Shown here piece by piece: positions 1 through 42,728 of a stretch of DNA of 42,728 bases. The stretch lies in NCBI GenBank assembly GCA_016209085.1, contig JACQWV010000035.1, forward strand, positions 1 to 42,728, in the 5' to 3' direction. Source of the stretch: Elusimicrobiota bacterium. Lineage in GTDB: Bacteria > Elusimicrobiota > Elusimicrobia > Elusimicrobiales > UBA9959. Numbering within the stretch: the first letter of the stretch is position 1; the number at the start of each line of letters is the position of its first letter. Below the pieces are notes generated by a model. It was given only the letters and a program-made list of their open reading frames with translations, made no database searches and was not told where the DNA came from. Position numbers and translations under genes: made by a program.

Positions 1-141
1 TTGATAATTCATTGAATAAAAAAGTGCGACTGAATTTTTCGGAGTTATAAATTTTAAATTATGAATTCTTAATTGAGAATAATTCAAAATTCAACATTTA
101 AAACTCATAATTCCCAAATTCCAACTGAGGAATTTGGGTTA
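1..141. repeat. TAACCC-bounded composite palindromic repeat, copy 1 (cut by window edge)
   Basis: This AT-rich element matches the copy at 8592-8755 and the shorter one at 2114-2193. It contains a CTGAATTTTTCGG arm near its left end, an AT-rich middle, and a right hairpin with stem CCCAAATTCC, loop AACTGA and stem GGAATTTGGG at about 114-139. Its right edge coincides with the stop codon of the receiver-GGDEF gene, whose TAA is the first three bases of the element on the minus strand. The left end lies outside the window. Confidence 0.75.
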
Positions 142-1077
142 GTCTTTTCTTCTGTCCTTCATGTACATGCTTCCGGCCCTGTCTTTAAAAGATTTCAGAT
201 ATTTCTTGATCTCAGACGCTATGTCCACGAGTTTGGCATAATGATTAAAGTTCCTTTTCTCATTGGACGCTATTGCAATGGTAAGGCTTATAAACGGAAA
301 TGTCTTTTGATTCCCGGCCCTGTCGGTTGCGGTTATTCTGCCTCTCATTCTGTCTTCCGGGGAATAAAAACAAGGCGCTGTTTCGTCAAAACCGGCTGCC
401 AGTCCAGAGGCTATTTTCTCAGCCGTTGCCTCATCAGCGATAAGCACGAAATCGTCTCCGCCTATGTGCCCGACAAAAACATTTTCATTTTTGCGCTCTT
501 CCTGAATTTTAACCAGCATTGAAGCGAGTTTTTTGATTACAGCGTCTCCGTTTAAATACCCGTAAACGTCGTTGTAAGCTTTAAAATTGTCAATGTCTAT
601 GTGCATAAAGGCAAAAGTTTTTGAACTCTTTATCCTGCAATTTGCCTCTTCCTCAATAGCCGGCCCGCCGGGCAGGAGCGTCAGAGGATTTGCCGTAATG
701 TTTTTTCTTGTCCTGTTGAGCAGATTTTCCGCGCGCAGAACAAGTTCGTCAATTTTAAACGGTTTTGCCATGTATTCGTCCGCGCCGAACTCAAATCCGT
801 TTACCTTGTCCGCCGCAGTATCCGCGCCGGTAAGCATTATCACCGGCACAAAGCTTGTCGCGCCGTTTCTCCGCAGTTTCCGCAGTACTTCCATTCCGTT
901 GATTTCAGGCATAAAAACGTCAAGAATCACCAGGTCCGGCTTGTTTTTGTTTATCATGTTCATAGCGTCAATGCCGTTGTCGGTTTCCATAATCTCCCAG
1001 TTCCTCTGCCTGAAAATTCTGCTCACTATTTTTCTCGTTGACTCGTCATCGTCCGCAATTAACAATTGTTTAGACAT
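139..1077 (-). CDS. Response regulator with receiver and GGDEF-type domain
   Basis: This 312-residue protein has an N-terminal receiver domain (about 1-125) with acidic pocket D9-D11, phosphoacceptor D53, T83 and K105 all present. A GGDEF-like domain follows (about 126-300), with the signature GGDDF at 206-210 and the upstream Mg-site pattern DIDNFK at 161-166. The usual DPLTGLPNR start of GGDEF domains is altered to NPLTLLPGG. The family makes cyclic di-GMP; GGDDF is compatible with activity but the altered start leaves this open. It lies 59 bp downstream of a CsgG-like gene and may be cotranscribed with it. The stop codon falls on the edge of a repeat element. It is soluble, with no membrane segment. 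Confidence 0.85.
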   Translation of the reverse strand: MSKQLLIADDDESTRKIVSRIFRQRNWEIMETDNGIDAMNMINKNKPDLVILDVFMPEINGMEVLRKLRRNGATSFVPVIMLTGADTAADKVNGFEFGADEYMAKPFKIDELVLRAENLLNRTRKNITANPLTLLPGGPAIEEEANCRIKSSKTFAFMHIDIDNFKAYNDVYGYLNGDAVIKKLASMLVKIQEERKNENVFVGHIGGDDFVLIADEATAEKIASGLAAGFDETAPCFYSPEDRMRGRITATDRAGNQKTFPFISLTIAIASNEKRNFNHYAKLVDIASEIKKYLKSFKDRAGSMYMKDRRKD

Positions 1078-1136
1078 AATTTCCCCCTTTGATTTTACTT
1101 ATCATCTTATCACCTTATAAACTGCTGTTATCTTGT

Positions 1137-2015
1137 TTAATACAATCCGCATTCGTCGCTGACTTTCTTTTCTTTGTCAAATACTGCCTGAACCAGCTGC
1201 TGCTCCCGTGAATTCAGGCTGACTATCCCGGAATAGTAGCTGTTCTGCAAAAGCTCGTAAAATCTTCTTTTGACTCCGGGATTTTTGATTTCGCTCCCGG
1301 GATTTCTGGTCAGTTCTGAATAGGAAAAGCCCGGGCTTTTCATTTTGGCGGCCCAGTATCTGGCTTTCAGTTCAACGCTTTTTTTCTGCAGGCCTTCCAG
1401 ATCTCTGTATGCTTTTTCACAAACAAAGATCTCACTGTCTTTAGGAGAGTCCCTCAAATCCGCCGGAACAGCGGCGTATACGGCATCAAGATTAAAATCC
1501 GTTTCAGGAGGCTCCGGCACAAGCGTCCAGACTCTTTCAATTTCTCCCTCAAACGCTTTCAGTATCTGGCCGTTCTCTATGTTAATAAGTTTTGCCATTA
1601 TTTTAAGATTCTCCCCCTCAGAAAATACGGAGCCGCTTATTATGGCGTCAACAGAGAGTATCTCGCCTATTTTGTTTCTTTTCTCATCTGCCGTCAGCCC
1701 GGAAAGCGCGAGCTTTTTTTCCTCTGCGATTTTTGACAGAAGCTGTCTTTCCACTACCTGCAGTTTTTCCGTCCGCACCAGCTGGGTCGTAAGCTTGTCG
1801 GAAATGTACTCTGTTTCTTCCCTGGACACGTCGTTCTTGTTCAAAAACCCGACTACGGCGACTTTTTTGAATCCTTTGTTTTTTGATATTTCCCCGAACT
1901 CCTTTGCCATTGATTTGTAGATGTTGCCTGCGAAAGCGGGTTTAACATTAAAAGCGGATAAAACTATCGGCAGAAGAACTGCTGCTGCGGCGATTTTTAA
2001 ATTTTTCTCTTTCAT
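1137..2015 (-). CDS. Exported CsgG/FlgO-like protein
   Basis: This 292-residue protein has an N-terminal signal peptide (Lys-rich start, hydrophobic core about 8-22, Ala-rich end near residue 29). Residues about 48-165 follow the CsgG/FlgO pattern: KKVAVVGFLN, then a region determining Thr/Leu-rich subunit contacts, VVERQLLSKIAEE, and VDAIISGSVF. Proteins of this fold act in the periplasm or outer membrane in secretion or flagellar-rotor-associated roles. The C-terminal third (about 190-292) is charged, probably helical, and not recognised. There is no lipoprotein cysteine at the processing site, so it is probably soluble in the periplasm. The exact role is unknown. Confidence 0.72.
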   Translation of the reverse strand: MKEKNLKIAAAAVLLPIVLSAFNVKPAFAGNIYKSMAKEFGEISKNKGFKKVAVVGFLNKNDVSREETEYISDKLTTQLVRTEKLQVVERQLLSKIAEEKKLALSGLTADEKRNKIGEILSVDAIISGSVFSEGENLKIMAKLINIENGQILKAFEGEIERVWTLVPEPPETDFNLDAVYAAVPADLRDSPKDSEIFVCEKAYRDLEGLQKKSVELKARYWAAKMKSPGFSYSELTRNPGSEIKNPGVKRRFYELLQNSYYSGIVSLNSREQQLVQAVFDKEKKVSDECGLY

Positions 2016-2113
2016 AACTCCTCCTTTTTCGCCTACTCGCCTTTCTCTAAATATAGTCTAATCTAAGGAGTTATGAAAAAATTCAGGAAACGCTCAAATT
2101 TTGCTCAAATCGC

Positions 2114-2193
2114 TAACCCGAAAAACTCAGTTGTCTATGATTTTTATTGATAAATAGGCGCATTCCCGAATTCCAACTGAGGAATTGGGGTTA
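2114..2193. repeat. TAACCC-bounded composite palindromic repeat, short copy
   Basis: An 80-bp version of the element at 1-141 and 8592-8755. It starts TAACCCGAAAAACTCAGTTG and ends GGAATTGGGGTTA, keeping both outer ends but lacking the AT-rich middle. It lies in the gap 2016-2291, which otherwise holds low-complexity DNA and no gene. Confidence 0.75.
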
Positions 2194-2285
2194 AGTGATT
2201 GAGTGATTGAGAAATTGAGTGATTGGCTTTTTACTTTTTAACTTAATCGCCAAATCACTTACTCACTTAATAACTGTTTGCTTAA
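2194..2285. repeat. Short-period inverted tract (8-bp word GTGATTGA)
   Basis: About four degenerate copies of GTGATTGA are followed, after a T-rich spacer, by the complementary word (TCACTTAC, TCACTTAA). The tract could fold into a long imperfect hairpin. No gene is visible here. Similar tracts with other words occur in several gaps of the window. Confidence 0.6.
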
Positions 2286-2291
2286 CGGGTG

Positions 2292-3752
2292 TCAGGTTTT
2301 AGGTCGCAGGTTTTTTAAGAATTTGGCGGTTCGGATATAGCCTTTTGCCGAAAGGATTCTGGCATTCACAAACTGGCCGGAATGTAAATTTTCAGCTTTT
2401 GTTATTATTATTCTTCCGTCAATGTCCGGAGCGTCTTTTTCGGTTCTTCCCGACTGGGTATCGTCCATAAGCACGGTCAGGTTCTTTCCCATCAGGGACT
2501 CGTTGATTTTGTCAATCACCCTGCTTTGCGTCTCTATCAGAGCGTTGAATCTGGCTGTTTTTTCCCGCTCCGGAATCTGGTTCTCATATGCGCAGGCAGG
2601 AGTTTCTTTTTCCCTGAAATACTTGAAAATCCCAAGGCTGTAAAAACCGGCCTCCCGGGTGAATTTAAGAAGTTTTCTGAAATCCTTTTCGGTTTCTCCC
2701 GGGAAGCCTGCTATAAAATTGGTTCGCACAGCGATATCCGGAATCTTTTTCCTGATTCTTTCCATTGTCTTTTTTATTGAATCTTCTCTGGAAATTCTGT
2801 TCATCTTTTGCAAAATATTATCAGAAATATGCTGAAGAGGCATGTCCAGATATCTGCATATTTTTTCTTCGTTTTTTATGGTTTCAAGAAGCTCCCAATC
2901 CACGCGCTCAGGGTAAGCGTACATTACCCTTATCCATTTTAAATCCCTTATTCCTGATAATTTTTTTAACAGTTTTGCCAGCGCCGGTTTGCGGTATATG
3001 TCTATTCCGTAGGAGGTGGTATCCTGCGCCACCAGCGAAATCTCTTTAGCGCCTGTTTCGGCAAGCAGGCGGGCTTCCGATAAAACCTGCTCCAGCGGCT
3101 TTGAACGGAAACCCCCCCTTATGGACGGAATCGTGCAGTATGAACAGCGGTTGTTGCACCCGTCCGCTATTTTCAGATAAGCCGAATGGCTCATTGTGAG
3201 CCGCATTTTCACCCCGTTCCAAATCCGCCCTCCCGCCTTGGCGGGACGGCGGCAGCCGCCTCGGGGCGGCTTATTTGTAACGGGGTGAATTTCAGGCAAT
3301 CTGGGATGTTCCGGAATGAAAGTTTCGCCTTTTTTTATCGCTTGCGCGATTTTATCAATTCCGGATATGCCTACGCACGCGTCAACCCCGTTCCAAATCC
3401 GCCCTCCCGCCAAGGCGGGACGGCGGCAGCCCCGCCTATGGCGGGGCTTATTTGTAACGGGGTAAATTTCCCTGAACCGTTTTAATATTTCCTCTTTCCG
3501 CCTCTCAACCAAACAACCTGTCACCACTATTTTTTTAAATACTCCCCTTTTTTTCAGCGCTATCAGTCTTTTAATTTCTTTTTCGGATTCCTTTACCGCG
3601 GGCTTGATGAATGCGCAGGTGTTTATGAGGGCTATGTCGGCGTCCGATTCTCTGTTTGTGAAAGAAAAGCCGGCTTCTGCCAGATGCCCCGCCATGATTT
3701 CGGCGTCAGTCAGATTTTTCGGGCAGCCCAGGTTGATTATAATGACTTTCAT
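2292..3752 (-). CDS. rimO: Ribosomal protein S12 methylthiotransferase RimO carrying two in-frame palindromic inserts
   Basis: RimO adds a methylthio group to an aspartate of ribosomal protein S12 using two [4Fe-4S] clusters. The UPF0004 domain carries Cys10, Cys46 and Cys80, the radical SAM site is C199-x3-C203-x2-C206, and a C-terminal TRAM-like domain follows. At 486 residues it is about 50 longer than usual. The excess lies in two inserts at about 97-122 and 156-180 that encode nearly the same peptide (PVTNKP..GCRRPA.AGGRIWNGV), each made by a palindromic DNA repeat. Both lie in the linker between the UPF0004 and radical SAM domains, so the catalytic cores are intact. Last gene of the kor-suc run, 32 bp after corA. 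Confidence 0.93.
   Translation of the reverse strand: MKVIIINLGCPKNLTDAEIMAGHLAEAGFSFTNRESDADIALINTCAFIKPAVKESEKEIKRLIALKKRGVFKKIVVTGCLVERRKEEILKRFREIYPVTNKPRHRRGCRRPALAGGRIWNGVDACVGISGIDKIAQAIKKGETFIPEHPRLPEIHPVTNKPPRGGCRRPAKAGGRIWNGVKMRLTMSHSAYLKIADGCNNRCSYCTIPSIRGGFRSKPLEQVLSEARLLAETGAKEISLVAQDTTSYGIDIYRKPALAKLLKKLSGIRDLKWIRVMYAYPERVDWELLETIKNEEKICRYLDMPLQHISDNILQKMNRISREDSIKKTMERIRKKIPDIAVRTNFIAGFPGETEKDFRKLLKFTREAGFYSLGIFKYFREKETPACAYENQIPEREKTARFNALIETQSRVIDKINESLMGKNLTVLMDDTQSGRTEKDAPDIDGRIIITKAENLHSGQFVNARILSAKGYIRTAKFLKNLRPKT
3211..3286. repeat. Coding palindromic element 'PVTNK', copy in rimO (insert 2)
   Basis: A 76-bp palindrome with ends ACCCCGTTCCAAAT and ATTTGTAACGGGGT (13 of 14 bases complementary), plus inner hairpins of the CCGCC/GGCGG type. 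It is read on the minus strand as PVTNKPPRGGCRRPAKAGGRIWNGV. A 79-bp copy lies at 3385-3463 and a 73-bp intergenic copy at 37957-38029. The three lengths differ by multiples of three. Confidence 0.9.
3385..3463. repeat. Coding palindromic element 'PVTNK', copy in rimO (insert 1)
   Basis: A 79-bp palindrome with the same termini and the same orientation and reading frame as the copy at 3211-3286. It is translated as PVTNKPRHRRGCRRPALAGG plus RIWNGV. The inner hairpin sequence differs (CCCCGCCTATGGCGGGG), as expected if stems evolve by compensatory change. Confidence 0.9.
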
Positions 3753-3784
3753 TTACTAACCACTCGCCACTAACCACTGCTTTT

Positions 3785-4699
3785 TTACCACTTCCTTTTT
3801 CTCCACCAGATAGTGAAAAGGCCGAGGGCTATGGCGCAGAAAACCAGCACCAGAAAGAACGCTCCGGGATGATGCTGGAAAGGAAGGGCCACGTTCATGG
3901 AAAATATGCTCACCACCAGGGTGGGAACCATGAGGCTTATCGTAACAATGTTGAGGGTTTTCATGAGTACGTTCAGGTTGTTGTTCACTATTGACACGCG
4001 GGCGTCCATGAGAGAGGCGAAAATGTTTGAATAAATTTCGGCCTGCCTGTAGCACTGGTTGTTTTCAATTATTATGTCCTCCAGAAATTCCTGCGCCCTC
4101 TGGGACAGGCCTATTTTTTCCGTATGGTGTTTGAGTCTTTCAAAAGCGTACCCGTTTGAATTTATGGCGTTAAGATAATAAACAAGGCTTTTTTCCAGCG
4201 TGAACAGATTGAGAAGATATTTATTCTCCATTGACTTGTTTATCTTTTTCTCAATCTCGTCCGCTATCATGTTTATGACTTTCAAGTGCTCCATGAAATG
4301 AAAAATTGAATTATAAATGAGCTTGAGAAAAACTTCTTTTATTCCTTCCACGTGCTTGAAGTGCTTGCCCGAAAACAGCGGAATTTCCTCCGAGATTACT
4401 ATTATCAGTTTGTCTTTGTAAAGGAAAATGCCCATTGAGGAAACCTTGAAAAGAAACTGGTCTTTTGAAGAATAGTTTTTGGGCCTTTTGAATATCAGCG
4501 CGAGATGCTCGTTTTCCAGCTCAAGCCTTGAGGCCTCTTCCGGGTCCATCGCCGAAGACAGGTTGTGGTCGTCTATGTTGAAATCTTCAACGAATTTTTT
4601 CCTTTCATTCGCGTCGGGATTTATAGCGAGCCAGATGAGCGGATTCTCTACGGTTGTCTCAATAATCTGGCGGTTTTCAATATTGTATTTTTTAAGTAT
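3785..4699 (-). CDS. corA: CorA-family divalent cation transporter, probable AUA start
   Basis: CorA-type channels take up Mg2+ or related divalent cations as pentamers in the inner membrane. The protein has a cytoplasmic alpha/beta and long-helix domain, then two C-terminal membrane segments and a basic tail (WWRKRKW). The family signature GMN at the end of TM1 appears as SMN (SIFSMNV). The first ATG (4549) would cut off the conserved N-terminus. The frame stays open upstream to a TGA at 4714 and encodes typical family sequence ([10 protein letters not shown], then [16 protein letters not shown]). The only well-placed start is ATA at 4699, seven bases after an AGGAG ribosome site and overlapping the sucD stop by 8 bp. 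That gives about 304 residues, close to the family norm. Start not proven. Confidence 0.8.
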
Positions 4700-5612
4700 A
4701 GATTTTCTCCTTCAGTTTTTCCGAAACCGTTTTCCCCAGTTCAGAAAGGTTTTCTATGACCGTTATGCCCGCTTTTTTCAGGGCTTCTATTTTTGAAGAA
4801 TGAGCGCCTGACCCGCCTTCCACTATTGCGCCCGCATGCCCCATTCTTCTGCCCGGCGGGGCGGTTTTGCCGGCTACGAATGAAAAAACCGGTTTTTTCA
4901 TGTTTTCCTTTACGAATCTGGCGGCTTCCTCCTCCGCGTTCCCTCCTATCTCGCCTATCATTACCACGGCTCTCGTCTCAGGGTCTTTTTCAAAAAGAGA
5001 AAGCGCCTCTGTAAAATTCATTCCCTGAACAGGGTCTCCTCCTATTCCCACGACCGTTGACTGGCCCAATCCTTCTTTGGTAAGCTGCCAAACAGCCTCG
5101 TAAGTAAGCGTTCCCGAGCGCGAGACAATGCCTACGGAGCCTTTTTTGTGGATATAGCCCGGCATTATGCCTGCTTTGCATTCTTCCGGAGTTATTACGC
5201 CAGGGCAGTTAGGCCCCACTAGATAAACTTTTCTGCCTTCGCCTGCGGCGCCGTCGGCGCCGGATTCAAGGCCTTTCAGAAATTTTTTCACCCTTACCAT
5301 GTCCAGGACGGGAATTCCCTCTGTTATGCATATGACGTGTTTTACCCCGGCGGACGCGGCTTCCATGATTGAATCAGCCGCATAAGGCGGGGGAACGAAT
5401 ATCAGGGCGGCGTCCGCTCCGGTTTTTTTAACTGCTTCCGCCATTGTGTTGAAAACAGGAAGGCCCATATGGACAGTCCCGCCTTTGCCGGGAGTGACTC
5501 CTCCGGCTATTTTGCTGCCGTATTCAATGCATTGCTGGCTGTGAAACGTGCCTTGGCCGCCCGTAAATCCTTGAACTATTATTTTTGAATTTTTGTTCAA
5601 TAAAATCGCCAT
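4692..5612 (-). CDS. sucD: Succinyl-CoA synthetase alpha subunit
   Basis: The alpha subunit carries the phosphohistidine of the enzyme that interconverts succinyl-CoA and succinate with formation of ATP or GTP. The N-terminal CoA-binding Rossmann domain ([12 protein letters not shown], then GGVTPGKGG) and the catalytic GHAGAIV motif with H259 are present. It is 306 residues against about 289 in E. coli. Most of the excess is a Gly/Ala stretch at about 117-127 ([11 protein letters not shown]), encoded by a GGCGCC...GGCGCC palindrome at 5247-5261. It follows sucC by 39 bp and its stop overlaps the probable start of corA. Confidence 0.97.
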
Positions 5613-5651
5613 AAATTTTTCCTCACTTTACCACTTACCCTTTACCCTTTA

Positions 5652-6860
5652 CTATTTACTGCTTCTTACCGCCTTCTGCGCGGCTTCCCACAAAGAATCG
5701 GCTTGTTCTATTTTCAGGCCGGAATTTTTTAGTATTTCTTTTCCTTCTTTGACTCTCGTGCCTTCCAGCCTGACTATCAGCGGCGTTTTAAGTCCGATTT
5801 TCCCGGTGGCTTCAACGATTCCCTGCGCTATGTTGTCGCATTTCATTATGCCGCCGAATATGTTTACCAGAATCGCTTTTACTCTTTTATCTTTCAGGAT
5901 TATCTGAAAGGCTTTCGTTATCTGCTCAACGTTCGCCCCTCCGCCCACGTCAAGAAAATTTGCGGCATTCCCGCCCGCTAACTTTACCGTGTCCAGGGTC
6001 GCCATTGCAAGCCCGGCGCCGTTTACCATGCAGCCGATGTTGCCGTCAAGCCCTATGTAGTTTATTCCTATTTCTTTCGCCTCTTTTTCTATCTCGGAGG
6101 ACTCGTGGTCCGGCTTTGAGGCAAGAAGCTTCTGTCTGAAAACGGCGTTGTCGTCTATCACGATTTTGGCGTCAATGGCGATAATCCCGCCTTCTTTCGT
6201 GAGAGCCAGAGGATTTATTTCCACGAGGCTGGCGTCGGACTCTATGAATATTTTTGCCAGGTTCCGGGCGATTTTCGTAAATTCGGGGAATACGCTGCCG
6301 GGAATGTTCAGGGCAAACGCAAGCTGTCTTGCCTGAAAATCCTTAAGGCCCGCGTCTATATCCACCGGCATTTTCACGATGAGCTCGGGCTTTTCTTTTG
6401 CAAACTCCTCTATTGACATTCCGCCTTGGGAGCACGCAATAAGCATGGGGGTCGCCTTTGACCTGTCCAGAACAACTGATATGTATATTTCACGGGCTAT
6501 GTTCGTGGCGTTTTCAACAAGGACTTCCTTTACCTTCAGCGCCTGGCCGTGGGTCTGATGCGTCGCTATTTCCATCCCGAGCATGTTTTTGCAGAAATCC
6601 GCAAGTTCCGCTTCTGTGGCTGCTATTTTTATCCCGCCGGCTTTTCCGCGGCCGCCGGCCAGAACCTGCGCTTTCACCACCCACGGGCCTGTTCCGGTCG
6701 TCGGCATAGCCTCCGACACCTGTGGCGCCAGAGGCGCTGTTCCGTGATGCATCATGCACAGTTCAACGTCTTTCAAAGTCTTGATGACCGCTATTTTATG
6801 CGGAACCGGTATTCCGTATTTCTCAAAGATTTCTTTTGCTTCGTATTCAAGAAGTTTCAT
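5652..6860 (-). CDS. sucC: Succinyl-CoA synthetase beta subunit with 16-residue in-frame insert
   Basis: The beta subunit has the ATP-grasp nucleotide site and pairs with SucD. Recognisable are the start (MKLLEYEAKEIFEKYG), the P-loop-like VVKAQVLAGGRGKAGG, the VEINPLAL motif and the C-terminal CoA-ligase domain with FGGIMKCD. An insert of 16 residues (APLAPQVSEAMPTT and neighbours, about 42-57) separates HHGT from GPWVVK. It is bounded in DNA by exact 8-bp direct repeats 48 bp apart, and removing it restores the canonical GxGPWVVK join. It is 31 bp downstream of korC, in the kor-suc run, so the pair converts the succinyl-CoA made by the oxidoreductase, or supplies it in the reductive direction. 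Confidence 0.97.
   Translation of the reverse strand: MKLLEYEAKEIFEKYGIPVPHKIAVIKTLKDVELCMMHHGTAPLAPQVSEAMPTTGTGPWVVKAQVLAGGRGKAGGIKIAATEAELADFCKNMLGMEIATHQTHGQALKVKEVLVENATNIAREIYISVVLDRSKATPMLIACSQGGMSIEEFAKEKPELIVKMPVDIDAGLKDFQARQLAFALNIPGSVFPEFTKIARNLAKIFIESDASLVEINPLALTKEGGIIAIDAKIVIDDNAVFRQKLLASKPDHESSEIEKEAKEIGINYIGLDGNIGCMVNGAGLAMATLDTVKLAGGNAANFLDVGGGANVEQITKAFQIILKDKRVKAILVNIFGGIMKCDNIAQGIVEATGKIGLKTPLIVRLEGTRVKEGKEILKNSGLKIEQADSLWEAAQKAVRSSK
6689..6744. repeat. Double-hairpin insert in sucC flanked by 8-bp direct repeats
   Basis: CTGTTCCG occurs at 6689-6696 and again at 6737-6744, exactly 48 bp apart. Between them lie two small palindromes: GTCGG...CCGAC, and GGCGCC-aga-GGCGC. 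The arrangement is that of a small element inserted with an 8-bp target duplication, in frame. Confidence 0.75.
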
Positions 6861-6891
6861 TTAATCTGCCTCCGATTACTCAGTGTTCATT

Positions 6892-7428
6892 TCAAGATAG
6901 ATTTTTTACCGCATATTCATAGCCGCTTTCAAAGGCCTTTTTATTCATATCTTCGGTGCCTTTCGGGACCGTATCCAATATAGCCTTTAAAACAACTTCT
7001 TTGTCCAGAATTTTCGTTATTCCCGCGATAAAACCGACCATCACAATGTTCAGCACCACTTTTTTGCCCACCTGCTCGGCTATTCTGGTCGCCGGCGCTT
7101 TGAATATTTTCACGTTCTTCGGCTCAGGCTCAAGTTTTACGAGTTCTTCCTCTATTATGAGAGTCCCTCCTTCCTTTAAATCATTGATGTAGCGGGTATA
7201 CGCTTCCTGGGACATACTCACAAGAATGTCCGGTTTTGTCAGATAAGGATACAGGATTTTTTCATCGGATATTATGAGGCAGGAAGAAGCGTATCCTCCC
7301 CGGGCCTCGGGTCCGAAGCTCTGCGTCATTGTGGCGTATTTGTTTCCGTAAATTGAAGCGGCTTTTCCCAGAATGTTGCCTGCAAGCATTACTCCCTGTC
7401 CGCCGAAACCCGCAATTCTTATTTCCAT
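6892..7428 (-). CDS. korC: 2-oxoglutarate:ferredoxin oxidoreductase gamma subunit
   Basis: At 178 residues this matches the gamma subunit of 2-oxoacid:ferredoxin oxidoreductases, which oxidatively decarboxylate (or reductively carboxylate) 2-oxoacids with CoA and ferredoxin. The N-terminal GFGGQGVMLAG and QSFGPEARGG motifs are present. The assignment to 2-oxoglutarate rather than pyruvate or a branched-chain 2-oxoacid rests mainly on linkage to sucCD. It is third in the order ferredoxin, korA, korB, korC, after a 274-bp gap with repeats. Confidence 0.92.
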   Translation of the reverse strand: MEIRIAGFGGQGVMLAGNILGKAASIYGNKYATMTQSFGPEARGGYASSCLIISDEKILYPYLTKPDILVSMSQEAYTRYINDLKEGGTLIIEEELVKLEPEPKNVKIFKAPATRIAEQVGKKVVLNIVMVGFIAGITKILDKEVVLKAILDTVPKGTEDMNKKAFESGYEYAVKNLS

Positions 7429-7464
7429 AATTTCTCCAAGGTATCAGGATTAAGAACTCAGGAT

Positions 7465-7587
7465 GTAAGTATTCAGTCAACGCCGTTGGTGTAGGGGTCG
7501 GATTCATCCGACCCGCATATTTTTCGGGCTCAATGAATTGAGCCCCTACATTTTTGCCTGACATAACGGTGTTCAGTGAGGATTTAC
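7465..7587. repeat. Shell element with GTAGGGG double-hairpin core
   Basis: A 123-bp element with ends GTAAGTATTCAGTCAA and GTTCAGTGAGGATTTAC, which resemble the ends of the 122-bp elements at 20412-20533 and 38046-38167. The core (7490-7551) is different: TGTAGGGG...CCCCTACA encloses two hairpins, GGGTCGGATTCATCCGACCC and GGGCTCAATGAATTGAGCCC. Related cores lie near 10884 and 42058. Confidence 0.6.
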
Positions 7588-7604
7588 CTCAGGATTAAGT
7601 ATTA

Positions 7605-7697
7605 AGAATTAAGGATTAAGTTTTTTGTATCTCTTAATTCTTATCACTTACCACTTAATTCTTACTACTTACCACTTACAACTTAATTCTTATTACT
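7605..7697. repeat. Short-period inverted tract between korB and korC
   Basis: Repeats of the type AAGGATTAAGTATTAAGAATT are followed by the complementary type CACTTACCACTTAATTCTTA, so the tract can pair with itself. With the shell element just upstream it fills the 274-bp gap between korB and korC. No gene is visible. Confidence 0.55.
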
Positions 7698-7702
7698 GAC
7701 CT

Positions 7703-8581
7703 CTATATCTTCGTCTGCAACGGGCCTTCGTATCTGATAAATTTATCTTTTAAAACTTTGCCGAAATATCCGTCCATTGACTCCTTGAAATCGGGCCTTT
7801 CCCTGTCAACGAATTTTCCGACTACTATCTTATCGTTTCTGGAATTGAATTCGGCTTCCCTGGTGTCGGCCCCGTTTTTAATCACGCTGTTCTGCTTGAA
7901 AAATTTCATCTCGTCAAGGCCTGCCCCGTATTTGTTTTTTCTCAGGAAAAGTTCTGTGCACTGGGAGAATATTTCTATGAATGAAAATCCTTTTTTCTTC
8001 AGCGCTTCCTGTATTGAAAGTTGAAGCTGGCGGACGTGAAAAGCGGTCCATCTCGCCACATAAACCGCGCCGCACGCGTCCGCTATGAAAGGAAGATTGA
8101 ACGGATTTTCAAAACTGCCGTAAGGAGCGGTGGTGCCGCAGGATTCCTTCGTGGTAGTCGGAGCGGCCTGCCCGCCTGTCATTCCGTAATTGAAATTATT
8201 GACGCATATTACCAGCATATCAATGTTTCTTCTTGCCGCGTGAATGAAGTGGTTCCCGCCTATCGCTATCATGTCCCCGTCGCCGCCTATGGCGACTGTT
8301 TTTAACGCGGGATTGGCGAGCTTGAGTCCGGTTGCAAACGCTAACGCCCTGCCGTGAGTCATGTGAAATCCGTCAATGTTCATGTACCCGGAGATTCTGG
8401 CGGTGCAGCCGATGCCGCAGGAAACCGCCACTTTGTTCTCGTCAGTTTCAGAAGCTATCAGGGCGCGCAAAAATGAGTTTAAAACTATTCCGATGCCGCA
8501 GCCCGAACACCAGACATGCGGGAGCCTGTTTGTCCTTAAAAGGCCTTCCATTTTATCTTTCAGTTCCAGAGTTTGAGTCAT
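7703..8581 (-). CDS. korB: 2-oxoglutarate:ferredoxin oxidoreductase beta subunit (TPP-binding)
   Basis: The beta subunit binds thiamine diphosphate. The Mg/TPP motif GGDGDM...NNFNYGMTGGQ lies at about 98-135. The cysteines that hold the proximal [4Fe-4S] cluster in this family are visible: CSGC near residue 25, CGIGC near 55, and a later candidate in FSQCTEL. Length (292) is typical of the two-subunit-core bacterial enzymes. It is separated from korA by an inserted repeat element (8592-8755) whose one end lies just ahead of the korB start, so the element probably lies in the transcript leader of korB. Confidence 0.95.
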   Translation of the reverse strand: MTQTLELKDKMEGLLRTNRLPHVWCSGCGIGIVLNSFLRALIASETDENKVAVSCGIGCTARISGYMNIDGFHMTHGRALAFATGLKLANPALKTVAIGGDGDMIAIGGNHFIHAARRNIDMLVICVNNFNYGMTGGQAAPTTTKESCGTTAPYGSFENPFNLPFIADACGAVYVARWTAFHVRQLQLSIQEALKKKGFSFIEIFSQCTELFLRKNKYGAGLDEMKFFKQNSVIKNGADTREAEFNSRNDKIVVGKFVDRERPDFKESMDGYFGKVLKDKFIRYEGPLQTKI

Positions 8582-8591
8582 GTTTAACCTC

Positions 8592-8755
8592 TAACCCGAA
8601 AAATTCAGTTGCCTATAATTTTCATTGACAAACAGCCGTATAAAAAAATGCTCCTGAATTTTTCGGAATTATAAATTTTAAATTATAAATTCTTAATTCA
8701 AAATTCAACATTAAAAATTCATAATTCCCAAATTCCAACTGAGGAATTTGGGCTA
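8592..8755. repeat. TAACCC-bounded composite palindromic repeat, full copy
   Basis: A 164-bp element: left arm TAACCCGAAAAATTCAGTTG, a partner CTGAATTTTTCGG about 60 bp on, an AT-rich middle, and a right hairpin CCCAAATTCC-AACTGA-GGAATTTGGG ending in CTA. It matches 1-141 and 2114-2193. Its right end runs into korA and encodes the last eleven residues of that protein. Confidence 0.82.
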
Positions 8756-9906
8756 ATTGCTTTTTCTATTACTTCCAGGATTTCCTCGGGCCTGTGAACC
8801 GTTCCGCCCGCGTGACCAGCGAGCAGGGTTTTTGCCTTTCCGTGAGCGCATCTTTCAACCTCTAAAACAATCTGGCCGAGGTTCATTTCAGCCGTTACAA
8901 AAGCTTTTGTCTTGGCGGCCAGTTCTTCAATTTTTTTCTCAGGAAACGGCCACACCACAATGAGTCTTAAAAGCCCCGCTTTTATGCCTTTCTGCCTGGC
9001 AAGTTCAACTGCCTTGAAAGCGACTCTTGAAGTTATGCCGTAAGACACCACTATCACTTCCGCGTCTTCTATTTTGTATTCCTCGTATTTGTAAATTTTG
9101 TGAGCGTTGTTTTTTATTTTGTTTACAAGTCTTGAGACAAGTTTCTTCTGCGCCTGGGGCGTTATCACGGGATAGCCCCTTTCGTCATGGGTGAGGCTTT
9201 CAACAAGAATACGGCAGCCGTCTCCTGCTTTTGCCATCCTCGGCACAAGGTCCGCGTCGGGCTTATAGGTCAGATATTCCCCGGCCGCGCAGGTCGCCCA
9301 TCTTCTTTCAACAAGCTCTATTTCATCGGCGGATGGGATTTTCACTCTTTCATACATGTGTCCCACGCACTCATCCATCATCAGCATTACGGGGACGCGG
9401 TACTGCTCCGCGTAGTTGAACGCAAGTATCGCGAAATCAAAGCATTCCTGGGGCGAATTCGGCGAAACCGCTATTATTTCATAGTCTCCGTGAGAACCCC
9501 ATTTAGCCTGCATCATGTCGGACTGGGCAGGCAGGGTGGGCAGTCCGGTTGACGGTCCTCCCCTCTGAACGTTCACAAAAACGCACGGGGTCTCGGTCAT
9601 TGCGGCAAGGCCTATGTGCTCCATCATAAGGGAAAAGCCCGGCCCCGAAGTCACGGTGGCGGCTTTAAGCCCCGCCCACACGGCGCCCTGAATCACGATT
9701 GAGGAGGCTATCTCGTCTTCCATCTGAATGAACACGCCCCCGACTTTCGGAATTCTTTCCGCGAATCTTTCAACGACTTCAGTGGAAGGCGTGATAGGGT
9801 ATCCGCCGATGAATCTGCACCCTGCCGCAAGCAGACCCTCGCAGCAGGAATGGTCTCCGTCCATAAAATGCAAACCTGTCAAAACGCCTTTTGTATCTGC
9901 TTTCAT
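8719..9906 (-). CDS. korA: 2-oxoglutarate:ferredoxin oxidoreductase alpha subunit
   Basis: The alpha subunit (395 residues) has the family motifs GGYPITPSTEV near residue 34, GVFIQMEDEIASS and TSGPGFSLMMEHIGLA. It forms the active-site cleft with KorB. The last residues, SPNSSVGIWEL, are not family sequence: they are the translation of the hairpin arm of the repeat element at 8592-8755, so the original stop appears to have been displaced by the repeat. The gene starts 100 bp after the ferredoxin gene, across an AT-rich low-complexity gap. Confidence 0.95.
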   Translation of the reverse strand: MKADTKGVLTGLHFMDGDHSCCEGLLAAGCRFIGGYPITPSTEVVERFAERIPKVGGVFIQMEDEIASSIVIQGAVWAGLKAATVTSGPGFSLMMEHIGLAAMTETPCVFVNVQRGGPSTGLPTLPAQSDMMQAKWGSHGDYEIIAVSPNSPQECFDFAILAFNYAEQYRVPVMLMMDECVGHMYERVKIPSADEIELVERRWATCAAGEYLTYKPDADLVPRMAKAGDGCRILVESLTHDERGYPVITPQAQKKLVSRLVNKIKNNAHKIYKYEEYKIEDAEVIVVSYGITSRVAFKAVELARQKGIKAGLLRLIVVWPFPEKKIEELAAKTKAFVTAEMNLGQIVLEVERCAHGKAKTLLAGHAGGTVHRPEEILEVIEKAISPNSSVGIWEL

Positions 9907-9933
9907 AGTTGCTCCGATTAACCTTAGTGATTA

Positions 9934-10005
9934 AGTAAAGAAGCCTAAAAATTTAATTACTCAATTTCTCAATTACTTAATCTCTTAATCGCTTAATCTC
10001 TATTC
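9934..10005. repeat. Low-complexity short-period tract upstream of korA
   Basis: The 100-bp gap between the ferredoxin gene and korA holds about six degenerate 8-bp words of the TTAATCTC/TCAATTAC type, with a shorter complementary arm (GTGATTAAGTAA) near 9931. No gene or promoter could be recognised. Confidence 0.5.
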
Positions 10006-10006
10006 T

Positions 10007-10300
10007 CTATAATAGTTTTTTGCCGAAAATGGCGAAATCAGGGCAGTACATTCCGCAGAGGTCGCAGCCCGTGCATTTCTCCGGAAATTTTATGTGAGGA
10101 TAATGATAGCCTTTGCCGTTGAATTCTTTGGAAAATTCAAGGCATTTTAAGGGACAAAATTCTATGCAGTAGCCGCACCCCTTGCATCTCTCCCTGATTA
10201 TGGCGACGGTTCCTTTTAATTTTTGCTGGGTCTGTGTTTCAATCCACTCCCCTCCTCTCGGAGAAGAGAAATTTTGGTCTTCCAAGTTTTTTTCTTTCAT
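10007..10300 (-). CDS. korD: 2x[4Fe-4S] ferredoxin subunit of the 2-oxoacid oxidoreductase
   Basis: This 97-residue protein has two cluster motifs: CKGCGYCIEFCPLKC (first C at residue 39) and CTGCDLCGMYCP (about 76-87). It fits the delta or ferredoxin-like subunit that leads the kor operon. The N-terminal extension before KGTVAIIRERC is unusual. Part of it (FSSPRGGEW) is encoded by a CTCTTCTCC/GAGAGGAGGGGAG palindrome, so it may derive from another inserted repeat. The operon it opens couples 2-oxoglutarate cleavage to ferredoxin. Confidence 0.88.
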   Translation of the reverse strand: MKEKNLEDQNFSSPRGGEWIETQTQQKLKGTVAIIRERCKGCGYCIEFCPLKCLEFSKEFNGKGYHYPHIKFPEKCTGCDLCGMYCPDFAIFGKKLL

Positions 10301-10416
10301 TATTTTTACTATATCAAATTTTTGCCCTATATATCATCCTCGTTACATCCTCGTTAGCCCGAAATTCAGTGCAATTTTCGGAAGGTTGGCGATAGGTTAA
10401 CCCGCGCCTGAAGTTT

Positions 10417-10785
10417 TCAGGTTATAAGGAAAGATTGCAAGGCGGTTTCCAATTCTTTCATTTGAAAAGGCTTTTGCAGGCAGATGCTCGCTTTTCTTGC
10501 GAGCGCTTCCTGAACACGTTCCTCCACCGCGTATCCCGTCATTAGGATAATCGGTATATCAGGGCGCAACTGCCTGCTGGCGATCACAACGTCAAGCCCG
10601 TCCATTTTCGGCATTTTCATATCCGTAATGATGATATCCACTTCATCCCTCTTTAAGATATCCAAAGCCTCGGGTCCGCCGGCGGCCACCAGGACCGTGT
10701 AGCCTTGCTCGGAAAGCGCCCTATGCAGCAAATCCCGGTACCCTTGCTCGTCATCAACTATCAGAATTGTTTTTATTTTATTCAT
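10417..10785 (-). CDS. Single-domain response regulator
   Basis: A stand-alone receiver domain of 122 residues with acidic pair D11-D12, phosphoacceptor D55, T83 and K105. There is no output domain, so it probably acts by protein contact (phosphorelay or CheY-like). It lies downstream of a large membrane histidine kinase on the same strand, but 277 bp away, with a decayed receiver fragment between them. A short palindrome (CCTGAAGTTTTCAGG, 10412-10426) overlaps its stop codon. Confidence 0.9.
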   Translation of the reverse strand: MNKIKTILIVDDEQGYRDLLHRALSEQGYTVLVAAGGPEALDILKRDEVDIIITDMKMPKMDGLDVVIASRQLRPDIPIILMTGYAVEERVQEALARKASICLQKPFQMKELETALQSFLIT

Positions 10786-10883
10786 AAATTCACCTTATAC
10801 GCGAGGAATTTTTTCAAGATTCTTCATGATATTATCCAGTGTAGTGTAACCAACGGATCTTTAGATTTGGATATCATGGTTTT

Positions 10884-10940
10884 TGTAGGGGTTTGATTTA
10901 TCAAACCCGCTTTTATTCGGGTCGGATAAATCCGTCCCTG
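10884..10940. repeat. GTAGGGG double-hairpin repeat
   Basis: TGTAGGGG is followed by hairpin GGGTTTGATTTATCAAACCC, then CGCTTTTATTCGGG and a second hairpin with GGATAAATCC. This matches the core of the element at 7490-7551. It lies in the 277-bp gap 10786-11062, which otherwise holds a further palindrome near 10936-10960 and the decayed receiver fragment. Confidence 0.6.
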
Positions 10941-10977
10941 TTCCATCAGGGAACAGGGACTGTCCCGTCCTTATAAT

Positions 10978-11070
10978 CTACACTAGTTGCAAAGGCTTTA
11001 CTCCCTTGATCAGCCTCAAAAGCTCCAGAATAAATTTGAACAGGTCGTGAAACCCTTGTTCATCATCCAC
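10978..11070 (-). pseudogene. Truncated receiver-domain remnant
   Basis: Overlapping the stop of the histidine kinase gene in another frame is a 30-codon reading frame starting VDDEQGFHDLFKFILELL and ending at TAG. Its first residues match the start of the neighbouring regulator (VDDEQGYRDLLHRAL), and the codons just upstream add LFI, giving LFIVDDEQG, the usual first strand of a receiver. Nothing downstream continues the domain, and repeats occupy the space instead. It looks like the decayed start of a second regulator once coupled to the kinase. Confidence 0.6.
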
Positions 11071-12910
11071 GATGAACAGGCAGGAAGATGGTAAATTCCG
11101 CGCCTTTTCCCTCTTCGCTTTCCAGTTCTATGGTCCCTCTGTGATTGCCGACTATCTCATATACCAGCGAAAGTCCCAGTCCCGTGCCTTTTCCCACCTC
11201 TTTAGTAGTAAAGAACGGTTCAAATATCTTCTTTTGAATTTCCTTCGGAATGCCTTTACCCGTATCCCGGACCATGATTTCCACATATCCAGGCCGCGTG
11301 CCGGAAAGCAAAGTTTTCACGGTCAGCGTGCCGCCCTCGGTCATAGCGTCAATCGCGTTATTGGCCAGATTGACGATAACCTGCTGCAACTGATTATTAT
11401 TGGCAGAAATTCGCGAGAGGCCGTCGCCCAACTCACGAACCAGCTCCACATTGCGTGTTTTGGTTTGCGCCTCAATCATGGAAAGCGCCGAGTTAACCGT
11501 AGTATTCACATCCAAAGGTTCCTGTCCCTCGTTTTTCCGGGCGCGGGAGAATACCAGCAAATTCCGCACCAGATAACTGCAACGGACAGCTTCCCGTTCT
11601 ATGCTCTTAAGCGGAAGCGCCAGAGGATCGTCTTCTTTGATTCGTTTAGCCGCGCTTTGGGCAAAACCGAGTATGATACCCAAAGGATTGTTAATCTCAT
11701 GGGCTACGCCTGCTGCAAGCTGGCCCACGGCGGCCATTTTTTCAGATTGCATTAATTGCTCTCTGGTCTGGTTTAATTCTATTTCGGTTTTCATCTTATT
11801 CGTGACATCCCGGGAAATATGGACGAACTGGGTAATCGCACCCTGCTTATCGTACACTGGATATGCCGCAACCTCTGCATAAAACTCTTTGCCTTCTTTA
11901 TCATAATGGGTATGAATGACTTTAATGGTCTTACCTGCCCTTATCATTTCTGTTACCGGGCAAGCATTATGGGGCAGCTGACAGGGCTGGTCCATATGGT
12001 GGGTCACCCTGTAGCAGAAATTACCAAGAATCTCTTTTTGGGAAAGATGCGTTGAATTAATCAGCGCTTTGTTCGCCCAGAGTATCCTGAAATCCAGGGT
12101 AAGAAGCATAATGCTTTCATTAATACCTTGTGTAATCCGTTCATTCATCTCCAGCGCATGCTGGATTTTATCTGTTATTTCCCAGTTAAAGATAGTAAGT
12201 ATTCGCGTTATGGACCAGGCAACGGCTACGGCACAGCCGGCCCGAAAGACCTGAACAGGGATGCCTGTCAACTGGATAAATAAATCAGTATTCAACCAAT
12301 TAGCCGGGAAAAAATTGCCTTTAGGCGCCACCAGCCCGGCGAGAAACCCGTAAACCAAAAAGGAGACCCCGGCAATAATGAAATTGCTTTTCATCCTCAA
12401 CGATTCCATGACGGAACGTTCTTGGCAATAATATGCCCGAAACCCGCTTGCGATAAGAATTCCCGAGGGGAATGCCAGGAAATAACGCGCCAGGGCGGAG
12501 CCCGTTTGCCAGAAATCGGTTGCCGCCAGACCGCCAATTAGAATAATTCCCGCCAATGCCGGCGTCAACCGCCAGCTTAAATAGGATGCGATACTGGATT
12601 TCCAGTTGTTTATCGGTTGAGTTGTGATTCGAAAGATGCGGCGGCTGAACTCAAAAAGAAATACGAAAGAGATAACCAGGCAAAACCATCGGATTAAATC
12701 TATAGAGCTGTTTCGTCCCTTAATAATAGTCAACATATCCAGCCACTCATTTGCGCCGTGCGTCAGGCCGAATGCGCCGAGCAACCAAAGAATATGTCCG
12801 AGCCTAAAAACGCTTTCCCGGCGGGGCTGGGTAAAAATGGCAATACCCATGATTACAAAGGCCAGTCCATAGATAAGAAATACTATATCCAAATGGCGCG
12901 CAAAAAACAT
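11063..12910 (-). CDS. Membrane sensor histidine kinase with PAS domain
   Basis: This 615-residue protein has about seven hydrophobic segments in residues 1-240, a PAS domain at about 261-372, a HisKA domain with phosphoacceptor H404 (GVAHEINNPLG) and a C-terminal HATPase with N box (NLANNAIDAM), DTGKGIP and GTGLGLSLV. The PAS domain holds a Cys/His cluster (CYRVTHHMDQPC then CP). That pattern recurs in some sensor PAS domains and could bind metal or sense redox state; this is inference. The ligand is unknown. Its partner is probably the single-domain regulator downstream. Confidence 0.92.
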   Translation of the reverse strand: MFFARHLDIVFLIYGLAFVIMGIAIFTQPRRESVFRLGHILWLLGAFGLTHGANEWLDMLTIIKGRNSSIDLIRWFCLVISFVFLFEFSRRIFRITTQPINNWKSSIASYLSWRLTPALAGIILIGGLAATDFWQTGSALARYFLAFPSGILIASGFRAYYCQERSVMESLRMKSNFIIAGVSFLVYGFLAGLVAPKGNFFPANWLNTDLFIQLTGIPVQVFRAGCAVAVAWSITRILTIFNWEITDKIQHALEMNERITQGINESIMLLTLDFRILWANKALINSTHLSQKEILGNFCYRVTHHMDQPCQLPHNACPVTEMIRAGKTIKVIHTHYDKEGKEFYAEVAAYPVYDKQGAITQFVHISRDVTNKMKTEIELNQTREQLMQSEKMAAVGQLAAGVAHEINNPLGIILGFAQSAAKRIKEDDPLALPLKSIEREAVRCSYLVRNLLVFSRARKNEGQEPLDVNTTVNSALSMIEAQTKTRNVELVRELGDGLSRISANNNQLQQVIVNLANNAIDAMTEGGTLTVKTLLSGTRPGYVEIMVRDTGKGIPKEIQKKIFEPFFTTKEVGKGTGLGLSLVYEIVGNHRGTIELESEEGKGAEFTIFLPVHRG

Positions 12911-13045
12911 AATAATTTAAAAGACATTATATCACATATTTTCCTAAAAATTATTTTGTAAATTTACCTTATTAAGCGCGAAAAATCACAGGGTCTTTAG
13001 GGTTGATTTGGATCGATAGAAAACATATTTTCTCCTGGTCATTTT

Positions 13046-13462
13046 TTATGCCATTCTGCCTTTAGGGTAGAAGGTCTTGAATAAAGAATTGATTCGGTTT
13101 TGGGCGATGGCACACTCCCAAAGTCTAACAACGCTCCAGCCTTCGCGGCGCAATTTGCGCGTTACAAGCCGATCGCGGGTTTTATTCCGCCGTATTTTTG
13201 CGACCCAATAAGATTTATTCGCTTGAGGTTTGGTGTTTCGGCAGTCGTGTCCGTGCCAAAAGCAACCGTCGACAAAAACGGCTATTTTGCTTTTTGGAAA
13301 AACAAAATCAGGTTTCCCTGCGAGCGGCCAATTCCTTCTCCAGCCAAGTATCTTGGATTGTTTGAATATCTTAATTAACTTTAATTCCGTGGATTCGTTG
13401 CCGCAAGATTTGACGGCGGACATTATCGACGAGCGCGTGGTTCTTGAAAAAACATCAGTCAT
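13046..13462 (-). CDS. vsr: Very short patch repair endonuclease Vsr
   Basis: Vsr nicks DNA at T:G mismatches that arise when 5-methylcytosine deaminates, so it accompanies cytosine-5 methyltransferases. The 138-residue protein starts MTDVFSRTTRSSIMSAVKSCGN as the family does. It carries the catalytic aspartate region GKPDFVFP (D52) and the zinc/active-site segment VDGCFWHGHDC (63-74). Its start overlaps the end of the restriction gene by 8 bp, which implies translational coupling. The 135 bp beyond its stop hold no gene. Confidence 0.95.
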   Translation of the reverse strand: MTDVFSRTTRSSIMSAVKSCGNESTELKLIKIFKQSKILGWRRNWPLAGKPDFVFPKSKIAVFVDGCFWHGHDCRNTKPQANKSYWVAKIRRNKTRDRLVTRKLRREGWSVVRLWECAIAQNRINSLFKTFYPKGRMA

Positions 13463-14222
13463 TTCGTCTTAAGACCTTGACCCATGCGTTGTTAAATCCA
13501 AGGTTGCGTAAAATAACATCTTTGTCTAATTTTTGCGGACTTTTTAACTTGATTAATAAATTTTTGGGCGGGATATGTTCAATAATAGTGAATTGCGAGC
13601 CGTGAGGCTGCCAAGTGAATTTGTGTTCGCCTGCGGATTTTACAAAACCTTCAAGGTTTTTGCGAGCGTTCCAACGCCAAGAAAAAAGGTCGGGTTCATA
13701 CCTAACGGTTTCGAATTCAAATACGACAAGTTCCGAAAGATCGTCGGATTTAATTAAAACTACGGTTCTAAGATGTTTATATTTTTCCCGAATCGCCGAG
13801 ACGCGTTCATTCCAAATGCATAAAACTTGCTCGCCTCGCGTATTTGGATTAACATTTGTCCCTTTTGAGTCTCTGAAAGAGTATGCCGGAGCGTTTCGCC
13901 CTGAAATAAGACGCACCTGAGTCTGCCTAATCGGATTCGGCGATTTTACCGTCTTGGCGCCCCACGCGCAAGCGCTAAGGATAACGTCGTCTAATCCCAC
14001 ATTAGACGGCTTCCATTCCGCTCCGATGCAATTCGCAAAAATTTCTTCCCACTCCGGTCCTTCTAAAACGCCTTTCCCTTTCGTCGCAAGCAAATAAACA
14101 ATTTCCCGCCCAAGTCGGTATCCGAAATCTCTTGGAAACTCGTTTAAGGGAAAAGGCGGTCGAACTTTATCAACAGTTCGCAAGCGCGGACTGTTGATTT
14201 CTTTTTTGTTCTTGTCTGTCAT
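13455..14222 (-). CDS. Probable type II restriction endonuclease
   Basis: No family could be named with certainty. The call rests on position: it is wedged between a cytosine-5 methyltransferase and vsr, overlapping both (53 bp and 8 bp), the usual layout of a compact restriction-modification operon. Residues about 76-95 (VGLDDVILSACAWGAKTVK) have the D...xxK spacing of a PD-(D/E)xK nuclease core, with a hydrophobic strand before the Lys. The protein is 255 residues, soluble and basic at its end. The recognition sequence cannot be told. Confidence 0.65.
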   Translation of the reverse strand: MTDKNKKEINSPRLRTVDKVRPPFPLNEFPRDFGYRLGREIVYLLATKGKGVLEGPEWEEIFANCIGAEWKPSNVGLDDVILSACAWGAKTVKSPNPIRQTQVRLISGRNAPAYSFRDSKGTNVNPNTRGEQVLCIWNERVSAIREKYKHLRTVVLIKSDDLSELVVFEFETVRYEPDLFSWRWNARKNLEGFVKSAGEHKFTWQPHGSQFTIIEHIPPKNLLIKLKSPQKLDKDVILRNLGFNNAWVKVLRRND

Positions 14223-15156
14223 CTGTTTTTTGCAAATCGGCGATTATAAAGGCAGATAGAGATTCTAAAACGGCGCGAATCAACGCTACTGGGACGGCAT
14301 TCCCCGCTTGTTTGCGTATTTGGCTGTCATCCACTACTATTTTATACCATTCTGGAAATCCCTGCAACCGCAACATTTCTCTCGGGGTCAGCCTTCGCTC
14401 TCCGTTCACTAATAAATAATTGTAAGAGCCGCCTGCCCTAAGAGCGCATGAGTATGGATATGATGAAATATTGCCGGCTTTATTTTCATGCCAAATAGAC
14501 GGACTTATGGAAGGTATATGAGCGGCTTTTCGTTTCTGCTGAATATACCGTGAAGCGTAGTATTTTTGCGAAACTTGTTTTTCTAATATCCGCTCTAAAG
14601 AGAGCCTATTCGCGCTTTCTTTCGGCCAAGTAAATTTGATTGGTTTATAATATCCGACGATAATTACTCGCTCGCGTTTTTGCGGCAAGCCGTAGTTTAA
14701 GGCATTCAGCACGCGATAATCAACCCAGTATCCGAGTTGTTTAAGAGTTAAAAGTATTTTTTCTATAGTTTTTCCCCTGTTATGCGAAACAAGCCTTTTA
14801 ACGTTTTCAAGCACAAAAGCTTTCGGCTTTTTTACGTTGAGAATCCGAGCTATGTCGAAAAACAGCGTTCCGCGCGTATCTTCAAACCCCCTGCTTGCTC
14901 CGATAATGCTAAAAGGTTGACACGGGAAGCCTGCAAAAAGCGCGTCGTGAAACGGTATGGAACCGGGCGGAATTTTTGTTAAATCTCCGGCGGGGTATTC
15001 TCCGAAATTGGCGTAATATGATTTCCGCGCATACTCGTCTATATCGGATGAAAAAACGCATTTAGAGCTTATATTGAATTTTTGAAACGCTTGTTCGGCG
15101 GCAATCCTAAAACCGCCTATTCCGCAAAATAGATCAATAAATTTAATGGATTGCAT
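14170..15156 (-). CDS. DNA (cytosine-5-)-methyltransferase
   Basis: All key C5 motifs are visible: motif I DLFCGIGGF (8-16), motif IV PCQPFS with the catalytic C79, motif VI ENV (117-119), motif VIII QKRERV (159-164), and motifs IX/X near the end (RLTPREMLRLQGFP, then QAGNAVPV). The target-recognition region is about 190-260. At 328 residues it is a short type II enzyme. It protects against the nuclease encoded next, with Vsr correcting deaminated sites. Its last 53 bp overlap the nuclease gene. Confidence 0.95.
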   Translation of the reverse strand: MQSIKFIDLFCGIGGFRIAAEQAFQKFNISSKCVFSSDIDEYARKSYYANFGEYPAGDLTKIPPGSIPFHDALFAGFPCQPFSIIGASRGFEDTRGTLFFDIARILNVKKPKAFVLENVKRLVSHNRGKTIEKILLTLKQLGYWVDYRVLNALNYGLPQKRERVIIVGYYKPIKFTWPKESANRLSLERILEKQVSQKYYASRYIQQKRKAAHIPSISPSIWHENKAGNISSYPYSCALRAGGSYNYLLVNGERRLTPREMLRLQGFPEWYKIVVDDSQIRKQAGNAVPVALIRAVLESLSAFIIADLQKTDDRQEQKRNQQSALANC

Positions 15157-15251
15157 TTTTATCGCCTCTCAATTATATAACTTTCACCGGTCATACAACA
15201 GTATTGTTTTTTACGCGCCGCCAATCTCCATTAAATATCCGTTTTTTAAAA

Positions 15252-15437
15252 TTAATGATTTATGCCTCGGCATTTTTCGCACTGATAATATATCTTTCCG
15301 CGGGACTGGGAATGATATCTGAAAGCCTTATTGCCGCAATAGAGACAACCGTCTTGCGGATTATAAGTAAAACATTTTAATCTGTTTACAAGCGGCGGAA
15401 AATTAATAACTGGATTAAAATTTTTTCTTTTTTTCAT
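15252..15437 (-). CDS. Small zinc-ribbon protein
   Basis: A 61-residue protein with two CxxC pairs (CLYCGNKAF..., then CEKCRG), the pattern of a zinc ribbon. The reading frame could begin further up at a TTG (15482), adding 15 residues. The ATG was preferred because the extra part has no family look and no ribosome site decides between them. It lies between lexA and the methyltransferase on the same strand, so it may be part of the restriction-modification operon, possibly as a controller; that is inference. A half site AGCGGT, like half of the lexA palindrome, lies just upstream (15453-15458). Confidence 0.55.
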   Translation of the reverse strand: MKKRKNFNPVINFPPLVNRLKCFTYNPQDGCLYCGNKAFRYHSQSRGKIYYQCEKCRGINH

Positions 15438-15492
15438 AAAAACGCTTTCGCGACCGCTTATAGAAGTATCCGTCTGCGACAATTTTAGCCCG

Positions 15493-16137
15493 TTAGACTT
15501 TCCTTATTACTCCCTCTACTTTGCCGATTATTTTAACGTTGTTTCCGTCAGGGTCTATGATTATCGGCTTCATCGCGTCGTTTTCAGGTTTTAGCCTGAT
15601 CTTGTCTTTATCCCTGTAAAATCTTTTGACTGTCGCCTCGTCTTCTATCAGAGCGGCTACGATTTCTCCCTGTTCAGCTGTCGGCTGTTGGCGGACCAAA
15701 ACAAAATCTCCGTCAAAAATTCCCGCATTAATCATACTTGTTCCTTTAATTTTCAAGGCAAATAACCCTTTGCTATTCTTTGAAATAAACTTGTCCACGA
15801 ATATAGAGCCTTCCATATTTTCTTGAGCAAGCAGAGGCATGCCTGCCGATATTTTCCCAAGAATGGGCGCTTCTATTACATTGACGTCGCCGTTGTAAGT
15901 CTTATTATTTGGATTTTTATTATTTAAAATTTCAATTCCTCTTGACTTGCGAGGACGCCTCGCGATATACCCTTTCCGCTCAAGAGCTTTGAAATGGTCT
16001 TGAACCGCATTGGGAGATTTAAAAGAAAATTTCGCTTGAATTTCAGGGATAGAAGGCGGATAGCCGAAATGATTAATATTTGTCAGGATGAAATCAAATA
16101 TTTGGCGCTGGCGTTTTGTTAGCGCAGACTTTTTCAT
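15493..16137 (-). CDS. lexA: LexA-type repressor
   Basis: LexA represses DNA-damage genes and cleaves itself when RecA filaments form. The 214-residue protein has an N-terminal winged helix (about 1-68), the Ala98-Gly99 cleavage bond (ISAGMP), nucleophile S134 in GTSM and general base K171. The Ser-Lys spacing of 37 equals that of E. coli LexA. It has its own promoter with a perfect palindrome at the transcription start. It is the first gene of a strand run leading into a restriction-modification system, so it may control that system as well as or instead of a global regulon. Confidence 0.95.
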   Translation of the reverse strand: MKKSALTKRQRQIFDFILTNINHFGYPPSIPEIQAKFSFKSPNAVQDHFKALERKGYIARRPRKSRGIEILNNKNPNNKTYNGDVNVIEAPILGKISAGMPLLAQENMEGSIFVDKFISKNSKGLFALKIKGTSMINAGIFDGDFVLVRQQPTAEQGEIVAALIEDEATVKRFYRDKDKIRLKPENDAMKPIIIDPDGNNVKIIGKVEGVIRKV

Positions 16138-16145
16138 AAGTTTTC

Positions 16146-16196
16146 AGCGGTTCAAACCGCTTATTTCAGTATACTATAAATATTTACAGGCATCAA
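16146..16196 (-). promoter_or_regulatory. lexA promoter with palindromic operator
   Basis: On the minus strand a -35 TTGATG (16196-16191) and -10 TATACT (16173-16168) are 17 bp apart. Six bp further lies the perfect palindrome AGCGGTTTGAACCGCT (16161-16146), ending eight bp before the lexA ATG. Its place at the start of transcription is what is expected for autoregulation. The palindrome is unlike the E. coli and B. subtilis LexA boxes. Confidence 0.7.
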
Positions 16197-16227
16197 GGGT
16201 TTATTATAAATTCCTAAAATTTTCGGG

Positions 16228-18390
16228 TTAGTTCTTCCTTACATATTTCATTTTGCGGAGTTTCGTGCCGGGAAAGTAAAAATCCAGAATTTCTTTGTAT
16301 TTTTTCCAGTATTTGCCCGCAAGACCGGCCGCTCCGGATTGGCACAGGCCTATGCCGTGCCCCCATCCTCCCCCGTAAATCCAGTAATTTCTTATGTTCC
16401 CGTTTTTGAACTTGTTGATTTCAATTTCAAAAAGAGTGCTTTTAACGGACGCAAAGCCCATGATGTTGCGTATCAGGTGCTCTTTTGTGACAGTGACTGA
16501 TTTCTTCACGCCTTTTATCAGGATTGAGTTGACGTTTCCGGATATGCCTCGCCTGAGCGGGATAATGGCTTTAATGGGCCCGACATTGTACTCCCTGTTG
16601 ATTCTGTATTCTATGTCCTTGTGTTTTATGATTCTCAGCCATCTGAAATGAGCGGATGAGGCTACGCCGGGATAATTGCAGTTTGAAGCAGGCGTTCCGG
16701 TTATCCATAGATGGAATTTCCACGGCGAATCCTGGGGCTGAAGGGGCGCTCCCAGTTTATCCGGATGCCCGTCAAGATAGGACACGCTTCCCCACCCAGC
16801 CGCATCGCTTGAGGCTTGTATGTATCCGCCGCAGCTGGAATGATAAAAGGGGCTCGCTATTTTTCCGCGAAAAGTCAGGATTTCGGACTGCGTGTCAATG
16901 ACCGACCTGTTTGTTGAAGGAGTCTCCCATGAAACGCCTTTATATACCTGGCAATGCTGGCTGTCGCATATATGATAGCCTTCTTTTTTGTGTTTTTCTA
17001 ACGCTCTTCTCATGACCGCCTGGGTCCGGGCTATTACTGACTGGGCTTTCAGGGCTTCAAGGGGCCAGCCGGAAATCATTTCAGACGGCACCACGCCCAG
17101 AAGATATGTCTCCAGGTCAATGATGTTGACTATCCCGATTCCCTTTCCGTGAACTGGATAAAGCTCAATAATCCCGCGGAATTCCCTGTCGGAATTCGCA
17201 AAATACGGGTTTTTTGAATTTTTTATTCTTTCAAAAACGATTGACCCTGTGGAATGCCGCTCTGCGGCAATTTTGCCATCGCCAAAATTATTCCACAGGG
17301 TTGACCCGGTTTTTGTCTGTTTGGGTCTTAATAAAATCGGGCCGGTAAATCTGCCGTATACCGCCTGTTTGGCATCCTTGAGAACCAGCTTGTTGTTTTC
17401 AAAATTTATGCTCCATGTCTCATCCGGTTCCGCATCCGCGTATATTTTGCCCGTGAGTTTTCCGGCGAGTATGAAGCCGTGGAACGAACGGATTTTTAAA
17501 GTTTTGTTTATGCCCTGGCTGCCTGCCATGTTCGCGCCTATTCCCACGCGCAGGTTTATTGATTTGCCGAGGAAGCTCACCGCGTTGCTTATGCCCGGCT
17601 CCGGGGGCCTGGTAATTTTAAAAGGAGGCCTGATTTCCTCAGGCTGTTTCGTCAGCTTGCCTTCCAGCATCTTAACCATCTCTGAGGCAAAGGGGTGGCC
17701 GGGCGCGTAATCAAGTATCCTGTAGTACTGGTTCCACGCTTCGTTGAATTTATGTTCCCTCACGTATATTCCCGCCAGAGGAAGCCGCGCTTCTATGAAA
17801 AACGGGTCTTTTCTGAGGGCTTCTATCAGTCTTCCCTCGGCTTCCTTATACATCTTGAAATTGACGTAATTCCACGCTATTATGTAATCCGCGCCCGCGA
17901 AGCCGGGCCTTATTTTCCTGTATTTTTCAAGATATTCAAGGGATTCGTGCCTTTTGCCCAGGTGAGAATAAACGCTTCCGATTCCGAGCAGAGCTCTTTC
18001 ATGGAGCGGATTTATTCTAAGCGCGTTTGAAAAGTCTGATAAAGCTCCCTGATAGTCTGCCTCATGGAATTTTATCCACCCCGATTCTACGGAAATGTCG
18101 GGGTTGTAAGGGTCTGTTTTAAGGGCTTTTTCAAAAAGCTCAATAGCGGTAGAAGACCTCCCCAAAGATTTGTAAATCACGGCCGCGTCAAGCAGAGGCT
18201 GTATGTCCCGCGGATAAGCTTGGGCCAGCCTCAGATATTCTCCGGCTGATTTGTCAAGTTCGCCTTTGAGGTAATAACCGTAAGCGGTTGAATAATCAGG
18301 CCCTGCAAGGCATGGAATGCTCATGGCCGGGAGGATACATAACAGACCAAAAAAAACGGTTCTCACATGGATAATTTTTCGCATAAACAA
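16228..18390 (-). CDS. Exported TPR protein with SpoIID/LytB domain
   Basis: This 720-residue protein has a signal peptide (about 1-29), tetratricopeptide repeats over about 32-250, and a C-terminal SpoIID/LytB-type domain (about 280-710). The domain carries the family stretches LLGVVPSEMISGWPLEALKAQ, ARTQA and the final GGGWGHGIGLCQSGAAGLA. SpoIID domains cleave glycan strands stripped of stem peptides, so a cell-wall remodelling role in the periplasm is likely. A 20-residue insert (TLWNNFGDGKIAAERHSTGS) is encoded by a palindromic element at 17241-17307. The stop lies in TAACCCGAAAAT, the start of a repeat family seen at other gene ends. A start two codons in (MRKII) is also possible. Confidence 0.9.
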   Translation of the reverse strand: MFMRKIIHVRTVFFGLLCILPAMSIPCLAGPDYSTAYGYYLKGELDKSAGEYLRLAQAYPRDIQPLLDAAVIYKSLGRSSTAIELFEKALKTDPYNPDISVESGWIKFHEADYQGALSDFSNALRINPLHERALLGIGSVYSHLGKRHESLEYLEKYRKIRPGFAGADYIIAWNYVNFKMYKEAEGRLIEALRKDPFFIEARLPLAGIYVREHKFNEAWNQYYRILDYAPGHPFASEMVKMLEGKLTKQPEEIRPPFKITRPPEPGISNAVSFLGKSINLRVGIGANMAGSQGINKTLKIRSFHGFILAGKLTGKIYADAEPDETWSINFENNKLVLKDAKQAVYGRFTGPILLRPKQTKTGSTLWNNFGDGKIAAERHSTGSIVFERIKNSKNPYFANSDREFRGIIELYPVHGKGIGIVNIIDLETYLLGVVPSEMISGWPLEALKAQSVIARTQAVMRRALEKHKKEGYHICDSQHCQVYKGVSWETPSTNRSVIDTQSEILTFRGKIASPFYHSSCGGYIQASSDAAGWGSVSYLDGHPDKLGAPLQPQDSPWKFHLWITGTPASNCNYPGVASSAHFRWLRIIKHKDIEYRINREYNVGPIKAIIPLRRGISGNVNSILIKGVKKSVTVTKEHLIRNIMGFASVKSTLFEIEINKFKNGNIRNYWIYGGGWGHGIGLCQSGAAGLAGKYWKKYKEILDFYFPGTKLRKMKYVRKN
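17241..17307. repeat. Cloverleaf palindromic element in the SpoIID gene
   Basis: CCCTGTGGAAT (17245 on) pairs with ATTCCACAGGG (to 17300). Inside are two further hairpins: GCCGC-tct-GCGGC, and AATTTTG-ccatcgc-CAAAATT. The folded form is a three-way junction. Direct repeats TTGACCC at 17241-17247 and 17301-17307 lie 60 bp apart (20 codons). A relative is at 18988-19045. Confidence 0.85.
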
Positions 18391-18441
18391 AAAACTTCTA
18401 TAATTTATAGTATTAAATTTCAGACAATACTTAAAAACTCC

Positions 18442-18996
18442 ATGAAGAGCGACGACGAACTCATAAAAGCGTTTAAAGACGGCAGCGATTCCGCGTTTTC
18501 AGAACTTCTTACTAGGTATAAGACCCGCGTTTATTCCTACGTCCTGAAAATGACCGGCAACCGGACCGCTTCAGACGACCTGTTTCAGGAAATTTTTTTA
18601 AAATTCGCGGCAAACGTCAATAAATACCGCCCGGAACAAAAATTCTCCAGCTGGATATTTGCGGTTGCCAGAAACCTTGTCATAGATTATCTCAGGAAAT
18701 CTAAAAGAACAGCAATGGGCTCCATAGACGAGGGACAGGAAGACAGGCCCCTTTTAGAAACAATAAAATCACCTGAAAAGACCCCGGAAGAAATCGCATT
18801 GCTGGCTGAAGACAAAACGACGATTGAAAAAGCTTTTGAGAAACTTTCCGAAGAGCAGAGAGAAGTCTTTCTTATGAAGCACTACTCTAAACTTTCCTTC
18901 AGGGAAATATCCGAAATCATGGGCCTTCCCATAGGAACCGTTCTTGCCAGAATGTCCCGCGCAACCGCTAGACTCAGGAAGTATTTACCCCTGTGA
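18442..18996 (+). CDS. ECF-type RNA polymerase sigma factor
   Basis: A 184-residue sigma factor with region 2 (DELIKAFKDGSDSAFSELL through DYLRKSKR) and region 4 (KLSEEQREVFLMKHYSKLSFREISEIMGLPIGTV), joined by a short linker and lacking region 3, as in extracytoplasmic-function factors. The ATG at 18442 was chosen over an in-frame ATG at 18367 because the sequence from 18442 is typical and the extension is not. It is followed by a zinc-finger anti-sigma gene, its likely partner. Its last codons and stop (CCC CTG TGA) lie inside a palindromic element. Confidence 0.93.
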   Translation: MKSDDELIKAFKDGSDSAFSELLTRYKTRVYSYVLKMTGNRTASDDLFQEIFLKFAANVNKYRPEQKFSSWIFAVARNLVIDYLRKSKRTAMGSIDEGQEDRPLLETIKSPEKTPEEIALLAEDKTTIEKAFEKLSEEQREVFLMKHYSKLSFREISEIMGLPIGTVLARMSRATARLRKYLPL

Positions 18997-19045
18997 AATA
19001 ATTTTGCCGTTGAGGCAAAATTGCCGCAAGCGGCATTTCACGGGG
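18988..19045. repeat. Cloverleaf palindromic element at the end of the sigma gene
   Basis: CCCCTGTGAAAT pairs with ATTTCACGGGG and encloses two hairpins (AATTTTGCC-gttga-GGCAAAATT, GCCGC-aa-GCGGC). This is the same architecture and nearly the same sequence as the copy inside the SpoIID gene, in opposite orientation. It supplies the stop codon of the sigma gene and could serve as a transcript hairpin. Confidence 0.82.
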
Positions 19046-19074
19046 CATGCAATAAAATCAGGGGGTTTTTCGTT

Positions 19075-19165
19075 ATATTAAGTAGAAGCAGTAAGGCAAC
19101 AAGGCGATAAGGCGACAAGGTAATAAGTAAAAACGAACTACAAATTACAAACTACGAACTACAAA
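19075..19165. repeat. Short-period tract between sigma and anti-sigma genes
   Basis: After AGAAGCAGT come 8-bp words AAGGCAAC, AAGGCGAT, AAGGCGAC, AAGGTAAT, then a series of ACAAACTACGA type. With the cloverleaf element this fills the 173-bp gap. No gene is visible. Confidence 0.5.
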
Positions 19166-19169
19166 GAAT

Positions 19170-19670
19170 ATGGAATGCAGATTCAAAGAAAAACTACTGC
19201 TGTATTTCTACGGGGAACTGGATGAGGTCGGTAAAGCCCCTGTTTCCGAACACCTCAATTCCTGCAAAGACTGCAGGAATGACCTGGAAGCGTTAAAAAA
19301 GATTTCGGATTATTTTGAAGAAACAACGGCGTCGCCGCCTGATTTGGCGCTGGAAAACGTTTTGAATACGGCTGCCGCGGGGCAAACGGGTTTCAGGGAG
19401 ATTATCAAAGTATTCAGGATGCAATGGAAGAAAATCGCTCTTGGGCTTTCATTCGCCGCGGTTTTTGTCGTTTCAGTCAACGTCCTTACTCATATAGATA
19501 AACCCGATTTAACATCTATGGCATGGGAAACTTCCGCCGTATCTGAAAAGCTGGATTCCATGGAATACTCCATCTATAAAATCAGATTTGATACGTCTCT
19601 GAGCTATTTTTCCGATTTTGATTACACGTATGAAGGCATTCAATCGCAAAAGGAGGAAATAGAGTTATGA
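19170..19670 (+). CDS. Zinc-finger anti-sigma factor (membrane)
   Basis: This 166-residue protein has the zf-HC2 signature EHLNSCKDC (H27, C31, C34) with an earlier cysteine at residue 3, one membrane segment at about 88-107 and a periplasmic tail. Proteins of this kind hold an ECF sigma factor at the membrane and release it on an envelope signal. It is the second gene of the sigma operon, and its stop overlaps the start of the next gene by 4 bp (ATGA). Confidence 0.85.
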   Translation: MECRFKEKLLLYFYGELDEVGKAPVSEHLNSCKDCRNDLEALKKISDYFEETTASPPDLALENVLNTAAAGQTGFREIIKVFRMQWKKIALGLSFAAVFVVSVNVLTHIDKPDLTSMAWETSAVSEKLDSMEYSIYKIRFDTSLSYFSDFDYTYEGIQSQKEEIEL

Positions 19671-20392
19671 ACAAGAAACTGACATTGTGGATTGCGGCCC
19701 TGTTTCTGGCCGCCGGGACATTCTCATACGCGAGCGCTCAGGAAGAGCCCGGTGAAGAAGATGAAAATGTCCAGGAGCAGACGTGGGAAGGAGGCGAACG
19801 TCCTGAATTCGCGCCGGGGCCCGGAATGAGGCAGGGCATGGGTCCGGGCAAGAATATGGCCGTGGAAAAATTCCATGTTAAGGGACGGATGGGAAAAGCC
19901 GGGTTTGAACAGGGCCGGCACGGAATAGGAGGCATTGAACCTGAAGAAATTGAAAACATGGTCTGTTCAACGATAAAAGATCACAACCCTGCTTTTCTTG
20001 AAAAACTTGAACAGCTTAAAAATCTGGCGCCTGCCAAATACAAAATGCTGGTGCGCCAGACAGCCAAAATGCTGGCTTTTGCCAGATTTGAAAAAGACAA
20101 AGCACTGGAAAAGGACGTCGTAAAAGGCATTTCCCTTGAATTTGACACAAGGGAATTAGGCGCGTCCTATGAAAAAGCCGACGACGCCCAAAAAGGCAAA
20201 ATCAAAAAAGAACTGGAGGCAAAAGTCGCCGAACAGTTTGATCTCAAACTTAAGGGACAGGAAATAAGAATAAAAAAGCTGGACAAAGAGATTACCAAAC
20301 TGCGCGGTCAGATGGAAAAGAGAAAAGCCAATAAATCAAAAATAGTCAAAGACAGGGTTGACGAACTTGTAGGCGAAGGAGAGTCCTGGTAA
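19667..20392 (+). CDS. Exported coiled-coil protein of the sigma operon
   Basis: A 241-residue protein of unknown family. It has a signal peptide (about 1-24), an acidic then Gly/Pro/Met-rich segment (about 25-80, with many Gly-Met-Gly-Pro runs), and a helical, Lys/Glu-rich C-terminal half with a probable coiled coil at about 180-235. It is translationally coupled to the anti-sigma gene, so it is likely either the sensor that modulates the anti-sigma protein or an output of the stress response. The layout recalls CpxP/ZraP-like periplasmic metal or misfolding sensors, but no LTxxQ motif is visible. Confidence 0.72.
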   Translation: MNKKLTLWIAALFLAAGTFSYASAQEEPGEEDENVQEQTWEGGERPEFAPGPGMRQGMGPGKNMAVEKFHVKGRMGKAGFEQGRHGIGGIEPEEIENMVCSTIKDHNPAFLEKLEQLKNLAPAKYKMLVRQTAKMLAFARFEKDKALEKDVVKGISLEFDTRELGASYEKADDAQKGKIKKELEAKVAEQFDLKLKGQEIRIKKLDKEITKLRGQMEKRKANKSKIVKDRVDELVGEGESW

Positions 20393-20411
20393 ACAGCAGT
20401 AAAGAGTAAAG

Positions 20412-20533
20412 GTAAATATTCAGCGAATCCCGTTGTCATTCCCACGAAACTTGTCCCTGCAGGTAGTAAGCAGGGAGTGGGAATCCATAGATTCCCGTTT
20501 ACACGGGAATGACGTGCTTCAGTGAGCATTTAC
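20412..20533. repeat. 122-bp shell element with GTCATTCCC core, copy 1
   Basis: This is identical, as far as can be read, to 38046-38167 in the opposite orientation. Ends are GTAAATATTCAGCGAA and (reverse) GTAAATGCTCACTGAA, an imperfect 16-bp terminal inverted repeat. The core has GTCATTCCC palindromes (CCCGTTTACACGGG and a CCCTGC...GCAGGG stem). The rest of the gap 20393-20563 is low-complexity GTAAAG-type sequence. Confidence 0.85.
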
Positions 20534-20563
20534 GAGTAAAGGGTAAGAGGTGAAGAGTTTAAA

Positions 20564-20600
20564 GAAATAGGCTGTCCATACGGACAGCCTATTTCTTTTT
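20564..20600. terminator. Bidirectional terminator between the sigma operon and the protease gene
   Basis: A perfect 14-bp stem GAAATAGGCTGTCC, loop ATAC and its complement are followed by TTTTT on the plus strand. On the minus strand the stem is followed by TTTAAAC, so it can serve the converging subtilisin gene too. Confidence 0.85.
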
Positions 20601-20620
20601 CTAAGTTTTTGATAGTCAAG

Positions 20621-21868
20621 TTATTTTAAACTCGCTAATTGCATAAGCGTCGTAATGAGTTTTCCCGCGTCGACAAGACCGGCTCCCTGTTCCTCCGGCT
20701 TAAGATTCAACGACACGGCGGCTTTCGCAAGAGTCTGTTTGACTTCTTCCGGCTTTGTTATTCCTAACTGCACGACTAATGCGGCAAGCCCTGCCATGTG
20801 CGGGCATGCCATTGAAGTGCCTGACAATGTTTTGTATCCGCCGCCCTTGAAGGTTGAATAAACGCTGACTCCGGGAGCTATGAAGTCAATCTCAGGACCT
20901 CTGGAAGAAAAAGACGCTATCTTATCCGAGGAATTTGAGGCTGATACAGCTATTGACTCCGCGTATTTGGCCGGATAACCTACAGGACCGGAATCATTGC
21001 CTGCCGCGCATACAACTACCACACCCTTGTCGTAAGCGGCCTTAACCGCTTTTTCCATTGAGGCTGTTGTTTGCGAACCACCTAAGCTCATGTTAATGAC
21101 ATTGATTCCGTTGTTTACGCACCACTCTATTCCCGCAATGACAGATGAATATGAACCGCTTCCGTTTTTATCAAGGACTTTTACGCCGTAAATAAAGACT
21201 TTCGGAGCGACTCCTGCCACGCCCTTAAGGTCCTTTATCGCGCCGATGGTGCCTGACACATGGGTTCCGTGGCCGTGGTCGTCAAGAGGAGGCTGATCCG
21301 GCTTTATGGCATTGTATCCGCCTGCGTAATTCGGCGCTATGTCAGGATGCGTGTAATCTACGCCGGTGTCTACTACGCCCACTTTAACCCCTTTGCCGTC
21401 AATAACGCTCCACGCCCCTGCCGCGTTAACTCTTTTTATTCCCCAGGGCAGTTCTTTTTCTTCTTCAGGCGTTAATTTTTCGTCTGATTCCCACAAGGAT
21501 TGGGGGGTTTCCAGCGGAACTTCTCCGCTTTTTATGGTTTCAATCGTTGACTCAAGACTCGGCAGAGGAATTGCCTCAAAAGAATCGGCTGATTCAATCC
21601 ATTTAAGGTATTTGTCTTCCTCCACGTTGGTTACTCCTTTAAGCGAGTATATTTTGGCGTCTTTTATTTCATCTGGGAATTCAACGGCAAGGGCGTCTAT
21701 GATTCTCAGTTCTCTTATGACTTTCCCTTCAAGGCTTTGCACCCGGCTGATTCTATCCTGATGAGGCGTTTCAGGATAGAACGTCACAATTTTCTGCGAC
21801 GCGTTAGCCTGGACCAAAAGTCCCATGGACAGGGACCAGATGGCGCCTATAATTCTGACGTTAAACAT
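20621..21868 (-). CDS. Subtilisin-family serine protease (S8)
   Basis: A 415-residue secreted protease: signal peptide (about 1-23), a propeptide-like domain (about 26-90, I9-type pattern KIVTFYP...VTNVEEDKY), and a catalytic domain with D167 (VGVVDTGVD), H200 (HGHGTHVSGT), oxyanion N291 (AAGNDSGP) and S352 (SGTSMACPHMAG). The ATG at 21868 was chosen because AGGAGG lies six bases upstream and a signal peptide follows directly; an upstream in-frame ATG at 21922 has no such site. It is monocistronic, ended by the bidirectional terminator. The 278 bp upstream hold no gene. Confidence 0.94.
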   Translation of the reverse strand: MFNVRIIGAIWSLSMGLLVQANASQKIVTFYPETPHQDRISRVQSLEGKVIRELRIIDALAVEFPDEIKDAKIYSLKGVTNVEEDKYLKWIESADSFEAIPLPSLESTIETIKSGEVPLETPQSLWESDEKLTPEEEKELPWGIKRVNAAGAWSVIDGKGVKVGVVDTGVDYTHPDIAPNYAGGYNAIKPDQPPLDDHGHGTHVSGTIGAIKDLKGVAGVAPKVFIYGVKVLDKNGSGSYSSVIAGIEWCVNNGINVINMSLGGSQTTASMEKAVKAAYDKGVVVVCAAGNDSGPVGYPAKYAESIAVSASNSSDKIASFSSRGPEIDFIAPGVSVYSTFKGGGYKTLSGTSMACPHMAGLAALVVQLGITKPEEVKQTLAKAAVSLNLKPEEQGAGLVDAGKLITTLMQLASLK

Positions 21869-22110
21869 AAAGGACCTCCTATCGGTTAAGTGTGCGGGTT
21901 TTCGGGTGTTTAAGGACATCACGAATACAGTTTAATAAAAACCTTGACTGCTGTCATAGGTCTTTGGGGGTAATTTTTAGAGCCCAAAGGGCCTATATGC
22001 GTTTAGGCCCTTTGGTACCTGGATTTTAAGCTGAAATTTTCGGAGGTTGCAGGAATCAGGTATCAGATTATAGGTTTTCCCTGTCACCTGTGACTTGCGA
22101 CCTGTTGCCT

Positions 22111-22149
22111 ACCCGAAAAACTCAAGCGTAGCCTGAGTTTTTCGGGTTA
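22111..22149 (-). terminator. Hairpin overlapping the glgA stop
   Basis: ACCCGAAAAACTCA and TGAGTTTTTCGGGT form a long stem around GGCTACGC-type loop sequence. The glgA TAA is the edge of the hairpin (TAACCCGAAAAACTCAGG). It probably acts as a transcript end, and belongs by sequence to the TAACCCGAAAAA repeat family. Confidence 0.65.
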
Positions 22150-23607
22150 AAGGTTGGATTTCTTTTGAATGGTTGCGGCGAAGAGTTTTAAGTATTCTTC
22201 GGCTGATTTGCTCCATGAATACGCGCCGGACATTGCGTTTTTAACCATGGCGTTCCACAATTCCCTGTATTTGAAAAGAGACACTATGTGGCCGAGAACG
22301 GAGTGCATGCCTGTATAAGTGGGAGCGTCAATCGCAAAACCGTTTGAATCTTTCGGCTCCCCGTCATAACGCACCGTATCCTTCAGCCCCCCCGTTCTCG
22401 TAACCACGGGGAGACTGCCGTAACGCATGGCTATCATCTGGCTCAGGCCGCAGGGTTCAAACCTTGAAGGCATGAGAAAAACGTCGGAGCCGGCATAAAT
22501 TTTATGAGCGAGAGTTTCGTCAAAACCGGATTTAAAAAATACGCAGGCGGGAAAATTCTTTGAAAGAGCCGAGAAAGATTCTGCAATGGAAGAGTCCCCG
22601 GAGCCTAAAATCACGAACTGGATTTTATCCACGAATTCCGGAATTATTCCCGCGATTAAGTCAAGGCCCTTCTGCACGTCAAGCCTGGAAACCACTCCTG
22701 CAAGGGGCATGTCCTTGTTTTCAGGCAGCCCGCATTCGTGCTGTAGAGATTTTTTACAGGATGATTTGCCTTTCAGAAAGCTTTTGGCGTCGTAGCCCCG
22801 CCTGATTACGGTATCCGAAGCCGGGTCCCATATTTCGTCGTCTATCCCGTTGATTATTCCGTATAAATCAGCCGACCTGTATTTAAGGATTCCCTCAAGG
22901 CCCCTCCCGAATTCTGCTTTGAGTTTTATTTCCTCCGCGTAGGAAGGACTCACGGTCGTAACCGCGTCCGAGAATACTATGCCCGCTTTCATGAAATTAA
23001 TGCCGCCGTAAAATTCCAGCCTGTCGGGAGTAAAATCCACCCACGTAAATCCGGCTTTCAGGAGCGTCTCTTTGGGAAACATTCCCTGATAGGCTATGTT
23101 ATGTATCGTAAAAACGACGGCGGTTTTTACGTAAAAAGAATCTATGCGGTAAAGGGTTTTCAGATAAGCGGGGATAATCGCTGTCTGCCAGTCATGGCAG
23201 TGAATCACGTCGGGCTTAAAGCCGATGAATTTGGCTCCTTCAAGAACCGCCCTTGAAAAGAACACAAACCGCTCGTCATTGTCTTCATAGTCTCCGAAAT
23301 TAGATCTGTAAATTCCGGGCCTGTCAAAGTATTTGGAATTTTCAATAAAATAAACGGTTATTTTTCCCCAATGCACCATAGCGATTGAGGCCGTTTCAAT
23401 CGCTCCGCCGACCGGGATTAAAAAATTTCCGGGAACCGCCTTGAATGAAAAAGCTCCCTGGCCCGCGCTTCTGTATCTGGGTAAAAACAGAACCACTTCG
23501 TGCTCGTCTATTCTTGAGAAAGTCTGCGACAGAGCCCCGACAACGTCTCCGAGCCCGCCTGTCTTGCAGAACGGAAAAGCCTCGCTTGCCGCAACCAGAA
23601 TTTTCAT
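22147..23607 (-). CDS. glgA: Glycogen synthase (ADP-glucose type, GT5)
   Basis: GlgA adds glucose from ADP-glucose to the growing alpha-1,4 glucan. The 486-residue protein starts with the GT5 signature KTGGLGDVVGAL (K15 binds the nucleotide sugar). It has the HDWQ motif (IHCHDWQTAI), a GVVSRLDVQKGLD segment opening the second Rossmann domain, and the C-terminal LMPSRFEPCGLSQMIAMRYG loop with its catalytic glutamate. It lies 29 bp downstream of galT; together they suggest sugar storage or nucleotide-sugar handling. Confidence 0.96.
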   Translation of the reverse strand: MKILVAASEAFPFCKTGGLGDVVGALSQTFSRIDEHEVVLFLPRYRSAGQGAFSFKAVPGNFLIPVGGAIETASIAMVHWGKITVYFIENSKYFDRPGIYRSNFGDYEDNDERFVFFSRAVLEGAKFIGFKPDVIHCHDWQTAIIPAYLKTLYRIDSFYVKTAVVFTIHNIAYQGMFPKETLLKAGFTWVDFTPDRLEFYGGINFMKAGIVFSDAVTTVSPSYAEEIKLKAEFGRGLEGILKYRSADLYGIINGIDDEIWDPASDTVIRRGYDAKSFLKGKSSCKKSLQHECGLPENKDMPLAGVVSRLDVQKGLDLIAGIIPEFVDKIQFVILGSGDSSIAESFSALSKNFPACVFFKSGFDETLAHKIYAGSDVFLMPSRFEPCGLSQMIAMRYGSLPVVTRTGGLKDTVRYDGEPKDSNGFAIDAPTYTGMHSVLGHIVSLFKYRELWNAMVKNAMSGAYSWSKSAEEYLKLFAATIQKKSNL

Positions 23608-23636
23608 ATAAAACTCCCGCTCTATGCTCTATGTTC

Positions 23637-24638
23637 TCAATTTCCGTACTTCTTGCCCGAATTAAGCGTGTGAGCGGCGTCCTCCGGAGAAACAGCGTTT
23701 ATGTAAAATCCCGTGCCCCATTCAAAGCCGGCAACGAAAGACAGTTTCGGCATTATTTCTATGTGCCAGTGATAATGCTTCACTGCCGGGTCATGCACGG
23801 GCATGGTGTGAATCACAAGATTGTAAGAGAGGTCTTCCAGAGAGCGCCTTAATTTTCCGAGAATCTCTTTCACTATTGAAGCCAGATACCCTGCAGACTC
23901 CGGGGAAGTGGTTTCAAAATGACAGGAGTGCTGTTTCGGGATAATCCATGTTTCAAAGGAAAACCTGCTCGCGTACGGCTCAAGCGCCATAAACTCCCGG
24001 TTCTCGCCCACGATTCTTTTTCCGGTTTTTCTCTCTTCGTCCGCGATGTCGCAGAAAACGCATTTATTCCTCTCCATAAAATAATTTTCGGCTCCGTCTA
24101 TTTCCTGGACGACTCTTATGGGAACCATGGGCATTCCTATTATCTGCGAGTGCGGGTGAACAAGGGTGGCTCCCGCGTTTCTCCCGTGATTTTTAAACAC
24201 CATCACATATTTTATCCCGGCCTCCTTTTTCATTTCATTGATTCTTGAAACGTAGACTTCAAAAACTTCCTTTATATGCCTCGCATCCATGTCTTCCATC
24301 TGCTGGAAATGCGACGGAGTTTCTATAACCACTTCGTGCAAACCGGCGCCGTTCATTTTATGATAAATCCCGTCAGCCGACTCCAGGGTAGGTTCATTGC
24401 TGATGAGAGCCGGATATTTGTTTTGAACCGCGCGGATTTTCCACGCACCGGGTTTATTTTCCTGCGGGATGACATGGAGCGCCGGGGGAGTCTGGCTCTC
24501 GTTGCCGGGGCAGAATGCGCAGTCAGAGGGTTCCTGTATTCCGCGCTCCAGATTCCTGAATTCATTCGGTCTCAGACTCCTGTCAGAAGCCACTATCACC
24601 CAACGTCCGAACACAGGATCTTTTCTTATTTCAGGCAT
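23637..24638 (-). CDS. galT: Galactose-1-phosphate uridylyltransferase
   Basis: GalT swaps UMP between UDP-glucose and galactose 1-phosphate in the Leloir pathway. The 333-residue protein carries the zinc pair C40-x2-C43 (CAFCPG), the active-site HPHSQ (161-165, nucleophile H163) and the C-terminal HYHWHIEIMP (288-297). Some members of this family in non-Leloir contexts use ADP-sugars. The glgA neighbour would fit such a role but does not prove it. Confidence 0.93.
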   Translation of the reverse strand: MPEIRKDPVFGRWVIVASDRSLRPNEFRNLERGIQEPSDCAFCPGNESQTPPALHVIPQENKPGAWKIRAVQNKYPALISNEPTLESADGIYHKMNGAGLHEVVIETPSHFQQMEDMDARHIKEVFEVYVSRINEMKKEAGIKYVMVFKNHGRNAGATLVHPHSQIIGMPMVPIRVVQEIDGAENYFMERNKCVFCDIADEERKTGKRIVGENREFMALEPYASRFSFETWIIPKQHSCHFETTSPESAGYLASIVKEILGKLRRSLEDLSYNLVIHTMPVHDPAVKHYHWHIEIMPKLSFVAGFEWGTGFYINAVSPEDAAHTLNSGKKYGN

Positions 24639-24642
24639 AATA

Positions 24643-24706
24643 AACGGCAGTAACCGGTAACCAGTGGCAAAGCGAGAAGCAAGAGTATCCAGTGACCAGT
24701 AACTGC
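24643..24706. repeat. GTAACC-GTGGCAAAGC intergenic repeat, copy A
   Basis: About 62 bp running AACGGCAGTAACC...AGTGGCAAAGCGAGAAGC, then AAGAGTATCCAGTGACCAGT and AACTGC. Near-identical copies lie at 35161-35226 and 37165-37223. Here it sits in the 105-bp gap between scpB and galT, starting just ahead of the galT start. Confidence 0.75.
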
Positions 24707-24743
24707 ATAAGAGAAACAGAATCCGAAATTTGCTTGATGCTTT

Positions 24744-25349
24744 CTATCGTTTATTTTCTTGATGATTTTCCGAATCAACCTGCATACTGTTTTCCTGAAT
24801 GCTTTCCGGCTTTTTTTCCTCTTTCTGTTCAATAACGAGGGTGTCAAGCCTGGGAAGGTCGTCAAGACTTTTCAGACCGAACTGTCTTAAAAATTCCATT
24901 GTCGTGCCGTATAAAAGCGGTCTTCCGACTGTTTCTTTTCTGCCGACAATCGTAATAAGCCTTCGCTCAATCAGGGTCTCAAGCGGGCCTATGACCTCCA
25001 CGCCCCGGATTGATTCCACTTCTGCGCGCGTAATCGGCTGTTTATAAGCTATTATTGAAAGAGTTTCAAGAGCGGCTGTTGAAAGTCTTATGGTCATTCT
25101 ACTGTGGAAAAGCCTGCGCACCCACTGGCCGTATTCGGACCGCGTAGCCATCTGAAAGCCGCCGGCGATTTCGTTTATCTGCAAAGGCCTTTTCTCGTCG
25201 TCGTAAGTCCTTTTTAACCCGTTCACGGCTTCCAGGACCTCAGCCTCGTCTTTCCTGTCCAGGACTTGGCACAATCTTGAAACCGGCAGGGGATGGTCCG
25301 TTATGAACAGTAGAGTCTCAATTATTGCTTTAAGTTCTTGTTCTTCCAT
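24744..25349 (-). CDS. scpB: Segregation and condensation protein B
   Basis: ScpB is the winged-helix kite subunit of the SMC-ScpAB condensin that organises and separates the chromosome. The 201-residue protein has the family start (ELKAIIETLLFITDHPLPVSRL) and ALETLSIIAYKQPITRAEVESIRGV, followed by GRPLLYGTT. The last 40 residues are charged and poorly conserved. It follows scpA by 80 bp, a gap filled by an inverted 8-bp-word tract. SMC itself is not in the window. Confidence 0.95.
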   Translation of the reverse strand: MEEQELKAIIETLLFITDHPLPVSRLCQVLDRKDEAEVLEAVNGLKRTYDDEKRPLQINEIAGGFQMATRSEYGQWVRRLFHSRMTIRLSTAALETLSIIAYKQPITRAEVESIRGVEVIGPLETLIERRLITIVGRKETVGRPLLYGTTMEFLRQFGLKSLDDLPRLDTLVIEQKEEKKPESIQENSMQVDSENHQENKR

Positions 25350-25438
25350 AAGTTTAGTGATTTAGTGATTCAGTGATTTAGCAATTAAGTCAAGTCTTTC
25401 TGTTATAAACTCAATCGCTTAATCACTGTTTACTCAAT
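25350..25438. repeat. Short-period inverted tract between scpA and scpB
   Basis: Words of the type GTGATTTA, GTGATTCA, GTGATTTA, GCAATTAA (plus strand) are followed by the complementary TCAATCGC, TTAATCAC, TCAATCAC. The right arm runs into the last codons of scpA (GTG ATT GAG TAA), so the stop codon lies in the repeat word. Confidence 0.6.
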
Positions 25439-26152
25439 CACTTTTACCGTTTCCGGCATCAGATATATCCGTATTTCGCCGAAGGCTGTGTCCTGCATGG
25501 TAATGATTTTTCTTTGTTTTATCAGTTCCAGCGCCGCCAGAAAGCAGGTTACGACTCCCTGCTTTCTGTTCTCGCCGGAAAAAATTTCGTCCAGCAGAAT
25601 CCATTCTTTTGTCTTAAGAACGGACAGAATCTTTTCTATTCTGGATTCTATCGGGAATTCCTCGCCTTCCATGATTTCTTTGTCCTGCGTTTTTTCAAAA
25701 GCGCGCTTTACCGCCTCAAGCAGGGCGAATATCTCCACATCCAGAAATTTCTCGTCGTTTGAGAAAACCGGCGAGCCCCTGTAAAAAACGTCTTTATATA
25801 CGCTGAATTTCTCCTGAAGAATTTTTGACGCGGCCTGGTATCTCTGGAATTCCTCAAGCTTTGAAACAAGCTCCGCCCGCGGATCGGGTCCTGTTTCGTC
25901 CTCCCCGTCCAGCGCGTGAGAAGGCAGGAGCATTTTTGATTTTATCTGCATCAAAGTAGCGGCCATCACGAGGAATTCGCCCGCCACTTCAAGATTCAAG
26001 TCCTTCATAACCTCAAGATACTCCAGATATTCCCGCGTAATCTGTGAAATGGGAATATCGTATATGTCAAGATTATTCTTCCTTATCAGGTACATCAGAA
26101 GATCAAGCGGACCCTCAAAAACATCCAGATGAACGTCCAATGTTTTGGTCAT
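25430..26152 (-). CDS. scpA: Segregation and condensation protein A
   Basis: ScpA is the kleisin that closes the SMC ring. The 240-residue protein has the typical N-terminus FEGPLDLLMYLIRKNNLDIYDIPISQIT and the middle helix EFLVMAATLMQIKSKMLLP. Its C-terminal winged helix (about 165-235) contacts the SMC head. It starts five bases after trpS ends, so the two are probably cotranscribed and translationally coupled. The trpS-scpA-scpB order is a common bacterial arrangement. Confidence 0.96.
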   Translation of the reverse strand: MTKTLDVHLDVFEGPLDLLMYLIRKNNLDIYDIPISQITREYLEYLEVMKDLNLEVAGEFLVMAATLMQIKSKMLLPSHALDGEDETGPDPRAELVSKLEEFQRYQAASKILQEKFSVYKDVFYRGSPVFSNDEKFLDVEIFALLEAVKRAFEKTQDKEIMEGEEFPIESRIEKILSVLKTKEWILLDEIFSGENRKQGVVTCFLAALELIKQRKIITMQDTAFGEIRIYLMPETVKVIE

Positions 26153-26157
26153 TGTCT

Positions 26158-27246
26158 TTAAATTCCAGCTGCGTTGTTCGCTTTTTCCATGGTTTTTGCG
26201 GCTGTCTGAACGGCTTTTTTTGCGCCTTCTTTCAACACGTTTTCAGCCAGGGAAGGATTTTTTTCGTATTTAAGTCTTTTTTCCCTGAATTCCGAGACAA
26301 CCGGCCCGATTATATCCAGCAGACGTTTTTTGCACGCAACGCACCCTGTCATGCCTTCTCTGCATTCCCTCTCTATCAGAGGCCATTGGGAATTATACAG
26401 CCCGTGAAACGCGAAAACGACGCACCCTTCAGGATGTCCCTTGTCATTGGCCTTGACTTTTGCGGGGTCGGTGTACATCTGCCTGATTCTGGTTTCAAGG
26501 GATTTCTGCTCCTCTCCCAGCTCTATGGTATTTCCGTAAGACTTGGACATTTTCCTGGCGTCTATGCCCGGCACAACCGGCGACTCGGTCAAAAGAGGCT
26601 CCGGCTCCTTGAAAACCTTTCTGCCGAATACATGATTGAATCTTCTTGCTATTTCCCGGCTCAACTCCAGGTGGGGAAGCTGGTCTTTTCCCACAGGCAC
26701 ATAATCAGCCGAATACATGAATATGTCGGCTGCCTGGAGAACCGGATATCCCAGAAAACCGTAATTGGAAAATTCGGAATGCAGCGCAATGTCCTCGTCG
26801 CCGTCCGTATGCGCCTGAATAAGCTTTTCGGACATTCCCCCGGTCTCTTTCATTTTGACTTCCTGGCCTTTATATTTTTGCGCGTAAAGCTCCATGAGCT
26901 GTTCCTTAAACGACGGATTCCTGAGAAGCCATGTTATCGGAGCAACCATGCCCAGCAGAAGATAAAGCTCCGCATGCTCCTTTATGTCCGATTGCCTGAA
27001 AATCACGCATTTTTCAGGGTCAAGACCCGCTGTCAGCCAGTCAATAACCATATCAACGGAATTTTTCCGGATTTCGCCGGATTTTTCCTGGCCTGTAGTG
27101 AGAGCGTGCCAATCCGCCACGAAAAAATAGCAGGAATGTTTGTCCTGAAGAGAAATCCAGTTCTTTAAAGCGCCCCAGTAGTTGCCCAGATGAAGCCTGC
27201 CAGTTGGCCTCATGCCGGAAACGACGATGGTTTTATTCTTTTCCAT
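26158..27246 (-). CDS. trpS: Tryptophanyl-tRNA synthetase
   Basis: A class I synthetase that charges tRNA-Trp. The HIGH-equivalent HLGN lies at 19-22 and KMSKS at 232-236. At 362 residues it is about 30 longer than the common form. The excess is at about 118-160 (KYKGQEVKMKETGG...ALHSEFS), just before GFLGYPVLQAADI. It is not palindromic in DNA and similar longer forms exist in other lineages, so it was not treated as a mobile insert. It sits between an M50 protease gene and scpA. Confidence 0.96.
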   Translation of the reverse strand: MEKNKTIVVSGMRPTGRLHLGNYWGALKNWISLQDKHSCYFFVADWHALTTGQEKSGEIRKNSVDMVIDWLTAGLDPEKCVIFRQSDIKEHAELYLLLGMVAPITWLLRNPSFKEQLMELYAQKYKGQEVKMKETGGMSEKLIQAHTDGDEDIALHSEFSNYGFLGYPVLQAADIFMYSADYVPVGKDQLPHLELSREIARRFNHVFGRKVFKEPEPLLTESPVVPGIDARKMSKSYGNTIELGEEQKSLETRIRQMYTDPAKVKANDKGHPEGCVVFAFHGLYNSQWPLIERECREGMTGCVACKKRLLDIIGPVVSEFREKRLKYEKNPSLAENVLKEGAKKAVQTAAKTMEKANNAAGI

Positions 27247-27247
27247 A

Positions 27248-27348
27248 TTTATTGCAGATTGAGGTTAAGATTAAGGTTGAGATTGAGAAAAAAACTAAAT
27301 TTTAATTTTATGCCGTTCTTATCTTTAACTTAACCTCAACCTTAACCT
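27248..27348. repeat. Short-period inverted tract between the M50 gene and trpS
   Basis: Left arm of 6-bp words GATTGAG, GTTAAGA, TTAAGGTTGAGATTGAG; right arm TTAACTTAACCTCAACCTTAACC. The two arms are complementary and would fold into one hairpin. The right arm touches the M50 stop (TAA CAGCAGG on the minus strand). No gene is present. Confidence 0.6.
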
Positions 27349-27986
27349 GCTGTTATTACTATTCCTATCTGCGCAAGGAGCCACAGCGCAAAAATCACTA
27401 CGGGAAATATAATGTACTTGATGACTCCGGTAATCACCATAAACAAAATTATAAACATGCCGTACGGAATGTGTTTTTCGTAAACGGCAAGCCATTTGTC
27501 CGGCAGGATTCCCATGAGAATCTGGCTTCCGTCAAGGGGAAATACCGGCATTAGGTTGAAAATTCCCAGAGCAAGATTTATTATCACTCCGAACCCGAAA
27601 GCCATGAGAAGAGTGGAAGTCAAATCATATCCTAAAAAGCCGAAAGAAAGAAAAATTTTGTAAAAAACCGCTGAAACGAGCGCAAGAAGAAAATTTGAAG
27701 CAGGCCCGCTCAGAGCCACCAATGCCATGTCTTTCCTGGAATTGTACAGTCTGTATGGATTTACAGGCACCGGTTTTGCCCAGCCTATGACCGGCAGTTT
27801 GTTGAATATGGAAATAAGCGGCAGAACCACGGTGCCTATCAAATCTATGTGAGGCAAAGGGTTCAAAGTCAGTCTTCCTGAAAGATAAGCCGTGTCGTCG
27901 CCCCGCTTATATGCCGTAAATCCGTGGGCGAATTCGTGCGCTATTACGGAAAAAAAAAGCACCGGCAGCTGAACAATCCATTCCAT
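27342..27986 (-). CDS. Site-2-protease-family (M50) membrane metalloprotease
   Basis: This 214-residue, highly hydrophobic protein has zinc motif HEFAHG (about 17-22) in its first membrane segment and NLMPVFPLDGSQ (about 142-153) in a later one. The aspartate of PLDG is the third zinc ligand. There is no PDZ domain, so it belongs to the compact YwhC-like group whose substrates are unknown. It opens the run M50-trpS-scpA-scpB-galT-glgA. A 158-bp MITE-like element lies just upstream, in the gap 27987-28247. Confidence 0.9.
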   Translation of the reverse strand: MEWIVQLPVLFFSVIAHEFAHGFTAYKRGDDTAYLSGRLTLNPLPHIDLIGTVVLPLISIFNKLPVIGWAKPVPVNPYRLYNSRKDMALVALSGPASNFLLALVSAVFYKIFLSFGFLGYDLTSTLLMAFGFGVIINLALGIFNLMPVFPLDGSQILMGILPDKWLAVYEKHIPYGMFIILFMVITGVIKYIIFPVVIFALWLLAQIGIVITAG

Positions 27987-27996
27987 AAGTGAGCAG

Positions 27997-28154
27997 TCTG
28001 CTGAAAAACCCCCTTTCGGGCTGCAACCGCGGCTTTTGGCCTACGCCTTTGCGGTATTCGGCTTACAGACTCTAACCGAGTATGCTCGCTTCAGCCCGCT
28101 TTGGCTCGGCTGCAAAATCCGCAGTTTCGCTACCGAGTAGGGTTTTTCAGCAGA
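27997..28154. mobile_element. MITE-like element with 15-bp terminal inverted repeats
   Basis: TCTGCTGAAAAACCC at 27997-28011 is exactly complementary to GGGTTTTTCAGCAGA at 28140-28154. The 158-bp interior is GC-richer than its surroundings (CGGGCTGCAACCGCGGC...) and has no reading frame. No clear target duplication was found. The rest of the gap to 28247 holds only AT-rich sequence. Confidence 0.75.
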
Positions 28155-28247
28155 ATGATAATTATTTTACTAAATATAAAATAAAAGAAAAATAGTTGTT
28201 CAGGGGAAATGGGGTCAACCACCATTTTTTGTCTTTCTGATCATCCC

Positions 28248-29051
28248 TCATACCTCTTTAGATAGGCGGGCGCCTTTGGGCAAGAGCAGTTGTTTTGAAC
28301 TCAAATACTTTAAATCATCCAGCACAGGCTGCCAGTACATTTTATCCTTGAGTCTCAGCGACTCTATTTCGGCCGCTATTTCCTTACCAGCGTCCAGCGC
28401 ATGTGCGGAGCATGAGGAAGGATTTTTAACCGCCTTTATACATAAGAGCAGGCACGAACGGTTTGATTGTCCAGCAATTTTCAATGCCCTGCGGTTTTTT
28501 AGATAACTGATGATATCCTCTGCTTCAAAACTGCTGGAAAGTATCCATTGCCAGTCTTGGCGAGTTATGATTTTCCTGGAAAGTTTTTCATATTCCACTT
28601 TTACCAGTTCCGAAATAACCGGATAGTCCGAAAGACGCCTGGTTTTTTTAAGCTCAACCAGTTCTCTGATGCCAATCACAGGCAGCGTTCCCCATGCGGT
28701 CCTGTAGATTTTTTTCCGTTTAAATGCGTGTTTAAAACCGCCGGCCCGCGGAACGACTCCCATCACATCCAAATACCATTCAGGCTCCATATTGCCCGAT
28801 GGAAACACAAAATGAAACCCATGACCTTTCAAAACAAATTCCCAAGAAAGTTTAGGCGTAAGTTTGTATATCCGTGCGCCGGTTTTGGATAAAACTTTTC
28901 TGAATTTTTTCCAGTTTTGGTCATCCGGGTCCACCCATAAATCAATGTCCTCGGAAAAAGTCGCTGCCCCGTAAACGACGGCGGCTTGCCCGCTGATAAG
29001 GAGATACCGCGCGCCGGCTGTATTAAGGCTGTGGAAAAATTTTTTTATCAT
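28248..29051 (-). CDS. Nucleotidyltransferase-fold protein
   Basis: A 267-residue protein with the nucleotidyltransferase pattern: ISGQAAVVYGAATFSEDIDLWVD (20-41, metal Asps D35 and D37) and a third acidic strand WYLDVMG (D95). The C-terminal half is helical and not recognised. Such proteins often act as toxins, resistance enzymes or tRNA-modifying factors. It is preceded by and overlaps a 55-residue reading frame by 29 bp, the layout of a two-gene module, so a toxin-antitoxin role is possible but unproven. Confidence 0.78.
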   Translation of the reverse strand: MIKKFFHSLNTAGARYLLISGQAAVVYGAATFSEDIDLWVDPDDQNWKKFRKVLSKTGARIYKLTPKLSWEFVLKGHGFHFVFPSGNMEPEWYLDVMGVVPRAGGFKHAFKRKKIYRTAWGTLPVIGIRELVELKKTRRLSDYPVISELVKVEYEKLSRKIITRQDWQWILSSSFEAEDIISYLKNRRALKIAGQSNRSCLLLCIKAVKNPSSCSAHALDAGKEIAAEIESLRLKDKMYWQPVLDDLKYLSSKQLLLPKGARLSKEV

Positions 29052-29190
29052 GAACCGCTTTGAGATTTTTAAGGAGTTTGCGCATTGCCCATGACCGAGT
29101 CAGGCGCTCGGACGGACGGAGATTTATCCAGACTTCTCTTTTAAAGTCTCGTCCATAACTTTCAATTATTTCTTTTCTAATCGTCTTCAC
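29023..29190 (-). CDS. Small protein upstream of the nucleotidyltransferase
   Basis: A 55-residue basic protein starting at GTG: MKTIRKEIIESYGRDF, then REVWINLRPSERLTRSWAMR, then KLLKNLKAVHDKKIFPQP. Codon use and the even, charged composition look like a real gene, and it overlaps the next gene by 29 bp. It may be the antitoxin-like or cofactor partner of the nucleotidyltransferase. No ATG is available, and the family could not be named. Confidence 0.6.
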   Translation of the reverse strand: MKTIRKEIIESYGRDFKREVWINLRPSERLTRSWAMRKLLKNLKAVHDKKIFPQP

Positions 29191-29297
29191 TATTGTTAAT
29201 TATATCATTTTACCCCACACCAACCGGGTTGGCGTGGAGATGAATTGCAATTATGTCGGCGTATTTTATAGGATAAGACTGAGGACTTGATTCCTAT

Positions 29298-29329
29298 AGA
29301 CTTGCGCAAGTCTCAGAACAGGTACCTGT
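29298..29329. promoter_or_regulatory. Two adjacent palindromes ahead of the pantothenate operon
   Basis: AGACTTGCGCAAGTCT (29298-29313) and ACAGGTACCTGT (29318-29329) are both perfect palindromes, and the second abuts the ATG of the first operon gene. Either could be an operator. No convincing -35/-10 pair was found. A further hairpin CCACACCAACC/GGTTGGCGTGG lies near 29216-29238. Confidence 0.45.
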
Positions 29330-30016
29330 ATGAAAAAATACGGCATTGCCGGTCATGGCAGGGCTTCAAAACACCTTCAGCGATATTTCAGACTTCTGAA
29401 CGTCCCTTTTGCAGTCTGGACAAAATCAGGCTCGGAACCCCACAATGTTTTTAAAAATTCCACAATCATATTTGTTTTGATAAAAGATTCTGAAATAGAA
29501 AATTTCATAAAAGCCAATCCTCTGCTTAAAAATAAAACATTTATCCATTTTTCAGGCAGTCTTGAAACCGGGCTCGCATGGGGCTATCATCCGCTCATGA
29601 CGTTTGCCGAGCCGTATTATACCCTTGAAGAATACGAAAACATTCCTTTTATAACAGGCAAAAACACTCCGCCTCTTGAAAAAATAGCGCCTGAACTCAA
29701 AAACCCCCTATTCAGGATACCTGAAAACAGAAAAAGTCTTTACCACGCCTTATGCGTGATGGGCTCCAATTTTCCCGTAATTCTCTGGACAAAGATTCTT
29801 GAAGAACTGAATCAAAAATTCGGAATCCCGCGCAAACACATATTGAATTATTTCGAAAAAACCCTTAAAAATTTCAAAAGACGTCCGGGAAAGGCTTTAA
29901 CCGGGCCTTTCACAAGAAAAGACATCCTGACAATAAACAAAAACATCCGCGGTCTGAGAAATCATCCGTTAAAAAAAATTTATCTCGCTTTCAGAAAAAC
30001 ACATGAAAATCGCTGA
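29330..30016 (+). CDS. Rossmann/DUF2520-type oxidoreductase, candidate ketopantoate reductase (PanG-like)
   Basis: This 228-residue protein starts with a dinucleotide-binding turn (YGIAGHGRASKHLQRYF) and has the DUF2520-type pattern FIHFSGSLETGLAWGYHPLMTF, followed by a helical C-terminal half. It is the first gene of an operon that otherwise holds panB, panC, coaC, coaB and coaX. The missing step between PanB and PanC is ketopantoate reduction, normally by PanE. Alternative reductases of the PanG type are known in other bacteria. Position and fold make this protein the obvious candidate; the function is inferred. Its end overlaps panB by 14 bp. Confidence 0.72.
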   Translation: MKKYGIAGHGRASKHLQRYFRLLNVPFAVWTKSGSEPHNVFKNSTIIFVLIKDSEIENFIKANPLLKNKTFIHFSGSLETGLAWGYHPLMTFAEPYYTLEEYENIPFITGKNTPPLEKIAPELKNPLFRIPENRKSLYHALCVMGSNFPVILWTKILEELNQKFGIPRKHILNYFEKTLKNFKRRPGKALTGPFTRKDILTINKNIRGLRNHPLKKIYLAFRKTHENR

Positions 30017-30767
30017 TTTTTACAATTACAAAAAGGGCTCCCAAAAAATTTCCATGGTAACGGCCTATGATTATACCACGGCGAAAATCGCCGACGATTC
30101 AAACATAGACTGCGTTCTGGTCGGGGACAGTCTTTCCATGGTAATTTACGGCAAGCGTTCAACTCTCTGGGCATCAACCATGGTAATGGCCATGCATACG
30201 AGCGCGGTTGCAGCAGCTGTAAAAGGCAAACTCGTGATTGCCGACATGCCTTTTCTCTCGTTCAGAAAAGGCCCTACGCAGGCAATGAATTGCGTGGAAA
30301 AGCTCGTGAAAGCGGGAGCGCAGGCAATAAAACTTGAAGGGATTGACGGCCACAAAGACGTGATAGAACGCATAGTCAAATCCGACATACCCGTGATGGG
30401 GCATTTAGGCCTGACGCCCCAGTCAATACGCAGGTTCGGAGGATATAAAATCCAGGGCAAAGACAAAAATTCGGCGCAAAAAATTTTAAAGCAGACAAAA
30501 AGCCTTGAACATTGCGGCTGTTTTGCGATAGTGTTAGAGTGCATTCCTCAGGACCTTGCAAAAAAGATAACTCATTCCGTAAAAATCCCGACGATAGGCA
30601 TAGGAGCCGGTCCCCATACCGACGGACAGGTGCTCGTGTTTCATGACCTTCTGGGAATGTACCCTCAATCCCCTTCATTTGCAAAAAAATACCTTGACGG
30701 CTACGGCCTGATTAAAAACGCGCTTGACGATTTTGACAGAGATATAAAAAGAGGGAATTATCCTTAA
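30003..30767 (+). CDS. panB: 3-methyl-2-oxobutanoate hydroxymethyltransferase
   Basis: PanB makes ketopantoate from 2-oxoisovalerate and methylenetetrahydrofolate. The 254-residue protein has the expected motifs MVTAYDYTTAKIAD, VLVGDSLSMV (Mg-binding Asp), GHLGLTPQS and the end GIGAGPHTDGQVLVFHDLLG. It is second in the operon, overlapping the upstream oxidoreductase gene, and panC starts on the base after its stop. Confidence 0.97.
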   Translation: MKIADFYNYKKGSQKISMVTAYDYTTAKIADDSNIDCVLVGDSLSMVIYGKRSTLWASTMVMAMHTSAVAAAVKGKLVIADMPFLSFRKGPTQAMNCVEKLVKAGAQAIKLEGIDGHKDVIERIVKSDIPVMGHLGLTPQSIRRFGGYKIQGKDKNSAQKILKQTKSLEHCGCFAIVLECIPQDLAKKITHSVKIPTIGIGAGPHTDGQVLVFHDLLGMYPQSPSFAKKYLDGYGLIKNALDDFDRDIKRGNYP

Positions 30768-31538
30768 ATGAAAATAATTAAGACTCCCGCACAGTTTAAA
30801 AAGGTAAAAAAGGTAACAGTTACCTTTTTAAAGAATAAAACAATCGGTTTTGTGCCGACCATGGGCGCTCTGCACGATGGCCATCTTTCCCTTGTAAGAC
30901 GAAGCCTGAAAGAAAATGATTTTACGGCAGTAAGCATATTCGTAAACCCCGTTCAGTTCAACGACAAGAAAGATTTCAACAATTATCCGAATACCCTGAA
31001 ACAGGACATTGCAAAATTAAAAAAAGCAAACGTTGATTTTCTTTTTCTTCCCCGGTTTAAAGACATTTATCCGGACAAATACAGATACAGAATAATAGAA
31101 AATTCTTTAAGCAGGCTCCTGTGCGGAGCGTTCAGGCCCGGACATTTTGACGGCGTTCTGACAATCGTCATGAAACTTTTCAACATAATCGGAGCCGACA
31201 GGGCTTATTTCGGGGAGAAAGACTACCAGCAATACATGCTGGTAAAAGACATGGCTGAGGCCTTTTTTCATAAAACCGCAGTCATCGGATGCCCCACAGC
31301 GAGGGAAAAGGACGGGCTTGCAATCAGCTCCAGAAATCTCAGGCTTTCACCGGAACAGCGCAAAATCGCGCCTGAGCTCTACCGCATCCTGAAATCTGCT
31401 AAAAATGAAAAAGAAGCCGTGAGTCTTTTGCGCAAAAAAGGATTCTCTCCGGAATACGTAGAGGAAATGAGCGGAAGAAGGCTTGCTGCCGCATGGCTCG
31501 GCAAAGTAAGGTTGATTGATAATGTGAAAATAAGGTGA
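30768..31538 (+). CDS. panC: Pantothenate synthetase
   Basis: PanC joins pantoate and beta-alanine with ATP. Recognisable are the nucleotide motif FVPTMGALHDGHLSLVRRS, VSIFVNPVQFN, GAFRPGHFDGVLTIVMKLFN and GEKDYQQ, followed by GLAISSRN. It is 256 residues, slightly shorter than many because the C-terminal domain is reduced after KVRLIDNVKI. Last gene of the pantothenate half, 125 bp ahead of coaC. That gap starts with an AAGGTGAT-type short-period tract and holds no other gene. Confidence 0.96.
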   Translation: MKIIKTPAQFKKVKKVTVTFLKNKTIGFVPTMGALHDGHLSLVRRSLKENDFTAVSIFVNPVQFNDKKDFNNYPNTLKQDIAKLKKANVDFLFLPRFKDIYPDKYRYRIIENSLSRLLCGAFRPGHFDGVLTIVMKLFNIIGADRAYFGEKDYQQYMLVKDMAEAFFHKTAVIGCPTAREKDGLAISSRNLRLSPEQRKIAPELYRILKSAKNEKEAVSLLRKKGFSPEYVEEMSGRRLAAAWLGKVRLIDNVKIR

Positions 31539-31663
31539 TAAGGGATAAGGCGACAAGGTGATAAGTAAGACAAAGGCAACAGACGAATACAGAAAACCCG
31601 CACATTGCACGATAGGCATGGCGCCAGAGGCGGCGGAAGGGGAATTTGGTGAATGGGAAATTT

Positions 31664-32203
31664 ATGAAAAAAAACAAAATTTTATTTCAGCTTACAGGCT
31701 CAATCGCATGCTACAAGGCATGTTCTATTATATCAAAACTCGTTCAGAACGGTTTTGAGACGCAGGCAGTATGCACTGAAAATGCGCTTAAATTCATCGG
31801 CATGGCCACGCTTGAGGGACTTACGCACAGGCCGGTTTATGCCACCGGTTTTGAAGAAAAGTCGGGCATCGGGCACATAGAATTGTCAAAATGGCTTGAC
31901 CTTGCGATAATATGCCCGGCAACGGCAAACATCATAAACAAATTAGCCTCGGGGATAGCAGACGATTATGTTTCCACTATTTTTCTGTCTTTTGATTTTT
32001 CAAAACCGTATTTAATAGCCCCTGCCATGAACCGGAACATGCTGATACACCCGGCCACGCAGAAATCAATTAAAACCTTAAAACGATGGGGAATTAATGT
32101 TCTGGGAACCGGCAAAGGATACCAGGCCTGCGGGGATACGGGCGAGGGACGGCTTCTTGAACCTGAAGAAATTTATAAAGAAATCATAAAAAACTTAAAA
32201 TGA
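31664..32203 (+). CDS. coaC: Phosphopantothenoylcysteine decarboxylase (stand-alone CoaC)
   Basis: This flavoprotein decarboxylates 4'-phospho-N-pantothenoylcysteine. The 179-residue domain has LTGSIACYKA, the active-site region with PAMNRNM (flavin/substrate) and the lid ACGDTGEGR. Most bacteria fuse CoaB and CoaC; here the two are separate genes overlapping by 4 bp (ATGA). The ATG at 31664 is preferred over an upstream TTG because a GGGAAA site precedes it and the homologous sequence starts there. Confidence 0.92.
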   Translation: MKKNKILFQLTGSIACYKACSIISKLVQNGFETQAVCTENALKFIGMATLEGLTHRPVYATGFEEKSGIGHIELSKWLDLAIICPATANIINKLASGIADDYVSTIFLSFDFSKPYLIAPAMNRNMLIHPATQKSIKTLKRWGINVLGTGKGYQACGDTGEGRLLEPEEIYKEIIKNLK

Positions 32204-32976
32204 ACGTCATCGTCACTTTGGGAGCGACAAGGGAATATATTGATGCCGTGCGCTTCATAAGCAACGCAAGCACGGGCGCTACCGGCAGCGCGTTGGCGGA
32301 TTTCTTTGCCTCAAAAGGCTTCCGGGTGTCGGCGTTGTGCGCGGCGAATTCAATAAAACCGAAAAACAAAAAGGTGGAAATATTGGAATTTTCCGATTTC
32401 AGCGATCTAAACGGCAAAATAAAGAATCTTCTTAAAACGCGCTCTTTTGATATTTTTATTCACTGCGCGGCTGTAAGCGATTATTCCGTCCGCTCCCCTT
32501 GTCTGAAAACAAAACTTGACTCGGGTTCCGGGACGCTTAAAATAATTTTAAAAAGGAATTTTAAAATAGTTGAGCGGATAAAACGGTACGCACGAGCAAA
32601 CCCTTCAGACAAAAAGCCGGAACAGGGCGGCATTGCCCGCAATCGGTGCAGCGAGCACTGCGAACTGCCGGAACAGGGCGGCATTGCCCGCAATCGGTGC
32701 AGCGAGCACTGCGAACTGCCGGAACAGGGCGGCATTGCCCGCAATCGGTGCCGTGAGTTATACGAACGGCCGTATCTGGCTGCGTTTAAACTGACCTGCG
32801 CCGCCGGCAAAAAAGAAATTTTATCAGCCGTGTCAAAACTGAAATCAGCGGATATCGTGGTTCACAACGACATAAATGAAAAAGGCTTTTTTCATTTATA
32901 CAAAAACGGCTCTAAAACGGCCGATTGCCGCGGAACGCGGGAACTCGCAAAAAAGATTTTAAAAGAAATTCCTTAA
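32200..32976 (+). CDS. coaB: Phosphopantothenate-cysteine ligase (stand-alone CoaB) with triple 17-residue repeat
   Basis: CoaB joins cysteine to phosphopantothenate using CTP. The start VIVTLGATREYIDAVRFISNASTG and AAVSDYS match the C-terminal half of fused CoaBC. Between SDKK (about 139) and RPYLAAFKL (about 191) lie three tandem units of PEQGGIARNRCSEHCEL, the third diverged. They sit in the loop before the conserved FKL strand, near the dimer/substrate region, so they add about 51 residues to an otherwise normal protein. It is coupled to coaC by a 4-bp overlap. Confidence 0.9.
   Translation: MNVIVTLGATREYIDAVRFISNASTGATGSALADFFASKGFRVSALCAANSIKPKNKKVEILEFSDFSDLNGKIKNLLKTRSFDIFIHCAAVSDYSVRSPCLKTKLDSGSGTLKIILKRNFKIVERIKRYARANPSDKKPEQGGIARNRCSEHCELPEQGGIARNRCSEHCELPEQGGIARNRCRELYERPYLAAFKLTCAAGKKEILSAVSKLKSADIVVHNDINEKGFFHLYKNGSKTADCRGTRELAKKILKEIP
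32617..32769. repeat. Three tandem 51-bp units in coaB
   Basis: Units at 32617-32667 and 32668-32718 are identical as read, and the third (32719-32769) diverges in its last half. Each unit contains small palindromes (GGGCGGCATTGCCC; GTGCagcgaGCAC). The 51-bp period is 17 codons. Confidence 0.93.
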
Positions 32977-33008
32977 ATGTTCTGGTTACTGTAGTCATGG
33001 AGATTTTT

Positions 33009-33800
33009 ATGTTACTTGCCCTGGATGTGGGAAACAGCCAGATTTTCGGCGGGGTTTTTGAAAAAGACAGACTGCTGTTCAGATTCAGGAAAACTTCCGC
33101 CTCTAACGCCACTTCGGACGAGTTCGGCGTGTTTTTTAAAAGCGTGCTGAGAGAAAACAAAATAAAGCCGGAGAAAATTCTGAACGTGGCGATCTGCTCG
33201 GTGGTGCCGGACTTGATTTATCCTTTGCATCAAAGCTCCATCAAATATTTCAATATAGAGCCTTTTTTAATCGGTCCCGGCATCAAAACGGGTCTGAACA
33301 TTAAATATAAAAATCCGAACGAAGTCGGCTCGGACAGAATTGCCAACGCCATAGCCGGAATCAGTCTTTTCCCGGACAAAAATCTGATTATAGCGGATTT
33401 CGGCACTGCCACCACGTTCTGCGCCATAAACCGGAAGAAAGAGTATTTAGGCGGACTGATTATGCCCGGCCTGAAGATTTCAATGGAATCCCTGGCAGCC
33501 AGGACCGCAAAACTGCCGAAGATTGAGATAGCAAAACCCGCCGAACTGGTTGCGAAAACCACGATTGAAAGCATACAATCGGGCCTGTATTACGGCAATC
33601 TGTTTGCGGTAAAAGAAATACTCTCTAAAATAAAAATAGATTATTTTGACGGCAAAGACACAATCACCCTGGGGACCGGCGGATTTTCAAGACTTTTTGA
33701 AGATTCAAAAATTTTTGACCGGATAATGCCCGACCTTGTTTTAACCGGCATAAATTTCGCATTCCAAATGAACAAAACGGCGAAAGAGCTGGCTCAGTAA
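33009..33800 (+). CDS. coaX: Type III pantothenate kinase
   Basis: CoaX phosphorylates pantothenate, the first step from pantothenate to CoA, and is not feedback-inhibited like type I enzymes. The 263-residue protein has the ASKHA phosphate loop LLALDVGNSQIFGGVF, GSDRIANAIAG and ADFGTATTFCAI. The ATG at 33009 has GGAG six bases upstream; in-frame starts further up (32925, 32997) lack a site or family sequence. It completes a pathway from ketopantoate to 4'-phosphopantetheine in one operon. Confidence 0.94.
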   Translation: MLLALDVGNSQIFGGVFEKDRLLFRFRKTSASNATSDEFGVFFKSVLRENKIKPEKILNVAICSVVPDLIYPLHQSSIKYFNIEPFLIGPGIKTGLNIKYKNPNEVGSDRIANAIAGISLFPDKNLIIADFGTATTFCAINRKKEYLGGLIMPGLKISMESLAARTAKLPKIEIAKPAELVAKTTIESIQSGLYYGNLFAVKEILSKIKIDYFDGKDTITLGTGGFSRLFEDSKIFDRIMPDLVLTGINFAFQMNKTAKELAQ

Positions 33801-33860
33801 TAGTCGCAGGGATAAACAGCAATTGCCCTCAAGCGTGTTTTTCGGGTAAAATAGTGAATT

Positions 33861-35162
33861 ATGGTTAAAACCATAGAAAATTTAATCAAACGGAAAAAAA
33901 TTAAAGTCGGAGTCATGGGGCTCGGATATGTGGGGCTTCCGTTAGCTGTTGAATTTGCCCGTGGGGGTTTTGAAACCACCGGTTTTGAAATGGAGAAGGA
34001 AAAAGTCCTATATATAATGGACGGGGAATCCTACATACCGGACGTGCAATGCAGCGAGATAAGCGCCCTTGTGAAATCAGGCGGCCTCAAAGCCACCTGG
34101 GATTTTTCAAAACTAAAACTTCAGGACGCGATTATAATATGCGTTCCCACTCCTTTGCGCAAAACCAAAGACCCTGACGTGTCCTTTATTATAACGGCCG
34201 CAAAACAGGTTTCTATATCCTTGAGAAAAAGCCAGATGATAATTCTTGAAAGCACGACTTATCCCGGAACAACCAGGGAGCTTGTGAAACCGATACTTGA
34301 AGAGAGCGGGCTTAAGGCAGGGAAAGATTTTTTCCTGAGTTTTTCTCCCGAACGGGTTGACCCCGGAAATAAAAAATACGGAATAAAAAACACTCCGAAA
34401 ATAATAGGCGGGATAACGCCGGAGTGCGAAAAAATTTCCTCGTTTCTCTATTCTCAAATAATCTCCCGGATAATACCGGTTTCAAATTCCGAAACAGCCG
34501 AACTTGTGAAACTTCTTGAAAACACTTTCAGAGCCGTTAACATTGCGATGATAAACGAGATTGCGCTCATGTGCCATAAACTTAAGATTGACGTCTGGGA
34601 GGTTATAGAAGCGGCCTCCACAAAACCATTCGGGTTTATGCCTTTTTATCCCGGTCCTGGCATAGGCGGCCATTGCTTGCCTCTCGACCCGCAGTACCTC
34701 GCGTGGAAGATGAAAAGCCTCAATTTTGAGCCGCGCTTCGTAGAGCTGGCCGAAGCCATAAACTCAAAAATGCCGGAACACGTTGTTTCAAGAGTAACGG
34801 AAATTCTCAATTCAGGCAAAAAACCCCTTAAATCAAGCAGACTGCTTCTTATCGGAATGGCCTATAAACCTGATATCTCCGACGCGAGAGAATCTCCGGC
34901 AAAAGATCTCTTCGCGCTTTTTAAAGAAGCAGGCGCTTTTGCGGATTATCACGACCCGTACGTGCCTGAAATTGAAATCCAAGGCAAAACATATTGCTCA
35001 AAAAAGATTACCGGAAAAACGCTCAAAAACTACGATTGCACGATAATAGCGACTCCTCACTCCGGTCTGGATTACGCGGCGATAGTAAAAAATTCAAAAA
35101 GGATTTTTGACGCAAGAAACGCCCTGAAAATCTTTAAAAGCAAAAACATCTGGAAACTGTAA
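33861..35162 (+). CDS. UDP-sugar 6-dehydrogenase (WbpA/TviB type)
   Basis: The enzyme oxidises the C6 of a UDP-hexose or UDP-HexNAc to the uronic acid with two NAD+. The 433-residue protein has the NAD site GVMGLGYVGLPLA (17-29), ESTTYPGTT, SPERVDPGN, and the catalytic cysteine in GIGGHCLPLDPQYLAWK. The pattern after the cysteine (PLDPQYLAWK) fits the UDP-N-acetylhexosamine group better than UDP-glucose dehydrogenase. It would supply sugars for a surface polysaccharide. No glycosyltransferase lies nearby. Confidence 0.92.
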   Translation: MVKTIENLIKRKKIKVGVMGLGYVGLPLAVEFARGGFETTGFEMEKEKVLYIMDGESYIPDVQCSEISALVKSGGLKATWDFSKLKLQDAIIICVPTPLRKTKDPDVSFIITAAKQVSISLRKSQMIILESTTYPGTTRELVKPILEESGLKAGKDFFLSFSPERVDPGNKKYGIKNTPKIIGGITPECEKISSFLYSQIISRIIPVSNSETAELVKLLENTFRAVNIAMINEIALMCHKLKIDVWEVIEAASTKPFGFMPFYPGPGIGGHCLPLDPQYLAWKMKSLNFEPRFVELAEAINSKMPEHVVSRVTEILNSGKKPLKSSRLLLIGMAYKPDISDARESPAKDLFALFKEAGAFADYHDPYVPEIEIQGKTYCSKKITGKTLKNYDCTIIATPHSGLDYAAIVKNSKRIFDARNALKIFKSKNIWKL

Positions 35163-35226
35163 ACAGCAGTAACCGGTGGCAAAGCAGGAAGCAAGAATAT
35201 CCAGTAACCAAGTAACCAGTAACAGC
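35161..35226. repeat. GTAACC-GTGGCAAAGC intergenic repeat, copy B
   Basis: Starting at the stop codon of the dehydrogenase (TAA ACAGCAGTAACC), this copy has an extra CCAAGTAACCAG unit at the end relative to copies at 24643 and 37165. It fills the gap to the next gene. Confidence 0.72.
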
Positions 35227-35300
35227 ACGCATAAACGTGTGCTTTTGTGTTCATATGTTCTTGTGCTCTTGCAGGCTACTGCAATGAAAGAGGTGTCAAA

Positions 35301-37166
35301 GTGGCGGAAAACAAAGACATAAGGATTACCTGGCTTAATTTTTTGAAAGCTCTCACAAGGTCAATAGTGCAGTCCGGGCTTTATAAACAGGACCACCCGC
35401 AGGTAAAAGAAGCCATTTCCCAGGCCAGCCGCGTTCTTGAAGAAATTTTTTCAGACTCCGGGGCTCCTGATTTTACCATGGCCTTTCACAACGACAAACT
35501 GATAATAAATAGGGTTCCGCTTCTGGCGGCAGACAAGCTTCCGAACTCCCTTAAAAACATTTTTACCAGATTCAACATTCACAGCATATCCATGCTGAGG
35601 GGAATTTCCGAAGAAGACATCAGGCATTTTTGCGTCATGCAGAACCTGAAAGCCAGCCCCGTGGAATATCTCAAGCAGAATAACATAGATAAAATACTGC
35701 TGAACAAAGAAATTTATTCTACGGTGGCCGAATCCGCAAAACCTCAATCTGCGGAACAGGCGCAAGCCGCGTCCGCCTCCCGCTCATCAGAGCGAGGCTC
35801 GCCTTCGGAGGCAGACGGACAGGCCGCCCAGCCCCCCGCTGAAAAAATTGACGAGAAAATAGCCGCCCAGGGGCTGGAATCAGCCGTAGCAACCATAGTT
35901 TCAAAAGCCACGGAAAACACGGACGAACAGCAAAAGGTTCTCGGCATTATAATGCGTAAATTTTCCGAGGAAGTTGAAAACAAAATCAACGGCGCTCTTA
36001 CGGAAATCAGAAAGGAAAAGAAAAGGGTTGAAAACGACATAGCCCGGACTGAATCAGTGATATCCAACATGGCCGAAGGCGTGGTGGTGGTTGACAAACA
36101 GGGCAAAATTCTCATGATGAATCCGCAGGCGGAGGCGATTTCAGGAAAAAAATTAGCCGAGGTTTCAGGCAAACAGGTATTTGACATGACGCAGCTTGAA
36201 CAGCAGGTTGTGGCTCTTGCAAAGGAAATAAAGCCGGAAACTGAAAAAGACATATCAAAAGACGTGGTAACAAAAGGCGATGCTTCCCTGGACAACGCGA
36301 TAAAAAAATCCACCGCGATAATTCAGAATGAAGACGGGAAAATAGTAGGCGCCGTGTCAATACCCACCGACGTCGCGAAACTGAAAGAAGTTCAACAGCT
36401 TAAAGAAGATTTCATAATGAACATGACGCACGAACTCCGCTCCCCCCTTACTTCAATAAAGGCCGCCCTTGAAATGCTTTCAAAAGAGGAAAAAATAGGA
36501 ACCCAGTCCAAAGGCGTGCTGAACATAGCGGTAAAAAATTCCGAGAAACTTAATTCCATAATTACCGACATTCTGGATTTTTCAAAACTGCAGTCAGGCA
36601 GGTTTGTTATACACCCGGAAGCCATTTCCCCGCTTGAAACGGCCAGGGAAGCGGTCGAGTCAATGAAATCATGGGCGAATTCAAAAAACCTGAATCTGTT
36701 TTTAAGGAACGAGCCCGAACTGCCGGATATTTACGCGGACAAAAGACGAACCGTGCAGATTTTGATAAATCTCATATCCAACGCGATAAAATTCACTCCT
36801 GAAAGGGGCTCCATTGAAGTAAGCGTTGACAGGGGAAAAGAAGCTCTCTCTAATTTGGCGTTTTTCTCGGTCAAGGACACGGGGTGCGGCGTTAAAAAAG
36901 AAGACCAGGGAAAAATATTTGAAAAATTCGTCCAGGTGGCAGCCGGGGAGAAAGTCGGAGGAACCGGACTCGGTCTCGCCATAACGAAAGCCATGATCGT
37001 AATGCAGGGAGGCGGCATAACGGTTGACAGCGATATCGGCAAAGGAGCCGTTTTCAGGGTTTCGCTTCCCTTATACAGAGGGCAGACGCAAAGCCCTCCT
37101 CCCGAACAAATCGCAGAATCAAAGGAAGAATCAAAACCCTGGTGGCGGAAATTACTGGGAATATAA
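35301..37166 (+). CDS. Soluble PAS histidine kinase with palindromic insert
   Basis: A cytoplasmic kinase of about 621 residues. An N-terminal helical domain (about 1-145: YKQDHPQV, FHNDKLIINRVPL) resembles those found before HD-GYP and kinase domains. Then come a linker, a coiled coil, a PAS domain (about 252-365), HisKA with H377 (MTHELRSPLTSIK) and HATPase (NLISNAIKFTPE, DTGCGVKK, GGTGLGLAITK). The GTG at 35301 follows an AGAGGTG site; an upstream ATG frame lacks one. A 19-residue Ser/Arg/Glu insert (about 158-176) comes from a palindromic element at 35763-35827. No regulator gene is adjacent, so the partner is unknown. Confidence 0.9.
   Translation: MAENKDIRITWLNFLKALTRSIVQSGLYKQDHPQVKEAISQASRVLEEIFSDSGAPDFTMAFHNDKLIINRVPLLAADKLPNSLKNIFTRFNIHSISMLRGISEEDIRHFCVMQNLKASPVEYLKQNNIDKILLNKEIYSTVAESAKPQSAEQAQAASASRSSERGSPSEADGQAAQPPAEKIDEKIAAQGLESAVATIVSKATENTDEQQKVLGIIMRKFSEEVENKINGALTEIRKEKKRVENDIARTESVISNMAEGVVVVDKQGKILMMNPQAEAISGKKLAEVSGKQVFDMTQLEQQVVALAKEIKPETEKDISKDVVTKGDASLDNAIKKSTAIIQNEDGKIVGAVSIPTDVAKLKEVQQLKEDFIMNMTHELRSPLTSIKAALEMLSKEEKIGTQSKGVLNIAVKNSEKLNSIITDILDFSKLQSGRFVIHPEAISPLETAREAVESMKSWANSKNLNLFLRNEPELPDIYADKRRTVQILINLISNAIKFTPERGSIEVSVDRGKEALSNLAFFSVKDTGCGVKKEDQGKIFEKFVQVAAGEKVGGTGLGLAITKAMIVMQGGGITVDSDIGKGAVFRVSLPLYRGQTQSPPPEQIAESKEESKPWWRKLLGI
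35763..35827. repeat. Palindromic insert in the soluble histidine kinase
   Basis: GTCCGCCTCC (35771-35780) pairs with GGAGGCAGACGGAC (to 35820) around CGCTC-atca-GAGCG. The element is flanked by CAAGCCGC (35763) and CAGGCCGC (35820), 57 bp apart (19 codons), a 7-of-8 direct repeat. Confidence 0.72.
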
Positions 37167-37223
37167 ACGGCAGTAACCAGTGGCAAAGCGAGAAGCAAGA
37201 ATATCCAGTGACCAGTAAACTGC
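37165..37223. repeat. GTAACC-GTGGCAAAGC intergenic repeat, copy C
   Basis: TAAACGGCAGTAACCAGTGG at the kinase stop, then CAAAGCGAGAAGCAAGAATA and TCCAGTGACCAGTAAACTGC. Almost the same as copy A. The repeat begins at the stop codon, as in copy B. Confidence 0.75.
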
Positions 37224-37235
37224 AAAAGGAAAAGC

Positions 37236-37610
37236 ATGGACTACGTAAAGAGTTTTAAGGATTTGGAAGTTTATAAATTAGCCCGAAAATTAGCCGGTGA
37301 AATTTACGAATCAACAAAAAAATTTCCCAAAGAAGAAATGTATTCTTTAACCAGCCAATTACGCAATTCATCCCGTTCAATAGGCGCACAAATTGCCGAA
37401 GCATGGGCTAAACGCTGCTACGAAAAACACTTTATAAGCAAATTAACCGATGCTGACGGAGAATTACAAGAAACCGAACATTGGCTTGAAACTGCGCATG
37501 ATTGCGGCTATTTAACTTGCCATGAATTGAAATATTTTTCAAACACTTATGCAGACTTAGGACGAATGCTTAATTCCATGATAAACAAATCTAATGTGTT
37601 TTGTAAGTAG
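37236..37610 (+). CDS. Four-helix-bundle protein of the S23/IVS type
   Basis: This 124-residue, helical protein starts KSFKDLEVYKLARKLAGEIYESTKKFP and has SLTSQLRNSSRSIGAQIAEAWAK, the signature of the family first found in 23S rRNA intervening sequences and now common as a free-standing gene. No rRNA lies nearby. Function is unknown; members form pentamers and often lie near mobile or diversity-generating elements. It sits between two repeat arrays. Confidence 0.88.
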   Translation: MDYVKSFKDLEVYKLARKLAGEIYESTKKFPKEEMYSLTSQLRNSSRSIGAQIAEAWAKRCYEKHFISKLTDADGELQETEHWLETAHDCGYLTCHELKYFSNTYADLGRMLNSMINKSNVFCK

Positions 37611-37616
37611 CAAACG

Positions 37617-37798
37617 CTGTTACTGGTTACTTGGTTACTGGTTACTGCCGTTATGCCATTGCTGTTACTGGTTACTTGGTTACTGGTTACTGCTGTTATG
37701 CCGTTGCTGTTACTGGTTACTTGGTTACTGGTTACTGCTGTTATGCCGTTGCTGTTACTGGTTACTTGGTTACTGGTTACGTTACTGGTTACTGCTGT
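37617..37798. repeat. 45-bp tandem repeat array upstream of tRNA-Arg
   Basis: Three near-perfect 45-bp units and a fourth altered unit start at 37617, 37662, 37707 and 37752. Each is CTGTTACTGGTTACTTGG, TTACTGGTTACTGCTGTT, ATGCCGTTG. Inside a unit, GTTACTG(G) recurs, so it is a higher-order repeat of the GTAACCAG word. It starts seven bases after the four-helix gene stop and ends three bases before the tRNA. It is not CRISPR: there are no unique spacers. Confidence 0.92.
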
Positions 37799-37801
37799 AT
37801 A

Positions 37802-37873
37802 GCGCCCATAGCTCAATGGATAGAGTACCAGCCTGCGAAGCTGGCTATCCTGGTTCGATTCCAGGTGGGCGCG
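37802..37873 (+). tRNA. tRNA-Arg (anticodon GCG)
   Basis: A full cloverleaf can be drawn: acceptor GCGCCCA/TGGGCGC, D stem GCTC/GAGT with GGA in the loop, anticodon stem CCAGC/GCTGG, loop CTGCGAA with GCG at 37835-37837, and T arm CCTGG-TTCGATT-CCAGG. The discriminator is G and no CCA is encoded. The anticodon reads CGC (and CGU by wobble). Bacteria usually use ACG edited to ICG for this box. Confidence 0.95.
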
Positions 37874-37956
37874 ATTAAATAGTAACCAGTAACCGGCAAC
37901 AGCAAAAATTGTAGTTGCAGAGCTTGCTCTGCGTTATAAACGACAGTAACCGGTAA

Positions 37957-38029
37957 ACCCCGTTAGAAATCCGCCCTGCCCGAAGGGCACGGCGGCAGCC
38001 GCCTCGGGGCGGCTTATTTCTAACGGGGT
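37957..38029. repeat. Coding palindromic element 'PVTNK', intergenic copy
   Basis: A 73-bp palindrome, ends ACCCCGTTAGAAAT and ATTTCTAACGGGGT (perfectly complementary). It would be read on the minus strand as PVRNKPPRGGCRRALRAGRI, then SNGV, the same peptide as in rimO. It lies between the tRNA and the 122-bp element. A short palindrome GCAGAGCTTGCTCTGC is at 37917-37932. Confidence 0.88.
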
Positions 38030-38045
38030 AAACAGCAGAAAAATT

Positions 38046-38167
38046 GTAAATGCTCACTGAAGCACGTCATTCCCGTGTAAACGGGAATCTATGGATTCCC
38101 ACTCCCTGCTTACTACCTGCAGGGACAAGTTTCGTGGGAATGACAACGGGATTCGCTGAATATTTAC
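38046..38167. repeat. 122-bp shell element with GTCATTCCC core, copy 2
   Basis: Same sequence as 20412-20533 in inverse orientation over the full 122 bp. Perfect identity over this length in noncoding DNA points to recent spread or gene conversion. Confidence 0.88.
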
Positions 38168-38176
38168 GAAAAATTT

Positions 38177-38401
38177 ATGACACAAGAGAATACAAAAGAA
38201 AAGAATTTAGAAAAAGCGACCGGCAGATACGTATACGACAAAAAATCCGGCAAAGTGGTGAAGATTTCCGACGAAATTGTAGGTCTTAAAAAGTCAGAGC
38301 GCTCGCACACGGATGAAAATTCCTGCGAAAGCGGAACATGCGGATACAACCCCGCTTTAGGATGCGCCGGCGGAACATGTCCGTATAGCAGTAACCAGTA
38401 A
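38177..38401 (+). CDS. Small Cys-rich protein upstream of pruA
   Basis: This 74-residue protein has a Lys/Glu-rich first half containing GRYVYDKKSGKVVKISDEIVGL and a tail with four cysteines in CESGTCGYNPALGCAGGTCPY, which could bind a metal or cluster. No family was recognised. The final codons (AGC AGT AAC CAG TAA) run into the intergenic GTAACCAG word, so the stop may have been supplied by the repeat. It starts nine bases after the 122-bp element and lies on the same strand as pruA. Confidence 0.58.
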   Translation: MTQENTKEKNLEKATGRYVYDKKSGKVVKISDEIVGLKKSERSHTDENSCESGTCGYNPALGCAGGTCPYSSNQ

Positions 38402-38495
38402 TTGAGTGATTGAGTAATTAAGAGTATTGAGTGATTTAATTCTTAACCTAATCACTGCTTGCTTAATAACTTAATGACTATTTGCTTAACCGCTT
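38399..38495. repeat. Short-period inverted tract ahead of pruA
   Basis: GTAATTGAGTGATTGAGTAA, then TTAAGAGTATTGAGTGATTT, is followed by complementary words (TTCTTAACCTAATCACTGC, TTGCTTAATAACTTAATGAC). It fills most of the gap before pruA. No promoter stands out. Confidence 0.55.
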
Positions 38496-38513
38496 TATTG
38501 ATAGGAGAACTTT

Positions 38514-40142
38514 ATGAACACCATATTCAGCGTGCCAAAACCTCAAAATGAACCAATACTCGGATATCTGCCTGACAGCTCTGAAAAAAAAGAGCTCAAG
38601 GCAAAACTCAAGGAACTGAGAGCAAATGAAATAGAAATACCTTTGATAATAGGCGGACATGAAGTAAAAACAGGCAGGATTTCCAATGTTCCGGTTCCAC
38701 ACGAGCATAAACACGTTCTTGCAAAATATCACAAAGCAGGCGCAAAAGAAGTTGAACTGGCGGCGGAAGCGGCAAAAAAAGCAAAAAAGGAATGGTCAGC
38801 AATGCCCCTGCACGCAAGAGCAAGCATTTTTCTCAAGGCAGCCGAACTGCTTGCAGGCCCCATGAGAGCGACCCTCAACGCGGCCACAATGCTGGGCCAG
38901 TCAAAAAACGTTTATCAGGCGGAAATAGATTCAGCCGTAGAGCTTATAGATTTCTACAGATTCAACGTGTATTTTGCGGAACAGATTTACAAAGAACAGC
39001 CCATATCCCCCAGAGGCGTCTGGAATTACATGGACTACAGGCCGCTTGAAGGATTTGTCTTTGCGGTCACGCCGTTTAATTTCACTTCTATAGCCGGAAA
39101 CCTTCCGACTGCTCCTGCGATAATGGGAAACACTGTCATCTGGAAACCCGCTTCAACGGCCGTGTATTCCGCTTACTTTCTGATGCAACTCTGGAAAGCG
39201 GCCGGCCTTCCCGACGGCGTGATAAACATGGTTCAGGGCTCGGGAGCGGACGTGGGCGCGCCTGTTCTGAACAGCCCGGATTTCGCGGGACTGCATTTCA
39301 CCGGCAGCACTGCGGTATTCAACGGCATGTGGGGCGCCATAGTCAAAAACATAGACAAATACAAAACCTATCCCAGAATAGTGGGGGAAACGGGCGGAAA
39401 GGATTTTATCTTCGTGCACCGGAGCGCGGAACCGGAGACTCTTCAAACCGCAATCATCAGAGGCGCTTTTGAATACCAGGGCCAGAAATGTTCAGCCGCA
39501 AGCAGAGCGTATATTCCCAAATCAGTCTGGTCAAAAATAAAAGACGGCCTGATTGACAGAATAAAGACCATAAAAATGGGAACCGTTGAGGATTTCACTA
39601 ATTTCGTGAACGCTGTGATAGACAAAAATGCGTTTAACAACATAAAAGAGTATATTGACTTTGCTAAATCCTCAAAAGACGCTAAGATACTCGCCGGAGG
39701 GAACCATGACGATTCCCAGGGATATTATATAGAGCCCACCGTCATTGAAGCGAAAGACCCCCAGTTCAGAACCATGAAAGAAGAAATATTCGGCCCGGTA
39801 CTCACGGTTTACGTATACGAAGATTCAAAATACGAAGAAACCCTTAAACTCTGTGATGGGACATCCTCCTACGCTCTGACCGGCTCCATATTTTCTACGG
39901 ACAGAAACGCCATATTAAAAGCGGCTGAAATTCTTGAGCATTCAGCGGGAAATTTTTACATAAACGACAAACCGACCGGAGCGGTGGTAGGACAGCAGCC
40001 TTTCGGCGGAGCAAGAGCCTCAGGCACGAACGACAAAGCAGGCAGCATTTTAAATCTCATCCGGTGGACTTCCCCGCGCGCGGTAAAGGAAACATTTGTC
40101 CCGCCAATAGATTACAAATACCCGTTCATGAAGGAAAAATAG
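38514..40142 (+). CDS. pruA: 1-pyrroline-5-carboxylate dehydrogenase
   Basis: An aldehyde dehydrogenase that turns glutamate semialdehyde (from proline) into glutamate. The 542-residue length and N-terminal sequence fit the stand-alone form related to eukaryotic ALDH4A1 rather than the bifunctional PutA. Catalytic E292 lies in VGETGGKD and C326 in GQKCSAASR; NAD-site TPFNF and the end motif QPFGGARASGTNDKAG are present. AGGAG lies seven bases before the ATG. Proline dehydrogenase is not in the window. Product glutamate can enter the TCA segment encoded by kor and suc genes. Confidence 0.94.
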   Translation: MNTIFSVPKPQNEPILGYLPDSSEKKELKAKLKELRANEIEIPLIIGGHEVKTGRISNVPVPHEHKHVLAKYHKAGAKEVELAAEAAKKAKKEWSAMPLHARASIFLKAAELLAGPMRATLNAATMLGQSKNVYQAEIDSAVELIDFYRFNVYFAEQIYKEQPISPRGVWNYMDYRPLEGFVFAVTPFNFTSIAGNLPTAPAIMGNTVIWKPASTAVYSAYFLMQLWKAAGLPDGVINMVQGSGADVGAPVLNSPDFAGLHFTGSTAVFNGMWGAIVKNIDKYKTYPRIVGETGGKDFIFVHRSAEPETLQTAIIRGAFEYQGQKCSAASRAYIPKSVWSKIKDGLIDRIKTIKMGTVEDFTNFVNAVIDKNAFNNIKEYIDFAKSSKDAKILAGGNHDDSQGYYIEPTVIEAKDPQFRTMKEEIFGPVLTVYVYEDSKYEETLKLCDGTSSYALTGSIFSTDRNAILKAAEILEHSAGNFYINDKPTGAVVGQQPFGGARASGTNDKAGSILNLIRWTSPRAVKETFVPPIDYKYPFMKEK

Positions 40143-40258
40143 CAAACAGTCAGTTGCCCGTAGAAAATCCCTTTGTGTCCTTCTTGCCCGGTGGTCCCGA
40201 TGCCGACCCTGTCATTCGACAGGGCAAGCGTTGCCGGACGAAACACGGTTGGCGGTTA

Positions 40259-40524
40259 GGGACCGTTAATAAATTACTGACATATTTGGCTGAGCTGATT
40301 TTTGAGCGAGACAAGGAACAAGGAGCGCGCATAACTTGGGTTATGTAAGCGACGAGCGACGCAGTTGCAGCCAAAAAGCAGCCAGCCCCTTCGGGGGAAG
40401 CCGATATGCGGCCATCTGCTGCGTTGCTCCTCACTCACATACCACAAGGTATGCTTATTCGTCGCGCCTTGCATCTGACCCCATCTCGGCTTCCCAAATG
40501 TATCAGTAATTTATTAACGGTCCC
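40259..40524. mobile_element. MITE-like element with 22-bp perfect terminal inverted repeats
   Basis: The left end GGGACCGTTAATAAATTACT plus GA (40259-40280) is exactly complementary to the right end at 40503-40524. The 266-bp interior has no gene and has its own palindrome CATACCACAAGGTATG. TTA flanks both ends (40256-40258 and 40525-40527), a likely 3-bp target duplication, and the right TTA is the stop codon of the ATPase gene. The rest of the 382-bp gap (40143-40258) holds a CCCTGTCATTCGACAGGG palindrome and no gene. Confidence 0.88.
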
Positions 40525-41658
40525 TTATATGAATTTCAGCATGAAATCGTAAAGAGGAATAACCGTGATTTTGGATGAAAGCCTGTATATGTCTTTCCCC
40601 GCATAAATAACCCATAAGTGTTCAAGATTGAGATCCGAAACGGCGGAAAGCATGGATTTGGTTGTTGTCGGAGCGTCGTTGTATTTAAATTCCACTCCCC
40701 AGTTTTTGTTTTTATCCTGCCAAAAAAGATCAAGCTCGGCTCCCGCGTGCGTTTTCCAAAAAAAAATCCGATGAGAGTTTTTATTTAAAATCCTTAAGAC
40801 CTGTTCAATGGCGAATCCTTCCCAGGAGAAACCTATTTTCGGAGAGCCGGCCAGCTGAATGTAGTTGTTTATTCCGCTAAAATAATGGAATATTCCGCTG
40901 TCTCTTATGTAAATTTTGGGATTTTTAACCAGCCTTTTTTTTGTATTGTTATGCCATGGCTGGAGAACTCTTACCGTGAAAGTTTCGGAGAGGATGTCTA
41001 TATAGCGCCTTACCGTCATATCTGACATGCCGAATATCCTTCCGATTTCCGAATAATTCACAATCTGGCCGTGATAGGCGGATAAAATCATCCAGAATTT
41101 GCGCAAAACGCCGCCAGGAATTTTTATGCCGAATTGGGGAATATCTCTTTCAAGAAAAGAGGAGATGTAATTTTCCAGCCAGAGCCCGCTTTTTCCATAA
41201 TTTGAGGCCAGAAATGACCGGGGGAATCCCCCTTTCATCCATAAATCCCTAAACCCGTCTTTCCCGACATCAAGCGGCGTGAATCCGCCGAGTTCAAAGT
41301 AAGAAATCCTGCCCGCCAGACTTTCAGAGCTTTTTTTTATCAAATCCGGAGAGGCGCTTCCGAGTATAAGATATTTTTGTTTTTTGTTCTTATCCACGAG
41401 ATATCTTAAAAGCGGAAAAAGACCGGGTTTTCTCTGGATTTCATCTATTACAATCAGCCCTTTAAGGTCTTCAAGAAGAAGTTGGGGATTTTCGAATTTG
41501 GCCAGGTCCCTTGGATTTTCAAGATCAAAAAAATAGTCATAAGACAACAGAGCGGCAAGCGTGGTTTTCCCGCACTGTCTTGGACCGAGTATCGCGGTTA
41601 CGGGAAACTCTTCCATAAGCGAATGTATTTTTTTAATCTCAAGTTTTCTTTTGATCAT
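40525..41658 (-). CDS. AAA ATPase with C-terminal DUF4143 (nuclease-like) domain
   Basis: This 377-residue protein has Walker A GPRQCGKTT (25-33), Walker B GLIVIDEIQ, a sensor-like LGSAS, a winged-helix region (NYSEIGRIFGMSDMTVRRYIDIL) and a C-terminal DUF4143 domain. The latter has a PD-(D/E)xK-like pattern (GAELDLFW...WGVEFKY). Members are common, usually orphan genes; a defence or toxin-like role has been suspected for the group but is not shown. The stop codon coincides with the end of a MITE. Confidence 0.9.
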   Translation of the reverse strand: MIKRKLEIKKIHSLMEEFPVTAILGPRQCGKTTLAALLSYDYFFDLENPRDLAKFENPQLLLEDLKGLIVIDEIQRKPGLFPLLRYLVDKNKKQKYLILGSASPDLIKKSSESLAGRISYFELGGFTPLDVGKDGFRDLWMKGGFPRSFLASNYGKSGLWLENYISSFLERDIPQFGIKIPGGVLRKFWMILSAYHGQIVNYSEIGRIFGMSDMTVRRYIDILSETFTVRVLQPWHNNTKKRLVKNPKIYIRDSGIFHYFSGINNYIQLAGSPKIGFSWEGFAIEQVLRILNKNSHRIFFWKTHAGAELDLFWQDKNKNWGVEFKYNDAPTTTKSMLSAVSDLNLEHLWVIYAGKDIYRLSSKITVIPLYDFMLKFI

Positions 41659-41738
41659 AATACAAATATAACAGATTATCCTTGAAAAATCAACATCTGC
41701 TGTTGGATCTTCAAGGATTTATTGAATAACCCGAAAAA

Positions 41739-42035
41739 CTAATTTTTCAACTTCTTTATTTCTGCCTTTAGTTCTTCTATTTCTTCCTTCTGCTCCTTGA
41801 GGGCTTTAAGCATGAGAACAGTAACGCCGTTCCAGTTGACGTTCATAACTTTATTATCCGGACCAGTGACAGCCAATTCAGGAGCCGCTTCATAAGCCTC
41901 CTCAGCAATAAGCCCAATGTCCTTTCTGCCATCTATTTTCCATGTGAATTTGACCGGTCTGAGATTATAGAGTTTTGAGGTATCCATGGTTAGGTCATTG
42001 ATGTCCTTTTTGAATCGCGCCGAGGAGGTGCACCA
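41739..42035 (-). pseudogene. Truncated S74 (endosialidase-type) chaperone domain, copy 1
   Basis: Reading from TGG at 42035, the frame gives CTSSARFKKDINDLTMDTSKL, then YNLRPVKFTWKIDGRKDIGLIAEE, GVTVLMLKALKEQ and a coiled-coil end. This is the intramolecular chaperone domain of tail spikes and large surface proteins, which cuts itself off. No start or upstream shaft is present: above 42036 a GTAGCGG...CGCGTAGGA palindromic repeat (about 42058-42093) and a stop intervene. It is therefore a fragment. An internal ATG at 41987 gives 82 residues. A near-identical copy starts at 42563. Confidence 0.78.
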
Positions 42036-42057
42036 AGTTATAATAGAAGTCAGAAAT

Positions 42058-42093
42058 GTAGCGGCGAATGTAAATTCGCGTAGGACATTTGCC
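42058..42093. repeat. GTAGGGG-family palindrome
   Basis: TGTAGCGGCGAATGTAAATTCGCGTAGGACA resembles one arm of the GTAGGGG elements near 7490 and 10884, with GCGAATGTAAATTCGC as a perfect hairpin. It lies where the S74 fragment loses homology, so it may mark the break. Confidence 0.5.
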
Positions 42094-42154
42094 TTAAAAA
42101 ATGTTCCTTAAAGACCCCTTTAATATCCTTCGTTATTTTGTAAAATTATCTTAT

Positions 42155-42562
42155 ATGAAAAACAATAACATCCAGCCTGCCAGCAAAAAAGACCTTGACA
42201 ATGTGAAAACCGAGCTTAGAACCGAACTTAAAAATGTGAGAACCGAGCTTAAAAAAGATATAAATATTCTGGACCAAAAAGCAAACACCTTGGACCAAAA
42301 AGTAAACACCCTGGACCAAAAAGTAAACACCCTGGGCGTTGAACTGGCCAAGACCAATTTAAGCATAAACCGCATGGAAAACAACATGATGACAGCGATT
42401 ACAAATTTTAAGAGCGAAATTCTTTCAGCAGTAGACATTTTTGCGAGAGAAGCCGAAGATTACAGAAGAAAAGACCTGGAACGCGGACACATGCTCATGG
42501 TCCAGGATGATAAGTTGCAAAACCACGAAACCCGCATTACCCTGCTTGAAACCAAAAAATAA
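42155..42562 (+). CDS. Coiled-coil protein with heptad repeats
   Basis: A 135-residue protein, almost fully helical, with three exact or near-exact heptads LDQKxNT (21-bp units, 42272-42334) after NVKTELRTELKNVRTELKKD. A start at 42155 is preferred to 42101, whose extension is not typical. The family resembles small coiled-coil DUF1640-like proteins; function unknown. Its TAA is followed at once by the stop codon of the second S74 copy on the other strand. Confidence 0.65.
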   Translation: MKNNNIQPASKKDLDNVKTELRTELKNVRTELKKDINILDQKANTLDQKVNTLDQKVNTLGVELAKTNLSINRMENNMMTAITNFKSEILSAVDIFAREAEDYRRKDLERGHMLMVQDDKLQNHETRITLLETKK

Positions 42563-42728
42563 CTAATTTTTTAACTTCTTTATTTCCGCCTTTAGTTCTT
42601 CTATTTCTTCCTTCTGCTCCTTGAGAGCTTTAAGCATGAGAACAGTAACGCCGTTCCAGTTGACGTTCATAATTTTATTATCCGGACCAGTGACAGCCAA
42701 TTCAGGAGCCGCTTCATAAGCCTCCTCC
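42563..42728 (-). CDS. S74 chaperone domain, copy 2 (partial, runs off window)
   Basis: The visible 55 residues end GVTVLMLKALKEQKEEIEEL, then KAEIKKLKN, the same as copy 1 except one Val/Ile change. About 160 of 166 bases match. The gene continues beyond the window, so it could be the intact parent of the fragment at 41739. Confidence 0.75.
   Translation of the reverse strand, partial: EEAYEAAPELAVTGPDNKIMNVNWNGVTVLMLKALKEQKEEIEELKAEIKKLKN

Follow-up and report, generated by a model that had tools for sequence, protein, structure and literature searches.

RPE-like palindromic insertions in rimO of an Elusimicrobiota bacterium and a candidate GIY-YIG-encoding mobiliser

The window analysed here is a 42,728-nt stretch of the genome of an Elusimicrobiota bacterium (GenBank assembly GCA_016209085.1, contig JACQWV010000035.1, positions 1 to 42,728). 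On its minus strand, rimO (2292–3752) encodes a ribosomal protein S12 methylthiotransferase of 486 aa, in which profile searches identified UPF0004, Radical_SAM and TRAM_2 domains. Two palindromes are located within the gene, copy 1 at 3212–3285 (74 nt, minus strand, from CCCCG to CGGGG, end subtype CCCCGTTCC/GTAAC) and copy 2 at 3386–3462 (77 nt, minus strand). Both are translated in the same frame: copy 1 encodes RimO residues ~155–180 (HPVTNKPPRGGCRRPAKAGGRIWNGV; the peptide read in that frame is PVTNKPPRGGCRRPAKAGGRIWNGV) and copy 2 encodes residues 97–123 (PVTNKPRHRRGCRRPALAGGRIWNGV plus one residue). Peptides predicted to cross the junctions of RimO include EIYPVTNKPR and IWNGVDACVGISGIDK. 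A third copy (37958–38028, plus strand, 71 nt, CCCCGTTAGAAAT ends) is intergenic, with a tRNA gene on one side and the next ORF on the other. These positions bear out the preliminary description, which had reported two same-frame palindromes in rimO and an intergenic copy; the sizes given there, 76, 79 and 73 bp, correspond to 74, 77 and 71 nt plus one flanking base on each side. When folded as single strands, all three copies formed a three-way junction with an outer stem and two inner hairpins, and the z-scores against shuffled sequences were −8.2, −7.7 and −8.2.

The gene itself is intact. RimO scored 413.9 bits against TIGR01125 (cut-off, 356.95 bits), retains its CxxxCxxC motif and is the sole match in the source genome at E ≤ 1e-60, so rimO is not a pseudogene. 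Both inserts were absent from all 20 RimO orthologues found in relatives within the family and order, in every one of which residues 97–123 (27 aa, equal to 77 + 4 nt) appeared as a clean gap. The alignment with Thermotoga RimO (4jc0) jumps from query residue 96 to residue 123, without the first insert. As judged from these alignments, the rimO palindromes are insertions. Their placement in the linker between domains, as originally proposed, is roughly right: UPF0004 stops at residue 95 and Radical_SAM begins at 195, with the inserts at 97–123 and ~155–180.

In the source genome, a stringent pattern detected 14 copies, compared with none for a reversed-pattern control, and a relaxed pattern detected at least 26 short copies (71–77 nt) plus longer cousins. 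The length of a short copy, 71, 74 or 77 nt, is set by the hairpin modules that it carries, and paired changes preserve the hairpins. Steps of three, which had been noted from the window, thus describe the short family in coding and non-coding DNA alike, but they do not extend to the 73-nt CCCCGTTCC copies that are also present, or to a longer set (96–131 nt, CCCCGTTAGAGAT ends) that is mostly intergenic and not restricted to multiples of three. Many further coding copies, the check that the preliminary description had proposed, were found, with in-frame hosts including Mfd, Obg, PheT, RdgB, an NlpC/P60-C39 peptidase, an O-antigen ligase, a histidine kinase, a nucleotidyltransferase and an ABC-2 permease. 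Three reading frames are in use (PVRNPP..LISNG, PVRNKP..RISNG and TPLEIS..FLTG). A related genome carries two copies in frame inside alanine racemase and UvrA, and glycyl-tRNA synthetase, Tgt and 3-methyladenine glycosylase are also among the hosts outside the source genome. Comparisons with PDB structures placed the extra residues of RdgB, Obg and PheT at loops or linkers. The RdgB insert falls between query residues 25 and 54, which are aligned with residues 24 and 27 of 3tqu; that of Obg separates the G domain from the C-terminal domain, and that of PheT is within its C-terminal domain.

The window contains other repeats. Identical 122-nt copies of another repeat, which contains TCATTCCCGTG, occur in opposite orientation at 20412–20533 and 38046–38167, and part of this repeat was also observed inside a long CCCCGTTAGAGAT element in locus L054. 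A 170-nt direct repeat (41734–41903 and 42558–42727, 97% identical) stops one base before the contig end. Tandem arrays occupy 37616–37800 and 32616–32779, with units of 45 nt (rich in GTTACTGGTTACTTGG, by a tRNA gene) and 51 nt (in or near an ORF).

Terminal inverted repeats of 13 bp, CCCCGTTAGARAY...RTYTCTAACGGGG, with subtypes, were present in 170 distinct copies. Exact 4-bp direct repeats flank 97 of these, compared with 7.8% when the flanks were swapped, and a 5-bp duplication fits three copies and a 6-bp duplication none. Copy 3 has an exact duplication, TAAA, at 37954–37957 and 38029–38032. The 73 copies without an exact duplication include both rimO copies, which are flanked by TTCA/TGAA (copy 1) and TCAA/TAAA (copy 2). 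The target is YNNR, with T or C at position −4 in 96% and A or G at −1 in 99%. Inverted ends and a target duplication of fixed length, two of the features expected of MITEs, are both present. Among copies inside ORFs, defined as those with at least 60 codons of the ORF on both sides, length + 4 was divisible by three in 27 of 27, compared with 61 of 143 others, which is the result predicted by purifying selection on the host genes. An artefact of library preparation was rejected because the 4-bp duplications vary and the ORFs continue in frame through the inserts; to our knowledge, the CCCCGTTAGARAY ends match no familiar adapter. At loci L139, L149, L100 and L089, insertions are nested or repeated, in that one element encloses CCCCGTTAGA-type ends or a smaller element.

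Start codons are also sites of insertion. Thirty element ends abut ATGAR start codons, and the base before a TGAR site was A in 30 of 36 cases, compared with 43 of 129 at other common sites. In 29 of these 30 cases, the element's final G joins the duplicated TG and restores a GTG start to the host gene, so that an exact insertion into a start codon would be close to harmless. The downstream ORF has at least 60 codons in 25 of these cases, and 23 of the elements supply a new in-frame ATG. Many Patescibacteria elements in A^TGAA start codons (loci L081, L098, L111, L118, L129, L132, L188 and others) contain a TATAAT-like box, a short leader ORF (MNPVRN...stop) and an additional ATG in frame; in this they resemble mobile promoters that bring their own start codon. 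The restored and newly supplied starts, the steps of three and the paired changes that keep the hairpins could be read as signs of selection, the inserts then being coding or regulatory modules (translation-coupling leaders or surface loops, for instance) and not selfish DNA. We consider this improbable: neither the hosts nor the positions are related, each copy is confined to its lineage, genomes have only the 13-bp ends in common and not the interiors, and the frame and start-codon bias is accounted for by purifying selection on the host genes. The inserts are presumably neutral rather than useful.

A scan of one genome per species detected the CCCCGTTAGARAY/RTYTCTAACGGGG ends in at least 108 stretches. 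Among the matches listed were many groups of Patescibacteria, Deltaproteobacteria, Omnitrophota, Planctomycetota, KSB1, Stahlbacteria, Nitrospiraceae and Elusimicrobia (phylum names as in the deposited records, which are mostly metagenome-assembled). One Nealsonbacterium carries ~120 ends in 0.7 Mb. Phages are not the principal carriers, since 2.9 million viral contigs yielded a single copy. When the window and 11 loci were scanned against Rfam, only tRNAs matched. In locus L170 (Doudnabacteria), an element with CCCCGTTAGARAY-type ends has an interior resembling a tRNA gene.

The palindromic elements of Rickettsia (RPEs) and those of Wolbachia are likewise short, dispersed within and between genes, and in frame in conserved proteins, and PheT and O-antigen ligase are among the hosts of both RPEs and the present elements. 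In-frame insertion into conserved protein-coding genes, a defining property of RPEs, was observed in the 27 ORF copies and in the RimO and PDB comparisons. As described, however, RPEs are Rickettsiales-specific and 100–150 bp long, with 12-bp ends, some with a terminal TA, and no established target duplication. The elements studied here are 59–131 nt (short copies, 59–96 nt) and Y-shaped, have 13-bp CCCCGTTAGARAY ends and a 4-bp YNNR duplication, reside in many phyla and have a matching GIY-YIG element. Horizontal transfer of true Rickettsia or Wolbachia elements would account for the common style, that is, similarly sized palindromes that are read in frame within conserved genes and also occur in intergenic regions (PMC2229807, PMC10969869). 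It is nonetheless highly improbable, since no Rickettsia or Wolbachia record was among the matches listed in the one-genome-per-species scan and RPEs, compared by description only, differ in size, ends and duplication. The elements work like RPEs (PMC2229807, PMC10969869), with no support for their being RPEs by descent. What the preliminary description took as the hallmark of RPEs, dispersed palindromes that encode protein in frame, thus stands as a likeness in behavior and not as a statement of origin; the 13-bp ends, the 4-bp duplication, the Y-shaped interiors, the many phyla and the ends common with a GIY-YIG element all speak against the latter. The GIY-YIG partner, the start-codon insertions and the breadth of the distribution were beyond the reach of the preliminary description.

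Over all loci analysed, 187 distinct end pairs were found, 25–131 nt apart, plus two at 179 and 201 and ten at 277–283; pairs were sought to several kb, and none of the 187 exceeded 283 bp. No DDE transposase of ordinary IS size lay between ends in the same set, and the only type of ORF between them encodes a GIY-YIG protein. The ends carry no GTAG/CGTC tag of the kind seen in REP/RAYT systems. A Nealsonbacterium element of 278 bp, with CCCCGTTAGARAY-type ends and a TGAA duplication, encodes a stand-alone GIY-YIG protein of 86 aa that scored 60.1 bits against PF01541 (cut-off, 22.6), identifying it as a GIY-YIG domain protein. Nine of the ten elements in the 277–283 peak, from eight genomes, encode GIY-YIG, and exact 4-bp duplications flank four of these nine; the pair L252 (277 bp) is non-coding. 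When 341 genomes of the source phylum were searched for pairs of ~278 bp, two were found, both with GIY-YIG. In most GIY-YIG elements the right inverted repeat encodes the C-terminus of the protein (SLTG), and the duplicated TGA, which serves as the nuclease stop codon, overlaps the GTG start regained by the host gene. Because the right repeat encodes SLTG and the duplication provides the stop, gene and ends appear to move as one unit.

In the source genome, the ends CCCCGTGAAATAA, of the CCCCGTGAAAT type, flank one GIY-YIG gene, and CCCCGTGAAAT ends also delimit two Y-shaped palindromes. No GIY-YIG gene with exact CCCCGTTAGAAAT ends was found in the source genome, the closest being the one with CCCCGTGAAAT, so that the driver of the CCCCGTTAGAAAT copies may have been lost or left unassembled, or may be one of the relatives. 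Stand-alone GIY-YIG genes are multi-copy in several of the Patescibacteria analysed. Perfect inverted repeats of at least 12 nt flank 20 of 63 stand-alone GIY-YIG genes, compared with 1.7% in swapped flanks, and the other 43 genes have no such repeat. On a nuclease tree (56 stand-alone GIY-YIG proteins, ~95 columns, weak branch support), the CCCCGT-type label required 2 changes, compared with 9.3 after shuffling (0 of 500); for the TGTCATTGCGAG-type label the corresponding figures were 2 and 4.9 (0 of 500). Other stand-alone GIY-YIG genes, in the source genome and other genomes, are flanked by the ends of very common palindromic repeats, namely TGTCATTGCGAG/GAAGCAATC, TGTCATTCCC, CCGTTCGCCCTGAGG and TGTCATCCTGAGCTTGTCGAA (loci L256, L286, L241, L226, L259, L269, L219, L247, L222, L240 and L223). 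This pattern suggests that GIY-YIG nucleases may drive several palindromic repeat families. The window also includes, at 40258–40525, a 268-bp element with near-perfect inverted ends of 32 bp (AGGGACCGTTAATAAATTACTGACATATTTGG) and TTA on both sides; a sequence similar to this element adjoins a GIY-YIG gene in locus L220.

The association of nuclease and ends could have another cause. If the palindromes were ordinary MITEs moved by an unseen DDE or other transposase, GIY-YIG would be a passenger that rides between the ends or inserts into them. Inverted ends with a short target duplication of fixed length are the classical DDE signature, and the occurrence of GIY-YIG genes beside quite different palindromes is as expected of a gene that homes into palindromes. 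We nevertheless hold a passenger role to be unlikely, given that GIY-YIG is the sole gene in 187 end pairs with no longer pair, that the nuclease clade follows the end type across genomes, and that SLTG and the stop codon point to a single moving unit.

We therefore regard it as probable that the palindromes are RPE-like MITEs mobilised in trans by an autonomous element that encodes GIY-YIG. In this model, the palindromes would be very short non-autonomous elements, with 13-bp CCCCGTTAGARAY inverted repeats, that insert at a 4-bp YNNR site and duplicate it. The autonomous form would be ~278 bp, with the same ends and a single gene for a stand-alone GIY-YIG nuclease of ~85 aa. This nuclease would cut the target, the element ends or both with a 4-nt stagger, and would mobilise any DNA bearing the ends. 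The nuclease alone may be insufficient to join the ends, and we know of no GIY-YIG homing nuclease that makes 4-bp target duplications. Since 71, 74 or 77 nt plus the 4-bp duplication gives a multiple of three, and three of the six frames are free of stops, an insertion would often leave the gene open and add a surface loop of 25–27 aa, which would explain why the element has survived in Mfd, Obg, PheT and RdgB and, in two copies, in rimO. Survival at A^TGAR start codons would follow from the GTG start that its last G and TGA restore. Beyond the model, we lean slightly towards a class of bacterial transposable element that is itself new: ~278 bp in size, with inverted ends and a 4-bp duplication, and with a minimal GIY-YIG nuclease as its sole enzyme.

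Several known systems share parts of this arrangement. REP/REPIN sequences with RAYT are also abundant hairpin-forming palindromes thought to be moved in trans by a single small nuclease gene. REPs are mostly extragenic, depend on an HUH tyrosine transposase and are not known to make a target duplication, whereas here the nuclease is of the GIY-YIG type, the ends are true inverted repeats and the target duplication is 4 bp. Bacterial MITEs such as Correia/NEMIS, ERIC, RUP and QMITE have inverted ends, a target duplication, no genes and occasional in-frame fusions (PMC2229807, PMC5896051); here, by contrast, no DDE transposase with matching ends was found in the loci analysed, the autonomous candidate encodes GIY-YIG alone, and insertions into start codons restore the start. 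Free-standing GIY-YIG homing endonucleases and Penelope retroelements also tie a GIY-YIG nuclease to selfish mobility (PMC1564403), but the present system has no intron, NUMOD or reverse transcriptase, and the 278-bp inverted-repeat element, of which gene-less derivatives exist, contains nothing but the gene. In the open-access literature, the end sequence matched only unrelated strings, and no report linked bacterial GIY-YIG to palindromic repeats, MITEs, RAYT or terminal inverted repeats; a 2006 survey of GIY-YIG did not mention palindromes. The novelty of the link is provisional, as judged from that literature.

Protein-coding palindromes have been thought a speciality of Rickettsiales, apart from scattered MITE fusions, and their mobiliser has gone unidentified for 25 years. 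Here the same phenomenon occurs in many phyla, together with a candidate enzyme small enough for a test in one experiment. If the proposal is true, a ~278-bp class of element mobilises gene-less palindromes that turn into protein segments or restored start codons, which would give selfish DNA a simple route to provide conserved proteins with new surface loops and N-termini. It would also offer a function for stand-alone GIY-YIG genes, which are present in multiple copies in several of the Patescibacteria analysed, and hint at where several abundant families of palindromic repeats came from. Relatives with TGTCATTGCGAG, TGTCATTCCC, CCGTTCGCCCTGAGG and TGTCATCCTGAGCTTGTCGAA ends would then account for several palindromic repeats that are among the most frequent in environmental bacteria and lack an explanation.

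What the first reader, a model, noticed from the sequence alone, without database searches (positions are those of the whole stretch)
17241..17307. Cloverleaf-shaped palindromic element in frame in a SpoIID gene
A 56-bp unit with an outer 11-bp stem and two inner hairpins is flanked by TTGACCC direct repeats 60 bp apart, so it adds exactly 20 codons (TGS...TGS). A close relative in the opposite orientation sits at 18988-19045. A three-way-junction repeat able to lodge in a reading frame is not a class I can name.
Basis: seen in the sequence. Interest (0 to 1): 0.75.

Follow-up and report, generated by a model that had tools for sequence, protein, structure and literature searches.

The report
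Cloverleaf repeat inserted in-frame in genes
A short DNA repeat that can fold like a cloverleaf has spread through the genomes of several groups of mostly uncultivated bacteria and sits in-frame even inside essential genes, adding about 15 to 26 amino acids to their proteins without breaking the reading frame.

Summary
The 56-bp three-way-junction palindrome lies at window 17245-17300 inside a TPR/SpoIID gene, between TTGACCC repeats 60 bp apart. It adds 20 codons that all 29 family orthologs displayed lack. A covariance model finds 23 places in this genome (E<1e-5), and a GTTAGAAAT subfamily has 14 exact matches: about 35 copies. Nine aligned copies show compensatory changes in both inner hairpins. 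The same architecture occurs in Patescibacteria, Omnitrophota, Cloacimonadota and others. In-frame copies sit inside RpoC, L18, FtsZ, DnaE, PolA, RsmA, TsaE, AtpG, Obg and more. No out-of-frame copy was found inside a gene; those with coding sequence on both sides are at gene junctions. One end is TTTA and the other TTCA in 44 of 53 informative clusters, so insertion is directional. The net gain of core+4 nt fits a single-strand (IS200/IS605-like) mode, but the mobiliser is unproven. The closest known kinds are Rickettsia palindromic elements and intragenic REPs. I rate it a new, cross-phylum variant of 'protein-coding palindromes'.

The parts
17245..17300 (-). cloverleaf element, 56-bp core, in-frame in the SpoIID gene
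17241..17244 (.). TTGA flank, first copy of the 4-bp direct repeat (TTGACCC overlaps the core)
   Evidence: sequence
17301..17304 (.). TTGA flank, second copy; core + 4 = 60 bp net gain
   Evidence: sequence; 20-aa gap in orthologs
17245..17255 (.). outer stem, one arm (pairs with 17290-17300)
17290..17300 (.). outer stem, other arm
17256..17268 (.). inner hairpin GCCGC-TCT-GCGGC
17269..17289 (.). inner hairpin AATTTTG...CAAAATT, the most covarying helix in the alignment
   Evidence: 8 of 9 pairs with changes on both sides
18989..19045 (+). second copy, opposite orientation, at the 3' end of the sigma-factor-like ORF; its CTG TGA gives that ORF its stop
16228..18390 (-). host gene: TPR + SpoIID protein, 720 aa
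18367..18996 (+). RNA polymerase sigma-factor-like ORF ending inside the second copy
   Evidence: name by recall from the sequence, not searched

Best explanation
The feature is one copy of a non-autonomous mobile palindromic element. Each copy has a conserved outer stem (TTYACCC[C/T]GT..AAT / ATT..AC[A/G]GGGTRAA) and two inner hairpins whose sequence drifts while pairing is kept, so the recognised object is a folded strand with conserved ends. Insertion adds core+4 nt. Copies land between genes, at gene ends, or inside genes. Inside genes only those whose added length is a multiple of three with a stop-free frame are seen, so the element is translated as a loop of about 15-26 residues. Shown: structure, dispersal, open in-frame state, empty sites in orthologs. 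Inferred: translation itself, purging of out-of-frame copies, and movement as single-stranded DNA by a Y1 (HUH) transposase acting in trans at TTTA-like sites (I give that last step about 0.4).
For: Covariation: 93.8% of cells paired, 13 pairs changed on both sides, 0 of 500 shuffles reach either value. 23 places in the own genome plus 14 exact GTTAGAAAT-type matches, with 0 matches to the reversed-pattern control. Empty sites: SpoIID, 29 of 29 orthologs displayed; Obg, 31-34 residues against 60 in the 13 orthologs displayed; B. subtilis RsmA aligned 9-70|69-282 to query 10-71|90-297; T. thermophilus Obg split exactly there. In-ORF lengths fit +L+2: 16 of 16, 13 of 15 (3 of them repeats). Out-of-frame copies with coding on both sides are all gene junctions. 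Directional flanks: 44 of 53 clusters TTTA/TTCA, 9 symmetric against 26.4 expected. Y1 genes bracketed by related elements in Cloacimonadota.
Against: No transposition, transcript or peptide data. 'In-frame' is partly built into asking for one ORF across the element; the independent part is homology on both sides and the absence of split genes. Y1_Tnp is missing from 5 of 17 element-bearing genomes. In the own genome only 1 of 8 Y1 loci has a copy nearby. TTNACCCYGT enrichment near Y1 genes comes mainly from 4 of 30 loci in two genomes, and two of those loci overlap. Flanks differ by subfamily: direct TTTA..TTTA (10 of 11) in the GTTAGAAAT type against asymmetric TTTA..TGAA in the main type, which one mechanism must explain. 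Genomes are mostly MAGs; ORF calls were my own crude codon scoring.
Confidence: 0.82

Rival explanations
1. Translational bypass or RNA removal: the folded insert is skipped by the ribosome or spliced out, as in phage T4 gene 60 or mitochondrial byps (recalled), so it never reaches the protein.
For: Stable cloverleaf in the sense RNA, z -4.8; hosts include essential genes.
Against: Skipped inserts need no multiple of three and no open frame. Yet among 188 elements examined, none of the 14 with coding-like sequence on both sides is an out-of-frame split of one gene; the out-of-frame ones end one gene and precede the start of another.
Confidence: 0.05
2. Structured leader or riboswitch-like RNA: the element is a regulatory RNA placed 5' of genes.
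For: In relative G014, 5 of 7 copies are directly followed by a Shine-Dalgarno sequence and a start codon.
Against: Only 2 of 13 in the own genome and 4 of 165 elsewhere; both orientations occur; many copies lie inside genes or at gene ends; no Rfam match to the element.
Confidence: 0.07
3. A MITE of a DDE transposon with 4-bp target duplication rather than a single-strand (Y1) element.
For: Direct 4-bp flanks in 10 of 11 GTTAGAAAT-type copies and in the window copy (TTGA/TTGA); net gain core + 4.
Against: The main type has TTTA..TGAA, not direct repeats, in 44 of 53 informative clusters; no long unit with a gene between the same ends was found in 1.48 Mb of loci.
Confidence: 0.3

Closest known systems
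Rickettsia palindromic elements (RPE; Ogata 2000, 2002, seen only as cited in PMC10969869)
   Same: Short palindromes dispersed in a genome, inserted in-frame in unrelated housekeeping genes.
   Different: RPEs are given as ~150 bp in Rickettsia; these are about 46-90 bp with a three-way junction and other ends, and occur in Patescibacteria, Omnitrophota, Cloacimonadota and others.
GTAG / CGTC REPs and REPINs with RAYTs (PMC3733652)
   Same: Short dispersed palindromes, some intragenic and coding 20-30 aa, often ending genes; linked or not linked to a Y1 transposase.
   Different: No GTAG or CGTC foot; ends are TTYACCC; two variable hairpins on one conserved stem instead of one hairpin or a REP pair.
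TIRYT terminal inverted repeats (consensus GGGGWSAS, PMC3733652; discussed in PMC6006769)
   Same: GGGGTGAA end differs from the consensus at one place; inverted repeats beside Y1 genes.
   Different: The last consensus letter is not met; most copies were not found beside a Y1 gene.
Coding palindromes of Nematomorpha mitochondria (PMC6649704, abstract start in the search listing only)
   Same: Inverted repeats inside protein genes.
   Different: Perfect repeats up to 284 bp in animal mitochondria; not compared here.

Membership tests
Rickettsia palindromic elements | in-frame insertion in protein genes, absent from orthologs | tested here: met
Rickettsia palindromic elements | length about 150 bp | tested here: not met
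   core 56-57 bp in the window; 46-73 bp for cloverleaf clusters
Rickettsia palindromic elements | sequence similarity to known RPE families | not tested
   no RPE sequences were fetched
Rickettsia palindromic elements | host genus Rickettsia | tested here: not met
GTAG/CGTC REP | unpaired GTAG or CGTC tetranucleotide at one end | tested here: not met
   the left 4-mers are TTTA 83, TTCA 54, TTAA 20, TTGA 11 of 201; neither tag among the eight commonest listed
REP/RAYT or IS200/IS605-derived element | adjacent Y1 transposase gene | tested here: inconclusive
   own genome 1 of 8 loci; 4 of 30 loci in other genomes with bracketing elements; 5 of 17 genomes without PF01797
IS200/IS605-derived element | insertion 3' of a fixed tetranucleotide, asymmetric ends, no target duplication | tested here: inconclusive
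   main type asymmetric in 44 of 53 clusters; GTTAGAAAT type direct in 10 of 11
DDE MITE | terminal inverted repeats plus target-site duplication | tested here: inconclusive
   same data; no autonomous copy
TIRYT TIR | GGGGWSAS motif | tested here: not met
   ends GGGGTGAA/GGGGTAAA against the consensus read
translational bypass element | length and frame unconstrained inside genes | tested here: not met
any Rfam family | match at gathering score | tested here: not met

The most novel reading that the evidence does not exclude
A cross-phylum family of folded single-strand elements, inserting directionally at TTTA-like sites, has become a general generator of short in-frame loops in the most conserved bacterial proteins (RpoC, L18, FtsZ, DnaE). 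Its two inner hairpins are free to change, so each insertion offers a new peptide, and its length may itself be held to a multiple of three because coding copies persist as sources.
Probability: 0.35. Interest if true: 0.88.

Novelty: new variant of a known kind. Interest (0 to 1): 0.74.

Why it matters
[quoted passage not shown] Here the same behaviour appears, with a defined cloverleaf architecture, in lineages that make up much uncultivated diversity, and in proteins where insertions are least expected. It gives a natural screen of tolerated insertion sites in essential proteins, warns annotators that 15-26-aa 'insertions' in such proteins may be mobile DNA, and poses a testable question: what moves it.

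Tried and rejected
Rejected: (1) two-copy accident. (2) RNA removal or bypass. (3) Known RNA family. (4) GTAG/CGTC REP. (5) A long autonomous unit with the same ends: none in 1,478,498 bp of loci, 62 lone ends, 0 outward pairs at 300-4000 bp. (6) A clean DNA-level empty site between same-genus G014 and G012: flanks 83-88% identical, the element is absent in G012, but a different, longer spacer is there, so presence/absence only. (7) Length selection among copies outside ORFs: 1 mod 3 in 21 of 46 cloverleaf clusters and 38 of 81 of all, only somewhat above a third; the raw copy counts (56 of 110; 37 of 45) are inflated by amplified families. (8) Stop-avoidance in copies outside ORFs: 22, 12, 20 of 42 against 17.8, 8.8, 17.8 expected, weak. 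(10) viral contigs: 0 and 1 stretch.

Rows dropped or doubtful: three in-ORF elements repeat (L326=L097, L328=L195, L332=L144); two in-ORF cases there (L284, L309) have L of 2 mod 3 and were kept in the count as exceptions. In the own genome 10 of 23 were called in-ORF; L037 (98 aa, no Pfam match), L020 (near the N-terminus) and L033 (8 residues after the element) are weak. One search took 76 loci chosen by hand; its alignment mixes both strands and was not used. The SpoIID model used 22 rows, the window protein and 21 orthologs, and has mean pLDDT 65.7.

Full report
THE OBSERVATION. TTGACCC stands at 17241 and 17301; between them lies a 56-bp core (17245-17300) with an 11-bp outer stem and two hairpins. 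Single-stranded DNA folds into this three-way junction at -23.7 kcal/mol, z -7.2 against 200 shuffles. The minus-strand ORF 16228-18390 (TPR plus SpoIID domains) reads through it. The second copy, 18989-19045, is in the other orientation and gives the sigma-factor-like ORF its last codons and stop.

COPIES AND COVARIATION. BLASTN found 8 places in the own genome, and a ninth copy was seen beside one of them. On the nine aligned copies the structure holds in 93.8% of cells; 13 pairs change on both sides (shuffles 6.3), and 0 of 500 shuffles reach the observed pairing or covariation score. The AT hairpin changes on both sides at 8 of 9 pairs. A covariance model from these copies gives 23 distinct places with E<1e-5 in the 2.35-Mb genome (rows on both strands counted once). 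A subfamily with ends ACCCCGTTAGAAAT has 14 exact matches there, 0 for the reversed pattern. Two of the 14 (L034, L035) are also among the 23, so about 35 copies in all. In the window's family 7 of 59 genomes have R1 matches, the own genome included, so the distribution is patchy.

EMPTY SITES. Twenty-nine SpoIID orthologs from the same family were displayed; all lack the stretch, the nearest (about 60% identical) by exactly 20 residues. The AlphaFold model of the window protein puts residues 359-380 in a loop with pLDDT below 50 between strands (modest model). The copy in Obg (L034) adds 'VNPVRNPPCPKGTAAAPPMAGLISNGVK'; T. thermophilus Obg residues 337 and 338 flank the gap, and 13 displayed family orthologs have 31-34 residues where this one has 60. 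The M20 peptidase copy (L031) falls in a stretch that peptidase T lacks.

ACROSS PHYLA. They hold 126 elements. Together with 70 elements from regions fetched later there are 173 distinct sequences in 98 clusters: 62 clusters fold as two hairpins on the stem, 11 have an open interior, 25 are in between. Seventeen genomes searched with R1 all have copies, 10-81 rows each, both strands counted. Some single open-interior hits could be chance.

IN-FRAME COPIES. By my codon-scored ORFs the 126 elements are 93 intergenic, 17 overlapping an ORF end, and 16 inside an ORF. All 16 have length L (ACCC..GGGT) of 1 mod 3, so L+2 is a multiple of three; among the other 110 it is 56/28/26 for 1/0/2. In the second set 13 of 15 inside ORFs fit. 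Part of this is definitional, since one ORF must span the element. The independent evidence is homology. Of 30 proteins scanned, in 17 a Pfam match runs across the element or is split at it by my reading: RsmA (L097, L312), AtpG (L288), HcyBio (L316), a PurL-type amidotransferase (L109), a glycosyltransferase (L116), TsaE (L284), dCTP deaminase (L311), RpoC (L248), MiaB-type (L282), RibF (L309), DnaE (L178), MurE-type (L122), ribosomal L18 (L111), PilM (L307), M20 peptidase (L031), O-antigen ligase (L035). FtsZ (L168), PolA (L131), MnmA (L319), Obg (L034) and rhomboid (L036) carry it between or beside matched domains. The gene symbols are my reading of the Pfam names. B. subtilis RsmA aligns 9-70|69-282 to query 10-71|90-297. 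The encoded peptides are mostly HPVK/NPVK..FNRV or FNGV, with a few TLLN..LTG and SPREI..ISQG.

NO SPLIT GENES. One search took 188 elements, those not called in-ORF plus all 23 of the own genome; 14 have coding-like open sequence on the same strand directly on both sides. Five of these are the own-genome in-ORF copies L021, L030, L031, L034 and L035, all in frame. The other nine (L138 and L331 are the same place) are gene junctions: one gene ends in or just before the element (HPVK*, YPVK*, SPR*) and the next starts after it (PheS, IlvB, FeoB, PdxA and others by recall of their N-termini). None cuts one gene in two. This speaks against splicing or bypass and for the loss of disruptive copies.

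HOW IT MAY MOVE. The left 4-mers are TTTA 83, TTCA 54, TTAA 20, TTGA 11 of 201. At cluster level, 53 of 100 have TTYA..TRAA; 44 of these have one TTTA and one TTCA end, and only 9 are symmetric where 26.4 are expected. So the palindrome has a polarity, TTTA-element-TGAA, and net gain is core+4. That is what an IS200/IS605 single-strand mode gives if TTTA is the target and TGAA the element's end (mechanism from PMC6006769 passages; the equation with our ends is inference). The GTTAGAAAT type instead shows direct 4-mers in 10 of 11, as does the window copy. Y1 genes: 8 loci of the own genome, one with a copy nearby; 30 loci from 12 other genomes hold 15 TTNACCCYGT ends against 0.8 expected, 14 of them in four Cloacimonadota loci (two overlap, so some ends are counted twice) where ~150-aa Y1 genes are bracketed by related elements. 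But 5 of 17 element-bearing genomes have no PF01797 match. I hold the Y1 step at about 0.4.

KNOWN OR NEW. PMC10969869 (passages) describes RPEs. PMC3733652 (passages, sections 15 and 16 and part 1 of 17 read) describes intragenic GTAG/CGTC REPs, including in DnaE and DNA polymerase I, and TIRYT repeats. So in-frame palindromes are a known kind. What I did not find in the open library is this cloverleaf family, its ends, or its presence in these phyla. Subscription papers are not held, so this is not proof of novelty.

Noticed in passing
L040, L049, L052, L054, L055 (genome G014): In this relative 5 of 7 copies are followed at once by a GGAG-type Shine-Dalgarno sequence and a start codon, as if the element had become a leader or the insertion site is the SD itself.
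   Followed up: partly
L017 1501-1564 and 1628-1689 (G000 C132): Two copies in opposite orientation lie downstream of the 23S-5S rRNA genes and one further ORF.
   Followed up: no
L272-L283 (genome G348): About ten near-identical copies share flanks far beyond the stem (gcggggacgcggcaatggga...), so the cloverleaf is here nested in a larger repeat; several end contigs.
   Followed up: partly
L041, L047, L050, L056, L058 (genome G005): Related elements sit inside longer shared repeats, some near tRNA-like sequence (GGTTCGANTCC).
   Followed up: no
L105, L106, L132, L139, L174: WOR-3 and Bacteroidota versions keep the ends but have a largely unfolded interior of about 40 nt.
   Followed up: no
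L224 600-2200: Tandem units of a ~148-aa Y1 gene and an element; a GCGAGAA..TTCTCGC hairpin directly precedes TTCACCCC.
   Followed up: partly
L206 157-222 (G337): GTTAGAAAT ends with an unrelated interior and TTGA/TTGA flanks in a distant member of the phylum.
   Followed up: no
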